A stretch of 51,868 nucleotides of DNA. Origin: Acidimicrobiia bacterium (lineage in GTDB: Bacteria; Actinomycetota; Acidimicrobiia; Acidimicrobiales; SZUA-35). Below, in pieces: positions 1 through 51,868 of this stretch. The stretch is from NCBI GenBank assembly GCA_029863385.1, contig JAOTVU010000014.1, forward strand, positions 1 through 51,868, given 5' to 3'. Every line of letters starts with the position of its first letter. The stretch's first letter is position 1. The position numbers and the translations under genes are program-made. A model generated the notes under the pieces. It was not told the DNA's origin, searched no databases, and was given only the letters and a program-made list of their open reading frames with translations.

Positions 1-133
1 CCGTATTCCCCGACACACGAGCCGCCAACACCTTCGTGATCGCCGCCGTCAACGTCGTCTTCCCATGATCAATATGACCCATCGTGCCCACATTCACATG
101 CGGCTTCGTGCGTTCGAACTTTGCCTTGGCCAT
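1..133 (-). CDS. tuf: Elongation factor Tu, N-terminal 44 residues (cut by window edge)
   Basis: The minus strand from 133 reads [20 protein letters not shown] followed by [14 protein letters not shown], the EF-Tu start with the P-loop GHIDHGKT that binds GTP. EF-Tu delivers aminoacyl-tRNA to the ribosome. A GGAAGGAA Shine-Dalgarno lies about 8 nt before the ATG. Only the first 44 codons are present. The gene points away from the secE-nusG-rpl-rpo genes further on, and neither fusA nor rps genes are visible here. Confidence 0.95.
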
Positions 134-425
134 GACGACCTGTTCCTTCCTTGGATTCCAGTTACCAGTTGGTTTGCGAGGTAGCGGCGACGTGGTGTCG
201 CGACGCTCGGGAGCTCCATCCGCTCGCGGAGATCAACCCAGCGAGGCGGTGGCGGCCCGGTTGCCCGGGAGCTGGTGACGGAGTCCCGATGGGTGTATTC
301 CAGAACCAGCCTTTCCAAACGCCCAGGCTAGCGCCCTTCGTCGGCGAAAACGTCGTTTTCGGCGATGGGTGGAACCCGGTGCTGCATGGCGCAGCTTCGA
401 CGGATCGACGCCCTCGTACGGGCCG
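134..425. other. Intergenic region carrying the tuf leader, with an inverted repeat
   Basis: This 292-nt stretch between tuf and the nucleotidase gene shows no convincing gene. It should hold the tuf promoter and 5' leader. An inverted repeat with 7-bp arms (CGAAAAC, gtc, GTTTTCG) lies at 344-360. A TAGCCT box on the minus strand at 325-330 could be a -10 element, but I see no convincing -35 element for it. Confidence 0.35.
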
Positions 426-1886
426 TCATCCGGTGGATGCGCCGTCGTGAGGGAGCGATCCTCGGGCGGCCCGAAGGTACCCGAACGGGGTCTCGTAGCG
501 AAGGTTGGACACGCGCGACGTGTAGACGTCGGCATAACGTTCGACCTGGCGGGCGAACAAGCTCTTGTCGTTGCCGGCCCGCATCAGCGGCCCCCAGTTC
601 GGGTTGCCGAGCGTGGACGCCTCAGCAGCCAGCGGGGCGATCCGTTCATCCAACGCCAGCGCCCGGTTGCTCACCAGGTCGAGCTCGCGTCGCATCGACG
701 ATCCCCGTCCCGAGCCGTTGGATCCGTGCTGGACCGCCAGCCTCAGGTGAGCCTGCCGGCGGTCGATGGCGACCTTGTCCGACATCAGCGCCTCCAGTTC
801 GCGCTGGTGATCGGCGAAGGTGATGGCGGCCCGGATCTCGGCCTCCAGCTCCCGGGCGATCAGCGCGGTTCGCCACCGCAGAACGTCCTTGGTGACGAGC
901 ACGTCGCCGAACAGGTGGTCACCGACATAGAGGGGTTGGCTGCCCGAGAGCCCGAGACTCTCCTCGACGATGCGGGCGTTACCGCCGAAGTAGACCGATC
1001 CGGCCTCCAGGAGAGCTCGGTGGGGTGCCAGCAGGGAGCGTTCCTCGTCGACCACCCGGTAGATCGGGTTGCTGCCCTGGAAGAATCGGGGTTTGTTGGC
1101 CGAGACGATCACGATGTCGAAGAGGTCCCGCCACGACTTGCCCGGCGGACAGTAGGGATCGACCGTGTGAGCCATCATCTGCTGTGTGTAGGCCCAGTCG
1201 GAGTTGGTGATCAGGAGCAGGTTCTTGCCGGCCGATCGCTGGTCGATCAGCGTCTGGACCACGTCGGGGTCGGGATCGATGAACCGGTCGGGGTCGGCGA
1301 GGATCTCGGCTTTCAGGGCGCCGTCGAGGTGGGTGTCGGCCAGGGCCTTGTCGACCAGACGGTACAGGTCGCCGTAACCGGACACCCCGTGAATCGGCGA
1401 TCGGTCGTGGGTGTCGATGAGCTGACACCACAACGACGCCCGCGACAGCTCGAAGAGGGTGTTCATGAACTCGAAGCGGGGTTCCGACAGCTCGACGATC
1501 GTTTCGGTGTAGCGCCGACGCTGCTCCTCGAACGGCAGCATTCGCGTGCCGTGACTGGCCCGGACCACATAGCCGAATCGGGTGGCCTTGAGCAGATTGC
1601 CGGCCTCGAGGTCGAAGGTCAATCCGATGGTGAAGGCCTCGGGATCGAAGCGGAACGGCTCGACCGGCAGGCCCAAGTCGGCGAGGTTGGCCCTGGCGTG
1701 GCGGAATGCCGCCTCCTCCCACGCTTCGACCTTGTAGTGGATCAGCGTGTAGTCCATGTCGTAGCCGACGGCCTGGATCGATCGGAGATTCAGGGTGCGG
1801 TTGGCGAAGACCCCCCGCTCAGGGGGCGCGACAGGGAAATCGGCTTCGGCCGGCACGTCGCCGGAATACTGGGTGCCGTCGGACAT
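426..1886 (-). CDS. HAD-superfamily purine 5'-nucleotidase (IG type, cN-II-like)
   Basis: A 486-residue cytosolic HAD phosphatase. The catalytic motif I is GYDMDYTLIHYK near residue 45, with the two aspartates expected for phospho-aspartate chemistry, and LLITNSDWAYT supplies motif II. The long middle region and YVGDHLFGDVLVTKD (motif IV) match the IMP/GMP-type 5'-nucleotidase family (cN-II). Expected role: dephosphorylation of purine nucleoside monophosphates. I chose ATG at 1886 over GTG at 1895 because a TACGGT box sits 7 nt upstream, fitting a leaderless transcript. The gene stands alone. Substrate is inferred from family. Confidence 0.85.
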   Translation of the reverse strand: MSDGTQYSGDVPAEADFPVAPPERGVFANRTLNLRSIQAVGYDMDYTLIHYKVEAWEEAAFRHARANLADLGLPVEPFRFDPEAFTIGLTFDLEAGNLLKATRFGYVVRASHGTRMLPFEEQRRRYTETIVELSEPRFEFMNTLFELSRASLWCQLIDTHDRSPIHGVSGYGDLYRLVDKALADTHLDGALKAEILADPDRFIDPDPDVVQTLIDQRSAGKNLLLITNSDWAYTQQMMAHTVDPYCPPGKSWRDLFDIVIVSANKPRFFQGSNPIYRVVDEERSLLAPHRALLEAGSVYFGGNARIVEESLGLSGSQPLYVGDHLFGDVLVTKDVLRWRTALIARELEAEIRAAITFADHQRELEALMSDKVAIDRRQAHLRLAVQHGSNGSGRGSSMRRELDLVSNRALALDERIAPLAAEASTLGNPNWGPLMRAGNDKSLFARQVERYADVYTSRVSNLRYETPFGYLRAARGSLPHDGASTG

Positions 1887-1893
1887 CCCGGTC

Positions 1894-1899
1894 ACCGTA
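1894..1899 (-). promoter_or_regulatory. Putative -10 box (TACGGT) for the 5'-nucleotidase gene
   Basis: TANNNT hexamer ending 7 nt before the ATG at 1886. The spacing would place transcription start at or next to the start codon. No -35 match was recognised. Confidence 0.35.
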
Positions 1900-2077
1900 G
1901 CGACCGGTGGTCCAAACCGTGGACCGCACAGTGGCCACCCCGGCGCAGCGCTCTGTTACGACTCCGTCGAACCCGAGGCTCCCGATCAGGTTTCGAGCCG
2001 CCGTCGCGCGATACTTGAATCACGGCCATCGGGCGGCTGACGTGAAGAGGTAGACGGTACGGGGTGGAGGTTAGGGG

Positions 2078-3161
2078 ATGAGGCGCAGCAGCGTGACAGC
2101 GACGGGCGGGCTTCTTCTCGTGTTCGTCCTGGCTTCATGTATCGGCCGAGACGTCGGCGCCGACGCCGCGGCGGCGGCACCGGCCGCCGACCAACCGGCC
2201 ATCACCTCGGCCGCGGCCGACTCGGAGGGAGACAGCGAGCCGACGACGGTGGAGTCGCCGGCGACCACGGCCGCCCCCGAGACGACGACCACCACCGAAG
2301 CCGATCCCGCCGAGGTACTGGGTCTGAGCCTGGCTCCGGCCGAACGGGGCGACAACGGCGACCACGTCGTCGATCTGCAGACCCGACTGAACGACATCGG
2401 GTTCACGGCCGGCCCCCCCCGACGGCGACTACGGTCGACGGACCGAACGGGCCGTCACCGCATTTCAGACGGTCGTCGGGCTCGTACAGACCGGTACGGC
2501 CAACGAGGCCACCATCGACGCGCTGTATCGGTACAGCTACGACGGCCTGGTTGTGACCGTCGATGACGAGGGGTCGAAAGTCGAGCAGTTGCAGGAGCTG
2601 CTGGCCACCGGCCCGTTCGACCCGGGTGCCCCCGACGGCGAGTACGGTACCCGCACCATCCAGGCCGTCTGGGCCCTGGAGAAGCTGGCCGGGATTCCGG
2701 TCGACGGCAACTGGGGCCCGGCCGACGACTGGGCCTTCACCCGCCTCCTCGACGGACGGCTCGGCACGCCGATCCATCGCCACGACGACCGATGGGTCGA
2801 GGTCGATCTGTCGCAGCAGCTCATGAAGATCTACGACCCGGGTGCGAACACGCCGGTCCTGATCAGCCACATCTCCAGCGGCAGCGGCGTCCCCTGGGAG
2901 AACGAGGACCACAGCGGCTCCTCGATCACCCCGAGGGGCAACTTCCACATCCAGCGCCGCATCAGCGGTTGGCGTGAGTCGAGCCTCGACATCGGACGGC
3001 TCTACAACCCGCTGTACTTCACCGGCGGCATCGCCTTCCATGGGGCGCTGTCGGTGCCGAACTACCCGGCCAGCCACGGTTGCGTTCGGGTGCCGATGCA
3101 CATCGCCGAGTACCTGCCCGGCGAGCTCCCGAACGGCACGCCGGTTCACGTCATGGCATGA
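2078..3161 (+). pseudogene. Lipoprotein L,D-transpeptidase with peptidoglycan-binding repeats, frameshifted at a C8 tract
   Basis: The protein starts with MRRSSVTATGGLLLVFVLAS-C, a lipoprotein signal with lipobox LASC. A Thr/Glu-rich linker and two PG_binding_1-like repeats follow. The C-terminus is a YkuD L,D-transpeptidase domain ending HGALSVPNYPASHGCVRVP, with the catalytic Cys and His. Such enzymes make 3-3 cross-links in peptidoglycan outside the membrane. Reading from 2078 is in frame until the run of eight C at 2413-2420. There the frame must shift by one base (seven C would restore it) to reach the domain encoded from about 2420 to 3161. The intact protein would have about 360 residues. 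As given the gene is broken, either by a sequencing/assembly error or by a real, possibly phase-variable, slip. Shine-Dalgarno GGAGG precedes the start by about 8 nt. Confidence 0.8.
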
Positions 3162-4332
3162 TCGTGATCCGCCGGTTCCGGGGTCGGCCCGGAGGATGCG
3201 GTTGACCGCTTCGCAAACGGCGGCTCATGACGATGGCCGGTCGCTCGATGGCCCGATGGAAGACCTCGGCGGCGACCAGGGTCACCGTCACCGACACCAC
3301 GATCGTCAGGAGCTGTTTGGCCACGGTCGGTTCACCCAGCAGCTTGGCCCCCACGACCAGCCCCGCTCCCAGGATCGGCGTGTGGATCAGATAGAGCGAG
3401 TACGACACGCGGCCGAGGAACTGTGAGGGCCGGTCGGCCAGCCAGCGGCCGAGGCGGTCCCGTTCGACGGCGATCCAGAGCAGCGCCGTCGTCGCCACCG
3501 ACACCCAGGCGAACTGGCCGTCCCGGTCGGTGACGAGCGGGCCCATCGACAGCAGTGCCATGTAGAGGACGAGCGACCAGGCCGGGATCTGCCGCCGCCA
3601 TCGCGCGAACAGGAGCACGCCGAGCATGAACGAATACCACAGCGGGGCAAACCAGACGGGTCGAGCGTCGTCTCCCAGCAACCCGAACGGCCACAGGAGC
3701 GAAATCGCGGCGGAGATTCCATAGAGGATCCGCAGTGTCGTTGCCGGTGGTCGGATGCGTCCGAGACGATCCTGGGCGAACACGAGGCCGGCGAAGGCCA
3801 GGTAGAACTGGAGCTCGATCGACAGCGTCCAGAAGACATCGTTGAAGTTGACGAACCCGAACAGCTCCTGGACGTAGACGAGGTGGGCGAAAAGCCGGGC
3901 CATGCCGAACGGTGTCCCGCCGGGGAGATAGTCGTGTCCGCCTTCGAGCGCCGCCCCCAGCGCGAACACCAACGCCACGATGATCGCCGCGTGGTAGGGC
4001 GGTGTGAGGCGAACGATGCGACGGAGCACGAAGTTGCCGACGTTGAAGCGCGGCCGGTCGCCGCTCGCCGTGATCTTCTGATCCGACGTATCAGGCCGTG
4101 TGGTCTCCAAGCTCGCTCGCAGCGAATAGGCGATGACGAGCCCGCTCAGCACGAAGAACACGGCGACCCCCAGTTTGCCCGTGCCCAATGCCTCGAGCAG
4201 CCACTGTGGTGTCCGGCCCAGCACCAGATTCGTTTCAGGACGTTCGATCTGCAGGTGGAAGAGGAGCACCGCGAACGCAGCCCAGCCGCGGATCCCGTCG
4301 AGAAAGGCGAAATGCCGTGCCGTTGTTGACAT
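3151..4332 (-). CDS. Membrane acyltransferase family 3 (OafA/YrhL-like)
   Basis: A 393-residue polytopic membrane protein with about ten hydrophobic segments. The N-terminus FAFLDGIRGWAAFAVLLFH is the acyltransferase-3 signature, with the conserved His in the first helix region, and FWTLSIELQFYLAF matches the family's SLxxEhxFY motif. Members transfer acetyl or other acyl groups to cell-surface sugars or lipids. ATG 4332 is preceded by GGGAGGGGAAC, a strong ribosome site. An in-frame start at 4383 lacks one. The 3' end overlaps the L,D-transpeptidase gene tail to tail by 11 nt. The acceptor is unknown. Confidence 0.88.
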   Translation of the reverse strand: MSTTARHFAFLDGIRGWAAFAVLLFHLQIERPETNLVLGRTPQWLLEALGTGKLGVAVFFVLSGLVIAYSLRASLETTRPDTSDQKITASGDRPRFNVGNFVLRRIVRLTPPYHAAIIVALVFALGAALEGGHDYLPGGTPFGMARLFAHLVYVQELFGFVNFNDVFWTLSIELQFYLAFAGLVFAQDRLGRIRPPATTLRILYGISAAISLLWPFGLLGDDARPVWFAPLWYSFMLGVLLFARWRRQIPAWSLVLYMALLSMGPLVTDRDGQFAWVSVATTALLWIAVERDRLGRWLADRPSQFLGRVSYSLYLIHTPILGAGLVVGAKLLGEPTVAKQLLTIVVSVTVTLVAAEVFHRAIERPAIVMSRRLRSGQPHPPGRPRNRRITIMP

Positions 4333-4428
4333 GATGTTCCCCTCCCGGTGCAGGTGGAGGCCGCCGAACCCCTGCGTGGCCAACAGTCATCCTAGAGGTT
4401 GGACCGGCGGTGTCGATCGGTGATCCTC

Positions 4429-4434
4429 TACCCT
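4429..4434 (+). promoter_or_regulatory. Putative -10 box (TACCCT) ahead of the glycosyltransferase gene
   Basis: TACCCT lies 8 nt before an ATG at 4443 that opens a 14-codon frame. This fits the leaderless-promoter spacing seen elsewhere in the window. Confidence 0.35.
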
Positions 4435-4442
4435 TGGCCTCG

Positions 4443-4487
4443 ATGAGCGCAGCGCCGGTCGTTCGGGTCCCGGTGGCCCATGGGTGA
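4443..4487 (+). other. Possible 14-codon upstream ORF overlapping the glycosyltransferase start
   Basis: ATG at 4443 opens MSAAPVVRVPVAHG and stops at TGA 4485-4487. It overlaps the next gene's ATG (4480) in another frame. With the -10-like box just upstream it could be a leaderless leader peptide that controls or couples translation. It could also be a remnant of a longer N-terminus lost by a frameshift. No homologue was recognised. Confidence 0.25.
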
Positions 4488-5706
4488 CTTCTCGCAGTTC
4501 GGCCGGATACCGACCTTGCACCGGTTGGGGGACCGGCCGGTCGAGGAGCTCGAAGTCGAGTTGACCGCCTGGTCGTCGACGACGCCGATGGCGTTGGTCA
4601 TCCCCGCCCTGCTGTCGGAGCTCGACGGCCCGGCGCTGGGCCGGATCGTCGAGGAGCTGAGGTCGGTCGAGTACCTGGTCGAGATCATCGTCGGCATCGA
4701 CCGGGCCGATCGAGCCGGGTTCGAACGGGCTCGGGAGTTCTTCTCGGTTCTACCGCAACGCCATCGGTTGCTGTGGAACGACGGTCCCCGGCTGCAGGCC
4801 CTGGACGCCGAGCTGCGGAAGCTGGGTGTGGCCCCGGTCGACGAGGGCAAGGGCCGCAACGTCTGGTTCTGCCTCGGCTACTTTCTGGCCTCTGGACGGG
4901 CGTCGGTTGTCGCTCTGCACGACGCCGACGTGCTCACCTATGACCGCCGGATGCTCGCCCGGCTGCTCTACCCGGTCGTTCACCCGACGTTCGGCTACGC
5001 GTTCGCCAAAGGTTACTACTATCGAACCGACGGTCATCAGCTGACCGGTCGGGTTGTTCGCCTGTTCCTCCAGCCGCTGCTTCGGGCGTTCACGACCGTG
5101 CTCGGTCCCAACGACTACATCGAGTACCTGGCCGGGTTCCGGTACCCGCTGGCCGGTGAGGCCGCAATGCACGCCGACGTCGTACGCAACATGCGCATAC
5201 CCAACGACTGGGGCCTGGAGATCGGCCTGCTCGCAGAGGTCTACCGTCGATACACGCCGAGGCGGATCTGCCAGGTGCAGATCGCCGATGCCTACGACCA
5301 CAAGCACCAGCGGCTCTCGGGCGACGACCCGACGGCGGGTATCCACAAGATGGCGATCGACATCGGGAAGGCGATGTTCCGGAAGCTGGCGATCGACGGC
5401 GCCGTGTTCACCCCGGCGACCTTCCGGTCGCTCAAGGCGGCCTACTACCGGGAGGCACTGGACCTGGTGGAGGTGCACCACAACAACGCCGTCATAAACG
5501 GGCTCCATACCGATCGTCATCTCGAGGAGCGCACGGTCGACGTGTTCGCCGAGGCACTCGTCGCAGCCGGCGAGGCGTACGTCAACAACCCGATGGACAC
5601 GCCGTTCATCGCCAGCTGGGCCCGGGTCCTGAGCGCCATGCCCGATGTGTTCGACCGGCTGGGCGAAGCTGTGGAGGCCGACGCCACCGACGCCGTAATA
5701 GGGTAG
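4480..5706 (+). CDS. Glycosyltransferase, GT81-like (glucosyl-3-phosphoglycerate synthase-like)
   Basis: A 408-residue GT-A fold enzyme without a membrane segment. It shows LVIPALLSEL near residue 40, ALHDADVLTYD with the DxD metal motif at about 148-150, and FAKGYYYR. All of these resemble the GT81 family, which uses nucleotide-sugars to make glucosyl-3-phosphoglycerate, a precursor of glucosylglycerate and of methylglucose lipopolysaccharides. A phosphatase partner is not adjacent, so the exact acceptor is inferred only. There is no clear Shine-Dalgarno before 4480, and a short upstream frame overlaps the start. A hairpin follows the stop codon. Confidence 0.7.
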   Translation: MGDFSQFGRIPTLHRLGDRPVEELEVELTAWSSTTPMALVIPALLSELDGPALGRIVEELRSVEYLVEIIVGIDRADRAGFERAREFFSVLPQRHRLLWNDGPRLQALDAELRKLGVAPVDEGKGRNVWFCLGYFLASGRASVVALHDADVLTYDRRMLARLLYPVVHPTFGYAFAKGYYYRTDGHQLTGRVVRLFLQPLLRAFTTVLGPNDYIEYLAGFRYPLAGEAAMHADVVRNMRIPNDWGLEIGLLAEVYRRYTPRRICQVQIADAYDHKHQRLSGDDPTAGIHKMAIDIGKAMFRKLAIDGAVFTPATFRSLKAAYYREALDLVEVHHNNAVINGLHTDRHLEERTVDVFAEALVAAGEAYVNNPMDTPFIASWARVLSAMPDVFDRLGEAVEADATDAVIG

Positions 5707-5710
5707 ATTT

Positions 5711-5753
5711 GGTGGACCGGCGGCGGTGCCCTCACCCGGCACCGTGGACCACC
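5711..5753 (+). terminator. U-less hairpin terminator after the glycosyltransferase gene
   Basis: Nested inverted repeats 5 nt past the stop codon: outer arms GGTGGACC (5711-5718) and GGACCACC (5746-5753), inner arms GGTGCC (5725-5730) and GGCACC (5738-5743). There is no T run, as is common for actinobacterial terminators. Confidence 0.5.
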
Positions 5754-5793
5754 CCGGGCAAGGCGAGAACAGACAGGCGGGCACGTTCGACTT

Positions 5794-8700
5794 ATGTACG
5801 ATCTCGAGGCGGTGCTTCTCGAGGCACGAACGACCGGCACCGTGCCGGCCGATCTCCTCTCCTGGGCCGAGTCGACCGGTGATGCCCTGACCATCGCCGC
5901 CGCCTACGCCGTGACGGCCGTGGTCGACAGCATCGAGCTGCGTTTGCACGAGTCGCTCGCGGAGAACAACCGGGCGATCTCGATCTACGAGACCATCTCC
6001 ATCGAGGACGCCCGCCTCGTCGACGGCGGCGATGTCGAGCATCGGGTGTTCCTCTGGTCGGCATACAACTGCCGAGCGGTTGTGCTCGATCGACTCGGAC
6101 GGTGGGGCGAGGCGGTGCACGGCCACCGGCAAGCCCTCGCCCTGGCCGAGAACCTCGACTACGAGCGGGGAATGGTCGTCAGCGGATCCAACCTCGGGCG
6201 GATTCTCCTGCGTCACGACAGCCCGACCCAGGGCGTGTATCAGTTGCTCCACCCGGTCGTGACCGGTGAGGACGACGAGGGACGGTACACGACGCGGGTC
6301 CGGTCCCGGTCGATGGCCGAGTTCTACTACGCATGTGGTCTGCTGGAACAGGCTGCCGACAGCCTGGCGCACTACAACGACGTCCGGGAGCGCTTCCACC
6401 GCATCGACGTTGTGCGGGGTGCCAGCCAGCTGGCATACATCCGCATGGCGCTGGGGGATCTGGAGCCCGCCCGACGGCTCGTCAGCGAGATCGACCAACG
6501 TCGGATCGGTCGACGGCCAAAGGTCGCGGTCGACTTCGCCCCCGTCAAGGCTCGTCTGCTCGGTCTCGACGGTCGAGTGGATGAAGGGTTGGCGGTTCTC
6601 GACGTTCTCGCCGCCGACATGGCCGAGGCGGCGCTGCCCGAGACCGTGCTGTCGAGCATCGGTCATCCCGCCGTGGCACGGGCGGAGATACTGGCTGACG
6701 CCGGACGCCTGCGGGAGTCGTTGGCGATGATCGAGGCCGACCGGGTTCCGATCGAACGGGTCACCATGTCGCGGTTGCTCACCCTCCGGGCTGAGATCCT
6801 GGCGAAGCTCGATCGATGGGAGGAGGCGTTACTGGCCGGTCGGGAGGCGGAGGTTCTCCGCAGGCAATTCGACGTCGACGCCGACGAGTACATAACGCTG
6901 ACCTTCCCCGATGGCTACCAGTACGACGGCGGTCGGCTTCGGGCCCACCTCGCCGACCTCTATGCTCGTGAAATCCACCTGCGGGATGTACTCGTTCATG
7001 ATCTACGCGGCCACCTGGCGTCGATCCGGCTTGCCGTGGAGTCGGCGGCCGGAACGGCCAGGGCGGAGAACAGAGCGGCCAAGCTTCGGGTTCTCATGAC
7101 CGCCGCCAACCGGATGGCGGATGCACAACGGAACTCGGTCGCCTATTTGCGGTTGGTCGAGGGTGACGAGCGGGCGACCCCCGCCGCCGATCTCGTCGCG
7201 GTGAACCTGGCCAACGTGGTCGACGGGGTGGTGGAGCGATTCGCCGGTCAGGCGTGCCGGAAGTCCGTCGAGATCCGCCGCCTCCCCTCGCCCGACGTTG
7301 AGGTTCGAGCAGACCGCAAGATGCTCGATGCCTGTCTCGGCAACCTGGTCGACAACGCCCTGAAGTTCACGTATCCGGGAACCACGGTCTCGGTGACGTG
7401 GCGAGTCGTCGAATCCGACGCCGATGCTCCAACCGACCGCAGGGTTGAGATCTCCGTACTCGACCAGGGCCCGGGGCTGACGTCGGATGATCTGGGCCGG
7501 ATCTTCCGCAACGCCCAGGTTCTGTCCGCCCGTCCGACCGGAGGCGAGCCGAGCACCGGTCTGGGGCTTCAGATCGTCACGGGTTTCGTGAACACCATGG
7601 GCGGTCTGCTCACCGCCGACAACGACCAGGGTGGCGGCGCCGTCTTCACACTGAGCCTGCCGACCGACGATGACACGGTGCGAGGACATGATGCGTTGTT
7701 GCCCCGGCGGTCCTGGGCCGTCGAACGCCCGGGCGGATCGAACGACGTTACGGTCGACAGCGACGACGGCCGGAGTCGCCGATCCGTGGCGGCGCGTGTG
7801 CTCGTGTTCGACGACGATCCGCTGGTTCTGTCGATGATGTCGGAGATCGTCCAGGGGCTCGGAGCCGAGGTTCGCTCCGCCGGCAGTTACCAGGAGGCGT
7901 TCGATCTGATCCACGCCGGCCGGGCATTCGATCTGTTCATCCTCGACGTGATGGTCGACGGATCTCCCGTCGGCCTGCAGCTGGCCGATCTGGCGGTCTC
8001 GACCTATCCCGACGCCGAGGTGGTCCTCGCCACGGGCCTCGAACTCGACAGCGAAATCGGGGCGGGTGCCGGATTGAGCATCCTCCGCAAGCCGGTCCGC
8101 GTCAGTCAGCTGGAGCAACTTGTCCTCCGATGCGGCGGAGCGGCGAAACCCTCCTCCTCGACGTCGGCCGTCGCGCCCGATGTGCAACCCGACGTACCGC
8201 TCTCGGCCAAGGGGCGGATCCGCCTGGTGCGGGAGGTGGCCCAGGGGCGGGAGTTGGCACCGGACTGGCTCGACCGCATGCTGGCAGAGGGAGACGAGGC
8301 GGCACGCATCGACGCCCTGATCATCGCCGGTGTCCACGAGGGTGTTCAGGGACGGCGCCACCGCAGTCTGGAGCTGTGCCACGCCGCGCGTCGGGCGTTG
8401 ACCGACAGCGGACGGAAACGGCCGATCGATCTGGTGTGGCAGCTCGACAACAACATCGGGATCATCTGCCAGGAGCTCGGTCGGCACGTCGAGGCCCGAA
8501 CCGAGATGGAACGGGCGCTCGAGCTCGCGATCGACAACCGCTACGAGTACGGAATCCCGCGTTCGTCGTTGAACCTGAGCACCATCTACACGAGCCTCGG
8601 ACTGCACGAGGCTGCGATCGAGATTCTGGGTCGGGCCGCCACCCGGATCGGAGCGGATCGACACGCCAGGGCCCAGCTGTTCATGGTGCTCGGCACGAAG

Positions 8701-9579
8701 CTGTGCGATCAGGGAGCGTTGCGACTCGGGATTGCCCATCTCCACCGAGCGCTCGACAACCTGTCGGCCGTCGAGGTCGACGACACCCGGTGCGCTCTCC
8801 AACACCTGGCCAACGCCTACCTGGAGATCGGTGACTACGAGAACCTGGCCGTGGTCGGCAATCGACTGAGTCAACAGCGGGGCCGCTTTGGTCAGCCATC
8901 GGTCGATACCGGCACCGTTCAGGCGATTCGAGCGGCCATCGACCTCGACAACGGCGATGTCGAGGGCGCACTCGAAGCGGCGGAAGGTGCTCTCGAGCTG
9001 CTGCATCGTGGCAGCTTCGTGGATCTGACCAGCGCCGCGTCGCTGACGACGGTCCGGGCCCTCGGTGCACTCGATCGGCACCAGACGGTTGTGGACCGCT
9101 GGGGCGATCTGGACGAGCTGGCGGTGGGTCTTCGCCGCCCGACGCTCCTGTTGGCCATTGCCGAGTCGTGTCTGGCGGTCGGCGCGTTCGAAGCGGCCTA
9201 CCGCCTCGAGACCGAGGCCTACCGGCGCCGTCGCTACCGCAACCTCGGTTTGGGCACGCTCGTGTCGTTGGCCCAACAGCTGTCGGGCGGTCCCACCGAG
9301 GTGGGCGACCCGGCTCGGTCTTCCGAACGGGGAACCTGCGCCGACTTCGAGGAGTTCCGCAGCCTGGTTTCGGCGGTCGACGACCTCGGGCGGCGACTCG
9401 ACGAGCTGGTTCGGCTCTCGACCGACGCCTTCGACCGGGCGGCGGCCGGGTCGCTGCCGGATCTCGGCGTGCTCGAGGAACGTGTCGAACTGCTGTCCCG
9501 AGCCGTCGTTGAACTCGGCCAGAGCGAGGGGCCTGTAGGAATCGCGGCGCCGATCGGCGGTCTCGAGGTGGGTCTGTGA
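5794..9579 (+). CDS. TPR - histidine kinase - receiver - TPR hybrid signalling protein
   Basis: A 1261-residue soluble protein with no signal peptide or membrane helix. Residues 1 to about 385 form helical TPR-like repeats. Then comes an H-box, LVHDLRGHLASIRL, with phospho-acceptor His402. The ATPase domain follows, with N-box NLVDNALKFT near 517 and G-box STGLGLQIV near 590. A receiver domain (about 668-780) has the acidic pair in VFDDDP, phospho-Asp718 in LFILDVM and Lys766 in LRKPV. The last 450 residues are again TPR-like and end in an Ala/Leu-rich helix. His and Asp in one chain suggest an internal phosphorelay. The TPR arms replace a usual sensor domain and may read protein partners. 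No output-domain protein is adjacent. The following epimerase gene lies 25 nt downstream. Confidence 0.85.
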   Translation: MYDLEAVLLEARTTGTVPADLLSWAESTGDALTIAAAYAVTAVVDSIELRLHESLAENNRAISIYETISIEDARLVDGGDVEHRVFLWSAYNCRAVVLDRLGRWGEAVHGHRQALALAENLDYERGMVVSGSNLGRILLRHDSPTQGVYQLLHPVVTGEDDEGRYTTRVRSRSMAEFYYACGLLEQAADSLAHYNDVRERFHRIDVVRGASQLAYIRMALGDLEPARRLVSEIDQRRIGRRPKVAVDFAPVKARLLGLDGRVDEGLAVLDVLAADMAEAALPETVLSSIGHPAVARAEILADAGRLRESLAMIEADRVPIERVTMSRLLTLRAEILAKLDRWEEALLAGREAEVLRRQFDVDADEYITLTFPDGYQYDGGRLRAHLADLYAREIHLRDVLVHDLRGHLASIRLAVESAAGTARAENRAAKLRVLMTAANRMADAQRNSVAYLRLVEGDERATPAADLVAVNLANVVDGVVERFAGQACRKSVEIRRLPSPDVEVRADRKMLDACLGNLVDNALKFTYPGTTVSVTWRVVESDADAPTDRRVEISVLDQGPGLTSDDLGRIFRNAQVLSARPTGGEPSTGLGLQIVTGFVNTMGGLLTADNDQGGGAVFTLSLPTDDDTVRGHDALLPRRSWAVERPGGSNDVTVDSDDGRSRRSVAARVLVFDDDPLVLSMMSEIVQGLGAEVRSAGSYQEAFDLIHAGRAFDLFILDVMVDGSPVGLQLADLAVSTYPDAEVVLATGLELDSEIGAGAGLSILRKPVRVSQLEQLVLRCGGAAKPSSSTSAVAPDVQPDVPLSAKGRIRLVREVAQGRELAPDWLDRMLAEGDEAARIDALIIAGVHEGVQGRRHRSLELCHAARRALTDSGRKRPIDLVWQLDNNIGIICQELGRHVEARTEMERALELAIDNRYEYGIPRSSLNLSTIYTSLGLHEAAIEILGRAATRIGADRHARAQLFMVLGTKLCDQGALRLGIAHLHRALDNLSAVEVDDTRCALQHLANAYLEIGDYENLAVVGNRLSQQRGRFGQPSVDTGTVQAIRAAIDLDNGDVEGALEAAEGALELLHRGSFVDLTSAASLTTVRALGALDRHQTVVDRWGDLDELAVGLRRPTLLLAIAESCLAVGAFEAAYRLETEAYRRRRYRNLGLGTLVSLAQQLSGGPTEVGDPARSSERGTCADFEEFRSLVSAVDDLGRRLDELVRLSTDAFDRAAAGSLPDLGVLEERVELLSRAVVELGQSEGPVGIAAPIGGLEVGL

Positions 9580-9585
9580 TCTAAG

Positions 9586-9602
9586 CTGGCTCCAGGAGCC
9601 AG
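9586..9602 (+). promoter_or_regulatory. Inverted repeat enclosing the ribosome-binding site of the epimerase gene
   Basis: CTGGCTCC, a, GGAGCCAG forms a perfect 8-bp palindrome just before the ATG at 9605. The Shine-Dalgarno AGGAG (9594-9598) lies inside it, so an mRNA hairpin would bury the ribosome site. Confidence 0.45.
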
Positions 9603-9604
9603 TG

Positions 9605-10138
9605 ATGTTCATTGAACCCACCTCGATCGACGGCCTGTACACCATCGACCCTGACCGACACGTCGACGACCGCGGCTACTTCGCCCGGGCGTGGTGCGTC
9701 AACGAATTCTCCGAAAACGGCCTGACGGCCGGGTTCGTCCAGAGCAGCATTTCCTACAACGCCAAGGCCGGCACGCTGCGGGGAATGCACTTTCAAACAG
9801 AGCCGTACGGCGAGACGAAGCTGATCCGCTGCGAGCGTGGAGCGATCCACGACGTGATCCTCGACGTGCGACCGGGTTCCGACACCTACCTGCAGTGGGA
9901 GGCCTTCCGGCTCGATCCGCTCGACGGACGACAGCTCTATGTGGCTCCCGGCCTGGCCCACGGCTTTCAGACGCTGGCCGACGACACCGTGGTGAGCTAT
10001 CAGATCGACACTTTCTACGAGCCTGACCATGCCACCGGGGTGCGATGGGACGACCCGGCCTTCGGCATCGAATGGCCCGATGCGGCCGAGCGAATCATGT
10101 CGGACAAGGACCGGTCCTGGCCCGACTTCGAGCCATAA
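9605..10138 (+). CDS. dTDP-4-dehydrorhamnose 3,5-epimerase-like cupin (RfbC family)
   Basis: A 177-residue protein of the RfbC family, the usual length. It shows DDRGYFARAW at residues about 20-30, SISYNAKAGTLRGMHFQ with the catalytic His in the LRGMHFQ motif, and YVAPGLAHGFQTL. The family epimerises C3 and C5 of dTDP-4-keto-6-deoxyglucose in nucleotide-sugar synthesis. Several relatives act on other 4-keto sugars, and no rfbA/B/D genes are nearby, so the true substrate is open. ATG 9605 is preferred to the adjacent GTG 9602 because it leaves 6 nt after the AGGAG. It lies 25 nt downstream of the hybrid kinase gene, possibly co-transcribed. Confidence 0.85.
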   Translation: MFIEPTSIDGLYTIDPDRHVDDRGYFARAWCVNEFSENGLTAGFVQSSISYNAKAGTLRGMHFQTEPYGETKLIRCERGAIHDVILDVRPGSDTYLQWEAFRLDPLDGRQLYVAPGLAHGFQTLADDTVVSYQIDTFYEPDHATGVRWDDPAFGIEWPDAAERIMSDKDRSWPDFEP

Positions 10139-10174
10139 ACGCGCCCGCCGCCCACCTCGAGATCTGCAGCAGGA

Positions 10175-10200
10175 TCGTGGCACCACTGCGGATGCCACGA
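10175..10200. terminator. Hairpin between convergent genes
   Basis: TCGTGGCA (10175-10182) pairs with TGCCACGA (10193-10200) around a 10-nt loop, in the 82-nt gap between the convergent rfbC-like and DUF4910 genes. It could serve both strands. Confidence 0.45.
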
Positions 10201-10220
10201 CAACGGTTCAGCGGAGCCCG

Positions 10221-11528
10221 CTATGCCGGGCGAAGCAGGTCGGCATCGACCAGGGCGTCCGCCGCCGTCTCCAGGGCCTCCGTCGGCAGCCCCGACATGC
10301 GGGCGATGTCGTTGAGCGAGTGCTCCCCGTCGGAGTAGGCCAGCAGCCAGAGCAGCCCCATCTCCGTCGACTTCGAGTTCACGGCTCCACCCACCGCCGT
10401 GTAGAGCCCGCGGCGGCCGAGCTGGGGTTCGCCGTGAGGCTGGGTGTTGAGGTAGCGGGGCTCGGAGTCGACCGCCTCGACGGCCGCCAGGACCAGCTCG
10501 ACGGTGTCGACCAACGTGTCGTCGTCGACGAAGTCGAGATCATCGGCCGACGTGTGGTACTCGGGATAGGTGCCATGCATGGACCGGCTCAGCCGGCCGA
10601 CCGGTAGGTCGAAACCGGGGGAGCAGAACTGGCGCTCGTCGTAGCCGTAGGGGTAGTAGTCGATCACGGCGCCACCACGTTCCTCGACAAGCCTCGCCAT
10701 CACCAGGTCCATCCGGCTCGAGCTCCGGCGCGATCGTTTGTAGGTGGCCGGGGCCCGGTCGCCCGCACCGGCGAGAACCAGGCCGGCCTTGATCCGTTCG
10801 GTGGTTCGGCGGTTGCGTTCCAGCCAGGTGATGGACCCGATCGTGCCGGGGATGAAAAGCAGCCGAAGGGTGTGACGCAGCGGTTTGGGACGATCCGACA
10901 GCCGCCTGGCCACCTCGGTCAGTGCGGCCATACCCGACAGGTTGTCGTTGGCCAGCGACGGGTGGCAGATGTGGGTTGACAGCAGGATCTCGTCGTCGGT
11001 CAGACCCGGGAGCACGGCCTCGCCGTAGCTCAGGTGGCCCGGCTCGAGCGTGGCGTCGATCTTCACCCGGTACCGGCCCTGGGGCAGCGCCTCGTACTGG
11101 CGGTGGGTCATGCACAGGCCCCACGCCTCCCGGTAATAGGTGGTGCGGTAGGGAATGTCGTCGGGCTGATCGGGCAGGGTGAACAGGTGGGGGCGCAGGT
11201 CGTCGAGGTCCAACTCGACCTCGGTCGGCACCGAATACGACACCACGTGGAGGTTCGAGTCGTCGGTCGTCAACACCCGGCCCAGCGGCCCGTCGAGGGT
11301 GGCTCGATTGAGGTTCCACTCCTTGGGCACCGTCCAGTCGAGCACGGGGGTCCCGGTCGGCACCTCGTGACGAAACAGTGTGGGTCCGTTGAGGGCCGCC
11401 TGCAGTTCTGCGTCGAGCAGATCGAGCGTGGCCCGCACCCCGTTGCCCGTGATCGATCGGCAGAGCGGATACGCCTGCTCCATGAACGCCCGCATCCGTT
11501 TGCGGCCGTCGGCACCAGCTGAAACCAT
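10221..11528 (-). CDS. DUF4910/M28-type aminopeptidase-like protein with C-terminal winged helix
   Basis: A 435-residue cytosolic protein. The N-terminal part contains RSITGNGVRATLDLL and DWTVPKEWN, marks of the DUF4910/DUF2172 family. The zinc-peptidase-like core shows LLSTHICHPSLANDNLSG, with His and Asp ligands of the M28 fold, then FIPGTIGSITWLERN and YHTSADDLDFV. The last 60 residues look like a winged helix. This family is found in surface polysaccharide loci and its substrate is not firmly known. ATG 11528 shares one base with the stop of the upstream epimerase gene (TGATG) and has GGAGGAG 5 nt away, so the two are translationally coupled. Confidence 0.8.
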   Translation of the reverse strand: MVSAGADGRKRMRAFMEQAYPLCRSITGNGVRATLDLLDAELQAALNGPTLFRHEVPTGTPVLDWTVPKEWNLNRATLDGPLGRVLTTDDSNLHVVSYSVPTEVELDLDDLRPHLFTLPDQPDDIPYRTTYYREAWGLCMTHRQYEALPQGRYRVKIDATLEPGHLSYGEAVLPGLTDDEILLSTHICHPSLANDNLSGMAALTEVARRLSDRPKPLRHTLRLLFIPGTIGSITWLERNRRTTERIKAGLVLAGAGDRAPATYKRSRRSSSRMDLVMARLVEERGGAVIDYYPYGYDERQFCSPGFDLPVGRLSRSMHGTYPEYHTSADDLDFVDDDTLVDTVELVLAAVEAVDSEPRYLNTQPHGEPQLGRRGLYTAVGGAVNSKSTEMGLLWLLAYSDGEHSLNDIARMSGLPTEALETAADALVDADLLRPA

Positions 11529-12484
11529 CACACTCCTCCGTACCATCCCAGGGTTGCCGCCAGACCTTCGCGCAAGTCTACGGCCGGCACCCAGCCGAGA
11601 AGTCGCCGTGTCGCGTCGATGTCGGCGACCTTCTCCACTTCCCGGCTGCGGTCGGCGACGGAGCCGAACCTGGGCTCGACCTCGACGCCGGCCAGATCGA
11701 CGAGTGTTTCCACCACCTCGCGAACCGTGGCCAACGATCCGGTGCCGAGGGGGACCGGGTCCTCGGCCGCCTCGCCGATACAGGCCCGGGCGATCCCCTC
11801 GGCAACGTCGCCGACGTAGACCCAGTCGACCAGGCGGGTACCGCTCGACAGCGCCGGCGCTTCGCCGGCCTGCAGCGATCGGATCACGTGGGGAATCAGC
11901 TTTGTCTCGTCGAGTTGGGCCGGACCGTAGACCATGAAGATCTGGAGGTTCACGACCTCGACCGGTGTCGCCGCCCGGTAGTAGTCGCCGTAGAGATGTG
12001 CGGCGGCCTTGCTCAAGGCGTACGGCGATGCCGCCAGCTGACCGGGCTCGTTCGGTTCCTCGAGCGATCCGGCGAGGAGCACACGACCGACGTCGAAGCG
12101 GCGGGCGGCGTCGAGGAGGTGCACGGCCGATGCCGTGTTGGCTGCGAACATCGGCAGGAGCAACTCGGCGTCGCGGGCGCCCTTGACCAGGCTGGCCAGG
12201 TGCACGATCACCTCCGGGCGAGCGGCTTCGACCGCCTCGGCGGTTGCGGTCGCGTCGGTCAGATCGGCGTGATGCCACGTGATGGGGGTGGCGAAGGTGA
12301 CGGTCGGCTCGGCGCGGCGGGCGATGGCGTGCACCTCGGAGCCGACCCGGTGGAGCAGTTCGACGACGTGGCCCCCGATGAATCCGGTTGCGCCGGTCAC
12401 GAGGATTCGTCGGTGCTCCAGCTGGTCGGTGGCGCCACCGAGAACCTCTCCGGCGCCGCTGTAGCCATCCCCGAAGATTCCCAT
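11528..12484 (-). CDS. NAD-dependent sugar epimerase/dehydratase (extended SDR)
   Basis: A 318-residue extended short-chain dehydrogenase. RILVTGATGFIGG near residue 22 is the NAD-binding loop, and YALSKAAAHLY carries the YxxxK catalytic pair. The rest matches nucleotide-sugar epimerase/dehydratases. It is the first gene of a two-gene operon with the DUF4910 protein, overlapping it by one base. The partner and the nearby rfbC-like gene suggest modified-sugar synthesis, but the sugar is unknown. The start is uncertain: ATG 12484 gives a normal length, while an in-frame start at 12553 would add 23 residues without family likeness. Confidence 0.82.
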   Translation of the reverse strand: MGIFGDGYSGAGEVLGGATDQLEHRRILVTGATGFIGGHVVELLHRVGSEVHAIARRAEPTVTFATPITWHHADLTDATATAEAVEAARPEVIVHLASLVKGARDAELLLPMFAANTASAVHLLDAARRFDVGRVLLAGSLEEPNEPGQLAASPYALSKAAAHLYGDYYRAATPVEVVNLQIFMVYGPAQLDETKLIPHVIRSLQAGEAPALSSGTRLVDWVYVGDVAEGIARACIGEAAEDPVPLGTGSLATVREVVETLVDLAGVEVEPRFGSVADRSREVEKVADIDATRRLLGWVPAVDLREGLAATLGWYGGV

Positions 12485-12635
12485 GGGGAGTGCACTGTAG
12501 CCCTTCCTCGGATGGTCGGGTCGGAGGGATCCGCGACCAGGTCCCGGGCCCACCGTCCATTACGGGTTTGTGTCGGCTTGGCCTACCATGGACCTCGGAT
12601 ACGTAACCGGATGGACGTCGCTGGGGTCTTACTAG

Positions 12636-13208
12636 GTGGATTCGGACAGAACGAACGAACTCGTAGCAGCTGCGAAGGAGGGCGACCACCGCGCCTTCGA
12701 GGAGTTGGTACGACAAACCTATGCCGACACCTACACGCTGGCCTACCGGCTTGTGGGCGATGAGGAGGACGCTCGGGACGTGGTCCAGGAGACGTATCTA
12801 CGGGCCCACAAGGGCCTCAAAAAGTTCCGGGGTGATGCCCAGCTCTCGACCTGGCTGCATCGCATCACGGCCAACTGTGCCAACACCTTCCTCGGCCGGC
12901 GCGGCCGTCATCGCCACGACGAGCTCTCCGACGATTTCGAACTGGCCGACGACGTACCCGACCGAGACCCGGTTTTTCAAGCCGACCTCGGGGATCTGCG
13001 CTCGAACCTGGTCGCTGCTCTGACGGAGCTGCCGCCCAAGCTGCGAACGGTCGTCGTCCTGCGCGACATCTACGACTTGTCGCATGATGCCATCGCCACC
13101 GAACTCGACATATCCGAATCCGCCGCCAAGGTCCGGCTGCATCGGGCCCGAAAGCGGCTGCGTGAATCGCTCTATCCAATGGGGGAGGAGCAGGCCCATG
13201 CCGTCTGA
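12636..13208 (+). CDS. ECF-type RNA polymerase sigma factor
   Basis: A 190-residue sigma-70 family protein made of region 2 (AFEELVRQTYADTYTLAYRL, GDEEDARDVVQETYLRAHKG) and region 4 (ALTELPPKLRTVVVLRDIYD, then SESAAKVRLHRARKRLR). It directs RNA polymerase to its own promoters. The start is GTG 12636. The anti-sigma gene overlaps its end by 11 nt, so the two are co-translated, and release from that membrane partner is the likely control. The signal is unknown. Confidence 0.92.
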   Translation: MDSDRTNELVAAAKEGDHRAFEELVRQTYADTYTLAYRLVGDEEDARDVVQETYLRAHKGLKKFRGDAQLSTWLHRITANCANTFLGRRGRHRHDELSDDFELADDVPDRDPVFQADLGDLRSNLVAALTELPPKLRTVVVLRDIYDLSHDAIATELDISESAAKVRLHRARKRLRESLYPMGEEQAHAV

Positions 13209-13608
13209 GAACTCGACCGGTCCAACCACAGCGCCGCTCCGGACCAACTGCGAGACCTTCAGTCTGCAACTGGCCGGAGCCGTCGACGGGGAAGAACTCG
13301 ATCCGGCGGCCAAGTCTCACTTCGAGACCTGTCTCCGCTGCCAGGCCGAGCTGGCCCAGTACAAGAAGCTACTGCGGGCGCTCGCCTCGCTGCGCGACCA
13401 GCGCCTCGCCGTCGACGACACCCTCGTGAACGAGATCCTGCTGGCGTTGGAGCCCGGTGGCACCGTTCATCGCCTCCAACGGCTGAGTTCCGCGTCCCGA
13501 TCCCGAAAAGCCGCATACATCGGCGGAATCGCCGCGGCCACCGCAGGCGCGGCCGGGGCTCTCGTGATCGCCTCCCGGCTGGCGGCCCGCCAGCGCCTGG
13601 CCAGCTAG
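13198..13608 (+). CDS. Zinc-finger anti-sigma factor, membrane-anchored
   Basis: A 136-residue protein starting at ATG 13198 inside the end of the sigma gene. It carries HFETCLRCQAEL, the HxxxCxxC motif of zf-HC2 anti-sigma domains, near residues 41-52. One hydrophobic segment near the C-terminus (AYIGGIAAATAGAAGALVIA) should anchor it in the membrane with a very short outer tail. It probably holds the upstream ECF sigma factor inactive. With almost no extracytoplasmic domain, sensing may depend on the zinc site (redox) or on another protein. Confidence 0.85.
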   Translation: MPSENSTGPTTAPLRTNCETFSLQLAGAVDGEELDPAAKSHFETCLRCQAELAQYKKLLRALASLRDQRLAVDDTLVNEILLALEPGGTVHRLQRLSSASRSRKAAYIGGIAAATAGAAGALVIASRLAARQRLAS

Positions 13609-13647
13609 TCTTCTTCAGGGAACATTGGAACGTCAGCAGGAGGAATG

Positions 13648-14079
13648 ATGGTCATCGATGCCAAGGCGGAACGGCTGCGGAATCTGCCGCTGTTCAAAGG
13701 GGCCGACGAGGAGGCGATCGAGCATCTCGCTTCCGCGGCCGACGAGGTGACCGTCAAGGCCGGCCACACCCTGATCTCCCAGGGGAGGCACCATCAGGAG
13801 ATGTACGTCCTGGAGAGCGGAGCAGCCGCGGTCGAGATCGACGGTCGGCTGGTGGCCGAGGTGACTGGCGGGGAGTTCGTCGGCGAGTTGGGTTACTTCA
13901 CCAGGGAGCCGGCCAGCGCGACGGTCAGGACCGTCGACGAATGCAGACTGCTGGTCATTCCCTACAACCGGTTCGCCCAGATCCTCGACGACAACCCCAA
14001 GATGGTCCGGGCGATCGTGGCCGAGCTGGCGCAACGGCTTCAGGCGATCGACGACAAGCTCAAGACCATGAGGGCCTGA
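13648..14079 (+). CDS. Small cyclic nucleotide-binding (CRP-like) domain protein
   Basis: A 143-residue protein that is almost entirely one cNMP-binding beta-barrel: LRNLPLFKGADEEAIEHLA, then GHTLISQGRHHQEMYVLESG, FVGELGYFTREPASATVRT (the phosphate-binding cassette region) and a final C-helix. There is no helix-turn-helix, so it is not a transcription factor by itself. It may sense cAMP or another nucleotide for a partner, but the usual GExALL-R-x-A cassette is only partly kept. Of two adjacent ATGs, 13648 has the better spacing to AGGAGG (13638-13643). Confidence 0.78.
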   Translation: MVIDAKAERLRNLPLFKGADEEAIEHLASAADEVTVKAGHTLISQGRHHQEMYVLESGAAAVEIDGRLVAEVTGGEFVGELGYFTREPASATVRTVDECRLLVIPYNRFAQILDDNPKMVRAIVAELAQRLQAIDDKLKTMRA

Positions 14080-14182
14080 GGCTGCGTTTCGAAGCGCCGG
14101 CGGTCAAAAAACTGCGGCGGTTCCGGCCTGCCGGGCTGCTACCGTGTAGCTGCCGGTCGGCGATTTCGCCGAGCGGAAACCA

Positions 14183-14255
14183 AGGGCAGTAGCTCAATTG
14201 GCAGAGCACCGGTCTCCAAAACCGACGGTTGGGGGTTCAAATCCCTCCTGCCCTG
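14183..14255 (+). tRNA. trnW: tRNA-Trp (anticodon CCA)
   Basis: The 73-nt cloverleaf is visible: acceptor AGGGCAG/CTGCCCT, D-stem GCTC/GAGC, anticodon loop CTCCAAA with CCA, T-loop TTCAAAT, and discriminator G. CCA is not encoded. tRNA-Trp in front of secE-nusG is a common bacterial arrangement. Confidence 0.96.
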
Positions 14256-14455
14256 CGTAGTTCTTACCGAACCGAGGCAATAGTCTGTAAGGAGTGGGTG
14301 GTCAACGGGACCACCTCTCGATGGCCTCTGGGGCCGGACCCGATCTGGAATACCTCTCGGTCCACGGTTCGCTCCGGGCGTCGGTTTGTCCGCCCACCGG
14401 CTCGACCGGCTTTTGGAGACGTACGCCGCAGAGACGCTCGACAAGGATCAATGAC

Positions 14456-14764
14456 ATGGCGATGAATCGCGAACAGCGCCGCTATCTGCAGAAGCAAGGC
14501 CAGATGGATAGCGAGGGCAACCCCATTGCGACCAAGCGGGACAACCGCCCGGTCCCGACCGAGCGCGTCACCCCCCGCGAATACGTCGGAGAAGTTCGTT
14601 CCGAACTGAACCGCGTCATCTGGCCAACCCGGAGCGAGGTGATCAACTACACCATCGTGGTGGTCATCACCTTCACGTTCGTGACCCTGTTGGTGGCCGG
14701 GCTCGACTACTTGTTCGCTGAAGGATTCATCAGCCTGCTGAGGGCTGGAACCGAGGGTAATTGA
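14456..14764 (+). CDS. secE: Preprotein translocase subunit SecE
   Basis: A 102-residue protein with a charged N-terminus and a single membrane helix (INYTIVVVITFTFVTLLVAG). It is preceded by the SecE signature YVGEVRSELNRVIWPTRSEV. SecE clamps SecY in the protein-export channel. AAGGA lies 8 nt before ATG 14456. Its stop overlaps the nusG start by one base (TGATG). Confidence 0.94.
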   Translation: MAMNREQRRYLQKQGQMDSEGNPIATKRDNRPVPTERVTPREYVGEVRSELNRVIWPTRSEVINYTIVVVITFTFVTLLVAGLDYLFAEGFISLLRAGTEGN

Positions 14765-15690
14765 TGAGCGATATCACTGAAACCACGCCTGGCGTCGAAG
14801 CCGCCGATGGCGCCGCCGATGTTTCGGCTGAGGCCGGCGACGTTGCCGCCGATGGCGCCGACGCCTCGGCGGACGGCACCGAGTCCGCCGCCGTTCCCGT
14901 CGGCGAAGCCGTGGTCGAGCCGGCCGTGTCGGTGACCGACATCACCGCCGGCTCCGCCGACGAGGAGGCCAACCAGATCGAGGACCCGGAGTCCGCCGCC
15001 GACGAGCAGGCCGATACCGCTGATGTCGCGGGCGACGACGAGGCGTCCGACACACTGGGTGCGGGGGCCGACGGCGAGGAAGGAGCGGGCGAGGACGGAG
15101 CGGAGGCCGAGGAGAGCTCCCGTCGCCGACGCCGCGACTCGCCCTACGACCGCCCGGGCCGCTGGTATGTGATTCACACCCAATCGGGCTACGAGAACAA
15201 GGTTCGCAGCAACCTGCTGGCCCGTACACAATCGATGAACATGGAGGAGCGGATCTTCGAGGTCGTCATTCCGATGGAGGACGTCGTCGAGTTCAAGAAC
15301 GGCAAGAAGGTCATCGTTCAGAAGAAGGTCTTCCCCGGCTACCTCCTCACCCGCATGCACCTCGACGACGATTCGTGGTTCGTGGTTCGCAACACCCCCG
15401 GCGTCACCGGGTTCATCGGTGCGGGCAACAAGCCGTCGCCGCTTCCCCGCAAGGACGTCGAGAACTTCCTTGCCGTGAAGGAAGACGGCGACGACACCGC
15501 CCGAAAGGGTCGCCCCCGCCTCGAGTACACGATGGGTGAGACCGTCCGGGTCAAGGAAGGTCCCTTCGCCGACTTCCAGGGCGAGATCGTCGAGATCAAC
15601 GAGGATCAACTCCGCCTCAAGGTGCTCGTCAACATCTTCGGCCGGGAGACCCCGGTCGAATTGCAGTTCGCCGAGGTGGCCAAAATCTAG
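14764..15690 (+). CDS. nusG: Transcription termination/antitermination factor NusG with long acidic N-terminal extension
   Basis: A 308-residue protein, longer than the ~180 residues of E. coli NusG. The first 125 or so residues are a low-complexity Ala/Asp/Glu segment. The NGN domain then begins at [18 protein letters not shown] and includes [10 protein letters not shown], and the KOW domain ends the protein ([14 protein letters not shown]). It links RNA polymerase to Rho and the ribosome. Acidic N-terminal extensions are common in actinobacterial NusG, but this one is long. It is translationally coupled to secE. Confidence 0.95.
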
Positions 15691-15805
15691 AATCGGCGTT
15701 GCAAGTTGTCGCCGGCTGACAACCTCGGCACACTTGCACGTTGGTCTTTTGCAGCCCCACCAGCAGCGACCGTCGTTCGCTGGACAATCGTTTGAAAGAA
15801 ATCCG

Positions 15806-16234
15806 ATGGCCAAGAAGCAAGTACTAGCGGTCGTGAAAATCCAGATTCCTGCCGGGCAGGCCTCACCTGCTCCGCCTGTCGGGACCGCGCTCGGTCCCTA
15901 CGGTCTGCAGATCATGGACTTCTGCAAGGAGTACAACGCCCGCACCGAGTCCCAGCGGGGGCAGATCGTCCCGGTCGAGATCACCGTGTTCGAGGACCGC
16001 ACGTTCAGCTTCGTCCTCAAGACCCCGCCGACCGCCGAGTTGATCAAGAAGGCCGCCCGCATCGACAAGGGCGCCGGCGATCCGCTGCGGGAGCGGGCCG
16101 GTACCATCACCGACGCCCAGGTGACCGAGATCGCCGAGATCAAGATGCCCGACCTCAACGCCAACGACCTCCAGGCGGCGAAGCGGCAGGTTGCCGGCAC
16201 CGCCCGTCAGATGGGCGTCCACATCCGCGGCTGA
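15806..16234 (+). CDS. rplK: 50S ribosomal protein L11
   Basis: A 142-residue protein of standard length starting [20 protein letters not shown]. It has the N-terminal domain that binds the 23S GTPase centre ([17 protein letters not shown]) and the C-terminal RNA-binding domain ([20 protein letters not shown]). The ATG follows GAAAGAAAT. It lies 115 nt after nusG. That gap may hold a leader element, but I could not identify one. Confidence 0.97.
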
Positions 16235-16283
16235 ACGAGCCGCAACTTCTCAAGTCCGACTGGGAGGACCTAACCCACCGGCA

Positions 16284-16334
16284 CGGGTTCGACGACGTCG
16301 AACCCGGTAAGTGCAGCCGCCCGCTGAGGGCGGC
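16284..16334 (+). promoter_or_regulatory. Two tandem hairpins between rplK and rplA (candidate L1 regulatory RNA)
   Basis: The first hairpin pairs CGGGTTCGAC (16284-16293) with GTCGAACCCG (16297-16306) around gac. The second pairs GCCGCCC (16316-16322) with GGGCGGC (16328-16334). They fill the leader just before the rplA ribosome site. In other bacteria L1 represses its own mRNA by binding such a leader. The L1-specific consensus was not verified here, and attenuation is an alternative. Confidence 0.45.
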
Positions 16335-16358
16335 AAACGACAACGACAGGGAGCCGAT

Positions 16359-17063
16359 ATGGCGCAAGGAAAACGATACACCGACGCAACCAAGCGATTC
16401 GACCGGGCCCATCTCCACGGGCCGAGCGAGGCCATCGATCTCGTGAAAAGCCTGGCCACCGCCAAATTCGACGAGTCGATCGACATCTCGATCCTGCTTG
16501 GCGTCGATCCCCGCAAGGCCGATCAGATCGTCCGAGGCACGGTCGCCCTTCCGGCCGGCACCGGCAAGGACATACGGGTTGCGGTGTTTGCGACCGGTGA
16601 GGCCGCCACCGCAGCTGCCGATGCCGGCGCCGACATCGTCGGTGGCGAGGAACTGGTGGCCGAGGTCGAGGGCGGCATGCTCGACTTCGATCTGGCCATC
16701 GCCACACCCGAGCTGATGCCCCAGGTCGGCAAGCTCGGCCGGGTGCTCGGTCCCCGGGGCCTCATGCCAAACCCGAAGACCGGCACCGTCACGCCCGACC
16801 CGGCCAAGGCCGTCGAGCAGTTCAAGGGCGGAACGGTCGAGTACCGCACCGACCGCAACGGAAACGTGCACGTCTCGATCGGCAAGGCCAGCTTCGAACC
16901 CGACGGTCTGATCACCAACTTCTCCACCCTGATCGAGGAGCTCAACCGGGCCAAGCCGGCGTCGTCCAAAGGACGGTACATCAAGAAGGTCACGCTCTCG
17001 TCGACGATGGGGCCGGGCGTCAAAGTCGACCCGAGCCGTCTCGACGAGGTCGCCGTCCGCTGA
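16359..17063 (+). CDS. rplA: 50S ribosomal protein L1
   Basis: A 234-residue protein of standard length, [15 protein letters not shown] onward, with the family signature region [20 protein letters not shown]. It binds 23S rRNA at the L1 stalk and, in many bacteria, its own mRNA. AGGGAG precedes the ATG. After this gene the usual rplJ is replaced by five other genes. Confidence 0.97.
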
Positions 17064-17073
17064 GCTGACGTCG

Positions 17074-18021
17074 TTGGCTCCGCCCCTTTTCGTCGACATT
17101 CGGCGAGGCGACCACGTCGAAAGTCGTCACGAGGTCGATGCCGTCGTCGTCGATCACCAGGGCTCGATCGTCGGGTCGTGGGGCGAGGCCGATCGTCCGG
17201 TCATGCCCCGGTCGTCGGCCAAACCGCTCCAGGCGGTCCCCCTGGTCGACACGGGAGCGGCGGTCGCGTTCGGCGTCGACGACGCCGACCTGGCGCTCGC
17301 CTGTGCGTCGCACAACGGGGAGCAGGGGCACGTCGATCGGGTGCTGGTGTGGCTGGATCGCCTGGCGCTTGGCGCCGGTGATCTCGAGTGCGGGCCCCAG
17401 TATCCGGTGCACGAGTCGGCGTTCGTTGATCTCGTGGCGTCTGGTGGCGTGGCCGGCCCCGAGCACAACAACTGCTCCGGCAAGCACACCGGTTTTCTGG
17501 CCGTTTGCCGGCACCTCGACCTGCCGACCGCTGGGTACATCAAGCCCGACCATCCGCTGCAACGCAAACACGTCACACCGACCATGGAGGAGCTCTGCCG
17601 CTTCGACGCCAGAGCCCAGAACCCGTCGATCGACGGCTGCGGCATCCCGGTATGGCAGATCCCGCTGGCCGATCTGGCCAGAGGTTGGTCGCGGCTCGCC
17701 GACACCGCCGTGGGTTCGACGCTGCTCGACGCCATGATTGCCGAACCGTGGTTCGTGGCCGGTTCCGATCGCAGCTCCACCCGTTTCATGACCGATGCCC
17801 TCGAGCCGGTGGCGGCCAAGGCCGGCGCCGAGGGCGTCTACTGCGCCGTTCTCGTCGACAACCGAACAGCAATCGCACTCAAAGTGCGCGACGGTGCCGC
17901 CCGCGCCGCCGACGCGGCCATGGAATACCTCCTGGCCGGCCTGGGGGCGGTCGCCGCCGTCGATCACCCGTTGCACAACCGGGCAGGCACGCTCGTCGGT
18001 TCGATCGAGGTCACGGCGTGA
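17074..18021 (+). CDS. L-asparaginase II-family protein (PF06089 type)
   Basis: A 315-residue protein matching the asparaginase II family of plant-symbiont and actinobacterial type: VMPRSSAKPLQAVPLVD, LACASHNGEQGHVDRV, HNNCSGKHTGFLAVCRHLD, NPSIDGCGIPVW. Members are thought to hydrolyse asparagine to aspartate and ammonia. TTG 17074, only 10 nt after rplA, is the only sensible start and keeps it in the same transcript. Two hairpins follow it. It is unrelated in function to the ribosomal genes around it. Confidence 0.85.
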   Translation: MAPPLFVDIRRGDHVESRHEVDAVVVDHQGSIVGSWGEADRPVMPRSSAKPLQAVPLVDTGAAVAFGVDDADLALACASHNGEQGHVDRVLVWLDRLALGAGDLECGPQYPVHESAFVDLVASGGVAGPEHNNCSGKHTGFLAVCRHLDLPTAGYIKPDHPLQRKHVTPTMEELCRFDARAQNPSIDGCGIPVWQIPLADLARGWSRLADTAVGSTLLDAMIAEPWFVAGSDRSSTRFMTDALEPVAAKAGAEGVYCAVLVDNRTAIALKVRDGAARAADAAMEYLLAGLGAVAAVDHPLHNRAGTLVGSIEVTA

Positions 18022-18026
18022 GCGTC

Positions 18027-18079
18027 GCACCTGCGGAGCAGGTGCTCAGCGGTGTTTCGCCTGACGGCGAAACACCGCT
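18027..18079 (+). terminator. Tandem perfect hairpins after the asparaginase gene
   Basis: First hairpin: GCACCTGC/GCAGGTGC (18027-18034, 18038-18045). Second: a perfect 14-bp stem AGCGGTGTTTCGCC (18048-18061) with its complement at 18066-18079 and loop TGAC. No T run follows. Likely a factor-assisted or U-less terminator. Confidence 0.6.
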
Positions 18080-18115
18080 CGTTGGAGCCACCTGTATGGG
18101 ATCGGAGGTGGACCG

Positions 18116-18625
18116 TTGAGCAGCGCCCGGGCTCTCGTCGCCCTCGGTGCGTGGACGACACGACAATGGTTGGGGGCCGCAGTCGGGGCCATCGCAGTCG
18201 TTCTGATCGTCGGACTGCCGACCGACGTGATCCCCAATCCGGTTTTCGGTCGACCCATCTCGGTGACCTGGTGGTCCTACCCGGTGCTTGCCGTGACCGC
18301 GGTCCTCGGTGGACTGCTCATCGGAACCTACGTGCAGGCTCACCGACCCGACGCAGGTTCCGCCGACCAACCGCTCGACGCCGGAGCCGAACGGCAGGCG
18401 AAGACCGGTGGTGCCGCCGGGCTGCTCTCGTTCTTCGCAGTCGGGTGTCCGGTCTGCAACAAGATCGTGCTGCTGGCCGTCGGAACCGCGGGCGCCCAGC
18501 AATGGTTCGAACCCGTTCAGCCCCTCCTGGCGGTGCTGTCGATCGGGCTGCTCGCCTACGCCCTGCGGTCGCGCCTTTCGTCGACCGCCGACTGTCCGGT
18601 GCCGGTGCGCTCGTCGTCGACCTGA
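18116..18625 (+). CDS. Membrane protein with a CPVC motif, unknown function
   Basis: A 169-residue protein with about four membrane segments. The third contains FFAVGCPVCNKIVLLA, a CxxC pair inside or at the edge of the membrane. I do not recognise a named family. A thiol-redox role or metal binding is possible from the CxxC alone. TTG 18116 is supported by GGAGGTGG 5-7 nt upstream. It is one of the genes inserted between rplA and rplJ. Confidence 0.7.
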   Translation: MSSARALVALGAWTTRQWLGAAVGAIAVVLIVGLPTDVIPNPVFGRPISVTWWSYPVLAVTAVLGGLLIGTYVQAHRPDAGSADQPLDAGAERQAKTGGAAGLLSFFAVGCPVCNKIVLLAVGTAGAQQWFEPVQPLLAVLSIGLLAYALRSRLSSTADCPVPVRSSST

Positions 18626-18742
18626 TCAACGAAGCCGCTCGGCCCCCGGGGTTGGCAGCGGAACCTTTTGCCGCCATGGTGGATCTGATCTGGTGGATGC
18701 GCTCTGAGCGGAATGGGGCGTGCAGGAAGGCGGAATTCGGTA

Positions 18743-19705
18743 ATGGCTCGGACACTCGTGATCACCGCGTCGGGGCGGGAATCGTTCACCGGACGACAAC
18801 TGCAGCGGCTCGACCAACTCGGTTCCATCGACGGCGACCCGGTTGATATCGTCGGCCGGGTCGAGCCGTTGAGCGATGCCGAGTTCGTCCGGCTGGCACG
18901 ACCCTACGACGTCGTGGCGTTGACCCGCCGCCCCAGGAAGTATCTGGATCGGGGCGTGTTGTCCCGCCTCCCGAATCTCCAGGCCGTGGTCGTTCACACC
19001 ACCGGCGTGCATTGGGTTGACGTCGAGTATCTCACCGAGCGCGATGTCGACGTGCTTAGCCTCGGCGGCTATGCGACCGAGTCGGTCGCCGAACACACCC
19101 TGGCCGGCATCCTCATGCTCAGCCGACGAACCCATCTGAGCTTCGACCGGGCAAGAGGTCTGATCCCGGCCACGGTCTCGCTCCGGGGGTTCGAATTACG
19201 CAATCGCATCGTCGGGATCGTCGGCTACGGACGGATCGGACGACGGGTGCACGAACTCCTGGCCCCGATGACCACGAACATCCTGGTCCACGACCCGGCC
19301 CACAGGGCTTCGCTCGACCTGGCCACCGTGCTGGGCCGTTCCGAACTGCTGGTACTGGCCGCATCCAGTGACTATGGTCGAGCACCAATCATCGGCGCCT
19401 CCGAACTGGCCGTGACCTCGGCCCGATACGTGGTCAACGCGGCGTGCGACGAACTCGTCGACCACAACGCGGTGGTCGAGGCCATCAGGCAGCGACGAAT
19501 CGACGGCTACGTCCTCGACGAATTCGACGAGACCCTGGCCGAGGCCGATGTCGAACCCGGCCGGATCGTCCAGACCATGCACACCGGGTGGTACTCCGAC
19601 GAGGCGATGGAGCGGGGCAAGGAGGAGTGGGTCGGGATGATCGAACGGGCTGCGGTGTCAAGCGCCCGTTCAGGGCCGCCGATCGGGGAGCGTCGGGCGG
19701 CGTGA
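18743..19705 (+). CDS. D-isomer-specific 2-hydroxyacid dehydrogenase homologue with altered active site
   Basis: A 320-residue protein with the two-domain fold of D-2-hydroxyacid dehydrogenases. IVGIVGYGRIGRRVHELL is the NAD-binding loop and VQTMHTGWYSDEA keeps the catalytic His. The motif that normally reads NxARG, with the catalytic Arg, reads NAACDELVD, so Arg is replaced by Cys. The usual Glu position after DxF is also changed. It may have another reaction or be regulatory. ATG 18743 gives a family-like N-terminus (an in-frame ATG at 18713 is possible). The stop overlaps the next gene's GTG. Confidence 0.75.
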   Translation: MARTLVITASGRESFTGRQLQRLDQLGSIDGDPVDIVGRVEPLSDAEFVRLARPYDVVALTRRPRKYLDRGVLSRLPNLQAVVVHTTGVHWVDVEYLTERDVDVLSLGGYATESVAEHTLAGILMLSRRTHLSFDRARGLIPATVSLRGFELRNRIVGIVGYGRIGRRVHELLAPMTTNILVHDPAHRASLDLATVLGRSELLVLAASSDYGRAPIIGASELAVTSARYVVNAACDELVDHNAVVEAIRQRRIDGYVLDEFDETLAEADVEPGRIVQTMHTGWYSDEAMERGKEEWVGMIERAAVSSARSGPPIGERRAA

Positions 19706-20370
19706 ACCTCGACACGATTCGCAACCGCCCGACGGTGCTGATCGGGTTCCTGTGGTCGGCTCTGGTGCTGGTGTCAGTGGTCGCCACCTGGTTGGCCCGC
19801 CCCGAGTGGTGGACCTGGATTGCGCCGGAGGCTTCGCCGGCCCGCGACATCAACACCGCCATGCTGCTTGCCACGTCGGGCCTGGCCGGTCTGTTGTGGT
19901 GGCGGCGCTCCACCGACCGAGTGGTATTCGGTCTGCTGGCGGTCGGATTTCTGGGACTGGCGATCGATGAGCGGTTGGCGATCCACGAACGGCTTCGAGA
20001 TCGGGTTCTCGCTCCACGGGGCGTCACGCTGCCGTTCATCCCGTGGGGGGAGCCGGGTGACATCGTGCTGGTGGTGGTGGCGATCGCCGGTCTCGCCATG
20101 CTCCGCTTCGTCCTGCGCGCCATCGCCGTCGACGGCCGTGCCCTGCCGTGGTTTGTCGCCGGTGTCGCCCTCGCAGTGACCGCGGTCGCCCTCGACACCT
20201 TGCCGATCGAGACCTATCAGCTTCGCAACGAGATCTACTTCCAATCCGGTGAGGAGGCCATCGAACTCGCAGCGGCGGCGTGTTTCCTGTCGGCGATGTT
20301 GACGGTCGTCGAGTCACGTTTCCGCCGATCCGCCTCCGTCCCCGACGTCCCGCTGACTGCGTCGATCTGA
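19702..20370 (+). CDS. Membrane protein of unknown function
   Basis: A 222-residue protein with about six hydrophobic helices, starting at GTG 19702 inside the preceding stop (GTGA). A central conserved-looking stretch is LAIDERLAIHERL between helices. No family with known function was recognised. The overlap means it is co-translated with the dehydrogenase homologue. It converges with the MFS gene, 7 nt apart. Confidence 0.65.
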   Translation: MNLDTIRNRPTVLIGFLWSALVLVSVVATWLARPEWWTWIAPEASPARDINTAMLLATSGLAGLLWWRRSTDRVVFGLLAVGFLGLAIDERLAIHERLRDRVLAPRGVTLPFIPWGEPGDIVLVVVAIAGLAMLRFVLRAIAVDGRALPWFVAGVALAVTAVALDTLPIETYQLRNEIYFQSGEEAIELAAAACFLSAMLTVVESRFRRSASVPDVPLTASI

Positions 20371-20377
20371 CGGCTAC

Positions 20378-21643
20378 TCAGCGTCCGGCGAAACCGGATC
20401 CCGAGTTGGGCGAAACCTGGACCGGAGCCGCCCCGGAAGCCGGAGGGCCGACACGGTCCAGGCGGGCCATGGCGAGCGCTCCGAGCGCCGGACCGGGGGC
20501 CAGCATCCCGAAGGCCACACCCCAGCCAGCGGCGTCGCGGACGAGGGGGACGAGAAAGATGGTGAACACGGTCAGGATGAAGCCGAGCGACAGCTGCAGG
20601 GTGAGCGCGGTGCCCATCACCCGTGGTTCGACGACCTCGGTGACGATCGTGGAGAACTGTGCACTGTCGGCCACCACCCAGAAACCCCAGAAGAGGGCGA
20701 GGGGCACAACCACGAACCAGGGGGCATCGACCAGGAAGCCGATGAACACCGCGGTCAGGCCCGACCAGCGAAGAGCGAGCCCGGCCGCCCGCGGTCGACT
20801 GACGGCGTCGCTCAGACGTCCCACATGGACGGATCCGGCGGCTCCGATGCCGATGGCGGCGAAGGCGGCGAACGACGCCGCCCGAGCACTCAACGATTCC
20901 TGGAAGAACGCCGCGATCCAGGCCCACATCGCATACAACTCCCACATGTGTCCGAAGTAGCCGGTGGACGCGAGCAGGAACCGTCGGTTGGTGGCAACGG
21001 CACGAACGTGGCCGAGCGAGATACGGGCCGGAGCGGAGCCGAAGGGACCGTCGCCCGCCACGAACTCGGCGATCAGCCCGCCGACCACGGTGATACCCGA
21101 AGCGATCGCCAGCGTTCCCTTCCAGTGCAGGCCGCCGAGACCGTTGATGAGATGGGGGAGAGCCGACCCGATCGTCAGTGCCCCGATCATCACACCGAGG
21201 GCCAGCCCCCGGCCGGTGCGGTACCACGACGACATCGCCTTCAGCGCCGGCGGGTAGACCGCGGCCAGCGCCGCGCCCGTTGCGAAGCGGGCGACCAGTC
21301 CCGGGCCGTAGCCGGAGGCCACGATGAGCAACCCGTTGGCGGTGGCGGCGAGGAGCGCGCCGGCGAGCACGAGCCGCCGGGGACCGAACCGATCGGCCAG
21401 ACCGGTCAGCGTGATGATGAAGGCGCCGGCCACGAACCCGAGCTGGACGGCGATCACCAGCCAGGCCAGCGCCGCGGCCGACAGATCCCAAGCCACCGAC
21501 AACTGCCCGGCGACCGCGGACGTCGAGAACCAGGGACTCATGGCCAACACCAGGGCCAGGGCCAGGATCAGAAGCTGTCTCCTGGCCTCGGCCGAGGTGT
21601 CATCCGCCGTATCGACGGTGTCGGAGGGCGCCCTCGGTCTCAT
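20378..21643 (-). CDS. Major facilitator superfamily transporter
   Basis: A 421-residue protein with about twelve hydrophobic helices in two halves. The loop GLADRFGPRRLVLAG between helices 2 and 3 is the MFS signature, and a second copy-like loop GRLSDAVSRPRAAG occurs in the second half. Cargo is unknown, and the closest feel is the cyanate/nitrate-type or drug-efflux branches. ATG 21643 was chosen. The in-frame extension to 21766 adds a hydrophilic, non-family segment. Confidence 0.85.
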   Translation of the reverse strand: MRPRAPSDTVDTADDTSAEARRQLLILALALVLAMSPWFSTSAVAGQLSVAWDLSAAALAWLVIAVQLGFVAGAFIITLTGLADRFGPRRLVLAGALLAATANGLLIVASGYGPGLVARFATGAALAAVYPPALKAMSSWYRTGRGLALGVMIGALTIGSALPHLINGLGGLHWKGTLAIASGITVVGGLIAEFVAGDGPFGSAPARISLGHVRAVATNRRFLLASTGYFGHMWELYAMWAWIAAFFQESLSARAASFAAFAAIGIGAAGSVHVGRLSDAVSRPRAAGLALRWSGLTAVFIGFLVDAPWFVVVPLALFWGFWVVADSAQFSTIVTEVVEPRVMGTALTLQLSLGFILTVFTIFLVPLVRDAAGWGVAFGMLAPGPALGALAMARLDRVGPPASGAAPVQVSPNSGSGFAGR

Positions 21644-22094
21644 TGCCTGGTCGTAACCGGACAGACCCCGGGGATCATTCCCGCCGGTGGGTTCTCGGCA
21701 TCGGTGGCTCGGCCCTTGAACGATCTGATGCTCTGATGACGAAGTCGAGCGTTGGGAGTTCATCACCAGGATCGAACTCGAAGCGAGGCGCTCCGCGCCG
21801 GAGCCGCTAACCTTGAATGGTTGTTATCGCCGCCTCGGCCACATCTCCGGATGCGGGCGGGGCGGAACGAAATCGAATCCCCTCGCCAGAGACCTCAGGT
21901 GCCGGTCCGGTGCAGTCCCGCAGGTTGATCCCTGCAGGGCAGCCCGCAGGGTAAATCCTGGAATAGGCGATCGAACTTCTCCAATCCCCCTCGTTTATTC
22001 GGGCGGCGTGTTGGCTGCGGTTGATCGGCGAACTCGGGCGTCGACGACCGGTGGCAACATGTCATGTCCAACCGAGAATACGAGAGGAGGTGTG
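21644..22094 (+). promoter_or_regulatory. rplJ upstream region: promoter and probable ribosomal-protein (L10) leader
   Basis: This 451-nt gap has no gene. A TAACCT box at 21808-21813, just after a small GGCGC/GCGCC inverted repeat (21788-21800), may be the -10 element, giving a leader of about 275 nt. The part from 21896 is rich in short inverted repeats (CCTGC around 21931 with GCAGG around 21950) and includes CAGGTGCC. This resembles L10 leaders, where L10-L12 binds its own mRNA, but the fold was not verified. GAGGAGG ends 4 nt before the rplJ ATG. Confidence 0.4.
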
Positions 22095-22802
22095 ATGGAC
22101 AACCCACGTCCGGAGAAGGTAGCGATCGTTACCGAGGTCAAGGAACGCCTGGAAAACGCCACGTCCGTGGTGGTCACCGAGTACCGCGGCCTCACGGTGT
22201 CCGAAATGCAGGAACTTCGTGGTCAGCTCCGTCCGAGCGGTGCCCGGTACAAGGTTTACAAGAACACCCTTGTGCGCCGAGCCGCCGACGAGGCCGGTCT
22301 CGAACTGGCCGACCATCTGGTCGGACCGACCGCCCTGGCTTTCGCCGAACCGCCCGAAGGTGAGGAACGAGGTGATGTGGTGAGCATGGCCAAGGCGCTT
22401 CGCGACTTCGCCAAGGCCCACCCCAACCTGATCATCAAGGGCGGCCTGTTCGACGGTGAGCCCATCGACGCCGACGGCATCACCGCACTGGCCGACATCG
22501 AACCCCGCGAGGTTCTGCTGGCCAAGCTGGCCGGGCTCATGGCTGCTCCGATGCAGCAGTTCGCCAGTCTGCTCCAGGCGGTGCCACGCGAGTTCGCCGG
22601 CCTGCTTCAAGCCCTCATCGATGAGGGCGGAGCGCCCGGGGCGCCAGCCGAGGCCGCTGAGAGTGATCCTGAACCGGAAGTTGCGTCAGCAACTTCAAGC
22701 GACGAGGCGCCGGAAGGCGCCGACGAAAGTCCCACGCCCGAATCCGACGGTGACAGCGAAGACGCGGTCGCCGATTCCGAAGAAGCCGGAGAAGAAGAAT
22801 AA
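22095..22802 (+). CDS. rplJ: 50S ribosomal protein L10 with acidic C-terminal extension
   Basis: A 235-residue protein. The first ~173 residues are L10: [60 protein letters not shown]. The final ~60 residues are a Glu/Asp/Ser-rich tail after the helix that binds L12 dimers. L10 forms the base of the ribosomal stalk. Start ATG 22095 (GTG 22092 is adjacent). The stop overlaps the rplL start (TAATG). Confidence 0.96.
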
Positions 22803-23173
22803 TGTCCAAAGAAGAAATCCTCGATGCCATCGCTCAGATGAGCGTTCTCGAACTGTCCGAACTCCTGAAGGACTTCGAAGAGAAGTTCGGCGTCACCGCA
22901 GCCGCTCCGGTTGCGATGGCCGCCGCCGGTCCCGCCGCTGCCGCGGAGGAGGCCGAGGAGAAGACCGACTTCGACGTCGTGCTCACCGGAGCCGGCGAGA
23001 AGAAGATCCAGGTCATCAAGGCCGTGCGCGAGATCACCGGTCTCGGTCTGAAGGAAGCCAAGGACCTCGTCGAGAGTGCCCCGAGCAACGTGCTCGAAGG
23101 CGCCAACAAGGACGACGCCGAGGCCGCCAAGGGCAAGATCGAAGACGCCGGCGGTTCCGTCGAACTCAAGTAA
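22802..23173 (+). CDS. rplL: 50S ribosomal protein L7/L12
   Basis: A 123-residue protein: N-terminal dimerisation domain ([20 protein letters not shown]), Ala-rich hinge, and C-terminal factor-binding domain ([20 protein letters not shown]). Standard length. It forms the mobile stalk that recruits translation factors. Coupled to rplJ by a one-base stop/start overlap. Two hairpins follow. Confidence 0.98.
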
Positions 23174-23183
23174 TTCCCCGTTC

Positions 23184-23270
23184 TGTGCACCCAGGCCCGG
23201 GAACCCGGGCCTGGGGCGCACAGTTGGTTTTGTGCGGTGTGGGCTCGGAAACCCGGGTCTGGGGCGCACA
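23184..23270 (+). repeat. Two related hairpins after rplL (terminator/attenuator pair)
   Basis: Hairpin 1: TGTGC (23184-23188) with GCACA (23218-23222), enclosing a perfect 12-bp stem CCCAGGCCCGGG/CCCGGGCCTGGG (23190-23201, 23204-23215). Hairpin 2 (23231-23270) has outer arms TGTGCG/CGCACA and an inner stem with G-T pairs. Both share the 3' half CCCGGG(C/T)CTGGGGCGCACA, so the second looks like a decayed copy. They sit where many bacteria attenuate or process the rplL-rpoB transcript. Confidence 0.6.
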
Positions 23271-23307
23271 CAACGAGTGTGGGGTAGGGTGTGATTCGAC
23301 AAGAACC

Positions 23308-23336
23308 TTGACCTCGGGCAGAAATACTCGTAGTAT
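23308..23336 (+). promoter_or_regulatory. Sigma-70-type promoter for rpoBC
   Basis: TTGACC (23308-23313), a 17-nt spacer, then TAGTAT (23331-23336). This is the best -35/-10 pair in the window. It would start an rpoBC transcript near 23343, with a leader of about 170 nt, after the hairpins behind rplL. The remaining leader to 23516 shows no gene. Confidence 0.6.
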
Positions 23337-23516
23337 TCGCGCAAAATCCGGTTGTCGGTAGAGTTCGCGCGGATATCCTTGTAAAGCCGTGCTTGCCCGT
23401 CTGTTCTTCATCACCGACAAAAATCGGTCTCCAGTTCAGCGCGTCCAGGCCCGGTCTTCCGCAGCGGGTGGCCCTCCGGTTGCCCGCTCTCGTGCTCAAC
23501 ATGTTGGTGGTGCCCC

Positions 23517-26500
23517 TTGCCTGCACGTACAGTCGCCCGCGACCGATATTCGTTCGGAAACCTCGACGAAGCGCTCGAACTCCCCGAGCTGATCGCCGTC
23601 CAAAAGGAATCCTTCACGTGGTTCCTCGAAAAGGGTCTGGCCGATGCCTTCCGCGACATCAGCCCGATCAAGGACTTCACCGAGACCCTTCAACTCGAGT
23701 TGGAGTTCGATCCTCACGACGAGGACCTCGAGCCGTACCCCAAGTTCACGGTCGAGGAATGCAAAGAGAAGGACATGACCTACGCGGCCCCGATCTTCGT
23801 TCGGGCCCGCTTCATCAACGCGCAGACCGGCGAGATCAAGGAACAGACGGTCTTCCTCGGCGACTTCCCGATGATGACCGACAAGGGCACCTTCGTGATC
23901 AACGGCACCGAGCGTGTCGTGGTGTCGCAGCTCGTCCGGTCGCCGGGCGTCATCTTCCAGCCAGGTGAGCGGTTCCGTCTGCGTAACCTGGCCAAGCACC
24001 AGATGGTCACCGGCACCATCCACCCCTACCGCGGTGAGTGGATCGAGTTCGACGTCGAGCAGAAGCCGGGCAAGGACCCGACCGCCGGCGTGCGTGTCGC
24101 CCGCAAACGTCGCCTGTCGCTGTTCACCATGTTGCGGGCCCTCGGCTACGACGAGGAGAACGCCCCGGGGTTCCTGGAGGCCTTCGTCCGCCACTTCGAG
24201 TTCCTCGAGGGTCAGTGGGAGAAGGATCGTGAGATCGCCCCCACCCAGGATGAAGCGCTCATCGAGATCTACAAGCGGGCCCGGCCCGGCGAGCCCCCGA
24301 CCCTGGAGGCCGCCCGCACCTACCTGCGCAACGCCTTCTTCGAGAACCGGCGCTACGACCTGAGCCGGGTCGGTCGCTACAAGCTGAACCGCAAGCTCGG
24401 TCCGGAGATCGACAAGCTGGAGAAGTTGTTCCCCATGCTCGATCTCGACAAGCCCGAGATCGATCAGCCGGTCCTCAGCCGCTGCGAGGTTCTCGCCTCC
24501 GCCACCTACCTGTTGCACCTCATGATCGCCGAGCCGGGCTACCGCCTCGACGACCAGGACCACTTCGCCAACCGCCGTGTCCGGTCGGTCGGTGAGCTGA
24601 TCCAGAACCAGGTGCGCATCGGCCTGTCCCGCATGGAGCGGGTTGTCCGTGAGCGCATGACCACCCAGGATGTCGAGGCGATCACCCCGCAGACCCTGAT
24701 CAACATCCGACCGGTCGTGGCCGCCATCAAGGAGTTCTTCGGAACCTCCCAGCTGTCGCAGTTCATGGACCAGGTCAACCCGCTGTCTGGTCTGACACAC
24801 CGTCGGCGCCTTTCGGCTCTCGGGCCGGGCGGCCTCAGCCGTGAGCGCGCCGGGTTCGAGGTGCGAGACGTCCACTTCTCCCACTACGGCCGCATGTGTC
24901 CGATCGAGACCCCGGAGGGTCCGAACATCGGTCTGATCGGCTACCTGTCGAGCTACGCCCGGGTCAACGAGTTCGGGTTCCTCGAGACCCCGTACCGCAA
25001 GGTCATCGACGGCAAGGTCACCGACGAGATCCAATACCTCACCGCGGATGAAGAGGAGGAGTACGTCGTCGCCCAGGCCAACGCCAAGCTGAACCCCGAT
25101 GGCACGTTCCTCGAAGACCGGGTTCTGGCCCGGCGTTCGCCGCAGGCCGCCTCGCTGCGCGACCTGAAGCTCCAGCTCGAGCGTGACGTCTTCTTCGGTG
25201 CCACCACCGAGATCAGCCAGGTCCCCGCCGACGAGGTCCAGATGATGGACGTTTCGCCGAAGCAGATCGTGTCGATCGGCACCGGTCTGATTCCGTTCTT
25301 GGAGCACGACGACGCCAACCGCGCCCTGATGGGCGCCAACATGCAGCGTCAGGCCGTGCCCCTGCTGACCGCCGAGGCTCCCTATATCGGTACCGGCATC
25401 GAGCGCCGGGCCGCCTCCGATGCCGCCGACACCCTGGTGGCCGAGGAGGACGGTGTGGTGCTCGAAGCCGACGGCAAGTCGATCACCGTCGAGTACAAGG
25501 ATTCGGGCAAGAAGATCCTCCGCCTGCTCAAGTTCGCCCGTTCGAACCAGGACACCTGCATCAACCAGAAGCCCCGGGTTGCCGCCGGCGACAGGTTCTC
25601 CGCCGGCGACCTGCTGGCCGACGGACCCTCCACCGACAACGGCGAGCTGGCGCTCGGCAAGAACCTGGTCGTGGCCTTCATGCCCTGGGAGGGCTACAAC
25701 TTCGAGGACGCCATCATCCTGTCGGAGCGCCTCCAGAAGGACGACGTGCTCACGTCGATCCACATCAAGGAACACGAGATCGACGCCCGCGACACCAAGT
25801 TGGGTCCGGAGGAGATCACCCGCGACATCCCGAACCTGGCCGAGGACATCCTGGCCGATCTGGATGAGCGCGGCATCGTCCGGGTCGGCGCCGATGTCGG
25901 TCCCGGTGACGTGCTGGTCGGCAAGGTCACCCCGAAGGGCGAGACCGAACTGACCCCCGAAGAGCGCCTCCTGCGGGCCATCTTCGGCGAGAAGGCCCGT
26001 GAGGTCCGCGACACCTCCCTCAAGGTTCCCCACGGCGAGGTCGGCAAGGTCATCGACGTCAAGGTTTTCAACCGCGATGACAGCCACGAGCTGCCCCCCG
26101 GGGTCAATCAGCTGGTCCGGGTCTATGTGGCCCAGAAGCGGAAGATCTCGGTCGGCGACAAGCTGGCCGGCCGCCACGGCAACAAGGGTGTGATCTCCAA
26201 GATCCTGCCCGTCGAGGACATGCCCTATCTGGCTGACGGCACCCCGGTCGACATCATTCTGAACCCGCTCGGCGTTCCGTCCCGTATGAACGTCGGTCAG
26301 GTGCTCGAGTCGCACCTCGGCTATGCCGCCCGTTGGGGGTGGCAGATCGACGGCGAGCGGGTCGGTGAGAAGCCGATCCAGGGCACCGAGACGAAGACCC
26401 GCCCCTTCACCACCCCGGCCACCCTGGTCTCGACCCCGGTGTTCGACGGTGCGAAGTGGGACGAGGTCGAGCTGGCCGGCGACAAGCCGACGATCCAGTC

Positions 26501-27101
26501 GATCTTCGAGAACCTGAATCCCGAGTCGGTCGACGGCGAACGGCTCATTCAGCCCGACGGCAAGGCCATTCTGTACGACGGTCGCACCGGTCAGGCGTTC
26601 GACAATCCGATCATGGTCGGGATCATGTACATCCTGAAGTTGTCGCACCTTGTCGACGACAAGATCCACGCCCGGTCCACCGGTCCGTACTCCATGATCA
26701 CCCAGCAGCCGCTCGGTGGTAAGGCCCAGTTCGGTGGTCAGCGCTTCGGTGAGATGGAGGTGTGGGCGCTCGAGGCCTACGGCGCGGCCTACTGCCTGCA
26801 GGAGCTCCTGACCATCAAGTCCGACGACGTATTGGGTCGGGTCAAGGTCTACGAGGCCATCGTGAAGGGTGAGAACATCCCCGAGCCCGGCATCCCGGAG
26901 AGCTTCAAGGTGCTCATCAAGGAGATGCAGGCCCTGTGCCTCAACGTCGAGGTGCTGGCCGAGGACGGCAAGGAAATCGAGATGCGGGAGTTGGACGACG
27001 AACTGTTCCGCACCGCAGAGGAACTCGGGATCGACTTGAGTCGCCCCGAGAGAGGATCAGATGAAGACGATGCAGCCCGCGCCGCCGGCGCGCGCAAATA
27101 G
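23517..27101 (+). CDS. rpoB: DNA-directed RNA polymerase subunit beta
   Basis: A 1194-residue beta subunit starting at TTG 23517 ([20 protein letters not shown]). Family landmarks: [12 protein letters not shown] in the rifampicin region (about residues 411-422), [50 protein letters not shown], and [19 protein letters not shown] near the end. Core enzyme for transcription. At V420 the usual Asn (E. coli N518) is replaced, and F454 replaces a usual Pro (E. coli P552). It is followed 14 nt later by rpoC. Confidence 0.98.
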
Positions 27102-27115
27102 GTAGGGAGATCACA

Positions 27116-31099
<3,984 letters not shown>

Positions 31100-31114
31100 T
31101 CGAACCTTTTCCGA

Positions 31115-31185
31115 ACCGAGGCCCCGGCCCAACGATTACCGGTCCGACACGGACCGGGCAATCAGGGCCGGGGCCTCGGTGTTTT
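31115..31185 (+). terminator. Terminator of the rpoBC operon
   Basis: A perfect 16-bp stem ACCGAGGCCCCGGCCC (31115-31130) with its complement at 31165-31180, enclosing a second hairpin CCGGTCCG/CGGACCGG (31139-31146, 31150-31157), followed by GTTTT. Confidence 0.8.
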
Positions 31186-31238
31186 GCGTTAGGCGACGCC
31201 GATCCCGGCCCGGACCGGAACGGCCGCCAGCTGGTTCG

Positions 31239-31287
31239 GATCTGGTGGATTTCACGCGCGCCAGGCGCGCGCAAAATCCACCAGATC
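31239..31287. repeat. 49-nt near-perfect palindrome between rpoC and the peroxidase gene
   Basis: Outer arms GATCTGGTGGATTT (31239-31252) and AAATCCACCAGATC (31274-31287) match perfectly. Inner arms GCGCGCC/GGCGCGC flank a single A (31256-31270). The two stems are parted by cac/gca. It stands 20 nt after the stop of the minus-strand peroxidase gene and 54 nt past the rpoBC terminator, so it may end the peroxidase mRNA, or be a mobile palindromic element. Confidence 0.6.
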
Positions 31288-31306
31288 TGTGGGACGGGGG
31301 GAGGGG

Positions 31307-31786
31307 TCAGAGCTGGGACGAGATGTCTTCGGGAGTGACTGGAGGCGCCCAGCGGTGGGTGACGGTGCCGTCGCCGTCGACCAGGAACTTCTCGAAGTTC
31401 CAGGTGATGTCGGGCGAGTCGCCCTTGCCCGGCTGGGCGGCCTTCAACAGCGTGTACAACGGCGCCTCGTCAGCGCCGTTCACATCGATCTTGGCGAACA
31501 CCGGGAAGTTGACATCGTAGGTCGAGGTGGCGAAGTCGAGAATCTCGGCATTGGTGCCGGGCTCCTGGTTCCCGAACTGGTTGCAGGGAAAGGCCAGGAC
31601 GGTTATGTCGTTGCTCTCATCGTTGTGGAGGACACGCAGACCTGCGTATTGAAGGGTGAGGCCTCAACGACTGGCGACGTTGACGATCAGGCATCGCCGA
31701 CCGCGAAACTGCTCGAACGGAATCGGTTCGCCCGTGATCGATCGCATCGTGAGCGAATGGAATCCGTGGGGATGAAGGCTTGGCAT
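31307..31786 (-). CDS. Glutathione peroxidase-family selenoprotein (in-frame TGA = Sec41)
   Basis: One reading frame runs from ATG 31786 to 31307 and is interrupted only by TGA at 31664-31666. Before it: FEQFRGRRCLIVNVASR. After it: GLTLQYAGLRVL, then LAFPCNQFGNQEPGTN, VFAKIDVNG and TWNFEKFLVDGDG. These are the conserved blocks of glutathione peroxidases, whose catalytic residue sits exactly at the TGA (NVASxC/U-G-T). The Gln70 and Trp129 partners are present. With Sec the protein has 159 residues, the normal length. Cytosolic, no signal. It reduces hydroperoxides with thiols, and in an organism lacking glutathione the donor would probably be thioredoxin. A SECIS-like hairpin lies just downstream of the TGA. 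GGCGAG precedes the start. Confidence 0.85.
31634..31647 (-). promoter_or_regulatory. Bacterial SECIS-like hairpin for selenocysteine insertion
   Basis: On the minus strand ACGCA, loop GGTC, TGCGT begins 16 nt after the TGA. The core GCAGGTCTGC is the same as the apical stem-loop of the E. coli fdhF SECIS as I recall it, which SelB binds. The loop lies 21 nt from the TGA. Confidence 0.7.
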
Positions 31787-31894
31787 CTCGCCGACGATAG
31801 CCGCCGGAGCGGGCCCTGGACGTGGCCGCTGGTCGCATTCGACAAACTGCTGCAGCTTGCCGCCCGTGAGACGACACCGGCAAGCCGGTCCGAC

Positions 31895-31900
31895 TAGGCT
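31895..31900 (+). promoter_or_regulatory. Putative -10 box (TAGGCT), leaderless promoter
   Basis: TAGGCT ends 6 nt before the GTG of the carbinolamine dehydratase gene. Confidence 0.4.
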
Positions 31901-31906
31901 CTTGAC

Positions 31907-32209
31907 GTGCCCTCCCGTATCCCCAACCCCGAGGTCGATGCCACGCTCGACGTGATCGGCGACTGGGTCCGGTCGGGTGGGAAGATCAAGGCGTCGTTCG
32001 AATTCGACACGTTCGAGACGGCCTTCGACTTCATGACGGAGGTGGCGGCGGCGGCCGAGCGGCTCAATCACCATCCCGAATGGTTCAACGTCTACAACAA
32101 GGTCGAGATCGAGTTGACCACCCATGATCTCGGCGGCATCACCGACCTCGACCTCGAGTTCGCGCGCCTGATCTCGGACATGGCGAGCCGGCGATTGGAC
32201 TCCGCCTGA
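31907..32209 (+). CDS. 4a-hydroxytetrahydrobiopterin dehydratase (pterin carbinolamine dehydratase)
   Basis: A 100-residue protein, the family's usual size. AERLNHHPEWFNVYNKVEIE and LTTHDLGGITDLD are the PCD signature, including the two catalytic His in NHHP. The family dehydrates pterin-4a-carbinolamine in pterin recycling. No aromatic hydroxylase is near, and in many bacteria the protein has other uses. GTG 31907 sits 6 nt after a -10-like box, so the mRNA is probably leaderless. Divergent from the peroxidase gene. Confidence 0.9.
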   Translation: MPSRIPNPEVDATLDVIGDWVRSGGKIKASFEFDTFETAFDFMTEVAAAAERLNHHPEWFNVYNKVEIELTTHDLGGITDLDLEFARLISDMASRRLDSA

Positions 32210-32247
32210 GCCGTGCAGGGGGGCCGGTTTCGCCCGCATTCGACGGA

Positions 32248-32253
32248 TACACT
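32248..32253 (+). promoter_or_regulatory. Putative -10 box (TACACT)
   Basis: TACACT ends 8 nt before the ATG of the DsbB-like gene, with no Shine-Dalgarno between. Confidence 0.35.
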
Positions 32254-32261
32254 GGGCCACC

Positions 32262-32861
32262 ATGTCGTACTCGACGGCCAACACCATAACGTTCTTTTTC
32301 GCCCTTCTGGCGGTCGTGGCGGCCGGCGTTGCCGTCGCCGTCCCCGTCTCGGCGCTGACCGGTGATCGTTTCCGCGTGATCGCCAATCTGCGCCCGATCG
32401 CCGTCGAACTCGCCGCAGCCGTGGCCACCACGGCGATGATCGGTTCGCTGATCCTCTCCGAGGCGATCGGCTACGTCCCGTGCCTCAACTGCTGGATTCA
32501 GCGGGGCTTCATGTATCCGGCGTCATTGCTTCTCATCGGCTCGGTGATCACCAGGCGGCCCGGCCCGGCCCGCCTCGCGGGCGGCCTCTCGGTACTCGGC
32601 CTCTGCGTCTCGATCTTCCACCGCTACGAGCAGGCGGTCGGCACCGAGATCGGGGGTCTGTGCGACGCCGCCGCCCCGTGCTCGACCAAGTACGTCAACC
32701 ACTTCGGCTTCATGACCATCCCAACCATGGCCGGCTGCGGGTTCGCCGCCATCATCGCCCTGACCGCCATCTCCGTTTGGCGCCGCGACAACGGTGAGGA
32801 CTCCGACGTGCCCGCACGGATCGAGACCGACGAGGATCCTCAGCCGGTCACCGGCCGATGA
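32262..32861 (+). CDS. DsbB-family disulfide bond formation protein
   Basis: A 199-residue membrane protein with four to five helices. VPCLNCWIQRGFMYP carries the DsbB CxxC-W-xxR motif that contacts the quinone, and a second Cys pair (GLCDAAAPCSTKY) lies in an outer loop, as in DsbB. It would pass electrons from a thiol oxidase to quinone. The following gene is a membrane-anchored thioredoxin-fold protein, its likely partner. Confidence 0.85.
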   Translation: MSYSTANTITFFFALLAVVAAGVAVAVPVSALTGDRFRVIANLRPIAVELAAAVATTAMIGSLILSEAIGYVPCLNCWIQRGFMYPASLLLIGSVITRRPGPARLAGGLSVLGLCVSIFHRYEQAVGTEIGGLCDAAAPCSTKYVNHFGFMTIPTMAGCGFAAIIALTAISVWRRDNGEDSDVPARIETDEDPQPVTGR

Positions 32862-32987
32862 CGATGTGGTCGAGATGGGAGGGCCCGAAGCGGGTCCCGG
32901 CTCGGCCACGGCTACGCTTTGAGGTTGGGCAAGCAGCCTCTCCGGACGAACTACCGTCTCATCCCAGTCAAGTCGAGAGTGAACCAC

Positions 32988-33695
32988 ATGGCTCAAACCA
33001 AAATCCCCTCCGTCAAGACGGCATCCGTCAATCCCGACGCCGGGTCGAACAGAATGTTCATGTTCGCCATCATCGGCATTCTCGTGCTCGGTCTCGCCGG
33101 TGTCGCCTTCGTCGCCACCCAACGGGACGCCGTGGACTTCGACGGTGAGCAGACAGGCGCCGTGGAACTTGACGGTAACATCCTGTTGCCCATGTCCGGC
33201 TCCGGCGTGAGCGCCGATCCGAGCTCCGACGCCGCCATCGGCCAGCCGATGCCCACGCTGGCCGGTACCGGATTCGACGACGAGGAGATCATCATCGAAG
33301 ACGACGGCCGGGCGAAGGTCATCTACTTCCTGGCCCACTGGTGCCCCCACTGTCAGGCCGAGGTGCCCCGCATCGTCGATCTGATCGAGTCCGGCGGTCA
33401 GCCCGATGGGCTCGACATCTACGGTGTCTCGACCTCCGTCGATGCGTCGAGAGGCGGTGCCTACCCTCCCGCCGCCTGGTTCGATCGTGAAGGATTCGAT
33501 GTTCCGGTGGTTCGCGACAATGCGGCCAACGACGCCTTCAACTTCTTCGGCGGGGGCGGCTTCCCGTACGCCGTCTACGTCAACGCCGACAACAACATCG
33601 TCGCCCGTAGCTCCGGCGAACTCGACCCGTCGACCATCCAGAACATCTGGGAGATCACAGCCGGGCAGATCGACGCCGAAGTCGGCTCCGAGTAG
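32988..33695 (+). CDS. Membrane-anchored thioredoxin-fold protein (DsbA/TlpA-like)
   Basis: A 235-residue protein with one N-terminal membrane helix ([20 protein letters not shown]) and an outside thioredoxin domain. The redox motif is [15 protein letters not shown] and the cis-Pro loop is [13 protein letters not shown] is typical of oxidising DsbA-like proteins. Together with the DsbB-like protein, 126 nt upstream, it forms a probable disulfide-forming pair of the cell envelope. ATG 32988 is preceded by GAGAGTG. Confidence 0.86.
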
Positions 33696-33753
33696 CCCTG
33701 TCGGCCGGAAGGCTGATCCGCCAGACCTCCTGAGCGGTCCGATCCACCGGAAA

Positions 33754-33773
33754 GCCACCCGAAAATGGGTGGC
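33754..33773 (+). terminator. Hairpin after the DsbA-like gene
   Basis: GCCACCC (33754-33760) and GGGTGGC (33767-33773) around GAAAAT. No T run. It lies in the 247-nt gap before coxS, which otherwise shows only a probable cox promoter/leader that I could not pin down. Confidence 0.5.
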
Positions 33774-33942
33774 GCACTATGCATCGGTGGGGAAGATGTG
33801 CAAAGCTCTACACGTCCCCTCGAACGGGCGCGGCGCGGCTGCCCGCGCTGACGCCCGGGGACCCTTGCCTCGCCGCCCCTCGGTGGTGACCGCATCGAGC
33901 CATGAGCTAGCCAGTAGACCGCATCAAACCAAAGGGGGTCAC

Positions 33943-34407
<465 letters not shown>

Positions 34408-34409
34408 TC

Positions 34410-36806
34410 ATGACCGCCACCGAACAAGCACCCTCAGGTGCAAACATCGGAACCCGCAAGCTCCGCAAGGAGGATCCCAAGCTCCTCACCGGTGAGGGCA
34501 AATACGTCGACGACATCCACGCTCCTGGCGAGCTGTGGATGGGCATGGTCCGCTCGACCATGGCCCACGCCCGCATCACCGGGATCGACACCTCGGCCGC
34601 CGAGGAGGCCGACGGTGTTCACGCCGTCTACACCGGCGCCGACCTCGCCGACATGGGCCTGTGGATCGCTCCTCTGCCGTGCGCCTGGCCGGTGACCCCC
34701 GACATGGTCAACCCGCCCCACTATCCGGTCGCCAACGGCGAGGTCCACCACGTCGGTGAGATCATCGCCGTCGTGCTGGCCGATTCCCGCTACGGAGCGG
34801 CCGATGCCGCCGAGCAGGTGGTGGTCGACTACGAGCCGCTTCCCGTTGTGAGCTCGATTGCCGAGGCCCGCGACGGTGACGCAACGGCGCACGCCGACCT
34901 CGATTCCAACAAGGCCTACCACTGGCCGCTGGTTCCCGATCCCGATGCGCTCGAAGCGGCCTTCGCCAACGCCGCCCACGTCGTCAAAGCGGAGTTCGAG
35001 CAGCAACGGCTGATCCCGGCGGCCATGGAGCCCCGTGGTGTCCTGGCCGTACCGTCGCCCCACGGCGGCGACATCACCCTCTACAGCGCCACCCAGGTGC
35101 CCCACATCCTCAAGGTGATGGTTGCCGCCACCACCGGCATCCCGGAGATGAAGATCCGGGTCATCGCCCCCGCCGTCGGCGGTGGTTTCGGCGCCAAGCT
35201 CAACATCAACCCCGACGAGATCCTCGCCGTGACCCTGGCCACCAAGCTGGGTCGTCCGGTGCGCTGGACCGAGACCCGGTCCGAGGCCGCCTTCTCGACC
35301 CATCAGGGTCGGGGCCAGCTGCAGACCATCGAGGTGGCCGCCGACGAGAACGGCAAGATCGCCGGTGTCCGGGTTCACGTCGACGCCGACATGGGCGCCT
35401 ACATGATGCTGATCACCCCGGGCGTGCCGTTGCTCGGCAGCTTCCTCTACACCGGCGTCTACGACGTGCCGGCGTTCGGGTTCACCTGCGATGGCTATTT
35501 CACCAACCTCACGCCGACCGACGCCTACCGGGGCGCCGGTCGACCGGAGGCCAGCTACGCCATCGAGCGGGCAATGGACCTCCTGGCGGCCAAGGTCGGT
35601 GTGGGCCCGGACGAGATCCGGCGCCGCAACTACCTGAACGGGGGAGCGGCGTTCGAGAACCTGGAGACGGCGTCGACCCTTGTGTTCGACTCCGGCAACT
35701 ACGCGCCGAACCTCGACGCGGCCCTCGAAATGGCCGGTTACGCCGACCTGCGGGCCGATCAGCAGCGCCGCCGCGACGCCGGCGAATCGAAGCACCTCGG
35801 TATCGGTCTGTGCACGTACGTCGAGATCTGCGGGCTGGCCCCGAGCCGGGCGCTCGGTGGTCTCAACTACGGGGCCGGTGGTTGGGAGCACGCAACCGTG
35901 CGCTTCCTACCGACCGGCAAGGTCGAGGTGGTCTCGGGTTCGACGCCACACGGTCAGGGCCACGAGACCACGTGGTCGCAGATCGTGGGTGACAAGCTCG
36001 GTATCGATCCCGACGACGTCACCGTGTTGCACTCCGACACCGCCATCAGCCCGCTCGGACTCGACACCTACGGGTCCCGGTCACTGGCCGTCGGCGGTGT
36101 GGCCGTTGCCATGGCGTGCGACAAGGTGGTCGAGAAAGCCAAGCTCATCGCCGCCCACCAGTTGGAGGCCAACCCCGACGACCTCGAGTTCGAGGGTGGC
36201 GCCTTCACCGTGAAGGGCTCGCCCGACAAGACGATGCCCATCCAGGGTGTGGCCTTCGGAGCGTTCACCGCCCACAACCTGCCCGACGGCATGGAGCCGA
36301 ACCTCCAGGAGCAGGTCACGTTCGATCCGCCGAACTTCGCCTTCCCCTTCGGCACGCACGTCTGCGTGGTCGAGGTCGACGAGGACACCGGCAACGTCGA
36401 GCTGCTCGACTATACGGCCATCGACGACTGCGGCAATCAGGTCAACCCGCTGATCGTCGAGGGCCAGGTCCACGGCGGCATCGTCCAGGGTGTCGCCCAG
36501 GCTCTCTGGGAGGGTGCGAGCTATGACTCCGAAGGCAATTGCCGGAACCCGTCGTTCCTCGACTACCTGGTGCCCTCGGCGGCCGAGGTCCCCAGTCTCA
36601 AGCTGGGGTCGACCGTCACGCCGTCGACGTCCAACCCGCTCGGCGTGAAAGGCGTCGGCGAGGCCGGAACCATCGGTTCGGCGGCCGCGGTGATCAACGC
36701 CATCTGTGACGCCCTGAGTCCGTACGGCATCGACGACATCGCGATGCCGGCCACGCCGGCTCGGGTTTGGAAAGCGATTCAGAACGCCAAGGGAGGCCAG
36801 TCATGA
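34410..36806 (+). CDS. coxL: Aerobic CO dehydrogenase large subunit, form II (molybdopterin hydroxylase)
   Basis: A 798-residue molybdopterin subunit of the xanthine dehydrogenase family. AYRGAGR at residues 372-378 is the form II active-site signature; form I CO dehydrogenase has AYRCSFR. Other landmarks are GGGFGAKLNINPDE, GQGHETTWSQI and GVGEAGTIG, with the catalytic Glu near 751. Form II enzymes are often annotated as CO dehydrogenases, but many oxidise other N-heterocyclic or carbonyl substrates, so CO use is unproven. It begins 3 nt after coxS and overlaps coxM by 4 nt. Confidence 0.93.
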   Translation: MTATEQAPSGANIGTRKLRKEDPKLLTGEGKYVDDIHAPGELWMGMVRSTMAHARITGIDTSAAEEADGVHAVYTGADLADMGLWIAPLPCAWPVTPDMVNPPHYPVANGEVHHVGEIIAVVLADSRYGAADAAEQVVVDYEPLPVVSSIAEARDGDATAHADLDSNKAYHWPLVPDPDALEAAFANAAHVVKAEFEQQRLIPAAMEPRGVLAVPSPHGGDITLYSATQVPHILKVMVAATTGIPEMKIRVIAPAVGGGFGAKLNINPDEILAVTLATKLGRPVRWTETRSEAAFSTHQGRGQLQTIEVAADENGKIAGVRVHVDADMGAYMMLITPGVPLLGSFLYTGVYDVPAFGFTCDGYFTNLTPTDAYRGAGRPEASYAIERAMDLLAAKVGVGPDEIRRRNYLNGGAAFENLETASTLVFDSGNYAPNLDAALEMAGYADLRADQQRRRDAGESKHLGIGLCTYVEICGLAPSRALGGLNYGAGGWEHATVRFLPTGKVEVVSGSTPHGQGHETTWSQIVGDKLGIDPDDVTVLHSDTAISPLGLDTYGSRSLAVGGVAVAMACDKVVEKAKLIAAHQLEANPDDLEFEGGAFTVKGSPDKTMPIQGVAFGAFTAHNLPDGMEPNLQEQVTFDPPNFAFPFGTHVCVVEVDEDTGNVELLDYTAIDDCGNQVNPLIVEGQVHGGIVQGVAQALWEGASYDSEGNCRNPSFLDYLVPSAAEVPSLKLGSTVTPSTSNPLGVKGVGEAGTIGSAAAVINAICDALSPYGIDDIAMPATPARVWKAIQNAKGGQS

Positions 36807-37630
36807 TTCCGGCAGCATTCGACTACGTGGAAGCCGATTCGGCCGACGCCGCGATCGCCGCCCTCACCGAGCACGGTGACGAGGCCAAGCTCATGGCCGG
36901 TGGTCACAGCCTGATTCCGCTGATGAAGTTCCGTCTGGCCACCCCGTCGGTTGTCATCGACATCGGGCGGCTCGGCGATCTGAGCTACATCCGGGAGGAG
37001 GGTGGTCACGTCGCCATCGGTGCACTGACCACCCATCGGGCGCTGGAGACCAGCCAGCTGTTGAAGGCCCAGGCTCCGATACTGGCCCACGTTGCCTCCA
37101 AGGTCGGTGATCCGTCGGTTCGTCACAAGGGAACCCTCGGCGGGTCGATCGCCCACGGCGACCCGGCGTCGGATCTTCCGGCGGCGCTGCTGGCGCTCGG
37201 CGGTTCGGTGATCGCCAAGGGACCCAACGGCGAGCGGGAGATCGCGGCGAGCGACCTGTTCACCGGCTTCCTGGAGACGGCACTGGCTCCCGACGAGCTG
37301 ATGACCGAGATACGGATCCCCAACGCTGCCAACGCCGGTTGGTCGTATCAGAAGTTCAACCGTCGAGCCCAGGACTGGGCCATTGTCGGCGTGGCCGCCG
37401 TCGTGCCCAAGAACAACGACCCGGCTCGGGTCGCGCTGGTCAACATGGGTCCGACCCCGATGACCTCATCTGCGGTCGAACAGGCCCTGGCCGGTGGGGC
37501 GAGCATCGACGATGCGGCCGCCGTGGCCGCGGACGGGACCTCCCCCCCGGAGGACCTCAACGGCGACGCCGAGTACCGTACGCATCTGGCCAAGGTGCTC
37601 GTGAAGCGGGCGCTCACCGAGGCAAGCTGA
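36803..37630 (+). CDS. coxM: Aerobic CO dehydrogenase-type medium subunit (FAD-binding)
   Basis: A 275-residue FAD subunit. KLMAGGHSLIPLMKFRLATP is the first FAD-binding motif and HKGTLGGSIAHGDPASDLPA the second; both contact the pyrophosphate. It passes electrons from the iron-sulfur protein to the quinone or other acceptor. GGGAGG precedes ATG 36803, which overlaps the coxL stop (ATGA). Order S-L-M is the one typical of form II operons. A long hairpin follows. Confidence 0.93.
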   Translation: MIPAAFDYVEADSADAAIAALTEHGDEAKLMAGGHSLIPLMKFRLATPSVVIDIGRLGDLSYIREEGGHVAIGALTTHRALETSQLLKAQAPILAHVASKVGDPSVRHKGTLGGSIAHGDPASDLPAALLALGGSVIAKGPNGEREIAASDLFTGFLETALAPDELMTEIRIPNAANAGWSYQKFNRRAQDWAIVGVAAVVPKNNDPARVALVNMGPTPMTSSAVEQALAGGASIDDAAAVAADGTSPPEDLNGDAEYRTHLAKVLVKRALTEAS

Positions 37631-37655
37631 CACAGCACGGCCGTCATCAACCTGA

Positions 37656-37697
37656 GCGGAAGCTGCAATCCACCGGCTGGTGGATTGCAGCTTCCGC
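37656..37697 (+). terminator. 19-bp perfect hairpin after coxM
   Basis: GCGGAAGCTGCAATCCACC (37656-37674) pairs without mismatch with 37679-37697 around GGCT. No T run follows. Probable terminator of coxSLM. Confidence 0.65.
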
Positions 37698-37725
37698 GGA
37701 GTTCGCCGGTTTTGCCGCGGGCTGG

Positions 37726-37792
37726 TAGAATTACCCACGGTCGTTCGTGGACCCATCCCGGGGAGAGGAAAGGGGTGCGCCCACGAACGGCC
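37726..37792 (+). ncRNA. Promoter plus strong stem-loop: candidate small RNA or leader
   Basis: A TAGAAT -10 box (37726-37731) would start RNA near 37738. Exactly there begins GGTCGTTCGTGG (37739-37750), which pairs over 12 bp (one G-T) with CCACGAACGGCC (37781-37792). The loop is purine-rich and holds a nested ACCC/GGGT pair, and TTCT follows. The downstream MoxR gene appears to have its own promoter at 37855, so this may be a separate short RNA. No known family was recognised. Confidence 0.3.
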
Positions 37793-37854
37793 TTCTGTCG
37801 TCTTGGGACGCTGAGCGCGCAAGCCGGGATTCATGCTCCGACGACCGCAACCAG

Positions 37855-37860
37855 TAGCCT
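37855..37860 (+). promoter_or_regulatory. Putative -10 box (TAGCCT), leaderless promoter of the MoxR gene
   Basis: TAGCCT ends 8 nt before GTG 37869. Confidence 0.4.
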
Positions 37861-37868
37861 TAACGGTT

Positions 37869-38807
37869 GTGAGCAATCGGAATACGGCAGCGTCGGACGT
37901 CATCATCGAACCCAAGTCCGTCGACGACGTGATGGCCGGTCTGGCCGACAACGACTACCTGGCCGATGAAGGTCTTGCCACCTCGATCTTCCTGTCCCTG
38001 AGTCTCGGCCGACCACTGTTCCTGGAGGGCGAGGCGGGGGTGGGTAAGACCGAGGTGGCCCGAGTCCTGTCCCGCTGGCTCAACGGCCGCCTGATCCGCC
38101 TGCAGTGCTATGAGGGCATCGATTCCGCCCAGGCCGTCTACGAATGGGACTACGCTCGCCAACTGCTCCACCTACGTACGGCCGAGGCAGCCTCCGAGAA
38201 CCTCGACGCGGCCCAGCTGGAGGCCGAGCTGTACGACGAACGATTCCTGATCCGTCGAGCGTTGCTGGAGGCGGTCGACGCGCCTCCCGGACCGCCGCCG
38301 ATACTCCTCATCGACGAGATCGACCGGGCCGATGACGAGTTCGAGGCGTTCCTTCTCGAGGCCCTGTCGGACTACAGCATCACGGTTCCCGAGCTCGGCA
38401 CCTTCACGGCGAAGCAGCCACCTCGGGTCGTGCTCACGTCGAACCGCACCCGTGATGTGCACGACGCCCTCAAACGTCGCTGCCTCTACCACTGGGTGGA
38501 GCATCCCGACTTCGATCGGGAGGTGGCGATCGTCAAGCTCCGGGCCCCCGGCGTCGCCGACTCCCTGGCCCGCCAGGTCGCAGCGGCCACCGAGGCCATG
38601 CGGGGCTTCGGCCTTTATAAGCCCCCCGGTGTGGCCGAAAGTATTGACTGGGCGCTGTCGCTGGCAGCCCTGGGACGAGAAACGATCGACGAATCATCGG
38701 TGATGGCAACGTTGGGAACCGTACTCAAATACCGCGAAGACCAGGACCGGGTGGCCAACCACGGCATCCCCGACCTCGTCCGCAACGCGCTGTTACGCAG
38801 CGGTTGA
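37869..38807 (+). CDS. MoxR-family AAA+ ATPase (CoxD-like)
   Basis: A 312-residue AAA+ protein: Walker A GEAGVGKTEVA near residue 57, Walker B ILLIDEIDRADDEFEAFLLE, sensor region VVLTSNRTRDVHDALKRRC. MoxR proteins act as chaperones for metal-centre insertion. Next to CoxE-like VWA proteins they are thought to mature the CO dehydrogenase cofactor. GTG 37869 was chosen because of the -10-like box 8 nt upstream. ATG 37833 in the same frame would add 12 residues. Confidence 0.88.
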   Translation: MSNRNTAASDVIIEPKSVDDVMAGLADNDYLADEGLATSIFLSLSLGRPLFLEGEAGVGKTEVARVLSRWLNGRLIRLQCYEGIDSAQAVYEWDYARQLLHLRTAEAASENLDAAQLEAELYDERFLIRRALLEAVDAPPGPPPILLIDEIDRADDEFEAFLLEALSDYSITVPELGTFTAKQPPRVVLTSNRTRDVHDALKRRCLYHWVEHPDFDREVAIVKLRAPGVADSLARQVAAATEAMRGFGLYKPPGVAESIDWALSLAALGRETIDESSVMATLGTVLKYREDQDRVANHGIPDLVRNALLRSG

Positions 38808-38808
38808 C

Positions 38809-39999
38809 GTGGAGCCGGTGGGAACCACCGACGAGGCGATCCTCCCCGTCGATCACGGCGAACGGTTGGCCGTCGGATTCTGTCGGGTGCTGCGTCGGGC
38901 CGGTTTGCGACTGCCCCCGTCGGCCACCATCAACTTTGTCGAGGCACTGGGCCTGGTTGGAGCCGAGACGCGGGATGCGCTGTATTGGGCCGGCCGCTCC
39001 ACGCTCATCCACCGACCGGAGGACATCGCGCTCTACGACCGGGTGTTCTCCGTGTACTGGCAGAAACAGATGGGGGAGACGGTCAGCTTCGAGGGCACAC
39101 CACAGCCGGTGGTGCTTGCGCTCGACCTGGGTGAGGACGATGAGCACGATGACGTGGGAGACGACGCTGACGACGGCGACAGCGAGATTCAGCCCGTGCG
39201 GTTCAGTCGCACCGAGATCCTGACCAACAAGGATTTCGCCGACTGCACCCAGGAGGAGCTCGACGAGTTGACCCGCCTGATGTCACGACTCGCGTTCACC
39301 ACCAGCCAGCGCAGAAGCCGGCGTCTGACTCCTGCCAAGGGCCGAGGCGATCGCCCCGATCTTCGGCGCACGGTGCGATGGGCGCTACGTCATCACGGAG
39401 AACCGATGCATCGGGCCTACCTGGAGAAGGCCACCCGGCCCCGGCGCCTGGTGCTGGTGCTCGATGTCTCCGGGTCGATGGAACCCTACGCCCGAGCGCT
39501 TATCCGTTTCGCCCACGCCGCCGTCGTGGCCCGTGGTCGGACCGAGGTCTTCGCCCTCGGCACGCGCCTCACCCGCCTCACCCGTCACCTCACCAGCCGG
39601 GATCCCGACATCGCGCTGCGAGCCGCCCTACCCGAGGTGAAGGACTGGGCGGGCGGCACCCGCCTCGGCGAGGGCATTCGGGAGTTCAACGACGAGTGGG
39701 CCATTCGCGGTATGGCCCGTGGCAGCATCGTTGTGATCCTCAGCGACGGGTGGGACCGGGGTGATCCGACACAGTTGGGGCAGGAGATGCAGCGGTTGCG
39801 TCGAGTGACCCGCGAGCTGATCTGGGTCAACCCTCTCAAGGCCACGCCTGGTTATGCGCCGCTGGCGGCGGGAATGGCGGCCGCCCTTCCCCATGTTGAC
39901 CGTTTCATAGAAGGCCACTCCTATGCCTCGCTCGAACAGCTGGCGATCATCCTGGCCGGCGTCGGCTCGGACCGGGTCACCGAACTGAGAGTCTCATGA
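38809..39999 (+). CDS. von Willebrand factor A domain protein (CoxE-like)
   Basis: A 396-residue protein. The C-terminal half is a VWA domain whose metal-binding MIDAS motif is LVLDVSGSMEPYARAL, and IVVILSDGWDRGDP follows. The N-terminal half is helical with an acidic stretch (GEDDEHDDVGDDADDGDSE). CoxE-like proteins work with MoxR ATPases in cofactor maturation. The gene starts GTG 38809, one base after the MoxR stop, and overlaps the next gene by 4 nt. Confidence 0.88.
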   Translation: MEPVGTTDEAILPVDHGERLAVGFCRVLRRAGLRLPPSATINFVEALGLVGAETRDALYWAGRSTLIHRPEDIALYDRVFSVYWQKQMGETVSFEGTPQPVVLALDLGEDDEHDDVGDDADDGDSEIQPVRFSRTEILTNKDFADCTQEELDELTRLMSRLAFTTSQRRSRRLTPAKGRGDRPDLRRTVRWALRHHGEPMHRAYLEKATRPRRLVLVLDVSGSMEPYARALIRFAHAAVVARGRTEVFALGTRLTRLTRHLTSRDPDIALRAALPEVKDWAGGTRLGEGIREFNDEWAIRGMARGSIVVILSDGWDRGDPTQLGQEMQRLRRVTRELIWVNPLKATPGYAPLAAGMAAALPHVDRFIEGHSYASLEQLAIILAGVGSDRVTELRVS

Positions 40000-40931
40000 A
40001 CACGCCGCCACCGCTGGAACCACCCACCGGACCGCCGACGTCGGTGGCCGTGCCCGCTCCACCGCCCTGGTCGCAGCCGTCACCGTCCTCGGACCCGACC
40101 AACCCGCCGATGCCGCCGTTTCAGCAGGCGCCTCCTCCGGGAGCGCCGGCTCCGACCGGTCGACCGGCTCGCTACCGCCCTCAACGCCCCTGGTGGGGGT
40201 TCGGCGATGTCCTGCTCGGCGTGCCGTTCTTCCTGGCTCTTTCGATCGTCGGATTTGTCGTGGGGCTGGCGCTCACCGGCGTCGACGGGTTGCTCGACAT
40301 GGCCGACTCGGGCGACATGTCGGCCCTCCCGCTCGGCATTCTCGCCTTCTCCCTGCTGTTCCAGCAGCTGGGGCAGGGTCTCTGGCCGATCATCGTCTCG
40401 CGGTGGAAGGGCCTGGGCCCGGCCGCTGATTGGCGTATCGCGGCCAAACCCCGAGATCTTGGCATCGGTGTCGGCATCGCCGCCCTCGGCCTGGTGGGGG
40501 CCGGCGTGGCGGGCATTGTGACGACCAGGCTGGTCGGCCTGACCGACGAGGCCGCCGCCGACAACACCCAGTTCCTGCGGGAGGCATCGGGTACCCCGTG
40601 GCTTGCCGCGATCCTGTTCGCGGCGGTGATCGGGGCGCCGATCACCGAGGAGTTGTTCTTCCGTGGCCTCACCCTCCGGGCGGTCGAGAAACGTTTGGGA
40701 TCGACGTGGGCCGTCGTGCTGTCGGCTGTGATCTTCACCCTCCCCCACTTCACGTCGCCCGACTTGCGGGGCACGGCTGTACTGTTCTCGTCGATCTTCG
40801 TCGTCGGCCTGATCCTCGGCGCGATTACCGTGAAAACCGAACGGATCGCCGCCGCCATCGTGGCCCACATGATCTTCAACGGCGTCGGCGCCGCGGCCGC
40901 TCTCGGCTGGTTCGACCAGTTCGGCGTGTAG
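39996..40931 (+). CDS. CPBP-family intramembrane metalloprotease with proline-rich N-terminus
   Basis: A 311-residue membrane protein. Residues 1-60 are a proline-rich cytosolic tail. Several helices follow, with the CPBP (Abi) motifs: APITEELFFRGLTL, then LPHFTSPDL and IVAHMIFNG, which supply Glu and His metal ligands. It is coupled to the VWA gene by ATGA, so it belongs to the same transcript; a role with the cox accessory genes is possible but unproven. The 163-nt gap after it shows nothing clear. Confidence 0.85.
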   Translation: MNTPPPLEPPTGPPTSVAVPAPPPWSQPSPSSDPTNPPMPPFQQAPPPGAPAPTGRPARYRPQRPWWGFGDVLLGVPFFLALSIVGFVVGLALTGVDGLLDMADSGDMSALPLGILAFSLLFQQLGQGLWPIIVSRWKGLGPAADWRIAAKPRDLGIGVGIAALGLVGAGVAGIVTTRLVGLTDEAAADNTQFLREASGTPWLAAILFAAVIGAPITEELFFRGLTLRAVEKRLGSTWAVVLSAVIFTLPHFTSPDLRGTAVLFSSIFVVGLILGAITVKTERIAAAIVAHMIFNGVGAAAALGWFDQFGV

Positions 40932-41094
40932 TTCCGCCCTCAGCGCGGTGGGTTTCGCCGTCGATTACCGTGTACGGACGGCTCGGCGCCGCGTGCCCAG
41001 TAGTCGAACCCACGTTGTGGACAACCGTGTCAAATGCCCGTTTCCTGAAGCCACTGGGTGAATCCGAGCGGCCGCTGACCGATGGGAGGTAGCC

Positions 41095-42087
41095 ATGAGC
41101 ACGAGTCCCGGCCCCGGTGATGCAGCCAACGATGAGCCCGTCGGTGTGCGGGGAATCGCTTCGGCGCGAGGTTTGGTCATCCTTCGAAGCCAGATGACGT
41201 TGGCCACCGTACTCATCGTGGCCACACTCGGATCGACCGCAACATGGCTTCTCGGCGACAACCGCCAGGAGTTCTTGGCCACCGGCATCTATTTCGTGCT
41301 CATTCCCGGTCTCCTCGCAGCCCTCGTCTCGCTCATTCCCCTTTCCCGAAATCAGACTGGGATGGGGCTGTTCCGAGGTACGACGATCGGCATTCTGGCC
41401 AGTGCGATCGTGTTGAGGGAGGGCTTCATCTGTGTCCTGATCGCCCTTCCCCTGGTCCTTCCCATCGCCGGACTTGCGGTCTACTCCGTGCGTTCGATCC
41501 GGCGAGGGCGCCAGCTGATGATCCCGTTGCTTCTGATCGGTTTGTCCGGTGAGGGCATCGTCTTCCATCCGCCGACGCACATCGACGTGACACGGGAGCG
41601 GACGGTCGAAGCCTCGTGGTCGCAGGTCGACGAGATCTTCCAACGGCCGGCCTCCCTGCCGACGGTCGAACCACTGCTCCTGCGGGCTGGATTTCCCACA
41701 CCGATCGCGGTCGATGGCGACACCTCCCGAGTCGGTGATCGGACGATCGTGCGGTTCGACGGCGGCGGTCGACTCGAACTGGTGTTGGTCGAGCGAAACC
41801 AACGAAGCCTGACCTGGGAGGTTGTCAACGACACCACACCGATAGCCGGATGGCTGGCCCTCCGCCTGGTGACGGTGGAGTGGGATGATGCGGAGTGGGA
41901 TGATGCGTCCGATCGGCGGGCCGACTCCACCGAGTTGAGGGTGGCGATCAGGTTCGAACGGATTCTCGCTCCGGCCTTCTACTTCGATCCGATCGAGAGG
42001 TGGGGTGTCGGCGAGATGGGCGACGTGATACTCGACATGATGACCCGAAGCCTCGACGTCCCACCGGCCCATGGCGATTCCCCGTGA
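41095..42087 (+). CDS. Membrane protein with soluble C-terminal domain, unknown function
   Basis: A 330-residue protein with about four hydrophobic helices in residues 30-150 and a soluble C-terminal half (EASWSQVDEIFQRPASLPTV) that resembles a SRPBCC-type ligand-binding fold only loosely. GGGAGG precedes ATG 41095. A perfect 15-nt tandem duplication at 41878-41907 encodes EWDDAEWDDA. The gene overlaps the next by 17 nt. Function not recognised. Confidence 0.65.
   Translation: MSTSPGPGDAANDEPVGVRGIASARGLVILRSQMTLATVLIVATLGSTATWLLGDNRQEFLATGIYFVLIPGLLAALVSLIPLSRNQTGMGLFRGTTIGILASAIVLREGFICVLIALPLVLPIAGLAVYSVRSIRRGRQLMIPLLLIGLSGEGIVFHPPTHIDVTRERTVEASWSQVDEIFQRPASLPTVEPLLLRAGFPTPIAVDGDTSRVGDRTIVRFDGGGRLELVLVERNQRSLTWEVVNDTTPIAGWLALRLVTVEWDDAEWDDASDRRADSTELRVAIRFERILAPAFYFDPIERWGVGEMGDVILDMMTRSLDVPPAHGDSP
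41878..41907 (+). repeat. Perfect 15-nt tandem duplication inside a gene
   Basis: GAGTGGGATGATGCG occurs twice back to back and adds five residues in frame (EWDDA twice). Confidence 0.8.
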
Positions 42088-43387
42088 CGCGGCGCCGGTC
42101 CTGGTGGCGCTCGCCGCCGCCCTGGTGCCGGCCGTCTCCGCCTGGGCGTTGTGGCTTTGGCGCTGGCCCGATCGTGGCTTGCGCGGCGGGATCGCGCTGG
42201 CCGCGCTGTGGAACGCCACCTGGTTGCTGCCGGCGAACCTGCTGGCCGTCCAAAACGGGTTCTGGCACTACAACGTCGATGCGCCACGTCTTCTCGCATT
42301 GCCGATGCCATTGTGGTTCGGGTGGGTGGTGCTGTGGGGTGTCGTTGCTCCGCTGCTGCCACTTCGCCCAGCGGTGGTCGTCGGCCTCGTTTTCCTCGTC
42401 GACCTGGTCTACATGCCGCTTCTCGAGCCGGTCGTCGAGCTGGGGCCGCAATGGTGGCTGGCCGACCTGGTCATGGTCGGCGTGGTCGCCATACCCGGAC
42501 TCTTCCTCGCCCGGTCGACCGCCAGCCGTACGTCATTGACGACGAAGGTGGTCCTTCAGGTCCTCTTGTTCGGGTGCCTCCTGGTGTGGGTGATCCCCGC
42601 CGTCGCCGCCGACCTTGCCGGTTCGGACCTCCGACCGTGGCCGCCTCCCACGACATGGGGTGCGGTCACGGTTGCCCTTGGCCTTGTCGCGCTTCCGGGT
42701 CTCACTGCGGTCGACGAGTTCCGGCTGGCCGGTGGAACGCCATGGCCGTGGGACGGCACAGCAAGGCTGGTTGGCTCCGGGCCCTACCGCTATGTCCGCT
42801 CTCCCATGCAGCTCTCCGGAATCGGGGTGCTCGTGATCATGGCGATCATCCATCGGTTGCCCATCGTCCTGATTGCTGCCGTCGTGTCGTCGTTGTACGG
42901 CCGACTGTTCTGTCGGCTGGAGGAGGCCGAGTTGGCGAGGCGATTCGGCACGGAGTGGCTGAGTCGGCAGGCCGAAATCCGTCGCCGGCTCCCGTCGTGG
43001 CGGCCCTCCAGAACCGGTGAAACGGCGGTGGTGTGGATCGATCTGGGCTGCCAGATCTGCAGACCGGTGGCCGACTTCCTCCTGGAGCGCGATCCGACCG
43101 AACTCACCGTGCGAGATGCCGCCGAACACCCGAAGCCGCTGAGCCGGGCTCGCTACGAGCGGGCCGACGGCTCGGTGTTCGACGGCGTTGCGGCAATCGG
43201 TATGACGCTGGAGCACCTTCATCTCGGCTGGGCGATGGTCGGATGGTTGCTGCGGCTCCCCGTTCTCCGATCGTTCTGGCAACTGATCGGTGACGCAGTC
43301 GGTTTCGGACAGCGGCCCGTCACCGGATCAACCCCCGCACCTCCCGGCACGGTCGGCGCCCCGCCGGATAGTACCGTTGGCGGCTGA
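42071..43387 (+). CDS. Membrane protein: isoprenylcysteine-methyltransferase-like domain fused to a DCC1-like thiol domain
   Basis: A 438-residue protein. The first ~200 residues form about seven membrane helices (lycopene-cyclase-like in feel, unassigned). Residues about 225-315 resemble the ICMT/PEMT membrane methyltransferase family (GSGPYRYVRSPMQLSGIGVL). The C-terminal ~110 residues match DUF393/DCC1-like thiol-disulfide proteins (VWIDLGCQICRPVADFLLER, DGVAAIGMTLEHL) with CxxC. This three-part fusion is unusual. It overlaps the gene before and shares one base with the gene after. Confidence 0.68.
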   Translation: MAIPRDAAPVLVALAAALVPAVSAWALWLWRWPDRGLRGGIALAALWNATWLLPANLLAVQNGFWHYNVDAPRLLALPMPLWFGWVVLWGVVAPLLPLRPAVVVGLVFLVDLVYMPLLEPVVELGPQWWLADLVMVGVVAIPGLFLARSTASRTSLTTKVVLQVLLFGCLLVWVIPAVAADLAGSDLRPWPPPTTWGAVTVALGLVALPGLTAVDEFRLAGGTPWPWDGTARLVGSGPYRYVRSPMQLSGIGVLVIMAIIHRLPIVLIAAVVSSLYGRLFCRLEEAELARRFGTEWLSRQAEIRRRLPSWRPSRTGETAVVWIDLGCQICRPVADFLLERDPTELTVRDAAEHPKPLSRARYERADGSVFDGVAAIGMTLEHLHLGWAMVGWLLRLPVLRSFWQLIGDAVGFGQRPVTGSTPAPPGTVGAPPDSTVGG

Positions 43388-43713
43388 TGACCACATCAAC
43401 CGGGGTCCTGCGGGCCGATATCGCCCCGACCATGGCCAAACTCAACCACGTGGTGAAGGCCGCCCTCGTTGCGTCGTTTGCCGTCGCCATCATCGTGCCG
43501 CCCGAAGCGGTGGCCGGCAAGGCCATGGACTTTCGGGCTCCGCTGTTTCTCGCCCCGGCCGTGAGACGGGTCGGTGGTGCCGGTGGTCTGGCATTGACCT
43601 ACAGCGACACCGTCGGCGATCTGCTGCTGTCGAGTACCGGGGGTCTCGTCGGTTCCGTCCTCGGCGTGCTCTACCTCGGGCCCAGCGCGGGTCGCGTCAG
43701 CGGCGGCGTCTAG
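43387..43713 (+). CDS. Small membrane protein, unknown function
   Basis: A 108-residue protein with two or three hydrophobic stretches (HVVKAALVASFAVAIIVPPE and a Gly/Leu-rich end). The ATG at 43387 shares its A with the upstream stop (TGATG), so it is likely co-translated. No family recognised. It ends 4 nt into the convergent VOC gene. Confidence 0.55.
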   Translation: MTTSTGVLRADIAPTMAKLNHVVKAALVASFAVAIIVPPEAVAGKAMDFRAPLFLAPAVRRVGGAGGLALTYSDTVGDLLLSSTGGLVGSVLGVLYLGPSAGRVSGGV

Positions 43714-44045
43714 CCTTCGAGGCGCTGGGCGATCCGCAGACGGTTACCGTCGGGGTCCGTCAGCTGGATCTCCCGGCCCCACGGCTGCTCGTGGACGTCG
43801 ACGCCGAACTCAGCGGCGATCTCGTCGACATCGTCGACCCAGTAGTAGACCAGCGTGCCCGGTCGAGCGTCGCCGGCGTGCTCGGAGAGGTGCAGGCTGT
43901 TGCCGTTCCGCTCCAGAAAGAGGTAGAGCGGGAGATCGGGGGCGAAGCGATGTTCGCCGACAACCTCGAATCCCAGCCGGGCATACCACTGAGCGGTTGC
44001 GTGGCCGTCCATCACCCGGAAGATTGGAATCAGCTGTTCGGCCAT
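43710..44045 (-). CDS. VOC/glyoxalase-bleomycin resistance family protein
   Basis: A 111-residue single-domain VOC protein: LIPIFRVMDGHATAQWYARL at the start, LHLSEHAGDARPG in the middle, and IQLTDPDGNRLRI at the end. VOC proteins bind metals and catalyse varied reactions or bind drugs. The FLERNGNSLHLSEH segment resembles bleomycin-resistance-like members. A TAGGAT box (44052-44057) lies 6 nt before the ATG. Substrate unknown. Confidence 0.85.
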   Translation of the reverse strand: MAEQLIPIFRVMDGHATAQWYARLGFEVVGEHRFAPDLPLYLFLERNGNSLHLSEHAGDARPGTLVYYWVDDVDEIAAEFGVDVHEQPWGREIQLTDPDGNRLRIAQRLEG

Positions 44046-44051
44046 CCCCGC

Positions 44052-44057
44052 ATCCTA
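44052..44057 (-). promoter_or_regulatory. Putative -10 box (TAGGAT) for the VOC gene
   Basis: TAGGAT on the minus strand ends 6 nt before the ATG at 44045. Confidence 0.4.
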
Positions 44058-44089
44058 GACTTCACCGCTCCAGTTGACGCTGCGCTCAC

Positions 44090-44095
44090 TACCCT
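44090..44095 (+). promoter_or_regulatory. Putative -10 box (TACCCT) for the LmbE-like gene
   Basis: TACCCT ends 7 nt before ATG 44103, in the 57-nt divergent gap shared with the VOC gene. Confidence 0.4.
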
Positions 44096-44102
44096 TTCCG
44101 GT

Positions 44103-44819
44103 ATGACAGAGACTGCGCTGGAGCCCGTACCTGAAGACTGGAGTCGAGGTCTGGCTGTCGTGGCCCACCCGGACGACATGGAGTACGGCGCTGCGTCCGC
44201 CGTCGCCCGCTGGACCCGTCAGGGCAAGGAGATCGCCTACCTGCTCGTCACCCACGGCGAGGCCGGGATCGACTCGATGAGTCCCGAGGAATCGGTGGCG
44301 GCTCGGGCCGGGGAACAGGAGGCGTCGTGCCGGATCGTCGGCGTCGACCGGCTCGAATACCTGAACTACCCCGACGGCCTCGTTGTCGCCGACCTCGACC
44401 TTCGCCGCAGCCTGGCCGGTGCCTTGCGCCGGCATCGGCCGGAGGTGGTCATCGGTATCAACTTCCGGGAATCCTGGGGCGGACCGTCGTGGAATCACGC
44501 CGACCATCGAGCCGTCGGTGTCGCACTGCTGGACGCCGTTCGGGACGCCGCCAACCGATGGATCTTCCCCGAACTGGGCGAACCGTGGTCGGGGGTTCGT
44601 TTTGCCCTGTTCTCCCACAGCCTCGACACCACCCACGGCGTTGACGTGACCGACACGCTCGACGCGGGGATCGAGTCGCTTCGATGCCACAAGGCCTATC
44701 TCGACAACCTCGGGGCCGACGCCCCGGACCCCGACGAGATGTTGAGGAGTACCGCCGCCGCCGCCGGTCCACGACTCGGCGTCGGCTATGCCGTGCCGTT
44801 CGAGCTGTTTGCCTTCTGA
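44103..44819 (+). CDS. LmbE/PIG-L family deacetylase
   Basis: A 238-residue protein. LAVVAHPDDMEYGAASAVAR carries the zinc-binding HPDD motif and WNHADHRAVGVALLDAV the third ligand region. In actinobacteria this family includes MshB and Mca (mycothiol synthesis and conjugate cleavage) and other N-acetylglucosamine deacetylases. Which of these applies cannot be told. It converges with the lactone-oxidase-like gene, overlapping by 34 nt. Confidence 0.88.
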   Translation: MTETALEPVPEDWSRGLAVVAHPDDMEYGAASAVARWTRQGKEIAYLLVTHGEAGIDSMSPEESVAARAGEQEASCRIVGVDRLEYLNYPDGLVVADLDLRRSLAGALRRHRPEVVIGINFRESWGGPSWNHADHRAVGVALLDAVRDAANRWIFPELGEPWSGVRFALFSHSLDTTHGVDVTDTLDAGIESLRCHKAYLDNLGADAPDPDEMLRSTAAAAGPRLGVGYAVPFELFAF

Positions 44820-46309
44820 CCCTCGGCGCCGAGTGAGCTGACCGGGGCGAACAGCCGCTCGACGAAGGGATTGACGAAAATCCCGTTCGGGTCGGCTTCG
44901 GCCTGCAGCCGCCGGAACCTCCTGAACCGCTCGCCGTGCATGCGGGCGACGTCGTTGACGTCGAATGACTCGCACCACTTGCCGAGGTGAACACGGGCCT
45001 CGTTACCCCGAGCCCAGTCCTCGACGGCGGCGAAGTACCGGCCGACCGCGCCCGACTGATTGCAGCACAGGCACAGCCAGGCGGTCTCGCGGTCGACGCC
45101 GGCGCCCAACAGGGTCGTGTCGTGGCCCGCCGGGCTGAAGCGCACCTCGATCAGCAGGAACGGAAGCCTCCGACCGCTGCGGAATCGTCCGCTCCGGTAG
45201 AGGGCCTCATAGAGGTCGATCAGCTCCCGTAGACGGTCCCACACCTGCTCGCGGGGAACGGCCAGCTCCAGTTCCTGATGCAGGTGATATTGGGTCCGGT
45301 TGAACGCCTCATGGGCCCGGTGGACCAAAGCGATCGGAGTCTGCAGCCGCATCGCCACCGGTGCGGTCCACGGGAGGACGCCGAGATGGGCGGCGGCGTC
45401 GCCGACCACGGCTGCGGCCACGACGGCCTTCGCCTCGTTGAGGGCTTCCCGAATCCGCCCGCCGAAGGTCGGGGGGTTGTCGGTGCGGTCCCAGGTGTGC
45501 GCATGCACCTTGTCGGTGAAGGGGTAGGCGTAGAAGCTGACGTGGTCGTTCTCCTCCATGAGCCGGTCGAGGTTCGTGCGGGTCCAGTCGAGTGATCGGA
45601 CGTCGGTCGACTGCACGAGGTTGAAGGCGTCGACGCACTGGACCGTCACCTCGGTGATGATGCCGACTGCGCCGAGTCCGCCGACCGCCGCTCCGAACAG
45701 GTCGTCGTCGGGAGCGAGAACGTGGACGGTGCCGGTGCCGTCCACGAGACGGAGCCCGACCACCTGGTCACTGAAATGGGCCGGATCCCGCCCGGTGCCG
45801 TGCACATCGGTGGCGAGAATGCCGCCGATGCTCTGCGCATCGTGGGAGGCGAGCGACCGGAGGGCCAGGCCACGATCCCAGAGCGCACCGGTCAGATCCC
45901 GCAACCGGGTCCCGGCCCGGACGGTGGCCCGACGGGTGCTCAGGTCGACGGCGACGATGCCACAGAGTCGGTCGAGCGACACGGTCAGACCGTCGCAGGC
46001 GAGGGCGTCGTTGAACGAGTGGCCGGAGCCGACGACCCGCACCGAGCGGGCCGAGCGGATCAGTTCGACCAGCTCCTCCTCGCTCTCCGGTTCGGCCCAG
46101 TCGACCCGATGGCGGCGGTCGCCCGACCAGTTCCGGTAGACGTCGCCGTGGCGGCCCCCCTCCAGGAGAAGCGGCTTTCGGCGCAGACCGGTGAGGTACA
46201 GAAGCGAGTTCGCAACCGAGCGGGCGCCCGATACGAGAAACGACGGATAGTGGATGAGGTCGACCGAACGGCGTGTCCGTTCGGTCGTCTTGTTCGCGGT
46301 TCCCAGCAT
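44786..46309 (-). CDS. FAD-linked oxidase of the aldonolactone oxidase family
   Basis: A 507-residue flavoprotein. The FAD (PCMH) domain shows VRVVGSGHSFNDALACDGLT and SIGGILATDVHGTGRDP. The C-terminal part matches D-arabinono-1,4-lactone/L-gulonolactone oxidases (HLGKWCESFD, DPNGIFVNPFVERL). Members oxidise sugar lactones or alditols with oxygen. The N-terminus has a hydrophobic stretch (PSFLVSGARSVANSLLYLTG) that may associate with membrane. The start at 46309 has AAGG very close, so it is not certain. Confidence 0.82.
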   Translation of the reverse strand: MLGTANKTTERTRRSVDLIHYPSFLVSGARSVANSLLYLTGLRRKPLLLEGGRHGDVYRNWSGDRRHRVDWAEPESEEELVELIRSARSVRVVGSGHSFNDALACDGLTVSLDRLCGIVAVDLSTRRATVRAGTRLRDLTGALWDRGLALRSLASHDAQSIGGILATDVHGTGRDPAHFSDQVVGLRLVDGTGTVHVLAPDDDLFGAAVGGLGAVGIITEVTVQCVDAFNLVQSTDVRSLDWTRTNLDRLMEENDHVSFYAYPFTDKVHAHTWDRTDNPPTFGGRIREALNEAKAVVAAAVVGDAAAHLGVLPWTAPVAMRLQTPIALVHRAHEAFNRTQYHLHQELELAVPREQVWDRLRELIDLYEALYRSGRFRSGRRLPFLLIEVRFSPAGHDTTLLGAGVDRETAWLCLCCNQSGAVGRYFAAVEDWARGNEARVHLGKWCESFDVNDVARMHGERFRRFRRLQAEADPNGIFVNPFVERLFAPVSSLGAEGQKANSSNGTA

Positions 46310-46448
46310 GCCTTACAGACGTCGTAGCCAACCGGTCAGATACTTCTCTCGTCTTCATCGTATTCCGTCGACTGCGGCGGGTCGCAGCGATCTGGGCTGC
46401 GTCGCAGTGACGCGGCAATGCGAATGGCCGCCGCGCCGCCCCGCCAGC

Positions 46449-46454
46449 TACCGT
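46449..46454 (+). promoter_or_regulatory. Putative -10 box (TACCGT)
   Basis: TACCGT ends 9 nt before ATG 46464 of the enoyl-CoA hydratase-like gene. Confidence 0.3.
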
Positions 46455-46463
46455 CGGGTCCTG

Positions 46464-47279
46464 ATGAGCCACGCACTCGACCCTTCACTCGACCGCTACG
46501 CGCCGTTCGACAGCCTCACCATCGACCGTCTCGAACCGGGCATCCTCCGGATCGTCATCGACACCCCCGGCCGGCTCAACGCGGTCGACGGCGTCAAGCA
46601 CGCCCACCTTGCCGATGTCTGGACGGCGATCAACCGTGATCCCGACACAAACGTCGTCGTCGTCCACGGCGCCGACGGAGCGTTCTCGGCCGGTGGCGAC
46701 CTCGGCATGATCGACGAGATCATCGCCGATCCGGCCTACCGGGCCGAAGTGTTCCGCGAGGCTCGGGATCTCGTCTACAACATCATCAACTGCTCCAAGC
46801 CCGTCGTGTCGGCCATCGAGAAGGTGGCGGTCGGAGCCGGTCTGGCCACGGCTCTCATGGCCGACATCTCGGTTGTCGGGCGGTCGGCCCGGATCATCGA
46901 CGGTCACACGAAGATCGGGGTGGCCGCCGGCGATCACGTCGCCATCATTTGGCCGTTGCTGTGCGGGATGGCCAAGGCCAAGTACTACCTGATGACCTGC
47001 GAGCCACTGTCGGGCGAGGAGGCCGAGCGGATCGGCCTCGTCTCGCTGGCAGTCGACGACGACCAGGTGCTCGACAAGGCCTACGACGTCGCCCGTTCGC
47101 TCAACGACGGCTCGAACCAGGCGATCCAGTGGACGAAGCTGGCGCTGAACAACTGGTTGCGCATGGCCGGACCGACCTTCGACGCCTCGGCCGCGCTCGA
47201 AATGCTCGGTTTCGGGGGAGCGGACGCGGCCGAGGGCGTCGCCGCCGTCAGGGAGAAGCGACCCCCGAACTTCGCCTGA
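46464..47279 (+). CDS. Enoyl-CoA hydratase/isomerase-family protein with atypical catalytic positions
   Basis: A 271-residue crotonase-fold protein. The oxyanion-hole motif is GADGAFSAGGDLGMI. The second region reads VAVGAGLATALMADISVVG and IIDGHTKIGVAAGDHVAIIW. The two Glu that act in rat enoyl-CoA hydratase are not at the expected places, and the segment belongs to an actinobacterial subgroup with DGHTKxGVAAGDH. It may therefore do another crotonase reaction on a CoA thioester. ATG 46464 probably leads a leaderless mRNA. Confidence 0.85.
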   Translation: MSHALDPSLDRYAPFDSLTIDRLEPGILRIVIDTPGRLNAVDGVKHAHLADVWTAINRDPDTNVVVVHGADGAFSAGGDLGMIDEIIADPAYRAEVFREARDLVYNIINCSKPVVSAIEKVAVGAGLATALMADISVVGRSARIIDGHTKIGVAAGDHVAIIWPLLCGMAKAKYYLMTCEPLSGEEAERIGLVSLAVDDDQVLDKAYDVARSLNDGSNQAIQWTKLALNNWLRMAGPTFDASAALEMLGFGGADAAEGVAAVREKRPPNFA

Positions 47280-47415
47280 TCTCCGGAACGGGTCGCCGTC
47301 CGCATGTCGACGAGCGCCTCGGTCCGAGCAGGACCAAAGACCCTAGCGAGGATCCGGGTTGATCCCTTAGTTAAGTAGACAACGACTCCAATACTTAGGG
47401 TAGGTAGGTCTCGGA

Positions 47416-47736
47416 ATGTTGGCGCTCGCAGGGTTTCCCAACCTCCTGATCGTAGCGATGGCCACGGGCTTGGTCGCCGCGGCCGGGTGGTCACGGGTAT
47501 GGGGCCGCAATGCCGCCGGTCGGATCAGCTGGCGGGACGCCTGGCTCAAGGCAGGGGTGATCACCGTCACCGCCATCATGCTGATCGTCTACCTGCCGGC
47601 CCGTGTGCTTCAAACCACGACCGTGGCGAATTTCAGCCGACCGGTCCAGGATCTGATCGCGACGGTGATCTGGGGCGTGGCGCTCCTGGCCGTCATCATC
47701 GGACTGGATCACCTCCGGAAGGCCAGGAGGGTCTGA
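47416..47736 (+). CDS. Small membrane protein at the head of the electron-transfer operon
   Basis: A 106-residue protein with three hydrophobic helices (FPNLLIVAMATGLVAAAGWS; AGVITVTAIMLIVYLPARVL; DLIATVIWGVALLAVIIGLD). GGTAGGT lies upstream of the ATG, and a locally AT-rich stretch at 47350-47400 probably holds the operon promoter. Its stop overlaps the next start (TGATG), so it is tied to the GltD-like gene; a membrane anchor for it is a reasonable guess. Confidence 0.7.
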   Translation: MLALAGFPNLLIVAMATGLVAAAGWSRVWGRNAAGRISWRDAWLKAGVITVTAIMLIVYLPARVLQTTTVANFSRPVQDLIATVIWGVALLAVIIGLDHLRKARRV

Positions 47737-49529
47737 TGTCGGATTGGACCGACCTCGACTACTTCGACTCAAACATCCCGTGTCTGGCCGCCTGTCCCGT
47801 CCACACCAACGCCGGCATGTACGTGGCGGCCATCGCGGATGGCGACGATGAGCTCGCCTACCTGACCGCTCGACTCCCGAACCCGTTCGCCTCGGTCTGC
47901 GGGCGGGTCTGCGCCGCCCCGTGTGAGGACGCATGCCGCCGAGGCGAGATCGATCGCCCGATCGCCATTCGAGCCCTCAAACGGTATGTGACCGAGCAGT
48001 TCGGGCCGGAGTCCGGCGGTGGGTCACTGTGGACGAGGGTTGCCAGCCCTCCGGCGCGTCGTCGAACCCAATCCGTCGGGATCGTCGGCGGGGGACCGGC
48101 CGGACTGGCCTGCGCCCACGATCTGGCCCGGTGGGGGTACCGGGTCACGGTCTACGAAGCCACCGACCGCCTTGGCGGCGCCATGTGGCTCGGAATCCCC
48201 GAATACCGGCTCGACCGAACGGTGCTCGCCGCCGACGTGGCCGCCATTGTGGACCTCGGCGTCGAGGTCGAGTACAACACCAGGCTCGGTCGAGATGTCA
48301 CCCTTGCCGACTTGCGCCGTCGTCACGACGCCGTCTTCCTCGCCATCGGCGCCACCCTGGGCCGCGGTCTCGACATCGACGGAGCGGACGCCGACGGCGT
48401 GTTCAAGGCCATCGAATTCCTGATCAACATGAATCGGGGCTTTCAGGTGACGATCGGTGAACGGGTGGTTGTGGTCGGCGGCGGGGATGTGGCCATGGAT
48501 GCGGCTCGGACCGCTCTCCGCACCGCCGACTATCACCGTGACGCCGGCAACCTGCCGCCCGAGACGGCCGCTCGATCGGCGATGGAGGATGCCTTGGACG
48601 CGGCCAGGACCGCGGCCCGTGCCGGAGCCCGATCGGTCACCGTGATCTCGCTCGAGTCCCGGGAGGAGATGCCGGCCCACGACTTCGAGATCGAGGAAGC
48701 CGTGCTGGAGGGAGTGGCGATTATTCCCCGGCGAGGGCCGGCCCGAATCGTCGTCGAAGACGGCCGAACCGTCGGCGTCGAGACAGTCGGGGTGACCCGG
48801 GTCTTCGACGCCGACGGGCGGTTCAATCCCACCTTCGACGACGACGATCGCCGGATCATCGAAGCCGACACCGTGATCCTCGCCATCGGACAGGCCATCG
48901 ACCTCGATGCGCTCGGCTCCGACGGTCCGGCCATCTCGACACGGCGGACCATCGCCGTCGACGACGAAACCGGGGCAACATCGGAAGCCGACCTCTGGGC
49001 CGGCGGCGATGCGGCCAAGGGCCCCCGCACGCTCATCGCCGCCATCGCCGATGGGAGGCGTTCGGCCGCCTCCATCCATCACAGTTTCGGGGGAGAGGAG
49101 GCGGATAGCCGGCCGGGGCGGATGGTCCGTCTCGACCGGTTCCACCGATTGACCGACACCTATGATCGCCTCGACAGGGTCGAGGTACCAACCCTGCCAA
49201 CCGCTCGCCGGGTCGGTTTGGCGGAGGTCGAGACCGGCTTCACCCCGGAACAGGCCCGGTGTGAAGCCAACCGCTGTCTGCGCTGCTTCGCCAACATCAT
49301 GCTCGACGTCGAGCGCTGCGTGCTCTGCGCCCTCTGTGCCGACGTCTGCCCGGTCGACGTCATCGCCCTCGTGCCGTCGGAGGAGATCGATCCGACGAGA
49401 GCCGGAGGCACGGCGCTGGTGCTCGACGAGACCAGGTGTATTCGCTGTGCGCTGTGTATCGAACGCTGCCCACCGGACGCACTTTCGATGGGGGTTTGGA
49501 CTGGAGTGGGGGTGCCGCAATGGAACTGA
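47736..49529 (+). CDS. GltD-like FAD/NAD(P) oxidoreductase with N- and C-terminal iron-sulfur domains
   Basis: A 597-residue cytosolic protein. Residues 10-90 are the GltD-type Cys-rich domain (NIPCLAACPVHTNAG, VCGRVCAAPCEDACRRGEID). The FAD motif GIVGGGPAGLACAHDL is near 115 and the NAD(P) motif VVVGGGDVAMDAAR near 245, with an insertion after it. The last 80 residues are a two-cluster ferredoxin (CVLCALCADVCPVDVI; CIRCALCIERCPPDAL). It would move electrons between NAD(P)H, FAD and ferredoxin-like clusters. Placed in front of cytochrome b and Rieske genes with overlapping starts, it probably docks to that membrane complex. Confidence 0.82.
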   Translation: MSDWTDLDYFDSNIPCLAACPVHTNAGMYVAAIADGDDELAYLTARLPNPFASVCGRVCAAPCEDACRRGEIDRPIAIRALKRYVTEQFGPESGGGSLWTRVASPPARRRTQSVGIVGGGPAGLACAHDLARWGYRVTVYEATDRLGGAMWLGIPEYRLDRTVLAADVAAIVDLGVEVEYNTRLGRDVTLADLRRRHDAVFLAIGATLGRGLDIDGADADGVFKAIEFLINMNRGFQVTIGERVVVVGGGDVAMDAARTALRTADYHRDAGNLPPETAARSAMEDALDAARTAARAGARSVTVISLESREEMPAHDFEIEEAVLEGVAIIPRRGPARIVVEDGRTVGVETVGVTRVFDADGRFNPTFDDDDRRIIEADTVILAIGQAIDLDALGSDGPAISTRRTIAVDDETGATSEADLWAGGDAAKGPRTLIAAIADGRRSAASIHHSFGGEEADSRPGRMVRLDRFHRLTDTYDRLDRVEVPTLPTARRVGLAEVETGFTPEQARCEANRCLRCFANIMLDVERCVLCALCADVCPVDVIALVPSEEIDPTRAGGTALVLDETRCIRCALCIERCPPDALSMGVWTGVGVPQWN

Positions 49530-50353
49530 AGGAGCGGACCGAAACCGGCGACTTGGCCCGGCCACCTGATCGTACCTACGACCCTGGACGGGCCGAGCCT
49601 GGCCTCTGGGCCCGATTTCGACGATCGGAGTTCGGGCGTTCGATCATCCGAACCCCGACTCGGGCCACACCGCGCGATCGGGCCGCCGGGCACTGGTCCA
49701 GCTTCTTCCTGCACATCTACCCGGTCAAGATGCGACGAGCCGAAGCCGGCTTTCGCTACTCGTGGTACCTGGGTGTGATCTCGACTGTGCTGCTGGGATC
49801 ACTGGTCTTGTCCGGTATCTATCTGATGTTCTTCTACGTTCCGACACCCAACCAGGCCTACGTCAACATCCAGACGTTGCAGGTCGAGGTTCGGTTCGGC
49901 CAGTACATCCGCAACGTGCACCGCTGGTCGGCCCACCTGATGGTCCTGGCGGTGGCCGCCCATATGGCCCGGGTGTTCTACCGGGGAGCCCACAAGGAAC
50001 CTCGCCAGTTCAACTGGCTGATCGGGGTGATCCTGCTGGTCTTGACCCTGTTGCTGTCGTTCACCGGCTACCTGCTTCCCTGGGATCAGCTCGCCTACTG
50101 GGCCGTCACCGTCGGGTCGGAGATGGCCGGCTATGCGCCCTTCATTGGCGACACCGTGCGGGAGATGCTGCTCGGTGGACCGACGGTGGGAGCCCCCACA
50201 CTCCTCCGCTTCTACGTCCTGCACGTGGTGGTCCTGCCCCTGTTCCTCGTGATGCTCCTCATGATCCACCTGTGGCGATGGCGGAAGGATTCGATGCTCG
50301 ATCTGGACCCATCGGGTGATCCGACCGAACCGGGAGGTGACGACCGTGCCTGA
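49520..50353 (+). CDS. Cytochrome b, N-terminal part (b6-type)
   Basis: A 277-residue membrane protein with four core helices. Haem ligands appear as H134/H148 in helix B (VHRWSAHLM...AAHMARVF) and H235/H250 in helix D (LHVVV...MIHLW). The 15-residue spacing of the second pair is that of cytochrome b6. FTGYLLPWDQLAYWA is the family loop. It carries electrons from quinol across the membrane. ATG 49520 lies inside the end of the GltD-like gene (10-nt overlap). The C-terminal half is a separate gene. Confidence 0.9.
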   Translation: MELKERTETGDLARPPDRTYDPGRAEPGLWARFRRSEFGRSIIRTPTRATPRDRAAGHWSSFFLHIYPVKMRRAEAGFRYSWYLGVISTVLLGSLVLSGIYLMFFYVPTPNQAYVNIQTLQVEVRFGQYIRNVHRWSAHLMVLAVAAHMARVFYRGAHKEPRQFNWLIGVILLVLTLLLSFTGYLLPWDQLAYWAVTVGSEMAGYAPFIGDTVREMLLGGPTVGAPTLLRFYVLHVVVLPLFLVMLLMIHLWRWRKDSMLDLDPSGDPTEPGGDDRA

Positions 50354-50882
50354 ATCAGAACGGAATGGGCAACCGGTAGCGATCGGCGGGGGGCGCCGAC
50401 TTCTGGGCATCGTGCCCGGGAAGCCGGTGGCCGGGGATCGCAAGCAACCCGATCGCCAGGATCTGGTGATGGTGTGGCCGCACGTATTGGTTCGCCACGC
50501 CGTCACCGCCATGGTCGTGATGGTCGTGGTGCTCTTGATTTCTGTGTTCTTCGATGCCCCCCTGCGAGCCGTGGCCAACCCGACGCTCACGCCCAACCCG
50601 GAGAAGGCGCCCTGGTATTTCGCCGCTCTGCAGGAACTGCTGTCCCACTTCCATCCACTCGTCGCCGGGGTGCTCGTTCCCGCTGCGGTGATCGTGGGGC
50701 TGTGCGCGCTGCCCTACATCGACACCAACCCGACCAAGCGACCCCGCGACCGAAAGGTGGCGGTGCTGGCCTTCACGGTGGTCATGGTGCTGTGGATCGT
50801 GTTGACCATCATCGGCTTCGCCTTCCGCGGCCCCAACTGGGAGTGGGTATGGCCGTGGGTCGAGTGGCATGGAGAGTTGTGA
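50346..50882 (+). CDS. Cytochrome b C-terminal part (subunit IV-like)
   Basis: A 178-residue protein with three helices. NPEKAPWYFAALQELLSHF holds the variant of the PEWY motif at the quinol-oxidising site, matching menaquinol-type subunit IV. It pairs with the b6-type protein encoded just before (8-nt overlap). GTG 50346 is preceded by GGGAGG. A long charged N-terminal tail of about 45 residues precedes the first helix. Confidence 0.88.
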   Translation: MPESERNGQPVAIGGGRRLLGIVPGKPVAGDRKQPDRQDLVMVWPHVLVRHAVTAMVVMVVVLLISVFFDAPLRAVANPTLTPNPEKAPWYFAALQELLSHFHPLVAGVLVPAAVIVGLCALPYIDTNPTKRPRDRKVAVLAFTVVMVLWIVLTIIGFAFRGPNWEWVWPWVEWHGEL

Positions 50883-50890
50883 GGAGCGCC

Positions 50891-51400
50891 ATGAACAACC
50901 GGATGAATCGCAGAGAGGTTCTGGTTCGGGCCTGGCAGGCCGGCGCGGCCCTGGTGGCCGGTGCCGGTGTCTGGACCACTTGGGACCTACTCCGCCCCGC
51001 GAAGAATTCGGGTCTGGGTGGACTGATTCGAACGGTGCCTCCGGAGGCTGTCGGCGATACCGGTGCCGTAGAGGTTCTGGCCGCGCGGGCGTTTCTGGTC
51101 CGAATCGACGGAGAAATCGTCGCTCTCTCGGAGACCTGCACCCACCTCGGTTGCCGGGTTCCGTTCTGTGAGTCGTCGAATCGGTTCGAGTGCCCCTGCC
51201 ATGGGTCGGTGTTCAATCGGGCCGGAGAGCTGATCTCCGGGCCGTCGCCACGCGGTCTCGACCGCCACCCGGTGGAGGTGGGGGAGGACGGACTGCTCTA
51301 CATCGACACCGAATCGAAGACACCCGGGGTGGCGCCGGGAACGTTCACCATCGATGAACCGAGCACAGGCCCGTCCTGTGCCACCGAAAGCGACCACTGA
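50891..51400 (+). CDS. Rieske iron-sulfur protein
   Basis: A 169-residue protein. The N-terminus NRREVLVRAWQAGAALVAGA is a Tat-type signal-anchor with twin Arg. The Rieske cluster motifs are CTHLGCRV and CPCHGS, giving two Cys and two His ligands, followed by GPSPRGLDRHPV. It passes electrons from quinol to cytochrome c on the outer face. ATG 50891 follows GAGGAG. A 49-nt repeat pair follows this gene. Confidence 0.93.
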   Translation: MNNRMNRREVLVRAWQAGAALVAGAGVWTTWDLLRPAKNSGLGGLIRTVPPEAVGDTGAVEVLAARAFLVRIDGEIVALSETCTHLGCRVPFCESSNRFECPCHGSVFNRAGELISGPSPRGLDRHPVEVGEDGLLYIDTESKTPGVAPGTFTIDEPSTGPSCATESDH

Positions 51401-51404
51401 TGCC

Positions 51405-51453
51405 GTCGCATCGCCGGAGCCGCTGCTCACCGAGTTCGGCTTTGCCGAACTCC
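51405..51453 (+). repeat. 49-nt direct repeat, copy 1
   Basis: It begins GTCGCATCGCCGGAGC and ends with a hairpin GAGTTCGGC, ttt, GCCGAACTC (51432-51452). It matches copy 2, 93 nt downstream, with one difference. Confidence 0.8.
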
Positions 51454-51497
51454 TCGCTGGTGGTTTCACCTGGAGATCGATCGGGTTTTGGTGTGCG

Positions 51498-51546
51498 GTC
51501 GCATCGCCGGAGCTGCTGCTCACCGAGTTCGGCTTTGCCGAACTCC
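51498..51546 (+). repeat. 49-nt direct repeat, copy 2
   Basis: Same unit as copy 1, with C to T at position 17 and the hairpin at 51525-51545. Both copies lie in the 208-nt gap between the Rieske and cytochrome c genes. Confidence 0.8.
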
Positions 51547-51608
51547 GACTCACCGGCGAAACGTCGTCCGCTGCTGATGGATGGATGGGACCGAAAGGTG
51601 GCCCGGTA

Positions 51609-51868
51609 ATGCCGTACGGATACGCGACCGACTCCGAACTGGACGAATCGACCGATCGGGTGATGACGGCCGGTGCCGTCCTGATGCTCCTTCTGGTCGC
51701 CGCGTTTCCCTTCTATCTGCTCTATGAGCCGGGGGCCCGAGAGCAAGCTCGAAGCGTGCAGCACGACTCGCTGGTCGAGGAGGGCAGCTCGGTCTGGGCG
51801 TTCAGCTGTGGGTCGTGCCACGGCGAAGCCGGGGAGGGTGTCTCGGCCCCCGCTCTCAACTCTCGACA
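51609..51868 (+). CDS. Membrane-anchored cytochrome c (cut by window end)
   Basis: The first 86 codons are present. One N-terminal membrane helix (VLMLLLVAAFPFYLLYEPGA) is followed by WAFSCGSCHGEAGEG with the CxxCH haem-binding motif. It is the likely electron acceptor of the Rieske protein in this operon. AAAGGTGG precedes ATG 51609. Confidence 0.85.
   Translation, partial: MPYGYATDSELDESTDRVMTAGAVLMLLLVAAFPFYLLYEPGAREQARSVQHDSLVEEGSSVWAFSCGSCHGEAGEGVSAPALNSR

Follow-up and report, generated by a model that had tools for sequence, protein, structure and literature searches.

A palindromic repeat family at start codons in Acidimicrobiales and its probable relay of stop/start overlaps between genes

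The Rickettsia palindromic elements (RPEs) are palindromic repeats of about 150 bp that carry an open frame and keep the reading frame when they lie in coding sequences (PMC10969869). The enterobacterial ERIC-like repeats RU-1, RU-2 and RU-3 are likewise small mobile sequences, with open frames that are fused to host genes (PMC2759123). REPs and GTAG-REPs are palindromic, occur in many copies and are often found beside stop codons. The ends of GTAG-REPs can supply a TAG stop (PMC3733652), and some REPs lie within 15 nt of a stop (PMC12306157). The pneumococcal BOX elements are transcribed with operons, and some of them make open frames or provide stop codons (PMC3049150). Termination-reinitiation at overlapping stop and start codons (ATGA/TGATG) is documented for gene pairs (PMC6728339).

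The junction between the Rieske and cytochrome c genes

The window analysed here is a stretch of 51,868 nt, contig JAOTVU010000014.1, from the genome of an Acidimicrobiia bacterium of the order Acidimicrobiales (assembly GCA_029863385.1; 5.04 Mb, 293 contigs, completeness 92%, contamination 5.6%; G000 in the following). Its relevant features are given below, where R1 is a covariance model built from nine copies of the repeat.

18018..18119, + strand: further canonical copy, from GTGA to TTGA, between two co-directional genes (R1, 87.2 bits)
50891..51400, + strand: Rieske iron-sulphur protein gene (open reading frame; PF00355, E 2e-13)
51398..51402, + strand: TGATG at the 3' end of the Rieske gene, including its TGA stop (open reading frame)
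51399..51493, + strand: first unit, consisting of hairpin 1, hairpin 2 and a tail of the CACCTGGAGATCGATCG kind (R1 model match)
51400..51406, + strand: left copy of the 7-nt direct repeat ATGCCGT, a duplicated cytochrome c start (sequence)
51400..51609, + strand: 69-codon open frame, from the ATG in the Rieske stop (TGATG) to a TAA in the cytochrome c start (TAATG)
51408..51426, + strand: position of hairpin 1 in unit 1, imperfect in this copy (model alignment)
51432..51452, + strand: hairpin 2 of unit 1, 9 bp with loop TTT (sequence)
51494..51608, + strand: second unit, with a head like that of unit 1 followed by a second arm and tail of the main (98-nt) type
51525..51545, + strand: hairpin 2 of unit 2, 9 bp (sequence)
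51593..51601, + strand: Shine-Dalgarno-like GAAAGGTGG 5' of the cytochrome c ATG (motif judged by eye)
51609..51615, + strand: right copy of ATGCCGT, the cytochrome c start itself (sequence)
51609..51868, + strand: cytochrome c gene, truncated by the end of the window (weak Cytochrom_C match; CXXCH)

The two 49-nt copies reported in the preliminary description are present at 51405-51453 and 51498-51546 and differ at one base, or at two when lengthened to 53 nt. Their reported distance of 93 nt is correct as start-to-start spacing but not as a gap, since 44 nt lie between the copies. Each copy closes, as described, with a hairpin of the form GAGTTCGGC-TTT-GCCGAACTC, a perfect 9-bp stem at 51432-51452 and 51525-51545; 100 shuffles gave a mean of 0.00. 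R1 matched unit 1 at 51399-51494 (E 1e-5 genome-wide; 51399-51491 and 33.8 bits with filters off) and unit 2 at 51492-51609 (E 9e-12 genome-wide; 57.4 bits). The downstream gene scored 20.4 bits against Cytochrom_C, below the cut-off of 21.3, and its translation contains a CXXCH motif (CGSCH). Searches against Rfam gave three chance-level matches inside the cytochrome c gene and none on the window elements, and no match at E<=1 in six element loci.

The frame noticed earlier is present as well: from the ATG at 51400 in TGATG, 69 codons are open up to the TAA within TAATG. The distance from this ATG to the cytochrome c start is 209 nt start-to-start (3n+2), and a Pfam search with the 69-codon frame (51400-51609) gave no match. 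A second frame across the interval is also open and continues into the cytochrome c gene, and any one given frame over these 204 nt is open in 24% of dinucleotide shuffles. Taken alone, the window frame therefore proves nothing and is unremarkable by chance; the weight for the coupling frame rests on the family and not on the window locus. The insert begins in an alternative frame (MPSHRR) and finishes in the canonical one (WDRKVAR*), and its indels appear to sum to a preserved phase. As part of the overall explanation proposed below, we consider it likely that the insert is made up of two units of a palindromic element of the REP/MITE-like kind that is dispersed in the genome.

The repeat family and its position relative to genes

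The exact window hairpin was found nowhere else in G000, allowing up to 2 mismatches, and the family is visible only with diverged matches; blast and a relaxed pattern located such copies at further sites in the genome. R1 gave 58 matches in G000 at E<=1 and 44 at E<=0.01, both window copies included. The preliminary description had called for a genome-wide search, and had made its reading depend on the unit recurring and the frame being kept. The near-exact 49-nt unit recurs nowhere else, whereas the diverged unit does so at many sites and the frame is kept in most start-codon copies of this family. The copy at 18018-18119 is a canonical 98-nt unit with cancelling one-base indels of its own; its open frame closes on the terminal TGA, with the upstream stop at position 4 and the downstream start at -4.

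At E<=0.01, R1 matched 16 of 61 genomes, G000 counted: 9 of the 11 others from the same genus, 6 of 25 from other genera of the same taxonomic family and 0 of 24 from other families of the order. Two genomes, G006 and G008, gave 0 matches both with R1 and with R2, a model of the hairpins only. Tandem copies at 98-nt steps occur in six genomes (G000, G002, G003, G004, G005 and G023), and one array of 7 units was found. A search of 298 genomes across the order, restricted to 13 candidates per genome, gave only G000 at E<=1e-7 (with 13 of its matches) and is a weak negative. One strict exact pattern of the main type matched 4 stretches in the GTDB r220 contigs, all from two Acidimicrobiia/Acidimicrobiales bins, in a scan from which records near G000 may be left out. 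One copy of the element had no match in plasmids and phages, and one element pattern had no exact match in viral contigs.

The canonical unit runs from RTGA through a short head, hairpin 1 (19 nt, 8 bp), a short linker and hairpin 2 (11 bp with one bulge) to a tail with a GGAAGGT-like stretch at its end, a few nt 5' of the next RTGA, and measures 98 nt from start codon to start codon. Binding of the tail to the anti-Shine-Dalgarno sequence is only slightly beyond that of shuffled sequence (-8.3 vs -7.2 kcal/mol). Covariation was assessed in an alignment of 31 distinct 98-nt copies built without structure. Changes on both sides were found in 10 of 19 pairs, against 7.2 in shuffles (1/500). The cells changed on both sides numbered 82 against 30 (0/500), far above slid controls, and 93.9% of the cells were paired against 79.7% (0/500), whereas the number of pair types did not exceed shuffles (265/500). 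Only 7 pair cells had a one-sided change, which suggests that the palindrome is no less important in the DNA than in the RNA.

Many unrelated sites, a conserved stem-loop and empty sites in relatives (see below) place the family among REP/MITE-like repeats in the broad sense. The target-site duplication of classical MITEs is indicated by permutation tests, with a length that varies and is not sharply defined. No terminal inverted repeats were seen by eye in the aligned copies, and a parent transposon was sought as Y1_Tnp and RVT_1 only.

The statistics in the following include 43 of the 44 G000 matches at E<=0.01 (C153, at a contig edge, was dropped) and the better-scoring copies of G003 (10 of 19), G004 (15 of 46), G005 (19 of 46), G002 (4 of 9) and G023 (10 of 19), but not those of the 10 other genomes with matches; the copies used are related by descent, with a bias towards well-preserved ones. 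To call the flanking coding strands, a codon model was trained on 27 long frames of the window. These 101 copies fall at 75 sites, 69 of which have both flanks present: 45 '++' (both genes oriented like the element), 2 '--' (both opposed to it), 6 '+-', 3 '-+' and 13 with an unclear flank. Among the 45 co-directional sites, 36 have the downstream start on the terminal RTG (-4) and 3 have it at -1, which makes 38 distinct sites. In 24 the upstream stop coincides with the TGA of the opening RTGA (+4), and in 4 it lies at -14, the matching place in an 18-nt longer head. The exact upstream overlap together with a start at -4 or -1 is seen at 21 of the 45. Most copies with start codons rebuild a stop/start overlap at their 3' end, where the frame closes.

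Since R1 includes the RTGA ends, positions were also analysed with R2, which was built from 22 members (19 start-codon copies and 3 behind tRNA genes). This model gave 44 matches at 35 sites in G000. A start codon is found at the 3' end in 20 of the 32 sites analysed, 13 of which also have an upstream stop that overlaps or abuts; the other 12 include sites after tRNA genes, sites beside convergent genes, and fragments. In G003, with 18 sites matched, the start codon is present in 8 of 9 analysed.

Copies located directly 3' of tRNA-Arg, tRNA-Met and tRNA-Ala genes were observed in G000 (L068, L114 and L117/L116, on C77, C201 and C33/C2). These tRNA-adjacent copies, some of them tandem, have different tails and lack the coupling frame; they may represent an older reservoir of the family. 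A 40-nt fragment of the element (L100, G000:C41 11811-11850) lies seemingly within a running coding frame, as RPEs do.

The junction gene names used here are readings of the sequence, and nine downstream products were tested with Pfam. Products downstream include FAD-binding MurB-like, CNNM, Fe-S succinate dehydrogenase-like, FGGY kinase, ABC transporter, citrate-synthase-like, PLP decarboxylase and M18 peptidase proteins. By eye, and judged by the -10 motif, the starts at C247 and C206 look leaderless; at such starts, the mRNA would begin with the mini-frame as its first frame.

Empty sites, duplicated starts and the open frame

The preliminary description had attributed the interval to insertion of a repeat element and had proposed a comparison with relatives lacking it. 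Two such relatives, G003, with 86% identity in Rieske, and G011, have a direct overlap (TGATG) of the Rieske and cytochrome c genes without the element; the empty site in G003 reads TGATGCCCTAC. With these empty sites and the diverged unit recurring at many sites, insertion is well supported.

Seven further junctions were compared across relatives. The murC-murB junction is occupied in G000, shows a direct overlap in 7 of 10 orthologues and has the element in 0 of 10. Direct overlaps are found in G003 at the C16 and C275 junctions; the nine other orthologues of ten at C16 have spacers without a recognised element. The sdhA and sdhB genes overlap directly in G003, G009, G010 and G002, and are separated by different insertions in G000, G004 and G005. 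The ybeY-corC pair overlaps in G008 and G010 (the G003 match, at a contig edge, was left out). At the RNase J-like site (C86) the stop in G003 lies 4 nt before the start, without overlap, and the two orthologues found for rhaA-rhaB do not overlap either.

The start of the sdhB-like gene was struck in three genomes by apparently separate insertions (G000:C163, G004:C179 and G005:C117) and is possibly an insertion hot spot. At the Rieske-cytochrome c junction of G002 (L165, G002:C125) there is a different hairpin insert of 47 nt, which is open and has TGATG on both sides. This raises the question of an independent insertion at the same junction. As a close repeat the 47-nt insert was rejected, as a search in five genomes gave only the perfect match to itself and three single matches with 3 mismatches.

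At sdhB in G005, the 15 nt ATGAGCACACGACTG are found exactly on both sides of the element. Over 47 sites, bases 4-6 of the start region (the R of RTG being base 1) agree between the two ends in 112 of 141 comparisons, against 92 when permuted (0/2000); the individual positions 4-6 gave P 0.0015, 0/2000 and 0.002, and agreement elsewhere was not significant. Matches of at least 7 nt from TG between the ends occur in 10 of 46 against 3.8 permuted (0/2000), and matches of at least 10 nt in 6 of 46 against 1.5, although two of the long matches (G023:C81 and G003:C796) are leftover unit heads and not target sequence. At these two loci (L154 and L118) about 20 nt of element head form the beginning of the downstream gene, as might remain if an array contracted and one piece stayed joined to the gene.

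None of the 31 distinct 98-nt copies has an internal stop in the coupling frame, whereas 16 and 8 have one in the other two frames (0, 18 and 8 before duplicates were removed from 35 copies, one of them from the tRNA-Ala array). Among the 56 copies with start codons at both ends, two of which, in C2, belong to the tRNA-Ala array, 46 have a frame that ends precisely at the terminal TGA; the figure is 48 of 68 when start codons are chosen less strictly. The start-to-start distances of the 56 are 3n+2 in 47, 3n in 7 and 3n+1 in 2, and five of the 3n cases (G023, G005) read in phase beyond the terminal start codon. Even copies that are not 98 nt long are 3n+2 in 12 of 21 cases (47, 83, 89, 95, 101, 110, 113, 116 and 155 nt). 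One-base insertions are balanced by one-base deletions in 11 of 31 aligned copies (by eye), which proves the existence of such balancing and not its frequency, as 98-nt copies were preselected and several rows seem to be one event. The C239 remnant, a 47-nt unit, has lost both hairpins but kept the frame and both overlaps. The frame is broken in some copies (G000:C86, G005:C109 and G003:C894).

Under a column-resampling null, the coupling frame is expected to contain a stop in 3.0 copies when resampling is done within genomes and in 2.6 when it is pooled; the observed 0 of 31 corresponds to P 0.034 and 0.06, respectively. At these values of 0.03-0.06, selection for an open coupling frame is probable but not proven. 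The codon positions of the mini-frame have no third-position excess, and the peptide itself therefore does not look selected. The earlier suggestion that coupling survives the insertion stands for the overlap and the frame, which are kept in most start-codon copies of the family; translation through the interval is predicted from sequence.

These results could also be read as the work of an element that merely prefers an RTGASC target, its open frame being a by-product of sequence and copying, without selection for coupling. RTGACC and RTGAGC do dominate both ends, the coupling frame was stop-free in the 31 distinct copies to begin with, the resampling null is exceeded only mildly, and the lack of a third-position excess is as expected of such a by-product. 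However, target preference alone predicts copies inside genes, yet 38 of the 45 co-directional sites are at start codons and a single fragment, that in C41, was seen within a running frame. The preference for 3n+2 in lengths other than 98 nt, the one-base indels that cancel and the C239 remnant, with frame and overlap but no hairpins, also speak against a by-product, and we hold this explanation to be unlikely. A host regulatory RNA kept at each site between genes (an attenuator, or a processing or stability hairpin) would account for covarying hairpins at gene junctions and for the orientation bias of 45 '++' against 2 '--' sites, and REP hairpins near stop codons are known to stall ribosomes (PMC12306157). 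Such an RNA is very unlikely given the patchy distribution (G006 and G008 have no matches although some of the same junctions exist there without the element), the functionally mixed downstream genes, the array of 7 units and the 7 one-sided against 82 two-sided pair cells, a better fit to a DNA palindrome.

The recurrent MTVAPAEQVLTEFRLAAKRRPLESFVWDRKVDR-like translation of the 33-codon frame might point to a family of real small proteins. But translation of the window copy and of C105 begins in another frame (MPSHRR.. and MTSHRR..), G023 reads a different peptide over the same hairpins, and neither a codon-position signal nor a Pfam match was found; we dropped this reading for the missing codon-position signal and consider it extremely improbable. 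The element is short, palindromic, intergenic and present in many copies, as in a REP/RAYT system, where REPs are moved by a Y1 tyrosine transposase. However, PF01797 was found in 0 of 8 genomes searched (the control was positive in 5 of 14), which speaks against a Y1 transposase as the mover, and a 98-nt unit with two hairpins and a target duplication fits poorly; membership in such a system has hardly any chance of being correct. A reverse transcriptase was rejected as the mover too, as RVT_1 exceeded its cut-off in 0 of 13 genomes, with one sub-threshold match in G002 (controls positive in 3 of 14).

Proposed mechanism and comparison with described repeats

The explanation that we prefer, and regard as probable, is that a REP/MITE-like element lands at start codons, duplicates them and relays termination-reinitiation. 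The element would enter at the start codon of a gene, leaving the first bases of that gene (RTGNNN; once 15 nt) on either side of the insertion. The left copy of the start would retain the old overlap with the upstream stop and open a short frame, of 33 codons in the canonical unit and 69 in the window, and the tail would give a Shine-Dalgarno-like stretch and a stop overlapping the right copy. A ribosome ending the upstream gene could then start again on the mini-frame, pass through the hairpins to its stop and there start once more, now on the downstream gene. Stop and start codons do overlap, the feature by which a translationally coupled pair is recognised, and with the overlap rebuilt at both ends and the frame open, an insertion need not break translational coupling. 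This passage of ribosomes through the mini-frame, like mobility within living populations, is what the sequences lead us to infer.

Insertions into operons are normally expected to be polar. The chances seem to us evenly balanced that these repeats constitute an operon-adapted class of insertion element with a built-in relay (a duplicated start, stop-free passage through its own hairpins, a Shine-Dalgarno sequence and a stop overlapping the next start), able to spread within polycistronic operons without polarity and even in tandem through RTGA hand-over. If this is true, mobile DNA could settle at little cost between coupled genes of central pathways, such as those for the bc1-type complex, the MurB-like enzyme and the succinate-dehydrogenase-like iron-sulphur subunit, and the copies offer dozens of natural tests of the reach of a termination-reinitiation relay. 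By analogy with E. coli, where REPs within 15 nt of a stop codon lower translation or slow ribosomes (PMC12306157), the hairpins of the element may nevertheless cost expression or slow ribosomes near the stop.

The closest described systems differ from this element in several respects. Nearly half of the described RPEs sit within genes and join the protein (PMC10969869), whereas the present element sits at the start codon, with its frame closed by a stop overlapping the next start. The RU repeats have another sequence and another host, and the parts of that report consulted describe no start/stop overlap or coupling (PMC2759123). REPs and GTAG-REPs are shorter, at 20-40 nt (PMC3733652), and are tied to tyrosine transposases, none of which was found here. 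Three BOX frames examined were without good Shine-Dalgarno candidates, and a double start/stop overlap is not described in the consulted parts of that study (PMC3049150). Termination-reinitiation, the mechanism that we propose at both junctions of the element, is known for gene pairs (PMC6728339); here, a repeat element would rebuild the overlap at both of its ends. The PMC full-text literature yielded no description of repeats that keep a start/stop overlap, an absence that stays unproven with subscription papers mostly outside this scope. By analogy, the element is best viewed as a small palindromic insertion repeat, nearest in behaviour to the RPEs, RU/ERIC, BOX and GTAG-REPs, and what appears new relative to these, as far as the consulted parts of their descriptions go, is the start/stop overlap restored at both ends.
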